A stretch of DNA of 37,011 nucleotides from an uncultured Schlesneria sp. GTDB lineage: Bacteria > Planctomycetota > Planctomycetia > Planctomycetales > Planctomycetaceae. The DNA is taken from NCBI GenBank assembly GCA_903834925.1, contig CAILLA010000067.1, forward strand, positions 1 to 37,011, written 5' to 3'. Made by a program: the position numbers and the translations under genes. Each line of letters starts with the position of its first letter. The first letter of the stretch is position 1. The notes beneath the pieces were generated by a model that saw only the letters and a program-made list of their open reading frames with translations, was not told the DNA's origin and ran no database searches. This document shows, in pieces, positions 1-37,011 of this stretch.

Positions 1-717
1 TATTTCACGGCGAAAATCAGCGGGCCTGGAGTGAAAGAAAGCCTGCGCCAGGTGCGGATTGCTTCCAACGCACGCGTGATCGTCAAGCGAAACAACTTAT
101 TACCCATCTTTGCTCCATTGCCAGCGGGCAAGATTCCATTCACGCTGGAAACGAACTCTTACCGAGCCGCGTTAATTGATTATGCGCGTGATAAGGGTGA
201 TTTTCGTCTGATGAGTCTGGCTGAATCGGTTCAACGGAAACTTGAATTGGCTCGCAAGAAAGCGATGGAATCCGCGAACCGCGTTGTCGCAGAACCCGAT
301 TCAGCGTCCGACACTCTTCCTGCGGAACAGCCGATGCAAAGCGACAATCCAGAGCTCCATCGAATTGCCTTCATTCCGATGGAATCCACGGAATATCTCA
401 AAGAGAAATCGTTGGTTGAAGTATTCGAGAAAGAGCAAGCGCCGATCTCATCGCTGGACTTGCAGAAACTTTTTGGAATTATCCCCCCAGTCCGCGGAGT
501 CAAAAAACCAAAGCGAGTCATCGAACAATTTGCTGGAACGAAGCGCCTTGAAGACGTTGAGATTTCGCCCCGAAATCAGATTGAGAATTCTCAACGGTCG
601 CCGCAACAATCGAATAATCCGAACAATAAAGTGGTCGACGAGAGCTTCGACGATCAACTTGAGTACACGTTCACCAAGCCGCCAGCGCCGAACAACGATT
701 CCGCCAAGGATCGCTGA
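1..717 (+). CDS. CpaB/RcpC-like pilus assembly protein, C-terminal part (partial at window start)
   Basis: The reading frame is open from base 1 (Y-F-T-A-K-I-S...), so the gene begins upstream; the GTG at 31 is probably internal. The segment around residues 15-60 of the visible protein (VRIASNARV, then IPFTLETNSYRAALIDYA) follows the pattern of the CpaB/RcpC C-terminal half, where 'vrVLA' is followed by 'vTLevtpeqAelialA...G'. The rest is a hydrophilic, Pro/Asn/Gln-rich tail of about 120 residues. CpaB-family proteins belong to the Tad/Flp pilus machinery at the cell envelope. A TadC-like gene follows 114 bases downstream on the same strand, which supports this. The call rests on a weak pattern plus context; another secretion-related protein is possible. 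Confidence 0.5.
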   Translation, partial: YFTAKISGPGVKESLRQVRIASNARVIVKRNNLLPIFAPLPAGKIPFTLETNSYRAALIDYARDKGDFRLMSLAESVQRKLELARKKAMESANRVVAEPDSASDTLPAEQPMQSDNPELHRIAFIPMESTEYLKEKSLVEVFEKEQAPISSLDLQKLFGIIPPVRGVKKPKRVIEQFAGTKRLEDVEISPRNQIENSQRSPQQSNNPNNKVVDESFDDQLEYTFTKPPAPNNDSAKDR

Positions 718-831
718 GCATTTTCGTTTTGGAATGCCTGAAACTTTGAACGACTGAAGTTCGAGATTCACCGCAACTTAGCTGTTGGCAATTCTGCGGA
801 TTCGCTTATGATTTTGTGAGGGTATCCGGAG

Positions 832-1821
832 ATGGATGACGGAGTGATGGCGGTCCTGTTCTTTCTGGTGATTTCGACGACGGCATTTCTGTTGGTCCAG
901 CGGTCATTTGACTCAGCGTCGAAACGAAAAAAGCGACTGCCGCAGGACCCTGAGAGCTTGCGCGGCCGGCCGATTTTGCCCGAGCCTTGGCTGGAGGCAT
1001 TAAATTCTACAAACCCTCGAGTCAATGACGAGGCGTCGACCGAAATGTCCGGTCTGTTGATGTCCGCTGGCTATCGTCGTCCGAGCGCACTTGCAGAATT
1101 TCGATCCTTGCGTACCGGCCTGGTCATTTTGGGCCTGCTCATCACGGGTATGTTAAGTGTTCTGTCGCCAGACCGTTTCGTGCTTCCGGTGATGGGAATC
1201 GGTCTGGTGATGACTTTACTCGCGTTCAGCTTCCCACGTCTGATTGTGGAATTGAAGTCACGCGCACGGGGCCGGGCGATTTCGCGAGGTTTGCCGGCCG
1301 CGCTTGACCTGCTTTCGATCACTCTCGAAGCCGGTCTGGACCAGGGCCAGGCTGCGCTCCGGGTCGCCGATGCCCTGAAACGAGTCTATCCGGAAATGTC
1401 CGAAGAACTTCGCACGACTCACCGGTTAACAAACTATCAGTCGACGGAATCGGCGTGGAAGGGGATGTCAGACCGAGTCAGGACGGAAGAGATTCGCAAC
1501 TTTACATCGATCTTTATCCAGTCGGGCCGAACGGGTTCAGATGTTGCAGAAGCACTAAGGGAATATTCTGACGCTTACCGTGCGGGGGCTCGGCAGCGGG
1601 CGGAGCGGCAAGCCAATGTGGCGAGCTTCTGGATGCTCTTCCCCACCATCAGCTGTCTTTTCGTCGCTTCTGCAATTGTACTCGTCGGCCCGCCCTACTT
1701 TGGCTTCTTTAAAGGGGGCGAATCTGATCAGCTACGCGATATTCAAAAACAATCCGTTCCAAAAACCAAGTTGAATCCAACTCGCAACCCGAATTCCACC
1801 AGTCCCCCAGGTAACTCGTGA
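832..1821 (+). CDS. tadC: TadC-like type II secretion system F-domain protein
   Basis: This is a 329-residue membrane protein with a short N-terminal hydrophobic segment (about residues 8-23), a hydrophobic region at about 95-140 and a C-terminal one at about 263-290. The cytoplasmic stretch ISRGLPAALDLLSITLEAG, then LDQGQAALRVADAL, and later EIRNFTSIFIQSGRTGSDVAEAL are the hallmark repeats of the GspF/TadB-TadC domain. In Tad/Flp systems TadB and TadC form the inner-membrane platform that couples the assembly ATPase to pilin. The ATG at 832 has GAGG about 10 bases upstream; ATG 847 is an alternative. The C-terminal tail after residue 292 is polar and low complexity. The partial CpaB-like gene upstream is co-directional, and no other tad gene follows, so this is the 3' edge of the locus. 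Confidence 0.85.
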   Translation: MDDGVMAVLFFLVISTTAFLLVQRSFDSASKRKKRLPQDPESLRGRPILPEPWLEALNSTNPRVNDEASTEMSGLLMSAGYRRPSALAEFRSLRTGLVILGLLITGMLSVLSPDRFVLPVMGIGLVMTLLAFSFPRLIVELKSRARGRAISRGLPAALDLLSITLEAGLDQGQAALRVADALKRVYPEMSEELRTTHRLTNYQSTESAWKGMSDRVRTEEIRNFTSIFIQSGRTGSDVAEALREYSDAYRAGARQRAERQANVASFWMLFPTISCLFVASAIVLVGPPYFGFFKGGESDQLRDIQKQSVPKTKLNPTRNPNSTSPPGNS

Positions 1822-1889
1822 ATTTTCACTCGCGCTTAAGATTGATCAGGGCGCACGTATGGCAATGACCCAAAGTTGGCATTTTCAAA

Positions 1890-2423
1890 TCAAGGCATCG
1901 TCGGCATGGCGTCGATTGTTTCCATCGCACGAATCGGCCCAGAACCAGGCGGGCAGGCAGCATTGGAACTCATGACCGATTCAGTCGGCATCCCATTCGT
2001 TGAGCGAACGTATCGAGGATAATACCAATGCCCGAAATACCAGGGGGCCGGTCGAGCGCTATACCAGAGCGACCGTGACGGGTTCCAGTCGGGTTTTCGT
2101 TCTGGAAACAGCGGCAAGTTCGACGGCGGTATGGCATAGGCGGGATTGTACCGCGTTTGTCGATAATAGTCGCGGTGGTAGACCGGGTACGGTGACGCAA
2201 CGTAGGCGGGAACGCGATCGTAACCGGCATACTGTGGTTCCGACGTTTGCGTTGTTGAATATCTCGTGTTTGGGGCAGCATCGTTCGTTTCGATGGCCCG
2301 ATATGCCCCCACCGTCGACCCACCGTCTGTTGTAGAATTCCTCGTTCGATCTTGTGCGTAAGTTGACTCAAGATTCAGAATCAACTGCAACGCAAGTAAC
2401 CCAACTGGAATTCGACGGTTCAT
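1890..2423 (-). CDS. Small secreted Tyr/Pro-rich protein of unknown function
   Basis: The chosen ATG at 2423 begins M-N-R-R-I-P-V-G-L-L-A-L-Q-L-I-L followed by A-Q, which reads as a Sec signal peptide cleaved near residue 24. A longer frame reaches 2516 but would bury the signal peptide. The mature part (about 153 residues) is rich in Tyr, Pro, Arg and Ser (for example PAYVASPYPVYHRDYY), with no domain that I recognise. Such short Tyr/Pro-rich exported proteins are common in planctomycetes. It is convergent with the tadC-like gene and divergent from the aminotransferase. No strong ribosome binding site is visible. Function unknown; that it is a real exported protein is an inference from the signal peptide and the full-length open frame. 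Confidence 0.55.
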   Translation of the reverse strand: MNRRIPVGLLALQLILNLESTYAQDRTRNSTTDGGSTVGAYRAIETNDAAPNTRYSTTQTSEPQYAGYDRVPAYVASPYPVYHRDYYRQTRYNPAYAIPPSNLPLFPERKPDWNPSRSLWYSARPAPWYFGHWYYPRYVRSTNGMPTESVMSSNAACPPGSGPIRAMETIDAMPTMP

Positions 2424-2844
2424 GATTTTACTCGCACAAACATCTTCCATGCGGGTCATGAATTCACCATTTCCCGTTTTCATTGTTCTATTGGGGATAT
2501 CGTCGATCGAACGCAACGAACTTTGGGAAAGCTTTGCCGTTTACTTCAAATCTAGCGAAGAAACGGAGTTTTTTATTCGAAACAAATTGAAATCGTCGAG
2601 AAATCCTAAAGAAGGCGACGGAAATCACGTGCTCAATAACTTCGTACGGGTCGGCGGAAACCGAAACTTAAATCGCATTTTCAAATACGACAGATGTCAA
2701 CCTTTTTTCCTCGGTGTTTAAAATCTCCATTTTGGTGCAATCAGTCCTTTCGGAACGTGGCGCTCTTTAACGTGATCGCTGAATTTGAAATACTCATAAT
2801 GATTTTAGCGCGGGTTCTTCTGAGAGTTGAGGAATATCCAGACG
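2424..2844. other. Intergenic region between divergent genes (421 bases)
   Basis: This region separates the small secreted protein (minus) from the aminotransferase (plus) and should hold both promoters. The short open frames here lack codon-like composition and convincing ribosome binding sites. I see no clear hairpin, repeat or recognisable -35/-10 pair. Confidence 0.5.
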
Positions 2845-4239
2845 ATGTCTCATTCGATTGCTTTTGCTGGCGAAACACGTTCGAACGCTGTCCGTCAGAT
2901 TGTGGCTCAGTCCGAACCTGCGGCTTTAAGAACTTATACGCCGTCGCAGGCCGTATTTGCCAAATCGGCGGGCGTATTTCATTGGACTCCTGAGGGTCGA
3001 AGGCTTTACGACTATTCTTCTGGAGTGCTCGTGGCCAACCTCGGCCATAACCCGAAGCGCTGGTTGCAGAATTTTGGCAAGTACATGGGTTGGTCGGCCG
3101 AGATTTTTGCCGGGACGACCGCAGGTGCTGACGAATACGTTCCTGCTGTGACAATGACGGCGTATAACGGAATCACGGAAATCGAAACTCTGGCGGTTGA
3201 ACGACTGCTCGCCAATCTGAGAAAATCCGAAGGGAGCAATCGCCTGAATACGATTGTCTGGGCGGCCTCGGGGTCAGAAGCGATCCAGAAGGCGCTCTGG
3301 GCATGCCTCGGATGGGACCGCACTCGTGAAATGATCCTGGCCACTCGGTTCGGATTCCACGGTAAGAAGGGTTTGGCGAATGCGGTCACCGGATCGGAAA
3401 AAGATCCGGAACGAGACCCTCGCGTCAAATTCATCAGCTTTCCAATGGAAGAAATCATCGACGCCGGATACGACCCACATTCCATCGATCTGGCAAAGTA
3501 TCGACAAGAGTTGGACGATTTATGGCGGCAGTTTGGTCGTAAACTCGCGTGTCTGATTACTGAGCCATATCTTGGTGGCGGGGGGAGCTTTCATCCATCC
3601 GCTGCTTACCATCAGATGCTTCAGCAATTCTGTCGTGAACACGACATGTTGCTGATCTTCGATGAGGTTCAGGCGAACTTCGGCCGTACGGGAAAAATGT
3701 ATGCATTTGAAGCTTACGGCATCGAACCCGATATGGTTGTGTTGGGTAAAGGGCTTGGGAATGGCGTTCCTGTCGCTGCGGTTGCCTCACGTGGTGACAT
3801 CTTTGGTGCCATGAAATACGGGGAGGCGTCAGATACATGGAGCGCAAACCCGCTTTCATGTGCTGCCGTGTTGGCAACGCTCGACGAGTTCGAATCAACG
3901 GATGTCTTAAGCCATACGCGCAACCTGACGCCAGTTTTTCAGAAAGGCCTGGAGCGATTGAAGTCGACGGGGATCGTCAATCATGTTCGCGGGGAAGGCC
4001 TTGTCTTTGGATTCGAATGTTCTGCCGTGGGAGCGCTGACTGCGGGTGAAGTCGCCGCGAAGATCGTCGAAGCGTGTTATCTGGGCCGAGACAATCTTGG
4101 CATTCATCTTCTGGGTGCATTGGCAGGAAAAGTACTGCGAGTCAGTCCGCCACTGACGATCACGATAGACGAGGCCAGGCAGTCACTTGACCTGTTGTAT
4201 GAACTTGTCGCTTCGCTGGCGACAACACTGCGCGGTTAA
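2845..4239 (+). CDS. Class III pyridoxal-phosphate aminotransferase
   Basis: The 464-residue protein has the full class III (ornithine/GABA/acetylornithine type) plan: the YSSGVLVANLGH segment near the N-terminus, a WAASGSEAIQKAL phosphate-binding stretch, the LIFDEVQANFGRTGKM motif with the PLP-contacting Asp at about residue 273, and the Schiff-base Lys in VVLGKGLGNGVP at about residue 302. It should transfer an amino group between an amino acid or amine and a 2-oxo acid in the cytoplasm; the substrate cannot be read from the sequence. ATG 2845 is preferred over the upstream TTG 2827 because GAGG lies about 12 bases before it. The gene stands alone: a divergent gene upstream and a convergent glycosyltransferase gene 19 bases downstream. 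Confidence 0.9.
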   Translation: MSHSIAFAGETRSNAVRQIVAQSEPAALRTYTPSQAVFAKSAGVFHWTPEGRRLYDYSSGVLVANLGHNPKRWLQNFGKYMGWSAEIFAGTTAGADEYVPAVTMTAYNGITEIETLAVERLLANLRKSEGSNRLNTIVWAASGSEAIQKALWACLGWDRTREMILATRFGFHGKKGLANAVTGSEKDPERDPRVKFISFPMEEIIDAGYDPHSIDLAKYRQELDDLWRQFGRKLACLITEPYLGGGGSFHPSAAYHQMLQQFCREHDMLLIFDEVQANFGRTGKMYAFEAYGIEPDMVVLGKGLGNGVPVAAVASRGDIFGAMKYGEASDTWSANPLSCAAVLATLDEFESTDVLSHTRNLTPVFQKGLERLKSTGIVNHVRGEGLVFGFECSAVGALTAGEVAAKIVEACYLGRDNLGIHLLGALAGKVLRVSPPLTITIDEARQSLDLLYELVASLATTLRG

Positions 4240-4258
4240 TCACGATAGTATTGGCGAG

Positions 4259-5371
4259 TCATACTGAAGAAGAAATGGGGTGGGATTGTTTTGGATGGAG
4301 CACTTCTTTGACGACCGACAAGGCGTCAGGAGTGCCGTTCAAATTGCCTTTTAGAGGTGTCAGATTTTCTCGAAACTCCTCAAGTCGCACAAGAAATTGA
4401 TGGAATTGTTTTGAATGGAATTTTTCAGCGGTCATCCAGTCACCCGCCCCCATTAGACGCAGAAAATGAGCGTTAATCTGCTGCTCATGGTGCATCTCTT
4501 CAGGAATCGCAAACACCGGCTTTCCGTAATAAAGTGCCTCGCCAAGTAACTGATTTCCTGCAGCGCTGAACAGGCCGGCGCAGGCGGCGAGATCTTCGAC
4601 GAAGCGATGCTCATCAATGGCATGGTACGACAGGCTACCAACAGACGGTTTCTCGCCCAGACCGTAAATACGGACGGGCCAACCGCAATTGGCAAGGATG
4701 TTGATCACTTCAGGCGGGGTGTTTGAACGCAGATAGGACAACAAAAAGTTGTTCGTACTCGGTTCCTTCGAGACGATTTCCGGTCGCAGCATCGGACCGA
4801 CTTGCCGGACATGTTCGAAGCCCCGTTTCAACGGTGGTGTATAAAATGACGAGGCAACGGCGGTGTAGTCACCCCATCCGTAGTACCAACGGACAGCCCA
4901 GCTCATCCACCATGCATATCGCCTTAACAAGAATGGGAGGCTGCTGAGGTCATAGGCCATCAACACATGTTGGTGATCGATACTCATCCAGGGAAGGCCA
5001 CTCAATCGAGCGGCACGAGGGAGGGTTGGTTCAAAATCCGAAATGGCAAGATCAGGCTGCTCTGCATCGATCCGACGACGCAACGCATCAACTAACGCAG
5101 GCATCTCGCGTCGGGCAAATGACATCGCCCCGGCCGTGGACTTGAACAAGTCGAGCTTGCCGCCGGTATAGCGAAACTGCAAACCGGAAACTCGCATCAG
5201 ACGGACGTTGTCGACCTGCGTTGTCCCGTATGTTTTCACGAGAAAGTCGTAGGCATCACCCGATGCAAACAGCACTAATTCATGTTCGTGCCGCAGATGT
5301 TCGGCCAGCGTGAGTACTCGCACCGCGTGTCCGCGACCCTCGCCAGCCATACTGTAGAAGATTTTTGCCAT
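4259..5371 (-). CDS. MurG/MJ1255-like glycosyltransferase (GT-B fold)
   Basis: This 370-residue protein begins M-A-K-I-F-Y-S-M-A-G-E-G-R-G-H-A-V-R. The glycine-rich GxGRGHAxR start is typical of the MJ1255/MurG-type family of glycosyltransferases. A second diagnostic stretch near residues 270-290 (SAAGNQLLGEALYYGKPVF) is the nucleotide-sugar-binding loop of GT-B enzymes, with the acidic residue and 'GKP'. No membrane segment is evident, although Trp/Tyr-rich stretches around residue 150-165 may touch the membrane. The likely role is sugar transfer to a lipid or envelope acceptor; donor and acceptor are unknown. The start lies 9 bases after the stop of the esterase gene, so the two are probably co-transcribed. 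Confidence 0.8.
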   Translation of the reverse strand: MAKIFYSMAGEGRGHAVRVLTLAEHLRHEHELVLFASGDAYDFLVKTYGTTQVDNVRLMRVSGLQFRYTGGKLDLFKSTAGAMSFARREMPALVDALRRRIDAEQPDLAISDFEPTLPRAARLSGLPWMSIDHQHVLMAYDLSSLPFLLRRYAWWMSWAVRWYYGWGDYTAVASSFYTPPLKRGFEHVRQVGPMLRPEIVSKEPSTNNFLLSYLRSNTPPEVINILANCGWPVRIYGLGEKPSVGSLSYHAIDEHRFVEDLAACAGLFSAAGNQLLGEALYYGKPVFAIPEEMHHEQQINAHFLRLMGAGDWMTAEKFHSKQFHQFLVRLEEFRENLTPLKGNLNGTPDALSVVKEVLHPKQSHPISSSV

Positions 5372-5380
5372 CTGTATTTC

Positions 5381-6427
5381 TTACTTGAGCGAATACTTCT
5401 GAAAGAACTCCCAGATTAGTTCATTCGCCGAGATATTTCGTGCGGTCCTGCCGAGAAAAGCAATTGGAAGTTGCCGTCCCGGCCATGTATGTCCGCCACC
5501 TTCAATGGCGACTAAGACCACATCGGCTCCGTCCTTGCTGCCGCTGTAAGTGCGGCGCGTCACCTTCATCTTGTCGCCTTCTTTCGACAATGTATCCGTC
5601 AAAGGTTTCTCGTCGCATCCGTTCGACTTTACCCAGGTCAGCACCGAGTCCTCGACACCTTTCAGTCGAACAAACGACTGCGTTGTGCCGATTGGCGGCC
5701 CATAAGGAACGATCTCGTCTTTTGTCCCGTGAAAATGCATGACAGGGACAGAACGTTTTGGTTCGCCGATATCCGTTGCCATCGTTCCCCCAACGGGGGC
5801 AATTGCAGCAATTCGTTCTGATAATTCGACCGCCAATCGGTAGCTCATCATGCCACCATTACTCATGCCGCACGCGTAAACTCGTTTTTCATCTACGTTG
5901 ACCAGCGTGGCAAGTTCATCGAGAAGTTTTGAGATGAAGTCGACATCGTCGACGCGTTCGTCTTTAAATCTTCCAATCAAACCACCGGCATTCCACGTCA
6001 GGAATGACCCAGTCCCTGTTCCGCTCGGGTAAACGACGATGAACCCTTTTGTGTCGGAAGTTTTATTCAAACCGGTAAACCAGACCATCATCGATCCGTT
6101 CATCCCGGCTCCATGCAGTGCCAGAACAACCGGAGTTGGTTTCTTGGCGTCATACTCCACAGGAACATGAACGATGTACGTCCTTTTCCGTTCGCCGACC
6201 ACGATGTGACGAACATGATCGCCGGGTGACAGAGCAATGTGTTCAGCGTCGACAGGAGCATCAGCAGCCGGTTTGTCCTGGCCAATTGAAGTAAGACTCG
6301 TCAGCCCGACAATCAAAATCACTTGCCAGAACTTTGCGCCGCTCCGATTCCGTGGTCGCGTCGGCGTTGGGTCAACATTGTGGGATACTTCAGGACCACC
6401 TGGACGACTCAAACAGAGTGTTCCCAT
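5381..6427 (-). CDS. Secreted PHB-depolymerase/feruloyl-esterase-like (LpqC type) hydrolase
   Basis: This is an alpha/beta hydrolase of 348 residues. The oxyanion-side segment VVLALHGAGMNGSMM, the nucleophile elbow GMSNGGMMSY (Ser at about residue 190), an acid region HFHGTKDEIVPYGP and the catalytic His in GGGHTWPG match the esterase PHB depolymerase (LpqC) family. The N-terminus has a hydrophobic stretch (KFWQVILIVGLTSLTSIG) after about 30 residues, so it is probably exported. The long N-terminal extension suggests the true start could be further in, for example a GTG at codon 14. It should hydrolyse ester bonds in polyesters or in aryl esters of plant polysaccharides. It lies 125 bases after the DUF1501 gene and 9 bases before the glycosyltransferase gene. 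Confidence 0.8.
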   Translation of the reverse strand: MGTLCLSRPGGPEVSHNVDPTPTRPRNRSGAKFWQVILIVGLTSLTSIGQDKPAADAPVDAEHIALSPGDHVRHIVVGERKRTYIVHVPVEYDAKKPTPVVLALHGAGMNGSMMVWFTGLNKTSDTKGFIVVYPSGTGTGSFLTWNAGGLIGRFKDERVDDVDFISKLLDELATLVNVDEKRVYACGMSNGGMMSYRLAVELSERIAAIAPVGGTMATDIGEPKRSVPVMHFHGTKDEIVPYGPPIGTTQSFVRLKGVEDSVLTWVKSNGCDEKPLTDTLSKEGDKMKVTRRTYSGSKDGADVVLVAIEGGGHTWPGRQLPIAFLGRTARNISANELIWEFFQKYSLK

Positions 6428-6552
6428 GTTTCATCTCTTTTCTTGGATTTGGCTAAACTTGACGGAACAAGGCGCTCGCGACTCAACCGTCAGGGTCGTC
6501 GATTCATTGCTGCAATTTTGCCGCATGTTCTGGCACCAATCGAGAAATCATA

Positions 6553-8022
6553 TCACGCCAGCAATTCTTTGATGATTTTCGGGCCTTCGACCCCGGTCAG
6601 TCTCTGGTCAAGTCCCTGGAACTTGACGGTGAATCGTTCGTGGTCGATCCCCAGGCAGTGCAGCATCGTCGCGTTCAGATCATTGATATGGACAGGGTTT
6701 TGGACCACGTTGTAACTGAAGTCGTCGGTCTCGCCGTAGACCTGCCCCCCCTTGATTCCGCCGCCCGCCAACCACATGCAGAAGTTGCGCGGGTGATGAT
6801 CCCGACCGTAATTGTCCTTGGTCAGTGTCCCTTGCGAATAGATCGTTCGTCCGAATTCGCCGCCCCATACGACAAGCGTCTTATCGAGCATCCCTCGTTG
6901 TTTCAGGTCCGTCAGCAAGGCGCCGATTGGCTGATCGGTATCCTCACACTGTGACCGCAAATCGCGAGGCAGATTCCCGTGCTGATCCCAGCCACGATGC
7001 AGAATCTGTACGGCCCGAACGCCTCGTTCAACAAGTCGCCGCGCAAGTAAAGCACTGGCCGCGAACGTGCCGGGTTTGGTGACATCCGGCCCATACATGT
7101 CCAGTGTCGCTGCCGTCTCTTGTTTAAGATCCGTCAAGTCAGGCACGCTGGTCTGCATGCGAAATGCCATCTCGTATTGGGCCATGCGAGTCAACGTTTC
7201 CGGGTCGCCAAATTGCTCAAGCGTACGACGATTGAGTTCGCTCAGTGTATCGAGCATCGCGCGACGGTTTTGTGAACTGACACCGGGTGGGTTCTGAACG
7301 TAAAGGACCGGATCGCCAACATGCCTCAATGCGACTCCCGTGTACTTGCTCGACAAGAAACCACTTGACCACATACGCGTGAACAATGCTTGAGCCGCAG
7401 CACCAGACTTCCATGTCGGAGTGAGTACAACAAAACCAGGCAAATCATTGCTGACACTGCCCAGTCCATACGAAAGCCACGAACCAAGGCTCGGTTTACC
7501 AGGAACTTCGCTGCCCGTCATGACGAACGTACAAGCAGGATCATGGTTGATCGCGTTCGTGTGGACGGTCTTCACGACCGCGATGTCATCGACACACTTG
7601 GCCGTGTGCGGCATCAGTTCACTGACCCATGTTCCACATTGACCATGCTGGCTGAACTTGAACATCGAAGGAGCGACCGGCAACCGGGTCTGCCCACTTG
7701 TCATCGTAGTAATCCGCTGTCCCATACGGATCGAGTCTGGCAAATCTTTATCGTAATATTCCGCCAGCTTCGGTTTATGATCCCACAGATCGACCTGAGC
7801 AGGGCCACCGTTCATATGCAAATAGATGACGTTCAGGGCTTTTGGAGCAAAGTTCGGGAACCCTGGCAACGGCGGGTGCATCCGCGTTGGATCGGCTGCC
7901 TCTTGCGCCAATAGCGACGAGGCCGCGTTCATTCCCAAAGCGACGCCACCCAGGCGAATCCCCGTTGAACCAAAAAATTGACGTCGGTTCAGAGCAAGCT
8001 GTTGATCGAAAATTGGATTCAT
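6553..8022 (-). CDS. DUF1501 domain protein with Tat signal
   Basis: The 489-residue protein starts with a twin-arginine signal (L-N-R-R-Q-F-F-G-S, Arg 13-14, then a hydrophobic run to about residue 38). The body carries DUF1501 hallmarks: [20 protein letters not shown] near residue 65, [24 protein letters not shown] and [22 protein letters not shown]1501 belongs to the alkaline phosphatase/sulfatase-like superfamily and is greatly expanded in planctomycetes, where it usually sits beside PSD1/DUF1553 cytochrome proteins, as it does here. Only 2 bases separate it from the stop of the PSD1 gene, so translation is probably coupled. Export by Tat suggests a metallo- or cofactor-binding protein folded before transport. 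The enzymatic role is not established for the family. Confidence 0.93.
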
Positions 8023-8024
8023 GT

Positions 8025-11000
8025 TTAGTTCCGGTTCAGAGTTTCATCAGTATTAAGAACCAAATTGGCCAGCATGGTCCAGGCCGCTGTTTCGATTTCC
8101 GGGGCGACGTTCTTCGGTTTGGATTCACCAACGTTCACAACCTTTTTCGCGGCATCTGGGTTCGCCGTGAATAAAGTGGTCTGTTTTTGTAGCGACGCTG
8201 TCAGTAACGAAGTCTCGTCCGTTGTCGGCGTGCGGGATAAGACCGTTCGATAGAGATACGTCAGTCGCTCGTCGGTCGTTTTGCCACCGTCGATCAGAAC
8301 TCGTTCGGCCAAAGCTCGAGCTGCCTCGAAGTGTTGCACATCGTTCATCAGTTGCAGAGCTTGCAGCGGCGTGTTGCTTCGTTCGCGAACCGTACAGACC
8401 TGTTCTCGATTCGGCGCATCGAAGTTTGACATGAACGGCGGTGGTGCCGTCCGTTTCAAGAACGCATAAACGCTTCGCCGATAAAGCGACGAACCATGAT
8501 CCTGCATGTAAAACCGCGTATTGCTGTCCGAGTAACCAACCGGCTCCCAGATATTGGCGGGTTGATAGGGCTTCACGCCGCGTCCACCCATTGTCAGGTC
8601 GATCAACCCGGATGTGAACAAGACATTGTCCCGAACCTGTTCAGCATCCAGCCGGATTCGAGGGCCACGCGCGTAAAGGCGATTGTGGGGATCTGCAACC
8701 TTAACATCGGGCATTAACTTGCCCTGACGGCGGAAGGCATCGGAAGTCAGCAGAAGCTTGAGCAGCTTTTTGGTATCCCAGCCATTCTCACGATACTGGT
8801 TGGCCAGCCAATCAAGCAGTTCCGGATGGCTGGGGTTTTCTCCCTGGGTGCCAAAGTCATAACTTGTTTTGACCAACCCTGTGCCAAACACTTGTTGCCA
8901 CAGACGGTTCACCGTCACGCGGGCGGGGAGCGGATTCTCGGGTGTGACCAGCCATTTGGCGAGATCCAGCCGGTTTAGCCTGGCCTCGGGTGTACTCTTT
9001 GCAATTGGAGGGAGAACTGCAGGAACAGCCGGTTCAACCGGATCTCCTTTCTTGTCATATTGACCGCGGACCATAATGAACGATTCGCGAGGTTTATCAG
9101 TATCTTTGAAAATGAATGTCCCTGGAGCCGTCTCTTCGGCAATGATGCGACTGATGCGAGACGTCTCCCAGGCGATCCGAGCCGACGCAATTTCGTCGTT
9201 CACAGGCCGCGCGATAACGGCAAGGTAGAACCGTCGTAGTTTCGCCGTTTCGTCAGCGGATAAAACCTTTTCAGGTCCACCTTGAATCAGGGCATTCAAC
9301 TCTCCAGGAAGTTCTGGCGGGATATTTGTTCCGAGACTTTTACGCCAGGCTGTCAAAGATTCCAGTGGGTCCGTGGCAGGGTCGGTTTGACCTGACAGAC
9401 TTACTGCATCCCAGTACGCGATACCGCCTGTCTGACTGAGCTTAATCCCGTTCAATCGTTGTCCAGGATTCAGACCAACATCCACTGATGACACGGTCAG
9501 TTTGTTCCATTGACCCGGCACGATTGGAGAAGGATTCGTACCATCGCGGACAAGACCCTGATCGGTCTTTCTCCACGTGACGGTTTTTCCGTTCGTTGCA
9601 CCGAAGGCAACGGACGTTGGAGTATCGACCGCATCTACCATCACATAAACTTCGATCGTCGCTTCGTGCGGGACGACGACTGGACGAAGTTTTAATTCGA
9701 TTTCATCGTTGTACGATGAAGCAAACGCCTGTCGAATCAAGCGTCGACCAGATGCCGCTTTGAAAGCAGGATCGGTCATCCAGTCGATTGGATTTCGCGA
9801 TGAACTTCTTGAAGTCGCTCCAATTGGGTATGCATCATCTACAAGAATGTCGTGAATTGGTTTTCGACCGAGCGGCGATTTGGATTCCGCTGGGTCAGAA
9901 TAACTGGTGTCCGTACTGATGGTTTCAAGCCATTCGCGAGCATCTCGTTCGACCTTAGACGCTCCACTCGCTGCCGCCATCTGCTTCGGATCAGGCAACT
10001 TCAAAAACGGCGCTGTGATGTTTGTGTTGCCATCCATCGCAGGATCGGCTGCGTTATTGAAGAACGCGTACAATGAGTAAAACTCTTTCGTCGTTAACGG
10101 ATCATACTTGTGATCGTGGCAAACGGCACAGCCGGCCGTCAGACCGAGCCATGCTTGCGAGACGGCAGTCGTTCGGTCGACGGCATATCGATAAACGAAT
10201 TCTTCGGGGATGGCCCCCCCTTCACTGGTCGTGACATTACAACGATTGAATCCGGTTGCGACGAGTTGGTCACGTGTGGGGTTTGGTAACAGATCGCCTG
10301 CGACTTGCCAGACCGTGAACTGGTCGAATGGCAGATTCTCATTGAAGGCCCGGATGACCCAGTCACGATAAGCCCACATTTGGCGCTCGTTATCCAGATG
10401 TAGCCCATGTGTATCGGCGTACCTCGCGACGTCGAGCCAATGCTTAGCCATTTCTTCTCCATAGCGAGCAGAAGCGAGATACCGATCAATCATCCTTTCA
10501 TAGGCACCAGGATTTTGATCTGCCAGATACTCGTCAATTTCCTTGATCGTCGGTGTCAAACCCGTCAGTGTCAAAGCGACTCGCCGGATGAGCGTTTCGC
10601 GATTTGCCTCTGGCTGCGCTGACAAGCCGAGTTGTTGCAGTCTCGCGTTCAGAAACTGGTCGACAGGATGAGTGACCCCGGCAATCTCAGGGGCAGCAAC
10701 TTTGCTGATCGGCTCAAACGCCCAATGTTTCTGATACTTCGCCCCCTGTTCAACCCAGCGTTTTAACGTTTCTTTCTGCTCAGCCGTCAGGGTTTTGTTC
10801 GAATCATGGGGTGGCATGACTTCGGACTCGTCGGTCGAATGGATTCGCTTGATCAAGAGACTTTCGTTCGGTTGGCCGGGAATAACAACCGGAGTCTTCC
10901 CTTGAAAGACACCTTCAGCCGTATCCAACCGCAGTTCCGCTTTTCGCGTCTGGGCTGCCGGCCCATGACAATGAAAACACTTATCGGCAAGGATCGGCCG

Positions 11001-11141
11001 CACGTCCCGATTGAACGAGACCTCCGGATTCGCAGCATGAACCTCTGCCACCCAGCGGATGCCCAGGCTGGCGAAGGCGACGATCATTGCCGGCACGGCA
11101 AAAGCGAATGATCGTCGTCGCTCGTTAATAATCTGCGTCAA
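8025..11141 (-). CDS. PSD1 cytochrome c / DUF1549 / DUF1553 planctomycete protein
   Basis: This large exported protein (1038 residues) has an N-terminal signal/anchor at about residues 10-36. A PSD1 planctomycete cytochrome c domain follows, with the heme motif CFHCH (Cys55, Cys58, His59) in [22 protein letters not shown]1549 comes next, including a second Cxx[13 protein letters not shown], at about residue 337-347. The C-terminal half is DUF1553 ([57 protein letters not shown]). A concanavalin-like insert probably occupies about residues 450-600. Such proteins are thought to act in extracellular electron transfer or polysaccharide degradation in planctomycetes, but no reaction is proven. It is the first gene of the minus-strand unit that continues into DUF1501. 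Confidence 0.93.
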
Positions 11142-11402
11142 GGTTGCGCCTCCACTTCGTCTTTACCATCGGTGTCTAACGATTACGGGTTCGGTCCAAT
11201 ACCGTCATTTCATGTTACTGAAACGACGTATCAGTATCTCTCGATTTTACGTTTCTGTTCAACCTATTGTCGAATGGGTTAATTGGGGCGAATGAGAAAA
11301 GTTCATCCGTCGATGGTGTCTCAATGAACCGTAATTACGCGTGATTTCCCAGAAAATACAGGTTCAGAATCATGAAATCAAAGGCGATCCAGCCCGCTTT
11401 GA

Positions 11403-11576
11403 TTCTCGAAATTCGGAATCGAGAATTCCGAATTCCTTTTCCGTGCGGAGATCGCTGACTTAAATGTACGAGCAGAAGCGAATGATTACTCGATTGAAGA
11501 CGGGGATGACTATTACGAGTCATACAGCAATACTGTCGTCGGAGTGCTGACGTTGCTCAATCCAATGAATCACTAA
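11403..11576 (+). pseudogene. Possible C-terminal gene remnant without start codon
   Basis: From a TGA at 11400 the frame stays open for 57 codons to the TAA at 11574, with no ATG, GTG or TTG near its beginning. The translation (including ADLNVRAEANDYSIEDGDD and ending VVGVLTLLNPMNH) has an acidic, codon-like composition that looks like the tail of a real protein. No family is recognised. It could be a decayed gene or chance. Confidence 0.25.
11410..11434. repeat. 10-bp perfect inverted repeat, 5-base loop
   Basis: AATTCGGAAT at 11410-11419 is followed by five bases and its exact complement ATTCCGAATT at 11425-11434, then CCTTTT. It could be a weak terminator-like hairpin or a protein-binding site. 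It lies inside the gene remnant at 11403-11576. Confidence 0.5.
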
Positions 11577-11616
11577 GATTTGAGCGACGGAAATCAAACC
11601 TAACGGAGCGATTCAG

Positions 11617-12069
11617 ATGCGGCAAATTGCGGGGCGTACATTGTGGCTTGGTAACCCTGGCGATACGCGTGAACCTAAAACCATTCTCGACGCGGGCATC
11701 GAAGCGGTGGTTGAACTTGCGGATAATGAACCGCTTGCCATGCTCCCTCGTGAACTGGTCCGGTGCCGATTTCCATTGTCGGATGGCGGCGAAAATCCAA
11801 CATGGCTGTTGCGTCTGGCGTCCGAATCGGTCGCCGCGTTTCTACGAGCCAAAGTGCCGGTGTTGGTCTGCTGTTCCGGGGGCATGAACCGCTCGGTCTG
11901 TATCGCTGCGGCAGGGGTCGCTCTGGCAGATCGCTACCTGCTTCGCGAAGCATTGCTTGATATCGTCCAGTCTGGACCGGCAGATGTCTCGCCACGGTTC
12001 CTCGCTCAATTACAAAACGCACTCGTTGATTTGCAATCCGAGCGGCAAAAAGGGATTATTTGCAGTTGA
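11617..12069 (+). CDS. Dual-specificity / tyrosine phosphatase-like protein (CX5R)
   Basis: The 150-residue cytoplasmic protein has the cysteine-phosphatase plan of small dual-specificity phosphatases: the start RTLWLGNPGDTR, VELADNEP, then the phosphate loop with Cys86-S-G-G-M-N-Arg92-S. The CX5R core is intact, but the His that usually precedes the nucleophile is replaced by Cys85. An Asp general acid may lie in PLSDGGEN (about residue 50). It should remove phosphate from Tyr or Ser/Thr, or from a small substrate. A ribosome binding site (CGGAG) lies about 9 bases before the ATG. It is followed 82 bases later by a small membrane protein on the same strand. The general assignment is solid; activity is inferred. 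Confidence 0.75.
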   Translation: MRQIAGRTLWLGNPGDTREPKTILDAGIEAVVELADNEPLAMLPRELVRCRFPLSDGGENPTWLLRLASESVAAFLRAKVPVLVCCSGGMNRSVCIAAAGVALADRYLLREALLDIVQSGPADVSPRFLAQLQNALVDLQSERQKGIICS

Positions 12070-12151
12070 CCGTGAACGAATTAGGCACAGCACCGGTTGA
12101 TTTTGCGGTTTGACCGAAAAGGAATTTAGGACCATTTTTGGCATTCGACCA

Positions 12152-12493
12152 ATGACGCGCGCCAGCATCTCTCGCAGATTTTTCCTGACGACGCTGATCG
12201 CATGCTCGATTGTGTGGATTGCTTGGGGATTATACTGCGAGCGGTACGCGAACTCCGAACGAACACGCCAGATCGAACTCGATCGCGTCACATTGCGCCA
12301 ACTCGTAGAGAACACACATAAGATCTGCGCACGTTTGGGTCATGTCCCACGAGACCAAGTCGAACTTGAGTCGCGACTTGGCAGGCCGATGCCCCAGATT
12401 CACGACGACGGAATCGTCGGTGGACGAGTAGAGCGTGCCGTTCATTTCAGCCGAACTGGGGACAATAGCTTTCAGTTGCATTACGAATTGTGA
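12152..12493 (+). CDS. Small membrane-anchored protein, unknown
   Basis: From ATG 12152 the protein is 113 residues and begins M-T-R-A-S-I-S-R-R-F-F-L-T-T-L-I, followed by a hydrophobic stretch to about residue 26, so it reads as an N-terminal signal anchor. A TTG at 12110 would add 14 residues and move the hydrophobic segment inward. The remainder (about 85 residues) is charged and contains a heptad-like stretch RQIELDRVTLRQLVENTH, then a C-terminal part ending in FSRTGDNSFQLHYEL. No family is recognised. It is co-directional with the phosphatase gene and may be transcribed with it. Confidence 0.45.
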   Translation: MTRASISRRFFLTTLIACSIVWIAWGLYCERYANSERTRQIELDRVTLRQLVENTHKICARLGHVPRDQVELESRLGRPMPQIHDDGIVGGRVERAVHFSRTGDNSFQLHYEL

Positions 12494-12500
12494 TCTACGG

Positions 12501-12551
12501 ATGACTGGACTTATGACAGTACCAATCAAGAAGCCGGATGGGTCCAGTCAT
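12501..12551. repeat. 10-bp inverted repeat with 31-base loop, possible terminator
   Basis: ATGACTGGAC at 12501-12510 pairs with GTCCAGTCAT at 12542-12551 and is followed by TTTTA. It lies 8 bases after the stop of the small membrane protein gene. The long loop makes a classical intrinsic terminator doubtful. Confidence 0.35.
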
Positions 12552-12738
12552 TTTACTGATAGACGGGATTTTGATAACGCTCATCCATAGTCTGTGTTGT
12601 ATCGTTGTGCCAGAAGTCTTCGGAACAAATTGCAGGGGCCTGTGCCCATGTACGCATTTCTAAGCCTTTCTTTTCGTTGGCTTATCATGTGTGTATCGTA
12701 AGTGATTCCGAGTAAAGACAATTTGAAAGGCGCGCACT

Positions 12739-13527
12739 ATGCCCGTGGGACTCTCGATGATTATGTTGACCGCAGACGTCCCAATTGGCGTCGGCGATGT
12801 GCAACGTCAATTGGCAGAGAACTGGCCCGATCTGCCCGCCACGACTGATGCCGAAGAGGGAGAGGACTCATTGTCCCTTCAACTTGGCGAATCGTTTATT
12901 GTCATGGCCAAGATGCCGGGGCCAATTCCTTGGACCGAACTTGAAGGCCCCTGTGCGACCTCGATCCTTTGGCGAAACGCGACTGAGGAGGTTAAACAAC
13001 ACAAGATCCATTGGATCGTTACGGTGAATAGCGACTTGGATCAGGTTGGGAATTCGACGCTATTGACCAAGGCCACCGCAGCAGCCCTGGCTGCGTGCTC
13101 ATCAGCGATTGGCGTCTATTGGGGAAACGCCACACTGGTCGTTCCCAAAGGAATCTTCATTGACTTTGCCAAGGAGGTCTTGCCGCACGGCGCGCCCCTT
13201 CATATCTGGGTTGATTTCCGTGTTGGAAAGGACTCCGAGAAAACCAGCAGCGGATTCACGGCCGGCATGAAGGCGCTCGGACACATGGAGTTCGAAACGC
13301 AGCACTCGCCCGAACCACCTGGTGAGCTTCACAAGCGACTGATGGGATTGGCTGACTACGTCGTCGAAAACGGACCAGTCATCCGCGACGGCGATACCGT
13401 CGGCGAAGATGCTGAAGAACGGATCCGCGTTGTCTACTCCGATTCGGAATTTGGCCACCAGGGGAAGGTCATGCGACTCGTGTACGAACAAGCGACAGCG
13501 AAGAACCCGTGGTGGAAACTCTGGTAA
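12739..13527 (+). CDS. DUF4261 domain protein
   Basis: The 262-residue soluble protein has features I associate with DUF4261: an N-terminal domain opening with L-S-M-I-M-L and FIVMAKMPGPIPW at about residues 53-65, and a central ALAACSSAIGVYWGNATLVVPKG followed by a second half with LHIWVDFRVG and GFTAGMKALGHMEFE. No signal or membrane segment is seen. The biochemical role of the family is unknown to me. The downstream DUF4303 gene starts 8 bases after this stop (or overlaps it if an upstream GTG is used), so the two are likely co-translated. The sequence GAAAGG lies about 10 bases before the ATG. Confidence 0.75.
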   Translation: MPVGLSMIMLTADVPIGVGDVQRQLAENWPDLPATTDAEEGEDSLSLQLGESFIVMAKMPGPIPWTELEGPCATSILWRNATEEVKQHKIHWIVTVNSDLDQVGNSTLLTKATAAALAACSSAIGVYWGNATLVVPKGIFIDFAKEVLPHGAPLHIWVDFRVGKDSEKTSSGFTAGMKALGHMEFETQHSPEPPGELHKRLMGLADYVVENGPVIRDGDTVGEDAEERIRVVYSDSEFGHQGKVMRLVYEQATAKNPWWKLW

Positions 13528-13535
13528 CAAACAAG

Positions 13536-14276
13536 ATGAACACAGATCACGACTGGGCGATTTACTACAAATTCGATGGTGATCGACCAACCGAGTTTCG
13601 AGAAATTCGGCGGTTCGGTAACAGGGTCTGGCAAGCCTACGGGCGCCCAAAGACCTTTGGCGAAACCAAGACGACGGAATTTGACTCCGACGACGCGGTG
13701 CTGGCTGCGTTTCGTACCGAGTGTGACGACACGGTGAGAAATGGATTTACGCTAACTCATTCTGGTGACTACGGCCAAAACGGGCTAGACGTTCAGCAAC
13801 TTATCGACGCGATCTACGAAGGCGCAAAACGCGCCTTCGAGACGATGAGAACAGAGCATCCGGATCAAACTCTCACTTCGTTCGGTCTTTGTAGCGATGA
13901 CTGTGCTATGATCCTTGTCCCTGCGGCAAACAGCAAGCAGGCGATAAAAAAGGCAAGAGACGACGAAAGCAACTGGAACATGTCGGAGTGGCAATTCTCT
14001 GATGGCAGTGAATACCTTGACCCTGCCTACCGAATGATCCTTCCCCCCTTCCGCGACATCCCGTGCGATGTTGAAGACGATGATTTCGCCGAAGTTGTAT
14101 TCGAATCGTGCGTCAAAGCATTGTCGCGTTTGCGTGAGGAGGGTTTCTTCGGTGAACCCAACGACGATTTGGTCGTGTTATTTCAGGTGAGTGATTCCGA
14201 GGCCGCGATCGAACTTAACGAACGGCTCAACACAAAAGCGACGTACCGACGATATGCAAAATGGATGGGTGTATAA
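13536..14276 (+). CDS. DUF4303-like domain protein
   Basis: The C-terminal two thirds resemble DUF4303: IYEGAKRAFETMRTEHPDQT, LTSFGLCSDDCAMILVPAANS, then SEWQFSDGSEYLDPAYRMI and FAEVVFESCVKALSRLREEGFFG. The N-terminal 50 residues (DHDWAIYYKFDGDRPTEF and VWQAYGRP) form a separate small segment. ATG 13536 is chosen; a GTG at 13509 would overlap the DUF4261 gene. No export signal is seen. The function of the family is unproven; its pairing with DUF4261 suggests one functional unit. The gene end overlaps the start of a small membrane ORF by 16 bases. Confidence 0.65.
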   Translation: MNTDHDWAIYYKFDGDRPTEFREIRRFGNRVWQAYGRPKTFGETKTTEFDSDDAVLAAFRTECDDTVRNGFTLTHSGDYGQNGLDVQQLIDAIYEGAKRAFETMRTEHPDQTLTSFGLCSDDCAMILVPAANSKQAIKKARDDESNWNMSEWQFSDGSEYLDPAYRMILPPFRDIPCDVEDDDFAEVVFESCVKALSRLREEGFFGEPNDDLVVLFQVSDSEAAIELNERLNTKATYRRYAKWMGV

Positions 14277-14524
14277 CAGTACTTGGATATCTGATCCATA
14301 TCCCCGTCAACGCAAACCAACTCGGATCGATATTTATCAGCACGACTTACGGACGGTGCCGTGTGTTTGCAGACTGGAATGGATTTAATGAGTTCCGCGA
14401 GGTTGTGCATCACATTTGCAAACAGTCTCCTGGTGAAAATTGGGCCGACGACCCGCGATTTATTCCGCTGTACGCCATCGTCATTTTTTCCATCGTTGCC
14501 GGATTGATTTGGTGTTTGTTGTAG
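14261..14524 (+). CDS. Small protein with C-terminal membrane helix, possibly truncated
   Basis: The 87-residue frame begins inside the last codons of the DUF4303 gene. Its middle part (FISTTYGRCRVFADWNGFNEF, split as FISTTYGRCR and VFADWNGFNEF) resembles the 'W.gFeel...i' end of bacterial PH-like membrane proteins. It ends in a clear hydrophobic helix (IPLYAIVIFSIVAGLIWCLL). There is no good ribosome binding site, so it may be translated by coupling or be the remnant of a longer gene that lost its N-terminal part. Confidence 0.4.
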   Translation: MDGCITVLGYLIHIPVNANQLGSIFISTTYGRCRVFADWNGFNEFREVVHHICKQSPGENWADDPRFIPLYAIVIFSIVAGLIWCLL

Positions 14525-14548
14525 TAAATTTGCTGGCAGAAAGTCACC

Positions 14549-14677
14549 ATGAAGGAGACGAAGGTCGCGAAGATCGAATTCGACAACGTTACCCACCGCG
14601 TGATAGGCTGTGCCAATCCGGTTCACCGATTCAATAACATCAGGCTGAAAGATGGTATCAAACGTTTCGTTCTCTGA
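14549..14677 (+). CDS. Very small ORF (42 residues), unknown
   Basis: An ATG at 14549 opens a 42-codon frame, lysine- and arginine-rich (M-K-E-T-K-V-A-K-I-E-F-D... ending I-K-R-F-V-L). A GGCAGAAAG stretch lies about 5 bases upstream. It fills the gap between two membrane-protein genes. It could be a small gene, a remnant, or chance. No family is recognised. Confidence 0.2.
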   Translation: MKETKVAKIEFDNVTHRVIGCANPVHRFNNIRLKDGIKRFVL

Positions 14678-14733
14678 TTTCTTCGCGCTCTTCATGTCCA
14701 TCGTGGTGAATTTAACCAAAAGAGTCAGAGAAA

Positions 14734-15174
14734 ATGGATGATAGACCGCACGAAATCAGTGGAAATGATGCAGAAGCCAAGGTCGTCACCTATGCCGTCA
14801 AGAAGCGGCGAATCATTCTGATGTTACTGGCGTACTCAACGCTGGCTGGGATCATCGAAGTCATCTTTCCGGATACAGACTCTGCGACCGATTTTGTCTT
14901 GAGCCTGCCTATGCTGGTCCTGGGAGTCTCGTGGTGTTTCACAGATGCTGCTGAACGCGGCTTCCGGATGGGACGCCTGATGTCGCTTCTTTTAATACTG
15001 TGCCTCGCCGTTGGACTTCCAGTATACCTGTTGCGGACGCGTGGTTTCGGTGCATTCAAAACATTGGCGTTAACTGTTTTGCTCGTTGTAGTGATGAGTA
15101 CATGTATGGTCGTCGCAGGTTATGTAACGGCGTACGCTGGCAATGCCGCTGGCCTTTGGAACCGCGTTTTCTGA
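14734..15174 (+). CDS. Multi-pass membrane protein, unknown
   Basis: The protein is 146 residues, with a polar N-terminus of about 25 residues and then four hydrophobic segments (about residues 27-45, 53-70, 82-100 and 108-132). The loops are short (FPDTDSATD, TDAAERGFRMGR, RTRGFGAFK). No catalytic motif or known family is evident. It sits within the run of small orphan genes on the plus strand and precedes the DUF2200 gene by about 50 bases. The ribosome binding site is weak (AGAGAAA directly before the ATG). Confidence 0.55.
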   Translation: MDDRPHEISGNDAEAKVVTYAVKKRRIILMLLAYSTLAGIIEVIFPDTDSATDFVLSLPMLVLGVSWCFTDAAERGFRMGRLMSLLLILCLAVGLPVYLLRTRGFGAFKTLALTVLLVVVMSTCMVVAGYVTAYAGNAAGLWNRVF

Positions 15175-15227
15175 TCGCTCAATGAGAGGTGTCCGCAAGG
15201 AATTCTTCTGATCTGGAACAGTACATC

Positions 15228-15590
15228 ATGTCAAAGCACCGAATTTTTACGACAAGTGTCGCCAGCGTTTATCCCCACTATCTCGCAAAGGCCGAGAAAA
15301 AGGGACGAACAAAAGCAGAAGTTGATCAAATCATTTGTTGGCTCACAGGCTTTACGCAAGATGAGTTCGAAGAACAACTGATTAAAAAAACAGACTTTGA
15401 AACATTTTTTGCGAATGCCCCGGGCCTGAATCCGTCACGAACATTGGTCAAGGGGGTGATTTGTGGTGTCCGAATCGAAGAGATTGAAGAACCGACAATG
15501 CGCGAGATTCGCTATCTCGATAAATTGATCGACGAGCTGGCGAAGGGAAAGACAATGGAAAAGATCCTGCGGAAACAAGCAGAAGCGTGA
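15228..15590 (+). CDS. DUF2200 family protein
   Basis: From ATG 15228 the protein (120 residues) starts [16 protein letters not shown], the near-invariant opening of DUF2200. It continues with [21 protein letters not shown], split here as [13 protein letters not shown] and QIICWLTGF, then [19 protein letters not shown] and ends with [17 protein letters not shown]. The length and collinearity match the whole family. An upstream GTG in frame (15189) would add 13 residues not found in the family, so it is rejected. DUF2200 proteins are small, soluble and of unknown function, scattered by horizontal transfer among bacteria. Confidence 0.88.
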
Positions 15591-15655
15591 CGACGACAGA
15601 GACAATCTCTTGTCGCGCCCGGTTGATTCCCGTTATGTAGCAGGAGCAAGCACTG

Positions 15656-16177
15656 ATGGTGGCAGTTTCGACGGCAAACCTAGATCTGGTGCTTCAGACG
15701 CCGGACGAAGTACTCACCTGGATCGATTCGCTGCCACCAGATGTTCGGGCTGAAGTGTCCGCCGACTGGATCGCCCGAGTTCGTTCGACGGCAGTGGGTG
15801 ACCCGTGGTCGCTGACCTTCAACTTAGTGGAAAAGACGACCGGATCGGTTGTCGGCAACTGCGCGTTCAAAGGACCGCCAGACGCCGAGGGAATTGTCGA
15901 GGTGGCATATTACACCGACCCGAACTATTGCGGCCGTGGGTTCGCCACCGAGGCGGCTGGCGGGCTGACCGAGTTCGCGTTCGCCAGCGGCCAGGTCCGG
16001 CTCGTGCGCGCCCACACAAAGTCGGACAATGGCGCTTCGGCGAGGGTTCTCACGAAGTGTGGTTTTCGCCTGGTCGGCGAAGTCATGGACCCCGAGGATG
16101 GGTTAGTGTGTCGTTGGGAACGAAATTACTCAGAACCCAGTACAGCTGCTGTTCGGATGGAATGGAACCTCGATTAA
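15656..16177 (+). CDS. GNAT (RimJ/RimL-type) N-acetyltransferase
   Basis: The 173-residue protein shows the GNAT core: LTFNLVEKTTGSVVGNCAFKG (beta2-beta3 region, about residues 50-71), VEVAYYTDPNYCGRGFATEA carrying the acetyl-CoA loop (R/Q-x-x-G-x-G/A form, C-G-R-G-F-A), and VRAHTKSDNGASARVLTKCGF followed by a FxLVGEV end. This places it in the RimJ/RimL branch that acetylates N-termini or small amines; the substrate is unknown. GGAG lies about 10 bases before the ATG. The last 15 residues extend beyond the usual domain. It ends the run of plus-strand orphan genes and is convergent with the lyase-like gene. Confidence 0.85.
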   Translation: MVAVSTANLDLVLQTPDEVLTWIDSLPPDVRAEVSADWIARVRSTAVGDPWSLTFNLVEKTTGSVVGNCAFKGPPDAEGIVEVAYYTDPNYCGRGFATEAAGGLTEFAFASGQVRLVRAHTKSDNGASARVLTKCGFRLVGEVMDPEDGLVCRWERNYSEPSTAAVRMEWNLD

Positions 16178-16207
16178 CGAGCCAAGCGTTACCACAATGT
16201 CGCTGCA

Positions 16208-17287
16208 TCAGTCGGGGATCGGCTGATCGGAAATCGAAACGTCATCAAGATAAAGCGTCGCGGTTTTCTGTTTCTCATTATACGCGCTGATCCCGACTTC
16301 GAAGCTGTTGTAAATCATCTGTGCCAACACCAGTGTCTGTCCGTGCGTGTCGATGATCTTCTGACCGTCCTGCCAAAGTTCGATTACGCCATCGGATTGT
16401 TCTGTCAGCTGAAGATGAGCCTTGAGATGCACCCATCGCCCCGTGGGGAACTCCACTTCCTTGCCTTTTGGTTGCCGATAATAAGGATGCTCGTACCCTT
16501 TGAGCTGAAAACTGGCGTGTTTGCCGTCCTCAATGACGATCCGCATTCCTGGATGCTGGTTGATCCAGGTTGTCTCAAGGTCAAGAACGGTGAATGGCAT
16601 GCCGCTGGCCGCAGGAACGTAACACCAGAGCGACATCCAGACATCGTCCCCCTTCACGAAATGCATCAGCTCGGTGGAAAGAGAGGATTTGGCGGTGACC
16701 ATTCCCGGGCTGGGGGGAACGGAAACGAACTTCAGCGCCGTCGTTCCTCGATGGACGACTTCGGCACTCGGTTCGATGCGGTTATCGAGAAAGTCCGCTT
16801 CACGTTTCATGATCCGATTTCGAAGCTGCACATACTCTTTGACCGCTGGCGCTTTGGGGGATTGCAGTTCGCACGCGGTCCAACCGCGTTGGAGGTCGAC
16901 CAAGTCCCGAAGGTGAGTTGCCCCTTCAAAATCGTCTGAGAAACTCCGCTTGACCGGTACGGGTTCGCCGTTTGGCCCCTTGCGGAAGATCGCACCATCA
17001 CGTTCGATGTAATTCTTGGCGTAGAAGTCGGGGTCGTAGACCTGTTGTGCGAACTCCCATTTTCCCGATTGAGAGTTCACCCGATAGAGACGGCCCTTGT
17101 GGAGCTTGTAGGTGTTCCCTTTTTCGGTGACAGTCCGCTCCACTTCGGATTCCGGCAACGGCTCGATAGCCCCACGTTTTTTAAAGACGGGCCACACTAT
17201 GCCCAGCAGCATGAAAAGTAACAGGACGGCAACGGTCGCGATGAGAAGCCGTTTCATGATCTGCATGAATGCACGTTTCCAATTCAT
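16208..17287 (-). CDS. Membrane-anchored polysaccharide lyase-like (concanavalin-type) protein
   Basis: The N-terminus is an uncleaved signal anchor (K-R-L-L-I-A-T-V-A-V-L-L-L-F-M-L-L). A linker with short repeats follows (RTVTEKGNTYKLHKGRLYRV). From about residue 115 there is a jelly-roll domain with FSDDFEG, ALKFVSVPPSP, SELMHFVKGDDVWMSLWCYV-like strands, PTGRWVHLKAHLQL, GVIELWQDGQKIIDTHG and a C-terminal TLYLDDVSIS. This arrangement resembles heparin lyase I/alginate-lyase-type jelly rolls that bind or cleave acidic polysaccharides. No catalytic residues can be assigned with certainty. Several in-frame ATGs exist (17350, 17287, 17266, 17257); 17287 is a compromise. Confidence 0.6.
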   Translation of the reverse strand: MNWKRAFMQIMKRLLIATVAVLLLFMLLGIVWPVFKKRGAIEPLPESEVERTVTEKGNTYKLHKGRLYRVNSQSGKWEFAQQVYDPDFYAKNYIERDGAIFRKGPNGEPVPVKRSFSDDFEGATHLRDLVDLQRGWTACELQSPKAPAVKEYVQLRNRIMKREADFLDNRIEPSAEVVHRGTTALKFVSVPPSPGMVTAKSSLSTELMHFVKGDDVWMSLWCYVPAASGMPFTVLDLETTWINQHPGMRIVIEDGKHASFQLKGYEHPYYRQPKGKEVEFPTGRWVHLKAHLQLTEQSDGVIELWQDGQKIIDTHGQTLVLAQMIYNSFEVGISAYNEKQKTATLYLDDVSISDQPIPD

Positions 17288-17798
17288 GAAGTGTTTCACG
17301 ACCTCAGAACGACTGAAAAGGAAGTTGATTGACGGCCAGACGTAGCCCAATGATTGCTGATGCGGGAACTCGTATCAATGAAGATCAAAAGAGTTCAGCC
17401 ACAGATGCACACAGAACCACACAAATAACGAGAAACAAATCCCACGAAAAACCGTTAAAAAGCCTCCAGATGAGGACGCCTGAGTTAACTCTCACGTTCA
17501 ATCGAAGAATTGATTTCTCACAGAGCCACGGAGACACGGAGATTGAGAGAACGAGATTGACCACTCCTCCGTGTCTTCGTGGCTCTGTGAGAAATTGAAT
17601 TGACTGATTCAATTCGGTGAACGCCAAGCACGTCGGACGCCCGCGTTACGTTGAACGTTGGGCGGCGGAGATTGGCAGAAAATCACCACGAAGGACCCGC
17701 TGGGTATTTCGTGGTTGCACTCTTCCTCTTAATTTGGGTTGCGGGCGCAGCCCTCGCTGTGATCTACTGGGCAACACGCTCTAGCCAGGAAACCATTC
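17288..17798. other. Intergenic region with dispersed-repeat hairpin (511 bases)
   Basis: The region lies between the divergent lyase-like gene and the Gfo/Idh oxidoreductase. It holds a degenerate 'CCACAGATGCACACAGA' stretch near 17399-17415 and the long hairpin at 17514-17594. A hydrophobic 25-residue stretch encoded near 17700-17780 lacks a credible start and stop arrangement. Confidence 0.5.
17514..17594. repeat. 28-bp inverted repeat (dispersed-type hairpin)
   Basis: The left arm (17514-17541, starting TTTCTCACAGAGCCACGG) and right arm (17567-17594, ending GGCTCTGTGAGAAA) are complementary over 28 bp with a single G/T-compatible mismatch, around a 25-base loop. The 'cacagagccacggagacacgg' style is that of short dispersed repeats found in planctomycete and other bacterial genomes. 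Confidence 0.85.
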
Positions 17799-19121
17799 AT
17801 GACATTACCACGATCTGCATCGGATACCGGGCTGAGCCGTCGCGATGTTTTGGCTTCATCCGCAGCCGTTGGCCTCGGACTGACGTTCGGTGTCCATACC
17901 GCGTCGGCTCAACCGACCTTGCCCCGTTCAGCACTCAACCGGTTGCGAGTCGGTGCGATTGGACTTCGTTATCAAGGGAGCGTCATCGCGCACAAAGCGC
18001 AACTCTACGGCGATATTACTGCGGTGTGTGACGTCGATCGCAATGTGCGCGATCAAGCCAAAGCCGCGTTCGGCAGCACGCCGTTCGCCTGCGAAGACTA
18101 TCGAGATCTGATCAGTCGCAAGGATGTCGATGTCGTCACGATCGGCAGTCCCGACCATTGGCATACGAAGATGGTTATGGACGCCTGCCGCGCGGGCAAA
18201 GATGTCTATTGCGAGAAGCCATTGACGCTGACGATCGACGAAGGGAAGCAGCTTACGAAGGTTGTTCGCGAGACGGGCCGGATTGTTCAAGTCGGATCAT
18301 GGCAACGCAGTGACGATCGGTTTCGGCTCGCCGTTGAAATGGTCCGCGCGGGCCGAATCGGCAAGCTCCAGAAGGTCGACGTCGTGTTGGGAAAGAACGT
18401 GACAAGTGGCTCGTTCGTGCCACGCAATCCCCCTGCACACCTCAACTGGAATGTATGGCAGGGTCAAACTCCTGATGTGCCGTACATTGAAGAACGAACG
18501 CATTACACATTTCGCTGGTGGTACGAGTACTCAGGAGGTCAAATGACCGATTGGGGTGCTCATCATATTGATATCGCGCAATGGGCGATCGATTCCGAAC
18601 CTGTTGAGATCAATGGGATAGCGAAAATGCCAAACGTCGAAAACGGCTTCAATGTCGCGGTCGACTTCGACGTCTCCTACAAGTTTGCCAACGGAGTGAC
18701 GATGACGGTCACCGATACTGGCGACAATGGGATCCTCTTCACGGGCGATGCGGGAAGGTTGTTCGTCAATCGCGGCAAGATCACGGGTATTCCCGTTGAC
18801 GCATTGAAGACGCAGCCACTCAATCGCGAAAACTGGAAGGTTTACGCCTACGACAATCTGGAACGACCGCCGCGATTGGGGAAACTCGACGCGATCATCA
18901 ATCACATGGGGAATTTCTTCGATTGCGTGCAATCGCGTAAAACGCCAGTGTCGGACGTCATCAGTTCGCATCGCACCGTGTCAACGTGCCACCTGGGCAA
19001 CATCTCGATGCGCTTGGGTCACCCGCTGAAATGGGATCCAGACAAAGAAGTGTTCATCGACGACAAAGAAGCGAACACATGGCTGAAACGTGAACAACGC
19101 CAGGGCTTTGAGACGGCCTAG
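17799..19121 (+). CDS. Gfo/Idh/MocA-family oxidoreductase with Tat signal
   Basis: The 440-residue protein begins with a twin-arginine signal (L-S-R-R-D-V-L-A-S, Arg14-15; cleavage near A-S-A-Q). The NAD(P)-binding fold follows (RVGAIGLRYQGSVIAHKAQL, DITAVCDVDRN), then VVTIGSPDHWHTKMVMDACRAGKDVYCEKPLT (split: VVTIGSPDHWHTKM and CEKPLT, with the conserved Lys near residue 140). The C-terminal domain has GGQMTDWGAHHIDIAQWAI, the region with substrate-binding His residues. Such exported dehydrogenases are common in planctomycetes and are thought to act on sugars or inositols; some family members are glycosyl hydrolases. AGGAAA lies 6 bases before the ATG. It stands alone, with a channel-like gene 90 bases downstream. 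Confidence 0.92.
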   Translation: MTLPRSASDTGLSRRDVLASSAAVGLGLTFGVHTASAQPTLPRSALNRLRVGAIGLRYQGSVIAHKAQLYGDITAVCDVDRNVRDQAKAAFGSTPFACEDYRDLISRKDVDVVTIGSPDHWHTKMVMDACRAGKDVYCEKPLTLTIDEGKQLTKVVRETGRIVQVGSWQRSDDRFRLAVEMVRAGRIGKLQKVDVVLGKNVTSGSFVPRNPPAHLNWNVWQGQTPDVPYIEERTHYTFRWWYEYSGGQMTDWGAHHIDIAQWAIDSEPVEINGIAKMPNVENGFNVAVDFDVSYKFANGVTMTVTDTGDNGILFTGDAGRLFVNRGKITGIPVDALKTQPLNRENWKVYAYDNLERPPRLGKLDAIINHMGNFFDCVQSRKTPVSDVISSHRTVSTCHLGNISMRLGHPLKWDPDKEVFIDDKEANTWLKREQRQGFETA

Positions 19122-19210
19122 AACACAAGCCTGGAAACAAACTCGGTTTCCCATGCGATGGCGAATAATGATGTCAGCCGCATTGATGCCCATAGAATCC
19201 AAGGAACAAC

Positions 19211-19570
19211 ATGTTCGAGAACAAAAATGATCCGCTGGCTCCAAAGCATGTCTTTATTACAAGGGTTGTCTTTAGCTTCCTGACTTCGCTTCTTGTCGTC
19301 GCCGTTTCGCTCGGCCTTGGGACTTGGGGATATCACGTTTTCGGTGAATTGGCTTGGATCGATTCCCTTTTGAATGCGGCAATGATTCTTGCGGGGATGG
19401 GACCCGTTGATCCGCTGACGTCGGTCGGCGGCAAATTGTTTGCCACTTTCTACTGTCTATTTAGCGGCATCGTATTTTTGACATTGATGGCGATTATGCT
19501 CGCCCCAATCTATCACCGATTCCTTCACAATTTTCATTTTTCCGATGGGGATGATGCCGGCGACCTTTAG
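19211..19570 (+). CDS. K+-channel-like small membrane protein with non-canonical filter
   Basis: The 119-residue protein has TM helix 1 (about residues 17-40), a pore-like segment (AWIDSLLNAAMILAGMGPVDP) and TM helix 2 (KLFATFYCLFSGIVFLTLMAI). The layout, and 'GGKLFATFYCLFSGI' after the pore, follow two-TM potassium channels, where the filter TVGYGD is followed by '.GK.f...y.l.Gi'. Here the filter position reads A-G-M-G-P-V-D, so canonical K+ selectivity is not expected. It may be a diverged channel, an inactive relative, or another small transporter. A coding sequence is likely; the channel assignment is an inference from the pattern. The C-terminus is acidic. Confidence 0.6.
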   Translation: MFENKNDPLAPKHVFITRVVFSFLTSLLVVAVSLGLGTWGYHVFGELAWIDSLLNAAMILAGMGPVDPLTSVGGKLFATFYCLFSGIVFLTLMAIMLAPIYHRFLHNFHFSDGDDAGDL

Positions 19571-19806
19571 TCCAAATGACATCGAAGAAGTCAAGAAGAC
19601 AGCTTTTTCGTTTTGTCACATGGTTTCTTGGGAACGCAAAGTCTCTTTTTTTTGGCGAAACAATGACGTACCCATGCATATCGAACACTGTGGATGTTGA
19701 TGTTAGGAAACAATGTCCACGAAATCGCGGCGCGAATCCTTTGTCGCGTTCTTGAAACGGACAATATTTCTGTTCCCCAAATTGACTTCAAATCTTGCTC
19801 GTTCGG

Positions 19807-20839
19807 TCATTCACACGGAACCGACTCAATTATACTCGCAGTCGACTCCGGGACCGAGACGATCCAGTTGACCTGATATCCGGCTGACGACAGAAGAGAC
19901 GACCACTCGGCTTGGCTCCGCTCGCGGCCTCCTGTAACCGCCAACATGTTGATGTCCGCCATCAACAATTTCTCCATATCCGGATCGACAGAGGCGACCG
20001 TCGTCGGCAACACGACCTCGATAATCAACAGTCTGCCGCCTGGCTTTGTCACAGCTCGGCAGTTCTTAAGAATGCGATGGGCGTTATTGTCATCGTATCC
20101 GTGTAGAACACTTTGCAGAATATAGGTGTCTGGACCTTGTGGGATCGTGTCAAGAAGATCTCCAGCCAGGAACTCGCATTGGTCCGCCAGACCGATGCTT
20201 TGGAACTTTGTTGCCGCAGAGGACACGGCCTGGCTTCGATCAACAAGAATTCCTCGCACATGCGGATTTGCTGTCAGAATTGCCGCCAGCAATCCGCCGC
20301 CACCTCCACCCAAATCTGCCACGACACGATCCTTGGAAAAGTCATGCGCCGCGACAAATGGGGACATGCTTGCCACTGTCGATTCCGCGAAGGCTTGATG
20401 AAAGATGGCTTGAGCATCTGGTGTCACAGACCAACGCGATTTCATGCCATCACGTTCTCTCGCCGATGTGGCTACCGGCCTGGACACAATCCGCAAGATA
20501 GGTCCACGAATCGGCCAACAGGTCGGCCCAGAAGATGACCGATCCCCAAACGGAATTCGGCACATTCCTGCGAAGAGGCTGACCAAACTGCGTTAGACAG
20601 AATCGCGCGGGTGCCACTTCAGCGACAATGCCAATACTCGCCAAGGCACGCATCATGCGATAGAGGGCGTCAGGATTGGACTTGGTGGCCAGCGCAATCT
20701 CGTCGAGATCTTTTTCAACATCACCAAGTACGTCAGCGATTCCAAGTTTCACCGCAGCAACCAATAACTTCCCTCGGAAGTACCCACGTGCCATATCACC
20801 GAGCGAAACTGGGTTGGCCGCGTCCACGAATTCACTCAT
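19807..20839 (-). pseudogene. SAM-dependent O-methyltransferase (acetylserotonin/hydroxyneurosporene type), frameshifted
   Basis: Two overlapping frames together make one full-length family member of about 342 residues. The first (start ATG 20839, with GAGG 7 bases before it; stop TGA at 20450-20452) encodes the N-terminal dimerisation/winged-helix domain (ARGYFRGKLLVAAVKLGIAD, DALYRMMRALASIGIV). The second, read to the stop at 19807, resumes near 20455-20480 with GMKSRWSVTPDAQAIFHQAF and contains the SAM site (VADLGGGGGGLLAAIL), LVDRSQAV and catalytic-type His in LQSVLHGYDD. The reading frame changes between about 20453 and 20480 (GAGAGAAC region). It is either a real frameshift mutation or a sequencing error. 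Residues are otherwise well conserved, so inactivation, if real, is recent. Confidence 0.8.
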
Positions 20840-20962
20840 CAAATGACCTCGATGCTCTGTTTATGAGTAACTCACTGAAAACTCGTCAAGACCCAAACTA
20901 TTCAGCACCGGGAGAAAAAGTTCAATGGCTCGCAAATCCAGGTGTATCGCACGAAATCCTGG

Positions 20963-20988
20963 TGAGTCGGGAGGCGTCAGCCCTCGGA
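20963..20988 (+). repeat. REP-like palindromic element, copy A
   Basis: A 26-base element starting TGAGTCGGGAGGC. It can fold as GGC-GTCA-GCC with flanking CGG/CCG-type pairing. It matches copy B (21060-21085) and copy C (21181-21206, opposite strand) at most positions; the shared core is GAG-Y-CGG...CGT-Y-AGCC...GGA. Confidence 0.7.
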
Positions 20989-21059
20989 CCGTCATGGCCG
21001 GTTCATGGGCGTCGGACGTTGGGATTAAAATACGGCAATCAATCGCGCGTTGACCGAGG

Positions 21060-21085
21060 CGAGCCGGGGTACGTTAGCCTGCGGA
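21060..21085 (+). repeat. REP-like palindromic element, copy B
   Basis: A 26-base element, CGAGCCGGGGTACGTTAGCC plus six bases. It aligns without gaps to copies A and C. The central GTTA could be a tetraloop. Confidence 0.7.
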
Positions 21086-21180
21086 TTCTTCGTCCGCGCT
21101 TTCGGCTATGGAATTAACCACGCGAACGCGGGGGTGGATAACGCAACACGAGGGGCCGTCTGTATTCGTCGAATAAAGAG

Positions 21181-21206
21181 TCCAAGGGCTAACGCCGTCC
21201 GGCTCA
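21181..21206 (-). repeat. REP-like palindromic element, copy C (inverted)
   Basis: Read on the minus strand it starts TGAGCCGGACGGCGTTAGCC and aligns without gaps to copies A and B. It is in the opposite orientation, as in a REP doublet, and lies just before the ars promoter. Confidence 0.7.
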
Positions 21207-21241
21207 GCTCTTGAATGTCGCTCGTTGTCCCGTTAAGCGAC

Positions 21242-21270
21242 TTGTGAAAAACACGATGTCGTGTAATAGT
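21242..21270 (+). promoter_or_regulatory. Candidate ars promoter with ArsR operator palindrome
   Basis: TTGTGA (21242-21247) and TAATAG (21264-21269) are 16 bases apart and could be -35/-10 elements. Almost the whole spacer is a perfect palindrome, ACACGA-TG-TCGTGT (21251-21264). An ArsR dimer bound there would block polymerase. GGGAG (21278-21282) then leads to the arsR ATG at 21288. Confidence 0.6.
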
Positions 21271-21287
21271 GTGTTTCGGGAGACGCT

Positions 21288-21692
21288 ATGAAGGCCAAGT
21301 CGCGAAATCAAATTGAAACCAAAACTCAAGCTGTATGCTGCGCCAAAATCGATTTGAAGCAACGGCCTCTTTTGTCCGTTGATCAGGCGAATGGGCTGGC
21401 GGGGGTATTCAAAGTACTTGCCAATGACACGCGCTTGCGACTGTTGCATGCGTTGGTGCGGGACGAAGAAGTATGTGTAAGTGACCTGGCTGCTTCGCTG
21501 GAAATGAAACCTCAGGCCGTTTCGAACCAACTCGCTCGGCTTTCGGATCTGGGAATCGTTTCGTCGCGTCGAGATGGAAATAGCATCCATTACCGTCTTG
21601 TCGATTTGTGCGTTCGATCACTGCTGGACCAAGGCTTGTGCCTGTTGGAAGAAGTCCGCAACAAACAACAGCCCCCGGCAAGAAGGCAATAA
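21288..21692 (+). CDS. arsR: ArsR/SmtB-family metalloregulatory repressor
   Basis: This 134-residue winged-helix repressor shows the family core: FKVLANDTRLRLLHALV, DEEVCVSDLAASLEMKPQAVSNQLARL (split DEEVCVSDLAASLEM and KPQAVSNQLARL, the recognition helix) and the wing SSRRDGNSIHYRL. Candidate thiolates are Cys17-Cys18 near the N-terminus and Cys63 in the ELCVCDL-like motif, where the second Cys of classical ArsR is Ser. The C-terminal Cys residues (VDLCVRSLLDQGLC) are a further possible site. It should repress the operon until As(III) or another soft metal binds. It stands first in arsR-aquaporin-arsC, with GGGAG 5 bases before the start, and the aquaporin gene begins 2 bases after its stop. 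Confidence 0.9.
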   Translation: MKAKSRNQIETKTQAVCCAKIDLKQRPLLSVDQANGLAGVFKVLANDTRLRLLHALVRDEEVCVSDLAASLEMKPQAVSNQLARLSDLGIVSSRRDGNSIHYRLVDLCVRSLLDQGLCLLEEVRNKQQPPARRQ

Positions 21693-21694
21693 CG

Positions 21695-22390
21695 ATGCTG
21701 AAGACCGAATCCAGAAAACTTTGTGCCGAGACGTTCGGTACGTACGTTCTGGTTTTTGCAGGAACCGGCGCGATCATTGTCAACGACGTCAGCGGTGGGG
21801 TTGTATCTCACGTCGGAATCGCATTCACATTCGGGTTAATTGTCCTGGCGATGATCTATGCCATCGGTGATGTTTCCGGGTGCCATTTGAACCCTGCGGT
21901 CACACTGGGGTTCTATGTTGCGGGACGATTTGAAGGACGCCATGTCTTACCTTACCTGATCAGTCAATGCCTCGGTGCAATTCTCGCCAGCATCACACTT
22001 CGATTAATGTTTCCGACTCAATTAACGCTCGGTGCAACGATACCCGCCGGAAATGCCATTCAGTCTTTTTTCCTGGAATTCATTCTGACATTGATTTTGA
22101 TGTTTGTGATTCTCAGCGTCTCGACCGGTTCAAAGGAGAAAGGTGCCCTGGCCGGTGTTGCGGTCGGATCGGTAATCGCACTGGAAGCACTATTTGGTGG
22201 TCCCATCAGTGGAGCGTCGATGAATCCAGCTCGGTCATTGGCACCCGCGATTGTCTCAATGAAGTTGGATTCGCTGTGGATCTACCTCACAGCACCTTTC
22301 CTTGGTGCCTGTTGCAGTGTTTTTGTCTGCCGTTGTGTGCAAGACTCTCACTGCTGTTGTCCGAGAAACGAAAAGGAGATTTGTTCGTGA
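21695..22390 (+). CDS. aqpS: Aquaporin/aquaglyceroporin (AqpS-like, arsenite channel)
   Basis: From ATG 21695 the protein is 231 residues with six hydrophobic segments and both MIP signatures: SGCHLNPAVT (about residue 66) and SGASMNPARS (about residue 177). The longer upstream frame overlaps arsR and is rejected. In Sinorhizobium meliloti an aquaglyceroporin (AqpS) in the same position between arsR and arsC lets arsenite made by ArsC leave the cell. The same gene order here supports that role. The C-terminal 28 residues contain eight Cys (ACC, CRC, HCCC, a final C), which is unusual. Its last four bases overlap the arsC start (GTGA). Confidence 0.9.
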   Translation: MLKTESRKLCAETFGTYVLVFAGTGAIIVNDVSGGVVSHVGIAFTFGLIVLAMIYAIGDVSGCHLNPAVTLGFYVAGRFEGRHVLPYLISQCLGAILASITLRLMFPTQLTLGATIPAGNAIQSFFLEFILTLILMFVILSVSTGSKEKGALAGVAVGSVIALEALFGGPISGASMNPARSLAPAIVSMKLDSLWIYLTAPFLGACCSVFVCRCVQDSHCCCPRNEKEICS

Positions 22391-22773
22391 AAAAAGTTGT
22401 GTTTGTCTGCGTGGAAAACTCGAACCGAAGTCAGATGGCCGAAGCGTTTGCCCGTATGCACGGAAGCGGTAAGGTCGAACCCTATAGTGCCGGATCTCGG
22501 CCATCGGGCCGAGTCAATCCGAAGGCGATCGAAGCGATGCGCGAGCTTGGCTACGATCTGACGACTCACGCGTCAAAGGGCCTGGATGCCTTCAACGGGA
22601 AGGAAGTCGAAGTGGCGATCACGATGGGGTGTGGTGACGAGTGTCCTCTGGTCCTCGCGAAGCAACGGTTAGATTGGCAGATCCCCGATCCTCGGGACAT
22701 GACACCCGAACAATTTCGCGAAGTTCGGAACCTGATCGAGAGTAAAGTGAAAGAATTGATTGCAACGCTTTAG
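22387..22773 (+). CDS. arsC: Arsenate reductase, low-molecular-weight phosphatase family
   Basis: Starting at GTG 22387 (AAGGAG 8 bases upstream), the protein has 128 residues. The phosphate-loop nucleophile is Cys8 in C-V-E-N-S-N-R-S-Q-M-A-E (CX5R with Arg14). A downstream pair Cys82/Cys86 in MGCGDECPL supplies the resolving thiols, resembling actinobacterial and other CGDxC ArsC enzymes rather than the Cys82/Cys89 spacing of S. aureus ArsC. WQIPDPRDMT matches the family's loop with the catalytic Asp. It reduces arsenate to arsenite in the cytoplasm, using thioredoxin or a low-molecular-weight thiol. It is the last gene of the operon, translationally coupled to the aquaporin. Confidence 0.93.
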   Translation: MKKVVFVCVENSNRSQMAEAFARMHGSGKVEPYSAGSRPSGRVNPKAIEAMRELGYDLTTHASKGLDAFNGKEVEVAITMGCGDECPLVLAKQRLDWQIPDPRDMTPEQFREVRNLIESKVKELIATL

Positions 22774-22872
22774 GTTTTTCAGGCGAGGCAGAAGAGCGGT
22801 CGGCTGTTGGTGTCCAACACATCGGGCGATTCACCAAAAATACAAGAGGCCGTTCGTTTCACTCCGACTTGA

Positions 22873-23259
22873 TCACTTGTCAGGTTTCAAGGACTTGCTT
22901 GCAGTTTGTACCGAAACCGTCGGACTCATACCTCTTGCGGCGTTTTCCGCCTTGCGTTTGGCAATTAACTCCTCACGTTTGCGAGCCTCTTTTTCGATTC
23001 GGGCACGACGTGCTTGTTTGGACATTTCCAGAGATTTCTGCTCAGCTGCGGCTTGATTCGCGGCTGCTCGCTGGCTTTCTGCGTGCATCACTCTTTGCTG
23101 ATACGCGTTCTGATGAATACGCTGGTGGTAAGATTCCGGCGAGAATCCAGCACCGCACAACAGATCGTCGTCCTGATAAAGGTCCTCGTTAGCGCTGAGT
23201 AAACTGGAAATCGATAACGTGACGACGATCGATGTCATTCCCATAAACCAGCGCAACAT
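22873..23259 (-). CDS. Small exported coiled-coil-like protein, unknown
   Basis: ATG 23259 has a good ribosome binding site (AGGGAG, 6 bases upstream) and opens with a signal peptide (L-R-W-F-M-G-M-T-S-I-V-V-T-L-S-I-S-S-L-L-S-A). The longer frame upstream is ignored. The mature part of about 105 residues is very rich in Ala, Glu, Lys, Arg and Gln (AESQRAAANQAAAEQKSLEM, RRARIEKEARKREELIAKRK), typical of a long helix or coiled coil, and contains a single Cys (DLLCGAGF). No family is recognised. It is convergent with the arsenic operon and follows the sulfatase gene by 120 bases. Confidence 0.6.
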   Translation of the reverse strand: MLRWFMGMTSIVVTLSISSLLSANEDLYQDDDLLCGAGFSPESYHQRIHQNAYQQRVMHAESQRAAANQAAAEQKSLEMSKQARRARIEKEARKREELIAKRKAENAARGMSPTVSVQTASKSLKPDK

Positions 23260-23379
23260 GACGATCTCCCTTTGTAAGCGGGTTCGAGCTTGCCAAGCCG
23301 CCAGTTTGATGCCAGATCGTTTTTCCGGGTTACACCGTGTTTTGGAAAAACTGGTTAACTCAGGGAGAATTGACCCCAT

Positions 23380-24870
23380 TTAACGCGTCGGTTGGTGGAG
23401 TAGCAGCTTCAAAAGCGTTGCTGTGGTCTCAAATTGCGGGTTCGTCGCGAGGTTGTTCAATTCCTGTGGATCGGCATCATGATCATAAAGCTCAACGCCT
23501 CGCTGGCCGTCACTCCATTCCGTATAGCGCCACTTCTCCGTTCGTAGACTTCGACCGATGACCTGATTGTTTCCACCGCCTCGAACAATTTGCGTCCTTG
23601 CGGGTTTTGTCCATTCGGCTTCCGGGTTTTCGATCAATGGTTTGAGGCTGGCATCTTCTGTGGCTGTGTCGGCAGATAAACCGCACGCATCGGCGAGAGT
23701 TCGATGCAGGTCAACCAGTTCTACGGGGCGGCGACAGACTTTGCCGTTCGCGGCGTTGCCAGGCACTGATACGATTAACGGAACGCGAGTTGATTCTTCG
23801 AACAAAGTCATCTTCTGCCACAGGCGTTTTTCGCCAAGATGATACCCGTGATCGCTATGGAAGACGACGATCGTTTTTTCTGTCAATTTCAATTGATCAA
23901 GTGCTTCAAGCACCCGTCCGACCTGCGCATCCATAAACGATGTCGACGCGAAATATGCCTGAATTGCCTGCCGCCGTTGGTCGTCAGTCGCCGATTCCTC
24001 CTCGTTTCGAATCGACGCCAATGCAGGGGCGGGAAAGCGTTTCCGTAATTCGTCTGGTAGCTGCGGAAGTTGGATCGAGTTGAGCGGATACAGGTCAAAA
24101 TACTTCTTCGGAGCAACATACGGTGTGTGAGGTCGATAAAATCCGACAGCCAGATAAAACGGCTGATCCTTGTGTTTTTCCAGCAACCGAATTGCCTGAT
24201 TTGCCCCGATCCCGTCTGTCTGCTCAGCATCTTCGCCGTCGGCGGCCAGCCAACTCAGTACAGCACCAAATCGAGCTTCATTTTTGGCATCAGGCTTTAA
24301 TGTGAAAATCTTGTCCTCTTCATCCTTGTCGCGACCACGCGGGTTGAACACGGTTTCCCAGGAAGCCGGATCGTCGAGGCCGTCAGTTCCAATCTGGCCC
24401 GGTACGCCGTAATGATAGAGTTTGCCGATTCGAGAAACGAAATATCCTGCTTTTCGAAATGTTTGCGGCAGGCTGACGGCGTTTGGGACGTTCTTACGGA
24501 ATTGAGTGGCGTTTTCCAGGACTCTGGTCGTGTCCGGTCGTAATCCTGTCAGGAAGGACGCGCGCGAAGGGTTGCACAGTGGATATTGACAGTACGCTCG
24601 ATCAAACCGAACTCCGCGAGCCGCCAGTCGATCAATATTCGGTGACTTCACTTGAGGATCACCATAACAACCAAGCCGAGTATTCAAATCGTCCGAAACG
24701 ATATGCAAAACGTTGAATCGAACAGGATCGGCTGCGATGCCAACAGGCTGATACGCGGAAGCAAATAGAACCACCCCACAGATGACCGCAAGCCAATGGT
24801 GTCTGCCTGATTCCGTGCGACATCGGATTTTCTGTACCACGTGCGAGGAAATCAAGGATTTCAAATTCAT
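23380..24870 (-). CDS. Secreted sulfatase (iduronate-2-sulfatase-like)
   Basis: From ATG 24870 (AGGG about 9 bases upstream) the protein is 496 residues with an N-terminal hydrophobic export segment (WLAVICGVVLFASAYQP) after a basic stretch. The sulfatase core is clear: NVLHIVSDDLNTRLGCYGD with metal-binding Asp-Asp, RFDRAYCQYPLCNPSRASFLTG (split: RFDRAYCQYPL and CNPSRASFLTG), where the Cys of C-N-P-S-R at about residue 100 is the formylglycine precursor, and HSDHGYHLGEKRLWQKMTLF. It hydrolyses sulfate esters on polysaccharides in the periplasm or outside the cell. The substrate is not known; the DD/HGYHLGE pattern is nearest to iduronate-2-sulfatases. A formylglycine-generating enzyme must exist elsewhere. 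Confidence 0.93.
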   Translation of the reverse strand: MNLKSLISSHVVQKIRCRTESGRHHWLAVICGVVLFASAYQPVGIAADPVRFNVLHIVSDDLNTRLGCYGDPQVKSPNIDRLAARGVRFDRAYCQYPLCNPSRASFLTGLRPDTTRVLENATQFRKNVPNAVSLPQTFRKAGYFVSRIGKLYHYGVPGQIGTDGLDDPASWETVFNPRGRDKDEEDKIFTLKPDAKNEARFGAVLSWLAADGEDAEQTDGIGANQAIRLLEKHKDQPFYLAVGFYRPHTPYVAPKKYFDLYPLNSIQLPQLPDELRKRFPAPALASIRNEEESATDDQRRQAIQAYFASTSFMDAQVGRVLEALDQLKLTEKTIVVFHSDHGYHLGEKRLWQKMTLFEESTRVPLIVSVPGNAANGKVCRRPVELVDLHRTLADACGLSADTATEDASLKPLIENPEAEWTKPARTQIVRGGGNNQVIGRSLRTEKWRYTEWSDGQRGVELYDHDADPQELNNLATNPQFETTATLLKLLLHQPTR

Positions 24871-25018
24871 TAAATGAACCCTGATGAAAAACTGGCAAAT
24901 CAAAAACTAACGTCTAAAAAGCAGGATGACACGATGATCGCTTGACCGCAACCGCACGAACATGTCACCGTAAACACGCGAGGACTGATTGTCGTACGTG
25001 CGTTGCGGAGAACTTGAC

Positions 25019-25159
25019 ATGGCTGGCGTTGGAACTCAGAAAGTTTTCGAAGACGACCGAGTGATTGTCTGGCACCTTGATCTTGAGCCGGGCGAGCAAG
25101 GGGAACGACATACTCACATGTTGGACTATGTCGTCATGACGGAATCAATCTGGGAATAA
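25019..25159 (+). pseudogene. Truncated cupin, N-terminal fragment
   Basis: A 46-codon frame with a good ribosome binding site (CGGAG 8 bases before ATG 25019) encodes [20 protein letters not shown], then [14 protein letters not shown]. This is the start of a small single-domain cupin, including the first metal-binding His-x-His. It stops at 25157, where a cupin still needs about 60 more residues. Its end overlaps the 3' end of the rhomboid gene on the other strand by 26 bases, so the rest was probably lost. Confidence 0.55.
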
Positions 25160-25931
25160 ATGAGACTGATGCCATCACGAGTACCGTACTCGCTGCGACC
25201 AACATCAGTCGAACTGCCGGGCGACGACCAAATTCGTCACGATCGTTGAGCAACGCCGGCGGTGTTACGATCCCAAGTAACAACCCCGTGCAGAATCCGC
25301 CTGCATGAGCCAGGTTGTCGATCTGCGGGCTGAGTAACCCACAGACAATCTGATAGACCACCCAGAACCCGATGACGAAACCAATCCGTCGATCGCGTAA
25401 ATGCAACAATGACTTGTTACGGCGAAACAGTCCGACCAGGGCACCCGCCAAACCAAAAATCGCACCTGATGCGCCGACCGAAACCGAGTCGTGAATCAAA
25501 CTGGCACACGATCCGCCCACAGCTGCGACAACGTACAGAAACACAAATTGAGAACTTCCGAAGGCATGCTCGCACGCCATTCCAAGCACGAAGAGCATCA
25601 GCAGGTTTCCAATCAGATGATCATGGCTGGCATGCAGGAACGGCCCAGACAGTAGACGCCAGAATTCCCCCTGTGCCACATGTGGCTTGGAAAGAGCTCC
25701 CATCTCCGTCATTCGGTTAAGATCGGTTAACCCGCCCGTGGCGGCCTGAAAACAAAAAAAGACCACACATGCAACAATCAACAGCAGCGTCACCGGTGGC
25801 CACCAGGACATCCCTTTCTCAAAGTCGACCGACGAGTGCAACATGCTGGCGTCGAGGATCGGAATGTCCTTGTCGTCCTCGGAGTTCTGATCGGATTCCC
25901 AGCTTTCCATCGTCGGTCCCATCTTTGCCAT
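25134..25931 (-). CDS. Rhomboid family intramembrane serine protease
   Basis: The 265-residue protein has a soluble N-terminus of about 40 residues, then six to seven membrane helices. The rhomboid signatures are in order: [24 protein letters not shown] (split: [13 protein letters not shown] and [11 protein letters not shown]; HxxxN), the catalytic Ser in [15 protein letters not shown] (about residue 155) and the catalytic His in [15 protein letters not shown] (about residue 207). It should cleave transmembrane substrates within the membrane. The start codon overlaps the stop of the upstream zinc-ribbon gene (TAATG), so the two are translationally coupled and probably related in function. The 3' end overlaps the truncated cupin fragment on the opposite strand. 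Confidence 0.92.
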
Positions 25932-26854
25932 TATCGCTTCTCGCCGGTGTCGAGTAAGACTCCGATAGCAATCGCCATCCGTCGATCCAGTTTGCGAGAT
26001 CGGTCGTGAGTGCAGTCGAGCACGTACTTGTCCAGCAGCGTGAATTTGCGATTAAACTCACCCAGCAATTGCCCATCCTTGCCATCTTCGTCGACCTGAT
26101 GTATCACAAAGTTCGTTCGCAGCAATCCATAAAACGAACCGAGGAATCGCCTTAGAAGTGACAACAAAACGGAATCTTCACGGATGACGTACAGTTGTTT
26201 GCCATTGGCGTCGAATCCATCCCAACGCTTACGCAGCAAATTCGCCAGATAGTCTTTACGGAATCGGCCAATTTCCTGGCCTGTTTCATCCAGAACAGTA
26301 TACGTCGCCATCCGAATCGCGATTTTCTGATCTTGTAAAACGTCTAATACCTTCTGCTTCTTTTCTTCGTCGGAATAAAAGTGAATGTGCCGCTTGGGGG
26401 CCAGCCATTGATATGTGAAAATCGTGGCGATTGCAGCCAGGATAATTCCAATAATCAACACGGCGGCGGCGCCACCATCGCCAATTGTCGGATGAAGCGT
26501 GGAGATGGCGATGACGATGAGGACAACCGGCACGATCAGCGCGATCACAACGGCAAAGGCGGCAAGTAGGCTGCGAAGCACGTGTGTCGGACGGACGACG
26601 TACATGATGTTGTTGCCATCGTCATCACAAACATAATATTGAGTATTGATCGACAGATGCTTTTGATGCAGCAGGAACTTGTCGCGTTGAAACACCGGAT
26701 CATAACTCGACTCGTCGATCACATCGACTTCGACGTCTGCCTCGGGCAATTCAATGACCGATTTACATTGGCTGCATCGGACTTTTCGGCCAGCAAATTC
26801 ATCCTTCACTTGGAATTCCGCCTGACAAGCGGCGCAGGTAACGTCGATCGGCAT
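25931..26854 (-). CDS. MJ0042-type zinc ribbon fused to membrane and LURP-one/scramblase-like domains
   Basis: From ATG 26854 the protein (307 residues) opens with M-P-I-D-V-T-C-A-A-C and later R-C-S-Q-C, a CxxC...CxxC zinc ribbon of the MJ0042 type frequent in planctomycetes. Then comes a strand-rich segment (KFLLHQKHLSINTQYYVCDD), two hydrophobic helices (about residues 95-150), and a second strand-rich segment with IAIRMATYTVLDETGQEIG and LLGEFNRKFTLLDKYVLD. The outer segments together look like the 12-stranded barrel of LURP-one-related/phospholipid scramblase-like proteins, here interrupted by a membrane hairpin. Function is unknown; a membrane-lipid role is inferred. It is coupled by a TAATG overlap to the rhomboid gene. 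Confidence 0.65.
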   Translation of the reverse strand: MPIDVTCAACQAEFQVKDEFAGRKVRCSQCKSVIELPEADVEVDVIDESSYDPVFQRDKFLLHQKHLSINTQYYVCDDDGNNIMYVVRPTHVLRSLLAAFAVVIALIVPVVLIVIAISTLHPTIGDGGAAAVLIIGIILAAIATIFTYQWLAPKRHIHFYSDEEKKQKVLDVLQDQKIAIRMATYTVLDETGQEIGRFRKDYLANLLRKRWDGFDANGKQLYVIREDSVLLSLLRRFLGSFYGLLRTNFVIHQVDEDGKDGQLLGEFNRKFTLLDKYVLDCTHDRSRKLDRRMAIAIGVLLDTGEKR

Positions 26855-27161
26855 AAGTGGCCCAGTTCGTCTGAGGTGACATTCGACAGAGATGAAATTT
26901 GAAAAGATTGAACCCAATTTGACCATGTCTGGTCAAGTTGACGAATGAGAATTATCTCATTCTCACACATTACGACGAGATCCACTTTCTTCAGAGATTC
27001 TTCTCGCACTGGGGATTTCTGTAACCGTTATCAACTTGTTGCATCAAAGTTGCGTCGCTTCCGTGAACCAGACAATTCGACCGAATGTTGACGGCAGAAT
27101 TGCTGAATTGAAGTCTAAGAATTCACGTGCCCCACTTAATTTCTGCAAGGAGATTGTTTCT
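26855..27161. other. Intergenic region between divergent genes (307 bases)
   Basis: The region carries promoters for the zinc-ribbon/rhomboid pair (minus) and for the Met-rich lipoprotein (plus). A palindrome at 26943-26962 is listed separately, and AAGGAG at 27147-27152 is the lipoprotein's ribosome binding site. Confidence 0.5.
26943..26962. promoter_or_regulatory. Fur-box-like palindrome (candidate)
   Basis: GAATGAGA-ATTA-TCTCATTC is a perfect 8-bp inverted repeat around four bases and is AT-rich. It resembles Fur-family sites built from GATAAT/GAGAAT half sites. It lies between two divergent genes and could control either. The protein that binds cannot be told from sequence alone. Confidence 0.4.
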
Positions 27162-27416
27162 ATGAAGAGCTACACGATTACCGCCGCCGCTGCCAGCATT
27201 CTGTTCGGAGTTTGCCTTTTTGTCAGCGGATGTGGTACGTCCCAGCCGAATCAACCCAAAATGGAAACATCGGGCTCAATGATGTCTCCCGACTCGAAGA
27301 TGTCCGGGAGCATGATGTCGGATGACAAGATGTCCTCAACGAACAAGATGAGCGGTCCCAAAATGAACGGGATGTCAGACGGAAAAATGGACAAGGGCGA
27401 AGCAACACACAAGTAA
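27162..27416 (+). CDS. Methionine-rich lipoprotein (candidate oxidant scavenger)
   Basis: The protein has 84 residues. It starts M-K-S-Y-T-I-T-A-A-A-A-S-I-L-F-G and ends its signal peptide with a lipobox (V-S-G-C, Cys24), so the mature lipoprotein has 61 residues. Eleven of these are Met, mostly in short repeats of the kind SMMSPDSKMSG, SMMSDDKMSS, NKMSGPKMNG, with Ser, Lys, Asp and Gly between. AAGGAG lies 9 bases before ATG 27162. The upstream in-frame start at 27036 is rejected. Met-rich periplasmic proteins can absorb hypochlorite or bind Cu(I)/Ag(I). Its place upstream of msrP and the msrQ fusion favours the first idea. Pentapeptide MXKxx-repeat proteins are the nearest family I can name. 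Confidence 0.75.
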   Translation: MKSYTITAAAASILFGVCLFVSGCGTSQPNQPKMETSGSMMSPDSKMSGSMMSDDKMSSTNKMSGPKMNGMSDGKMDKGEATHK

Positions 27417-27552
27417 CCGGCTGACTCGCCTCGTGCGTGTCAAAACTTTTCACAATGGGCACGCTTAACAAGACCTTTTGCGGCCTCGTCAGCGTCCGCT
27501 ACTTCGACACATTGTTGTGTTTGCAAGCAAAAACCTTTTAAAGAGAAATTAA

Positions 27553-28383
27553 ATGAATTCTCTGCGTTCAAGCACATTCGCCGTTGGTTACCTGACGGTC
27601 GTTTTTGTAGGGAGCACGATTTGGTTGACAAATTCGCGACAGCCTGCTGCGTTTGCCGAAGGACGCAAAAGCGCGAAGTCAGACGTTAAGCGAAACGAAA
27701 GCCAGCCGATTGCCGTCGTTGAACTGTTCACCTCAGAAGGATGCAGCAGTTGCCCCTCAGCCGACGACAACCTTCGGCGAATAGAAAACGCTGCAACCAA
27801 GTTGGATCAAAAGGTATTCCCGCTCTCGTTCCACGTTGACTACTGGAACCGACTCGGCTGGAAGGATCCATTCAGCCAACCCGCGTTTTCTGAACGACAA
27901 CAGGAATATGCTGCAATTCTCAATAGCGATACATACACGCCTCAAATGATCGTGAATGGAATTACGGAATTTGTCGGATCGGATCGACGACTTTCGGGCC
28001 AGGCCATTCGTAAAGCCCTTGAGTCCCCTGTCAAACATACGATCGCGCTGTCGGCATTGGATAGCGATGATCCGCGACGACTTTCGTTTCGCTATCAAGT
28101 CAACAGCCTTCTCGCAAAACATCAGGGGACCGCAGACGAAGTGCTAAATATTGCCGTGGCAACAAACTTGGAATCCATCACCGTTGCCCGTGGCGAGAAC
28201 GGCGGTCGAAAGCTTTCACACGTCTGGGTTGTCAAAAACCTTCAAGTGCTTCCGCTGAATTCCCTGGAAGGGACTTTTAGAATTGATCAATCATTTGTGA
28301 AACAGAAGCGCTCTCGAATCGTCGCTTATGTCCAGTGTCGTTCGACTGGAGCGATCACTGGTGCGTCTGCGCTGGGCTTGTGA
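27553..28383 (+). CDS. DUF1223 exported thioredoxin-fold protein
   Basis: The 276-residue protein has an N-terminal signal (V-G-Y-L-T-V-V-F-V-G-S-T-I-W-L), then the DUF1223 signature VVELFTSEGCSSCPSADD with a C-S-S-C motif (Cys64, Cys67), the HVDYWNRLGWKDPFS segment and YTPQMIVNGITEFVGSD. DUF1223 has a thioredoxin-like fold and is secreted; its enzymatic role is unproven. The CxxC pair suggests thiol redox chemistry outside the cytoplasm. It follows the Met-rich lipoprotein gene by 136 bases and precedes msrP by 97 bases on the same strand, so a role in redox repair is plausible. AAGAGA precedes the ATG by 7 bases. Confidence 0.85.
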   Translation: MNSLRSSTFAVGYLTVVFVGSTIWLTNSRQPAAFAEGRKSAKSDVKRNESQPIAVVELFTSEGCSSCPSADDNLRRIENAATKLDQKVFPLSFHVDYWNRLGWKDPFSQPAFSERQQEYAAILNSDTYTPQMIVNGITEFVGSDRRLSGQAIRKALESPVKHTIALSALDSDDPRRLSFRYQVNSLLAKHQGTADEVLNIAVATNLESITVARGENGGRKLSHVWVVKNLQVLPLNSLEGTFRIDQSFVKQKRSRIVAYVQCRSTGAITGASALGL

Positions 28384-28480
28384 CATATTAGGCGGAAACG
28401 ATAGAACCGATCAGCACCGTGAAAAGCAAGTCCAACGCGAAGAATCAAGAGTCAATTCAACGTCATTAGCCGGATCGTGA

Positions 28481-29491
28481 GTGCTTCGTACTAGGAAATT
28501 TGACGTGGACGACATCCCAAAGATCTCCGAAGGCGAAATTACGCCACCTGCCGCTTACTTCAATCGTCGCAGTTTTTTGCGAGCGGGAGTTGCTGCCGGG
28601 AGTGCAATCGCCACTGGCTCCGTTTATCGATGGTTCAATCCCGCAAAAATGATTGACGCCGTCTCGACCAAGTCAGTGGAAATCGAGGCGAGTGTCGAAA
28701 CGGCCGATGAACTGCTCGCTCGCGGATGGCGTGTTAACGAGCCAGCCACGTCTGAACTGGGCATCTTGAACTACAATAACTTTTATGAGTTCACAACCCA
28801 GAAAGAAGCTGTCGCAACGGCGGCAAAAGATTTCAAAACGGATGGTTGGCACGTCATTATTGATGGCTTGGTCAATAAGCCTCGAACCTTCACAATCGAT
28901 GAACTGCATGAGATCAGTCCACCACAAGAACGCATCTATCGAATGCGCTGCGTTGAGGCATGGTCGATGGTGATTCCCTGGCTGGGCGTACCACTCGCGC
29001 ATCTGCTGGAGTCTGTTGAGCCAATGGTGAATGCCAAGTACGTTGCGTTTGAGACTTTATTCGACCCCGTTCGAATGCCGGGTCAAAAGACCGCCGCACT
29101 GGAATGGCCTTACATTGAAGGATTGAGACTCGACGAAGCGATGCACCCGTTGACTCTACTTGCGACCGGGCTTTACGGAAAGACGTTGCCACCGCAAGAC
29201 GGTGCCCCGATTCGATTGGTTGTCCCCTGGAAATATGGGTTCAAAGGGATCAAGTCAATTGTCCGGATAACGCTCGTAGCTGATCAGCCAAAGACCAGCT
29301 GGAGTCGGTATGCCCCGGGCGAATATGGCTTCTATGCGAACGTCAATCCAAATGTCGATCATCCACGCTGGAGCCAGGCGACGGAACAGCGGATCGGTGA
29401 ATCTGGCAGAAGGCAGACTTTGATGTTCAACGGCTATGAAGAACAAGTTGCGGATCTGTACTCGAATCTGAACTTAACGAAGTACTTCTAG
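28481..29491 (+). CDS. msrP: Protein-methionine-sulfoxide reductase catalytic subunit MsrP (YedY)
   Basis: This molybdopterin enzyme is exported by Tat (F-N-R-R-S-F-L-R-A, Arg29-30) and is 336 residues long. It shows the MsrP start ([20 protein letters not shown]), [42 protein letters not shown] with the Mo-ligand Cys157, and the C-terminal SLTKYF-like end (NLNLTKYF). It reduces methionine sulfoxide in periplasmic proteins with electrons from MsrQ. The start is GTG 28481; GTG 28505 has a better-placed AGGA, but homologs support the longer form. The MsrQ-like fusion gene lies 165 bases downstream and is the natural partner. Confidence 0.93.
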
Positions 29492-29656
29492 TCGTGGGAC
29501 CTGATGATGTCACGCGGATCACGAGTTAAACAGACTCTTGAAAAAGCCAAACGGGTATGACCGGAGCTGTCTCCCTGATTAGTGAAGCTTGCTTTGAAGT
29601 GATTTTGCGATGCATGCCTTGAACCAGTGCCACGATCGTTTTCATAGTAAACAAAC

Positions 29657-31441
29657 ATGAATCAACTTCAGTTCCTTCGATTGCTGGTAATTCTCAACGG
29701 CGCAGTTCCATTGCTGATGCTTGTTTGGGATGCATACCGTGGCCAGCTAGGCGTGAATTCCGTCAACTATGCGTTACATGTGACGGGCATCCTCTCCCTC
29801 GTGTTCCTGTTTCTTTCGCTGCTAATGACTCCGATGCGATGGGTTACGAAGTGGAATGGCTGGATCGCATTTCGGCGCGCCTTGGGACTGTACGGTTTTT
29901 TCTATTCCATCCTGCATGTCGCGATCTACGTCGGTTTTGATCGAGCGTTGAACCTGACGAGTACGTTCCACGAAATCGGGATTCGGCGATTTCTTCAAGT
30001 TGGTACTGCGGCTATTTTTTTGATGATCCCGCTCGCCGTCACGTCGACAAATTCGATGATTCGAGTCATGGGGACGGCACGATGGAAGAGTCTTCATCGA
30101 CTGGCCTACGTCGTAGCCATTCTGGGAGTGGTTCACTACTACATGCTGGTCAAATCCGATGTTCGGCAACCGCTGGCATTCGCTGGCGTTCTGTCGATCT
30201 TGTTTGGTGCTCGCTTCGTACATCATTACTTTGAGCTTCGTCGGGCCGCGAGAAAGCAATCGAAAACCCCATTGAGCCACGCTGTCGCGAACCTCGTTCA
30301 AAAAAGCTCAGAAGTGGCTACCATCGAATCCACAAAGTCCCGTCAACAGTGGAAAGGCGAACTCAAGGTTGCCGCGATCTTTCAGGAAACTCACGATGTC
30401 AAAACGTTTCGCCTTGTTCCAACAGACGAAGGACCTTTTCCGTTTACCTACATGCCGGGTCAGTTTCTCAACCTCCAGCTGACAATTGAAGGCAAACGGG
30501 TCAATCGGTCGTACACGATTGCATCTTCGCCAACTCGGAAAGACGCTTGTGAGCTTTCGATCAAGCGTGAGCCGATGGGTATCGCATCCCGTTTCATGCA
30601 CGATCAAGTCAACGTCGGAGACACTCTCAAGGTTTCAGGGCCTTCGGGCAGATTTGTCTTTACCGGCAAGGAATCTTCCGGTGTCCTATTGATCGGAGGC
30701 GGTGTTGGGATTACGCCAGTGATGTCCATCCTTCGCTTTCTAACGGATCGAGCATGGCCGGGTGAGATCTACTTTTTGGTCGTTGCCAAGACTGAGGAAG
30801 ATCTCATTTTTCGCGAAGAGATCGAGTGGCTGCAACGCCGGTTTCCTCAGCTAAAAGTCTGCGTCACCTTGACCCGTTGCCCTCAACAAAGCCTGTGGAA
30901 CGGCGAGCGAGGCCGAGTCACCGAGTCTTTATTGAGGCGTTTTGTTCCCGATCCGACTCGAGTTCCCGCCTATCTCTGCGGCCCTGATGAAATGATGGAT
31001 GCGACCAGAGACCTGCTTTTGAGGATGGGACTTCCTGATGACAAGATCAAAACAGAAGCGTTCGGGGCTAATAAAGGGAAGCGATTCTCAAAGGAAGCGA
31101 TTGAGCATTCAAATGGAACTCAGAAACTGGAAGAATCGAATGTTACGTCCGTGTCATCCTCATCAGAAGCCATGAATGACACAAGAGTCGTTTCTTTTGC
31201 TCGTTCGATTGTCTCGACCAATGTGATGTCAGATACAACGGTACTGGAGGCGGCGGAAGCATCGTCAATCGAACTCCCTTACGAATGCCGCTCGGGTATT
31301 TGCGGCCAATGCAAAACGCGTTTGATCGAAGGAGCTGTCGCAATGGATTGCGAAGACGCCCTGAGTGCATCCGAGAAGACAAACGGATGGATACTCGCCT
31401 GTCAGGCTCGGCCTCGCTCGAATCTGGTCGTTGATGCGTAG
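29657..31441 (+). CDS. msrQ: MsrQ-like heme membrane protein fused to ferredoxin reductase and 2Fe-2S ferredoxin
   Basis: Three modules lie in one 594-residue chain. Residues 1-200 are a ferric-reductase-like membrane domain with heme-type His87 (SILHVAIYV), His147 and His160 (SLHRLAYVVAILGVVHYYML); the 13-residue spacing equals that of E. coli MsrQ. Residues about 235-460 are an FAD/NAD(P)H reductase (VNRSYTIASSP, LLIGGGVGITPVMSIL, YLCGPDEMM). After a linker of about 40 residues comes a plant-type 2Fe-2S ferredoxin (Cys544, Cys549, Cys552, Cys582 in YECRSGICGQCKT...ILACQA). It should carry electrons from NAD(P)H through FAD, FeS and heme to MsrP. E. coli MsrQ lacks these modules and uses the separate flavin reductase Fre. 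Confidence 0.92.
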   Translation: MNQLQFLRLLVILNGAVPLLMLVWDAYRGQLGVNSVNYALHVTGILSLVFLFLSLLMTPMRWVTKWNGWIAFRRALGLYGFFYSILHVAIYVGFDRALNLTSTFHEIGIRRFLQVGTAAIFLMIPLAVTSTNSMIRVMGTARWKSLHRLAYVVAILGVVHYYMLVKSDVRQPLAFAGVLSILFGARFVHHYFELRRAARKQSKTPLSHAVANLVQKSSEVATIESTKSRQQWKGELKVAAIFQETHDVKTFRLVPTDEGPFPFTYMPGQFLNLQLTIEGKRVNRSYTIASSPTRKDACELSIKREPMGIASRFMHDQVNVGDTLKVSGPSGRFVFTGKESSGVLLIGGGVGITPVMSILRFLTDRAWPGEIYFLVVAKTEEDLIFREEIEWLQRRFPQLKVCVTLTRCPQQSLWNGERGRVTESLLRRFVPDPTRVPAYLCGPDEMMDATRDLLLRMGLPDDKIKTEAFGANKGKRFSKEAIEHSNGTQKLEESNVTSVSSSSEAMNDTRVVSFARSIVSTNVMSDTTVLEAAEASSIELPYECRSGICGQCKTRLIEGAVAMDCEDALSASEKTNGWILACQARPRSNLVVDA

Positions 31442-31567
31442 CGATCAACTTAACGGAGAATTCGAGCCTTAAGAAACATGAAGTCGGCAGTTCTTATTGA
31501 CTCGGTCCTTCTTTCGATGATTCATTCAAAAAACAAAATCGTCATTAATTCAATAGACCGGCATCCG

Positions 31568-31584
31568 GCCATCGCGACGATGGC
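31568..31584. repeat. 7-bp hairpin
   Basis: GCCATCG-CGA-CGATGGC forms a perfect 7-bp stem with a 3-base loop, 127 bases after the msrQ-fusion stop. No T-run follows, so it is a doubtful terminator. Confidence 0.35.
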
Positions 31585-31664
31585 TGGCATGAAAATAACT
31601 AACGCGATTCCCCTCGCCATGGAATTCAAGACATTCTAAGACGACAAAAAACTCACGACCGATA

Positions 31665-32246
31665 TCATTGAGTTCTCACCATGACACCTTCTTTGCCCCC
31701 TTTAGTTTCTTTCGAAGGCGAAGTCCGTCGCCAAGGTGCGACGAACCGTTTGCTTGAGTCACTCGTCGTTTCCGGTCCCGATTCCGACGAGGTGGGGGAG
31801 TCAAACGGAGTTGAAAACGCCGCATCTGGTTCAGGGCGGGCATTCGCCCCGGAACGGTCGGGTGGGGATCCTGTTTTGTCCTGGAGTTCGAGCCGAAGTG
31901 GCTGTTCAAGCTTAATTACAGGGAGTTTGTCATCTGTAAATTGCAGAAATCCTTCAATCTCCAGAGCGACTGCTTTATCCGACTTCGTAACGTGCGGCTT
32001 GATGACATTCAGTATCTTGCCCACAACCGCATCCGCCGTGGCTTCGCCTGAAGCATCAAAATCTAACGCGATCCCATCGGTACTGCAGGGTCGCTTAGGA
32101 GGCCCCTGACAAACAATTTGTTTGCGTTCTTCCTTTCCATCCGCTGTTTTTGTGATTTGATAAACAAAACAGCGAAGCGAGGCTCTTGGGGGATGAAACG
32201 GTGACAACCATTGGGACACTGCACTTCGATAAAACTCCGGGGACAC
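31665..32246 (-). CDS. Hypothetical protein, possibly decayed
   Basis: A 193-codon frame starts at GTG 32246 without a clear ribosome binding site. Its first 35 codons include a 26-base sequence repeated at 33350-33375. In the alternative frames this stretch reads as pieces of a zinc-ribbon-like protein: M-F-Y-C-P-L-C-R-H-D from 32307, then E-V-Q-C-P-N-G-C-H in a third frame. The middle (DFDASGEATADAVVGKILNVIKPHV, split DFDASGEATADAVV and GKILNVIKPHV) has coding-like composition. The last 70 residues are Ser/Pro-rich. It may be an intact orphan gene or a frameshifted zinc-ribbon protein whose N-terminus lies near 32307. No family is recognised. Confidence 0.35.
   Translation of the reverse strand: MSPEFYRSAVSQWLSPFHPPRASLRCFVYQITKTADGKEERKQIVCQGPPKRPCSTDGIALDFDASGEATADAVVGKILNVIKPHVTKSDKAVALEIEGFLQFTDDKLPVIKLEQPLRLELQDKTGSPPDRSGANARPEPDAAFSTPFDSPTSSESGPETTSDSSKRFVAPWRRTSPSKETKGGKEGVMVRTQ
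32202..32227. repeat. 26-base direct repeat, copy 1
   Basis: The 26 bases starting TGACAACCATTGGGACAC occur again exactly at 33350-33375, 1148 bases away. The two copies flank the small ORF and the broken toxin-antitoxin pair. Confidence 0.8.
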
Positions 32247-32280
32247 AGATTTTTTCGTTGGTTTCGACAGTCAAAAGATC

Positions 32281-32514
32281 ATGGCGACAAAGGGGACAAT
32301 AAAACAACGCAAGACGATCGCAATCCTAACCGTTGCCGAAATTACTTCGAAGGCCATTTCACTCCTCTGTCAACAAATTGGCTCCGCCAACACGGCGAGA
32401 TTCCTTCACCAATTCTCTATGGGCTCCGGCAATTACGCCGCAGAACGAGACCAGTTGCTTGGTGATCGCACGGTCAACGATTTAGTCCAACAAATCAAAC
32501 AGCGACGATCCTGA
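32281..32514 (+). CDS. Small protein, possible accessory/antitoxin-like
   Basis: The 77-residue frame (ATG 32281) contains AISLLCQQIGSANTARFLHQF and NYAAERDQLLGDRTVNDLVQQI, a pattern I have seen in short antitoxin-like proteins of cyanobacteria and planctomycetes ('RF..QF..G.GdYt.eR...l...tv..i...i'). It is helix-rich and without a membrane segment. It overlaps an antisense open frame at its start. It lies 40 bases before the broken antitoxin gene. The ribosome binding site is weak. Confidence 0.5.
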   Translation: MATKGTIKQRKTIAILTVAEITSKAISLLCQQIGSANTARFLHQFSMGSGNYAAERDQLLGDRTVNDLVQQIKQRRS

Positions 32515-32554
32515 TTCCAATTGACTTCCACTCCAATCTTCCGACAATTCAGTC

Positions 32555-32752
32555 ATGACCACAGAAACGATCCCGAGTATCGATCAAGAACTAGATGACA
32601 TCCTCGCGAAGCTGTTGAAGGGAGAACGTCGTGATCCCGAAGCGGTACGTCTGGCCTGAGAACGCATGGACTGCATGCGAGAAGAGATTCAAAAAAGAGT
32701 CGGGATCGTCGATATCGCCGTTCCTGCTATTCGTGAACTACGCGACCGATGA
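32555..32752 (+). pseudogene. VapB-like antitoxin of a PIN pair, interrupted by TGA
   Basis: From ATG 32555 the frame reads DQELDDILAKLLKGERRDPE, then VRLA, then TGA (32657-32659), and continues as ERMDCMREEIQKRVGIVDIA and VPAIRELRDR to the TGA at 32750. The whole matches a family of PIN-associated antitoxins ending '..R.EI....GV.dIaVPaIRElRD'. The internal TGA, perhaps from CGA, breaks it at codon 35. The last bases overlap the toxin start (ATGA). Confidence 0.75.
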
Positions 32753-33167
32753 GTCTGTACGTTCTTGATTCTTCCGTGGCCGTGAAGTGGGCCATCCCTG
32801 AGATCGGGGCTGAAAAAGCACTTGCATTCCGGGACGACGTGTGGAACAAGATTCACGAGATTATCGCACCTGACGTCTTCCCTCAGAAGTTACTGATGCA
32901 CTTACGAAAGCAGAGCGGATGAAGGTCATTCCCATCGGGGATGCCAAGACGCACCTCCTCCCAATTCTTACCGCTATGCCAGACCTTCACCCTTACATTC
33001 CACTCATCACTCGTGCGGTGGACATCTCCTCTGCCACTCGAATCGCAATCACAGATTGCATTTTTGTCGCACTCGCTGAACGAGAAGGCTGTGAACTCGT
33101 GACAGCGGACGACAAACTCATGAGGAAGCTCCCAGGCTGTCCCATCGTTTCCATTTATTCTCTATGA
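32749..33167 (+). pseudogene. PIN-domain toxin (VapC-like), frameshifted
   Basis: The ATG at 32749 overlaps the antitoxin end. The first frame gives SLYVLDSSVAVKWAIPEIG (first catalytic Asp) to APDVFP, then diverges and stops at a TGA (32922-32924). One base appears to be missing near 32880-32886; in the shifted frame the protein resumes as EVTDALTKAERMKVIPIGDA with the conserved Glu, then ITDCIFVALAEREGCELVTA and DDKLMRKL with the remaining acidic residues, ending at 33167. Together they give a full-length PIN domain of about 139 residues. PIN toxins are RNases; this one should be inactive. Confidence 0.8.
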
Positions 33168-33349
33168 GTTGGACGCTGTTGGGGGGCACTGCATATCGAC
33201 AAAAATGCTAGTAGCTTAAGGCCGCCCCATGCATCGTCCGAGAGATACATTTTTCTTCGACACGAAGCCGAAACTCCACAGCCATCGATCGCGTTCTCAT
33301 AACTCCGTGCCTCTGCGATTCTGTGAGTAACCAATTCTTTTGGAAGGCA

Positions 33350-33375
33350 TGACAACCATTGGGACACTGCACTTC
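33350..33375. repeat. 26-base direct repeat, copy 2
   Basis: Exact second copy of 32202-32227. On the minus strand both copies can encode E-V-Q-C-P-N-G-C-H, which looks like part of a zinc ribbon. Confidence 0.8.
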
Positions 33376-33485
33376 ATTAAAAACCCATCATATCTCGTAC
33401 GCGAATTTCGATCGTAAGCCGTTAAATATGAATTTATTGCGGCCTATGATGAGCGAATTAACACCTACGCGCCGTCCCACTTAAG

Positions 33486-33504
33486 CTTTCTCATGTTGAG
33501 AAAG
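33486..33504. repeat. 8-bp perfect hairpin
   Basis: CTTTCTCA-TGT-TGAGAAAG forms an 8-bp stem with a 3-base loop. It lies 83 bases beyond the 3' end of the large secreted-protein gene and could be its terminator region, though no T-run follows on the minus strand. Confidence 0.4.
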
Positions 33505-33586
33505 TGCGGTACCCCCATGCCCGGGCGAAGGTCGTTCACGAATTTTGTGTTACCGATTGAAACGGATGACCGTTAGGGAGGTCGAC

Positions 33587-35326
33587 TCACTTCATGTCCA
33601 AACCGCCGCCGAATGTAATTCGGATGTGGTCCGATTCGATGCGACCCGCGATGAATAACGAATCAACCAACTGAAGATAGTGTCTGGCGTGTTCAAAACG
33701 CTGGGTAAGACGCGATGCTTCGTTCGCCGAATTGGGTGCGAAGATTTGAGCGATGTCAGGGCCGCTTTGTTCCAGCACTTGCCTGATACGCGCCATATCC
33801 AGCCAGATCAGTTGATTCGCGTCAGCGAAGAATCGGTTTGAGTGGTCAACCAGTCGCGATGAATTGACCGGCTCGTCCAGCGACTCAAGCGTTTTTTCTA
33901 ATCGGTCTCGCGATCCTGCGATCACAAGGTTTGTTCCTTTGATTCCGTAGGCAATCGGGAAGGGAGCAGTCGCAGACAACGAACGAAGCCGGATTGCTTC
34001 GCTCTGATTGCGTTGCACCGTGACGATCTGTTGTCCTTCGACACTGTGATACGCGGCCAGCAGACTAAGTCCGGAATCCAGGCCGTGATCAATATCACTG
34101 AGCATTTCCTGATCGCTGGGCGAACAGAGCGAGAACCCTAATGCGCCGTCCAGTGCGACTTTGTTTGTCTGCTTGTTAACGCGAGTTGCCACAAATCCAC
34201 CGAAGTCGCGACCGAGTACCGGAAGGATCGTATCAAGCAGGTCCATTCCACCAAATTGACTTTGAACAATTCGCCGGACCTTCGTCAGTTCAGCTTGATC
34301 CTTCGCGGGAATTTGATTGAACAAGTGTCGTAACACGGGAGCCAACTCGATTCGACCGCTGATTGCCAACAGGGATTCTGCCGGAATGCGATGGAGCCAT
34401 TCCGAACTTCCCCCAGCGGTCGCAACCAGCTTTGTCCATTCCTCCGGAAGGCGGCTGGTTTCCAGGTCGACGACCGCATCACAAACAATTCCATGGTCTA
34501 ATCGCAAACAGGCCGAGACCGAGTTCACTCGTTTCCAGACTTCTGCAATGTTGATCGGGTCATTCGAGCCTTGGGAAGACTCTTCCAGTCCTCGATCCCA
34601 CGGTCTGGCGTTGAGATGCAGATGCGCCACATCGTCGGTTTTTAAACGCTGGCGGTTCTGCATGTAACGAGGTGATTTTGAAAGGCCATCTTTTTCACTG
34701 GAATGGGATGCGCCTGTGGCGAGCGACTTGAATCGATCAATCACGTCATGGATGAGAGATTCGTTATCCGAAATGGCAAACCAGCGATCTGAGATCGCGA
34801 TAAAAGCGGTTTCGGTGGAGGGTGCGTGTTTTTTTCGTTGCAGGTAGCCATGACCCTGGTGTGATTTCCTCGTGATGACGATATTGGGGTCAAGCTTGTT
34901 CCAAGTGGCCAGTGCTGTCTGGATAGCCGCTTCGTCAATTGCCTCACCGATCAGGATTCCACGTGGATTACCTGACTGTGGAACATAAACCGCGAGAACA
35001 AGGGACCGACCGAAGAGTGCTCGAAGCTGCGATGAAAGTTTCGAACCAGTCTGTCGTGCGACATGTTCTTCAATGGCCTGCCAATATTGAAATCCGCCGC
35101 TTTCGAGTAATCGTTGAAACGGAGGGAATGTGCGAAGGCGGTCCATATAGTGTCCGTCATCAAACCTGGTCCTTGCTTCGTCCAGGCCGGTGACTTCCAA
35201 GCATAAGGCGACATCTGCTGTGACAAGATCGACTGCCGTGAACGCTTCCGCCCCAAACAAGCTTGTCATGCCGACAGACACAACAAGGAAAAGAGACAGC
35301 AACGTGGTCGGCAAATATTTGAACAT
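33587..35326 (-). CDS. Large secreted protein, unknown
   Basis: The 579-residue protein starts with a signal peptide (F-K-Y-L-P-T-T-L-L-S-L-F-L-V-V-S-V-G-M-T, cleavage near F-G-A). The mature protein is a mixed alpha/beta soluble chain with SLVLAVYVPQSGNPRGILIG, AIQTALATWNKLDPNIVITR, WFAISDNESLIHDVIDRFKS and a C-terminal stretch ending RIESDHIRITFGGGLDMK. The pattern of repeated 'self-check' segments is reminiscent of large planctomycete exported proteins of the DUF3352 kind, but I cannot confirm this. It follows the sigma/anti-sigma pair on the same strand by 85 bases, so it is a candidate member of the operon they control. Confidence 0.7.
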   Translation of the reverse strand: MFKYLPTTLLSLFLVVSVGMTSLFGAEAFTAVDLVTADVALCLEVTGLDEARTRFDDGHYMDRLRTFPPFQRLLESGGFQYWQAIEEHVARQTGSKLSSQLRALFGRSLVLAVYVPQSGNPRGILIGEAIDEAAIQTALATWNKLDPNIVITRKSHQGHGYLQRKKHAPSTETAFIAISDRWFAISDNESLIHDVIDRFKSLATGASHSSEKDGLSKSPRYMQNRQRLKTDDVAHLHLNARPWDRGLEESSQGSNDPINIAEVWKRVNSVSACLRLDHGIVCDAVVDLETSRLPEEWTKLVATAGGSSEWLHRIPAESLLAISGRIELAPVLRHLFNQIPAKDQAELTKVRRIVQSQFGGMDLLDTILPVLGRDFGGFVATRVNKQTNKVALDGALGFSLCSPSDQEMLSDIDHGLDSGLSLLAAYHSVEGQQIVTVQRNQSEAIRLRSLSATAPFPIAYGIKGTNLVIAGSRDRLEKTLESLDEPVNSSRLVDHSNRFFADANQLIWLDMARIRQVLEQSGPDIAQIFAPNSANEASRLTQRFEHARHYLQLVDSLFIAGRIESDHIRITFGGGLDMK

Positions 35327-35411
35327 TGATCATCGCCTCGAAAATGACTTGTCGGTTAAATTAACCTGAGATGCTGATCTACCCGCCATCGTCACAGATA
35401 CTGTAATGAGT

Positions 35412-36212
35412 TTACCCCGCTGGAACTTCACTGGGGACCGCCTGCCAGAGAAACCCAAGTGCGCTTTCCACCCGGCTGCTGATAGGACGCCAGATGCGAA
35501 CAACATCCTCCGATGTCGGGCGCAGTTCGACTTCATCGTGACTCGACGGGAATGAGACGGTCACGTGCTGCGGTAAGGCATTCACCAGGTCGCGTGCCAC
35601 CGACGTTGTTTCGCTGGCCATTTCACGATATTCGGAACGAATGTCGGAAAAGACCGCCGTCAAGGTTTGTGAGACATCCAAAGTGGTGGAGATGGGGTCA
35701 ATGGCGGGAGCCGGTGAAACTCTCGCGACTTCGACCGAACTGCGTCCGGCCTGATTCGTCGCGAAGATCACGGCGAGTACCAAGCAGGCGGCAACGGATG
35801 CAACCGCCAGGACGCCCGAGCGACGTTGCGAATTGGAATCTTTTGATTTTGAGTGAAGGGCCGTTCGCGGCAGGCCGTGATGAGTCCTGCCATCAGGCTC
35901 CGAAACAGCAACTGTTAATGCGGGATCAATCAATTCAGCAAGAACCGAATCGAGCAGACCTGCCGGCGATGATACCTGGTCTCTTCCGGTTGCGAGAGCC
36001 TTCAGCTGTTGGTCAGTAAGACTGGTAAGAGCCTCAATTCCGACGCCTGAACGCCATGCGCCAATTGCCGTATCGAGCTGACGATGGATTTCCCAATCGC
36101 TTCGACAACTTTCGCATTCCAAAGTGTGTTTGAGAGCAAGAAACTCAAGTGGCTGTCGCGTTTCGACGCTGAGTTCCAAAGCCGCTTCAAATTCGATGCA
36201 GTTCATATCCAT
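35412..36212 (-). CDS. Membrane-bound anti-sigma factor, zinc-finger (ZAS) type
   Basis: The 266-residue protein carries an N-terminal His29-x3-Cys33-x2-Cys36 motif (KHTLECESC) preceded by Cys5, as in ZAS-domain anti-sigma factors, and a single membrane helix at about residues 130-152 (VLAVASVAACLVLAVIFAT). The C-terminal part is outside the cytoplasm (about 110 residues). It should hold the ECF sigma factor inactive until an envelope signal arrives. Its start (ATG 36212 or 36206) lies inside the last codons of the sigma gene in another frame, so the two are co-translated. Confidence 0.8.
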   Translation of the reverse strand: MDMNCIEFEAALELSVETRQPLEFLALKHTLECESCRSDWEIHRQLDTAIGAWRSGVGIEALTSLTDQQLKALATGRDQVSSPAGLLDSVLAELIDPALTVAVSEPDGRTHHGLPRTALHSKSKDSNSQRRSGVLAVASVAACLVLAVIFATNQAGRSSVEVARVSPAPAIDPISTTLDVSQTLTAVFSDIRSEYREMASETTSVARDLVNALPQHVTVSFPSSHDEVELRPTSEDVVRIWRPISSRVESALGFLWQAVPSEVPAG

Positions 36213-36744
36213 CCTTTGTCACAGCGCCGCGTTCGATCAGCAAGTCTGCCAATTCACGGCGAGCACGATGTAGCCAAGTCTTGATCGTTCCTTCCGGGCA
36301 TTTCATGATTCTGGCAACTTCAGAAACGCTCAGTTCCTGCTGATGAAACAATATAAAACAGGTTCGATAATCGTCGCGAATTTTCCCTAAAGCCAACTGA
36401 AGTTCTTCGGCCAGATCCAGCGTACCAAGCCGACTGTCCGGAGCAGCCGTATCAATCGCTGGATCAAAATTTCGGGATTGATTGCTTCGCAGAGACTGAT
36501 AAGTCCGACAGCGATTGACGGCGATTGTCAGCACCCACGGATTCAGCGGACGCTTTGGATCCCAATTTCGCAGGTGCCGAACAGCTCGAACAAGTGTCTG
36601 TTGTGCCACGTCCTCCGCATCTTCCCGATGTCTTAATTGCCGCAGACAAACCGAAAAAACCAGCCCTTGAAAACGCTCGACGAATTGCCGGATGGCCGAT
36701 TGGTCACCGGACAAACAACGTTCGGCGAGTTCACGGTCGTCCAC
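36187..36744 (-). CDS. ECF-type RNA polymerase sigma factor
   Basis: The 185-residue protein shows sigma-70 region 2 (FVERFQGLVFSVCLRQLRHR, EDAEDVAQQTLVRAVRHL, WVLTIAVNRCRTY) and region 4 (LGKIRDDYRTCFILFHQQEL, SVSEVARIMKCPEGTIKTWL, HRARREL), with nothing in between, as in ECF factors. It should direct RNA polymerase to a small regulon. The anti-sigma gene overlaps its 3' end, and a large secreted protein follows, so the target may be an envelope function. The short C-terminal extension (IERGAVTKDGYELHRI) overlaps the anti-sigma start. Confidence 0.93.
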   Translation of the reverse strand: MDDRELAERCLSGDQSAIRQFVERFQGLVFSVCLRQLRHREDAEDVAQQTLVRAVRHLRNWDPKRPLNPWVLTIAVNRCRTYQSLRSNQSRNFDPAIDTAAPDSRLGTLDLAEELQLALGKIRDDYRTCFILFHQQELSVSEVARIMKCPEGTIKTWLHRARRELADLLIERGAVTKDGYELHRI

Positions 36745-36975
36745 TACGTATTGCCTTTCCGAAATCGTTACCCGTGGGAATCGCGAAAAGTTTCAAAAAT
36801 CATGGGGGTTTTGACAGAATTGGCGAGTTTGTTACAGCGGTGGAATCCGCTGTATTCCGTGATCATAACGAGCTGCACTTTAGGGGAACGCGCGACTCGG
36901 AAATGATGTTTTAGAAACCCTGGCTCTCTGCGATGTTGTGAGTGTGAACAAAACACGTCACCGAGGGAGCCAAGG

Positions 36976-37011
36976 ATGGCGAAGCGTAAAGGGTCATCGA
37001 AACGACCGCAA
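36976..37011 (+). CDS. Start of an unknown gene (cut by the window end)
   Basis: ATG 36976 follows a strong ribosome binding site (AGGGAGCCAAGG). The first 12 codons give a basic N-terminus, M-A-K-R-K-G-S-S-K-R-P-Q. The product cannot be told from this fragment. Confidence 0.5.
   Translation, partial: MAKRKGSSKRPQ

Follow-up and report, generated by a model that had tools for sequence, protein, structure and literature searches.

A candidate oxidant-defence operon combining a methionine-rich lipoprotein, MsrP and an MsrQ-reductase-ferredoxin fusion in a planctomycete

Gene content of the locus

The window, a stretch of 37,011 nucleotides from an uncultured Schlesneria sp., carries four genes on the + strand between positions 27162 and 31441. 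They encode, in order, a methionine-rich lipoprotein, a DUF1223 protein, MsrP, and a fusion of MsrQ with FNR and [2Fe-2S] modules. The original prediction had described these genes as co-directional; all four were present on the one strand, and the families of the last three were matched by profile searches. The features of the region are as follows.

22873..23259, - strand: small exported protein, 128 aa, putative regulon member; starts 48 nt after the second motif copy
23308..23334, - strand: second motif copy, probable regulon site (strict sites before related genes in 3/3 genus relatives)
27020..27045, + strand: promoter-like TGTAAC-N15-GCATC motif, probably the operon's ECF-sigma promoter (conservation, locus scan)
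27046..27161, + strand: conserved leader from motif to lipoprotein start (four genus-level loci)
27162..27416, + strand: Met-rich lipoprotein, 84 aa, proposed membrane-tethered Met oxidant sink (ORF, ATG start, lipobox VSGC)
27553..28383, + strand: DUF1223 thioredoxin-fold protein, predicted exported, CSSC (PF06764, 2axo)
28481..29491, + strand: MsrP, predicted periplasmic Mo methionine-sulfoxide reductase, GTG start (NF003767, 1xdq)
29657..31441, + strand: MsrQ-FNR-[2Fe-2S] fusion, 594 aa (profile domains, invariant residues)
29660..30265, + strand: MsrQ (YedZ) domain of the fusion (NF003831, residues 2-203; invariant R73, H87, H147, H160)
30365..31009, + strand: FNR module, FAD-binding then NAD(P)-binding (PF00970 residues 237-334; PF00175 residues 345-451)
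31211..31417, + strand: plant-type [2Fe-2S] ferredoxin domain (PF00111 residues 519-587; invariant C544, C549, C552, C582)

The gaps between the four genes are 136, 97 and 165 bp in gene order, and with intergenic distances of 97-165 bp the operon is one that we infer. Scans for terminator-like sites (1 in 26800-31800, shuffles mean 5.0) and for sigma-70 promoters (2 sites, shuffles mean 3.7) gave nothing above chance.

Counted from the lipobox cysteine, the mature lipoprotein has 61 residues, of which 11 are methionine, in agreement with the earlier count; at an assumed background of 2.3% Met, the probability of at least 11 in 61 is 1.4e-7. Orthologues with 62-69% identity were found in three genus relatives. 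Across a set of 20 such lipoproteins the sequence was divergent and the composition was kept (Met 19.8%, Lys 15.0%, Asp 11.1%, His 0.1%, with 2 His in total; for L037 and L039 counting began at an earlier Cys, which makes their mature length slightly too large). The modal spacing between consecutive Met residues was 5 (88 cases), and spacings of 1, 3 and 2 occurred 65, 17 and 7 times. The window lipoprotein gave no match at E<=1 to TIGR02953, the MXKDX family (cut-off 41 bits), and among nine lipoproteins scanned only L044 (25.8 bits) and L099 (17.7 bits) matched this profile, both below its cut-off.

The DUF1223 protein matched PF06764 with 178.5 bits (E 2.2e-52, cut-off 30.7), and its CSSC motif and signal-like N-terminus were read from the sequence. 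Its solved relative, 2axo (E 3.7e-22), has been classed as thioredoxin-like (PMC3091736). The MsrP protein passed the NF003767 equivalog with 448.7 bits (cut-off 207), and its best solved relative was 1xdq, 'Bacterial Sulfite Oxidase' (E 1.2e-97). Its N-terminus (RRSFLRAG) resembles a Tat signal by eye; the Tat profiles PF10518 and TIGR01409 gave 14 bits (cut-off 22.7) and 13.9 bits (cut-off 16.7).

The fusion gene begins 165 bp downstream of msrP, and its MsrQ part passed NF003831 with 151.7 bits (cut-off 130). With both equivalog cut-offs passed and the genes adjacent, the pair is predicted to belong to the MsrPQ system. FAD_binding_6, NAD_binding_1 and Fer2 followed MsrQ in that order, every one above its cut-off, confirming the prediction of an MsrQ-like protein with its own reductase and 2Fe-2S modules. 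In an alignment of 21 sequences (the window fusion and 20 of the 31 complete fusions of relatives), the YedZ signature Arg and the haem His, flavin, NAD and 2Fe-2S residues were invariant, including R284, Y286, G348, G349 and G351 of the FNR module. The fused form was present in 31 of the 37 relatives with a complete MsrQ gene and is thus the norm among this MsrP type; over all 43 loci it was complete in 31, and cut by contig ends in 4 more. It also occurred in at least five MAG loci labelled Proteobacteria, Deltaproteobacteria or Myxococcales among the matches listed (80 of 578). This domain anatomy suggests that electrons would be supplied from NAD(P)H via the fusion.

A structure model of the fusion (pLDDT 80.5, pTM 0.47) leaves the domain arrangement unsure; its fold matched 2pia with a TMt of 0.79, and the PaaE and GbcB profiles matched below their cut-offs. 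Long ORFs in L056, L062 and L074 were considered as MsrP-MsrQ fusions and rejected; we read them as MsrQ ORFs that start early and so overlap msrP.

Recurrence of the lipoprotein and DUF1223 genes at msrP loci

A short Met-rich lipoprotein was encoded upstream of msrP in 18 of 43 fetched planctomycete loci, representing 13 of 26 genera; three of the 18 are the genus orthologues of the window lipoprotein. All 18 ORFs were co-directional with msrP and lay at most 1.63 kb upstream. A scan of both strands of 741,475 bases for Met-rich proteins with a lipobox within the first 90 residues of the ORF found none besides these. Of a second MsrP-like group, 17 loci out of 48 places were fetched, 14 of them with at least 800 bp upstream, and the lipoprotein was found at none of the 17. 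The anticipated co-occurrence with msrP in relatives was therefore borne out (18/43 versus 0/17 loci). Given this recurrence across genera, the position of the lipoprotein beside msrP exceeds chance, and the data support the two as a real, recurrent unit.

The unit is not universal. Among loci with at least 800 bp upstream, the lipoprotein was present in 18 of 41 and absent nearby in 23; at those loci, MsrP and the fusion thus function in its absence. No such lipoprotein was found at five loci labelled Proteobacteria, Deltaproteobacteria or Myxococcales. On the MsrP tree (52 of 56 MsrP rows kept; L077, L078, L079 and L117 dropped), the pairing changes at least 11 times, with 6 changes forced by supported branches; it has therefore been gained or lost repeatedly. 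A looser Met scan that did not demand a lipobox gave extra ORFs in L047, L049, L062, L073, L082, L084 and L085, of which only the one in L073, which lies 4.2 kb upstream and has 25 Met and a Sec-like signal, is likely to be genuine.

Five of 15 genus genomes carry this MsrP type, and all five have a Met-rich ORF upstream; the other ten gave no lipoprotein match below E 0.06. The relative G397 encodes this MsrP type (75%) directly after a different, larger Met-rich ORF, which has 47 Met in 216 codons and a start that lies off the contig.

DUF1223 adjoined msrP at 7 of 44 loci, four of the seven from the window's genus; an 82-aa DUF1223 piece at L065 (-1448) was not counted. The family was over its cut-off in 84 of 397 class genomes, and thioredoxin-fold exported proteins in general recur at msrP loci. 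The expected co-occurrence of DUF1223 with msrP thus failed in most relatives, and we rejected a fixed four-gene module in favour of DUF1223 as a lineage-specific addition. In the overall oxidant-defence reading, the lipoprotein/MsrP unit and the fused MsrQ were upheld, and the fixed four-gene form was not.

Promoter-like motif and candidate regulators

The motif upstream of the lipoprotein gene was kept across four genus-level loci while its spacer diverged. In the same loci the leader was of high identity over about 100 nt, and the sequence upstream of the motif diverged. Counting the window, 10 of the 50 loci tested had a strict TGTAAC-N15/16-GCATC site, against a mean of 0.01 in shuffles, and the other 40 had none; this test excluded L117, the near-copies L045 and L048, and the cut or partial L071, L078 and L079. 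The window's own genome contained 9 sites versus 5 for the reversed control, which is not far above. Taken by itself, GTAAC was present in 8 of 20 upstream stretches, against a mean of 4.7 and a maximum of 11 in shuffles; this was not significant, and GTAAC became informative only once the second element was added. The motif before the operon is new here, and its sharing indirectly supports a putative co-regulation of the locus by stress.

Genes linked to the motif were read at 39 of 41 sites as ORFs of at least 70 aa within 300 nt. The 128-aa exported protein, whose start was chosen to fall after the second motif copy, gave no Pfam match at E<=0.01. In four genus genomes the motif precedes a CMD/AhpD-like gene (Pfam was run on the copy of the window genome only), and in G063 it precedes an ECF sigma gene that diverges from the lipoprotein gene, with a zf-HC2 protein as the ECF partner. 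L219, the nearest relative of the G063 sigma factor in the window's own genome, had no upstream motif at up to 2 mismatches; any naming of the sigma factor is therefore presumptive.

ECF or TetR regulators recur adjacent to msrP loci. The ECF/anti-sigma pair at 35412-36744 of the window was considered as the obvious regulator and rejected, having no strict motif in the 267 bp available upstream. Its ECF clusters loosely with the L069 ECF type, with no relative clustered from L037-L039, and its anti-sigma was called by eye.

Proposed role and comparison with known systems

We consider it reasonably probable that the genes form an ECF-controlled extracytoplasmic operon, in which a membrane-anchored Met sink is regenerated by MsrP with electrons from NAD(P)H and DUF1223 acts as a helper. 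Envelope stress, with an oxidant as the likely inducer, would release an ECF-type sigma factor that reads the TGTAAC-N15-GCATC promoter. The lipoprotein would display a dense, probably unstructured Met array at the membrane, where reactive chlorine or a similar oxidant would oxidise it sacrificially. The Met sulfoxides of the lipoprotein and of other envelope proteins would then be reduced by MsrP. In order to re-reduce MsrP, the fusion would transfer a hydride to its FAD from NAD(P)H in the cytosol; its 2Fe-2S domain would split the hydride into single electrons, which would reach the MsrQ haem and cross the membrane. DUF1223 may serve as a lineage-specific exported thiol-redox helper.

General envelope repair by MsrP and the fusion, with the lipoprotein as a co-regulated client or structural protein and no dedicated sink, appears unlikely. 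The absence of the lipoprotein next to this MsrP type in 23 of the 41 loci that have enough sequence upstream agrees with it, as does the type's occurrence with the fusion in at least five loci labelled Proteobacteria, Deltaproteobacteria or Myxococcales, among the matches listed. However, a mere client need not be Met-dense, and the lipoprotein upstream of msrP retains about 20% Met despite sequence change.

It is still less probable that the lipoprotein is a Cu(I)/Ag buffer that binds Cu(I) at the membrane with ligands kept reduced by MsrP. In E. coli, copper induces MsrP, which maintains CusF (PMC9302797); a regulator responsive to heavy metals accompanies one related FNR-2Fe2S reductase region, located on a proteobacterial plasmid, several such reductase loci have Met-rich exported ORFs, and adjacent Met pairs are frequent in the lipoproteins (65 spacings of 1). 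Against this stand the 2 His in 20 proteins and the few Met spacings of 2 (7) and 3 (17) versus 88 of 5; moreover, four gene sets keep their link to the motif across four genus genomes, and no recognised copper gene is among them, though two sets have no assigned function. Accidental adjacency of functionally unrelated lipoprotein and DUF1223 genes is very improbable, and already disfavoured for the lipoprotein by 18 ORFs upstream of msrP with none elsewhere in 741 kb and by the upstream Met-rich ORF in 5/5 genus genomes with this MsrP (no match below E 0.06 in the other 10), although DUF1223 adjoins msrP in only 7/44 loci while over cut-off in 84/397 class genomes.

Extended beyond the window, the reading of a regenerated Met sink becomes more tentative, and we would hold it slightly short of an even chance: planctomycetes, and partly myxobacteria, may possess an NAD(P)H-fuelled Met catalyst, with an ECF/zf-HC2 switch in some lineages. 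The lipid-anchored Met array would have arisen repeatedly with new sequences; reactive chlorine or peroxynitrite-like oxidants would oxidise it, and MsrP would regenerate it via a one-chain transmembrane reductase (FAD, 2Fe-2S, haem) that bypasses the quinone pool. In part of the lineages an apparently undescribed ECF/zf-HC2 system would read TGTAAC-N15/16-GCATC, and its regulon might further include the CMD/AhpD-like protein and two small exported proteins.

If this is true, a sacrificial-Met defence, tested in two proteobacteria in the literature found, reaches another phylum in a different build, in which the sink is tethered to the membrane and the NAD(P)H supply is built in. A natural MsrQ-FNR-ferredoxin fusion bears on whether quinones or NAD(P)H reductases are the electron source of MsrQ. 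The motif points to a regulon that can be tested directly, and planctomycetes would seem to face real stress from reactive chlorine or similar oxidants. The component parts are of known kinds; for their combination and the likely control switch we found no description in the literature.

The Met sink is not new in kind, given Brucella bcrXQP and, as cited there, Azospira mrpX (PMC8315932). In the best reading, the operon would share its mode of action with Azospira MrpX/YedYZ and Brucella BcrXQP, while differing from them in construction. With Azospira suillum mrpX-yedY1Z1 (SigF/NrsF) it has in common a Met-rich exported protein, MsrP and MsrQ, together with probable ECF control and the proposed sacrificial Met cycling (PMC8315932, PMC4623255). 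Unlike that system, the planctomycete locus has a lipid anchor, MsrQ fused to FNR and 2Fe-2S, and DUF1223 in the putative operon. Brucella bcrXQP (BcrS/AbcS) is HOCl-induced and contributes to HOCl resistance. As in the putative operon here, a Met-rich peptide is encoded together with MsrQ and MsrP in a single operon under ECF control, and a GTAA -35-like promoter element is shared with the window locus; what sets bcrXQP apart is an MXKDX repeat protein, an MsrQ that is a protein of its own, CGAA as the second element and a DUF1109 anti-sigma (PMC8315932). The window lipoprotein lies outside the MXKDX family TIGR02953, yet is Met-rich, predicted to be exported and encoded with MsrP/MsrQ. Compared with the SigF/ECF16 regulon (GTAA and CGAA, DUF1109), the window motif shares the first element, whereas the second is GCATC and the partner in G063 is zf-HC2.

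In E. coli MsrPQ-Fre, MsrQ also feeds MsrP and an FNR-type flavin reductase can feed MsrQ, but these are separate proteins and have no 2Fe-2S, whereas the window has a single chain with a ferredoxin domain (PMC11031084, PMC5676040). Bacterial NOX and long bFRE proteins (SpNOX) share the fusion of a transmembrane haem domain to an FNR dehydrogenase domain. They have four haem His, whereas the window fusion has R73 with H87, H147 and H160 and so falls outside their definition; Arg in place of the first haem His is a YedZ/STEAP signature (PMC3591440). Also unlike them, the window fusion has msrP as a partner gene and a C-terminal 2Fe-2S domain; a Fer2-bearing FRD model, M8, whatever its domain order, had already been listed in 2013 (PMC3591440). 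Finally, the FAD, NAD and 2Fe-2S modules are common to the phthalate dioxygenase reductase type (2pia; PaaE, GbcB), but in the window the FNR-Fer2 part sits on a membrane haem domain.

Methionine-rich lipoproteins at MsrP loci

The coordinates and domains of the four co-directional genes named in the original prediction were confirmed by ORF inspection, profile searches and reading of the lipobox. The window is an entire contig (C67) of a 9.0-Mb genome of 307 contigs. The lipoprotein starts at ATG 27162, and its mature part contains 11 Met in 61 residues.

We searched 397 genomes of the class with the window's MsrP (E<=1e-40) and obtained matches in 90 genomes, at 92 places including the window. 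Score and identity were used to separate two groups: group A comprises 44 places with the window (55-85% identity within the match), and group B comprises 48 MsrP-like places (identity mostly 42-54%). We fetched the 43 remaining group A places, and 17 of the 48 in group B, with flanks of up to 7 kb. Group B, which includes loci L080-L096, is a second, widespread MsrP-like group of planctomycetes.

Both strands of these 60 loci (741,475 bases) were then scanned for ORFs in which a lipobox precedes 25-160 residues that contain at least 6 Met and at least 13% Met. The 18 ORFs identified were all in group A, co-directional with msrP and at most 1.63 kb upstream of it. A Met-rich lipoprotein near msrP recurs in 18 of the 43 group A loci (18 of 41 with at least 800 bp upstream) and in 13 of 26 genera. 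The 17 group B loci (211 kb, 14 with at least 800 bp upstream) contained no such lipoprotein. Lipoproteins of different genera have little sequence likeness and a common composition, with 19.8% Met, 15.0% Lys, 11.1% Asp and 0.1% His in the pooled set, and a Met spacing of 5 is most frequent, followed by 1. When mapped onto the MsrP tree, which holds 52 of 56 rows, the lipoprotein trait requires at least 11 changes, 6 of them forced by supported branches. Shuffling gave a mean of 16.2 changes, and 4 of 500 shuffles were as low as the observed 11. The trait is clustered on the tree, yet repeatedly gained or lost.

Within the genus, an orthologous lipoprotein was found in 4 of 15 genomes (E<=1e-37), and the other 11 had no lipoprotein match below E 0.05. 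The same four carry group A msrP (14 genus genomes searched) and DUF1223 over the cut-off. Because they form a single clade on the MsrP tree, this co-occurrence may reflect one event. The fifteenth genus genome, G397, has an MsrP of the window type (75% identity) and lacks the window-type lipoprotein. A 216-codon ORF with 47 Met, its true start off the contig (stretch L258, 9-659), ends about 50-70 nt before msrP, which is followed by MsrQ-FNR. A Met-rich ORF thus lies upstream of window-type MsrP in 5/5 genus genomes that have it, in two unlike kinds. The G397 protein is larger than the lipoprotein and looks unrelated to it, but takes the same position; a lipobox-less ORF at L101, a named-genome locus, is similar (42 Met in 128).

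DUF1223 scored over the cut-off in 84 of the 397 class genomes. Other exported proteins with a thioredoxin fold recur near group A-type msrP. Of 50 loci, 7 have a member of a TlpA-like family and 4 have a redoxin (Pfam on one member of each); both were absent from the 17 group B loci. A thioredoxin-fold relative of DUF1223 has been solved (2axo). The idea of DUF1223 as thiol partner is retained as a loose theme, since thioredoxin-fold exported proteins recur, but not as a fixed gene, since DUF1223 adjoins msrP only in the window, G152, G180, G186, G350, G307 and G115 (7 of 44 group A loci).

The MsrQ-reductase-ferredoxin fusion

MsrQ, FNR and Fer2 were found in a single frame in 31 of 43 group A loci. 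In 4 loci MsrQ+FNR was interrupted by the contig end, 5 had MsrQ alone, and 2, both close to contig ends, had no MsrQ, FNR or Fer2 gene. Matches to the three domains were absent from all 17 fetched group B stretches (E<=1e-3). At L073, MsrQ is joined directly to a ferredoxin domain without FNR (+949 to +1905 relative to msrP); we infer from this direct junction that the arrangement fits a 2Fe-2S cluster as the haem's immediate donor. DUF1223 and a Met-rich exported protein lie upstream at this locus.

Among the 80 matches listed, of 578 confirmed in a named-genome scan with the fusion, 22 (L097-L118) covered it almost fully, and an msrP match was directly upstream in 22/22 (in two pieces at L117). 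Twelve of these (L099-L101, L105, L108, L111-L117) are additional to the fetched genome loci. L099 has a Met-rich lipoprotein, and five are labelled outside planctomycetes: L100 Proteobacteria, L105 and L108 Deltaproteobacteria, L111 and L117 Myxococcales.

An alignment of the window's fusion with 20 of the 31 from relatives (21 sequences) showed invariant R73, H87, H147, H160, GGVG loop, R284/Y286 and C544/C549/C552/C582. Replacement of the first haem His by Arg is given as a YedZ/STEAP signature in excerpts of PMC3591440. The AlphaFold model (pLDDT 80.5, pTM 0.47) leaves domain placement unsure. It matched phthalate dioxygenase reductase 2pia (TMt 0.79); SpNOX 8qta matched with E 2.6e-21 and poor overall superposition (rmsd 21.9).

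Related proteobacterial FNR-2Fe2S reductases were seen at L256, L257 and several of L122-L176. In two plasmid regions they form part of longer proteins, with hydrogenase genes or a heavy-metal regulator close by; several other such loci have Met-rich exported ORFs in the vicinity.

A shared upstream motif and changing regulators

In the aligned upstream regions of the four genus-level loci (window and three relatives), TGTAAC and GCATC are conserved around a diverged spacer. The leader from this motif to the lipoprotein start (27046-27161 in the window) is also unusually conserved among the four. GTAAC was present in the last 300 bp of 8 of 20 Met-rich loci, with GCATC 15-16 nt further on in 8/8. 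Among 50 loci including the window, 10 have the strict motif ahead of their first gene (shuffles: mean 0.01, maximum 1), and 13 have it with one mismatch allowed (mean 0.55, maximum 4). The motif was derived from four of these 50; with them excluded, it was found at 6 of 46, including L059, directly before msrP, and Myxococcales L111. Distant from msrP operons, the scanned loci held 26 strict copies, including repeats.

Genome-wide, motif sites exceeded a reversed-pattern control in the genus relatives G152 (10 vs 0), G180 (10 vs 4) and G186 (12 vs 2) and in the more distant G063 (7 vs 1). They did so modestly in the own genome (9 vs 5) and barely in the more distant G041 (6 vs 3), G134 (5 vs 3) and G042 (6 vs 4). 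Four gene sets recur downstream of the motif in the four genus genomes. Besides the operon, these are a gene of CMD/AhpD-like type and two genes for small exported proteins. The CMD label comes from the copy in the own genome, which matched PF02627 at 25.7 bits (cut-off 23), the family to which AhpD belongs. A second motif copy in the window (TGTAAC-N16-GCATC; region 22873-23334) precedes:

22873-23259, minus strand: small exported protein, 128 aa

This protein, for which Pfam gave no match at E<=0.01, has counterparts in three genus relatives and is a probable member of the motif regulon. Elsewhere in the window, methyltransferase, aquaporin-like and low-molecular-weight arsenate-reductase-like genes, recognized by eye, look like an arsenic cluster (19807-22773), and a PIN-domain-like gene is apparently split, also by eye, across two overlapping frames (32749-33167, plus strand).

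An ECF sigma gene of G063, whose partner is zf-HC2 and which diverges from the Met-rich lipoprotein, begins 56 nt after a motif copy. A copy in G134 is followed by an 84-aa protein resembling, by eye, this partner. The closest own-genome relative of the G063 sigma, L219 (49%, E 5e-56; next match 1e-25), had no upstream motif at up to 2 mismatches, which counts against a G063-type sigma as motif reader. A different ECF type occurs at 6 of 50 loci, in 5 with a small Cys-rich partner without Pfam match, and a TetR regulator at 4 of 50. The regulators turn over around a constant core. At L060, L062, L065 and L067, a TetR with a conserved CLC motif (Pfam on L060 only) immediately precedes either the Met-rich lipoprotein or msrP and is possibly an electrophile or chlorine sensor. 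In L247 (G063), an msrA-like gene, by eye, starts 284 nt past a motif copy, possibly by chance.

Proposed function and known systems

We favour, with some reserve, a membrane-located sink of sacrificial methionines under ECF control, which MsrP would recycle using NAD(P)H electrons. A role of the lipoprotein and MsrP in copper handling would have a parallel in E. coli MsrP, which serves CusF (PMC9302797, in excerpt), but is rendered improbable by the lipoprotein composition and the conserved motif-linked genes.

The open-licence full texts yielded no description of a Met-rich lipoprotein, MsrP and MsrQ-reductase fusion together, nor of such a combination in planctomycetes. The fusion by itself is no novelty, because, as far as the consulted parts of both papers go, flavinylation clusters include MsrQ-like proteins that carry NAD-binding domains at the C terminus (PMC8238504), and a Fer2-bearing FRD model already appeared in a 2013 list (PMC3591440). 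A Caulobacter YedY gene belongs to the SigF regulon (PMC3511200, in part). For Azospira suillum, a comparable system (mrpX-yedY1Z1; mBio 2015) is reported in papers that cite it. The nearest tested system found is Brucella bcrXQP, which, according to sections of PMC8315932, is HOCl-induced, ECF-driven and adds to HOCl resistance.
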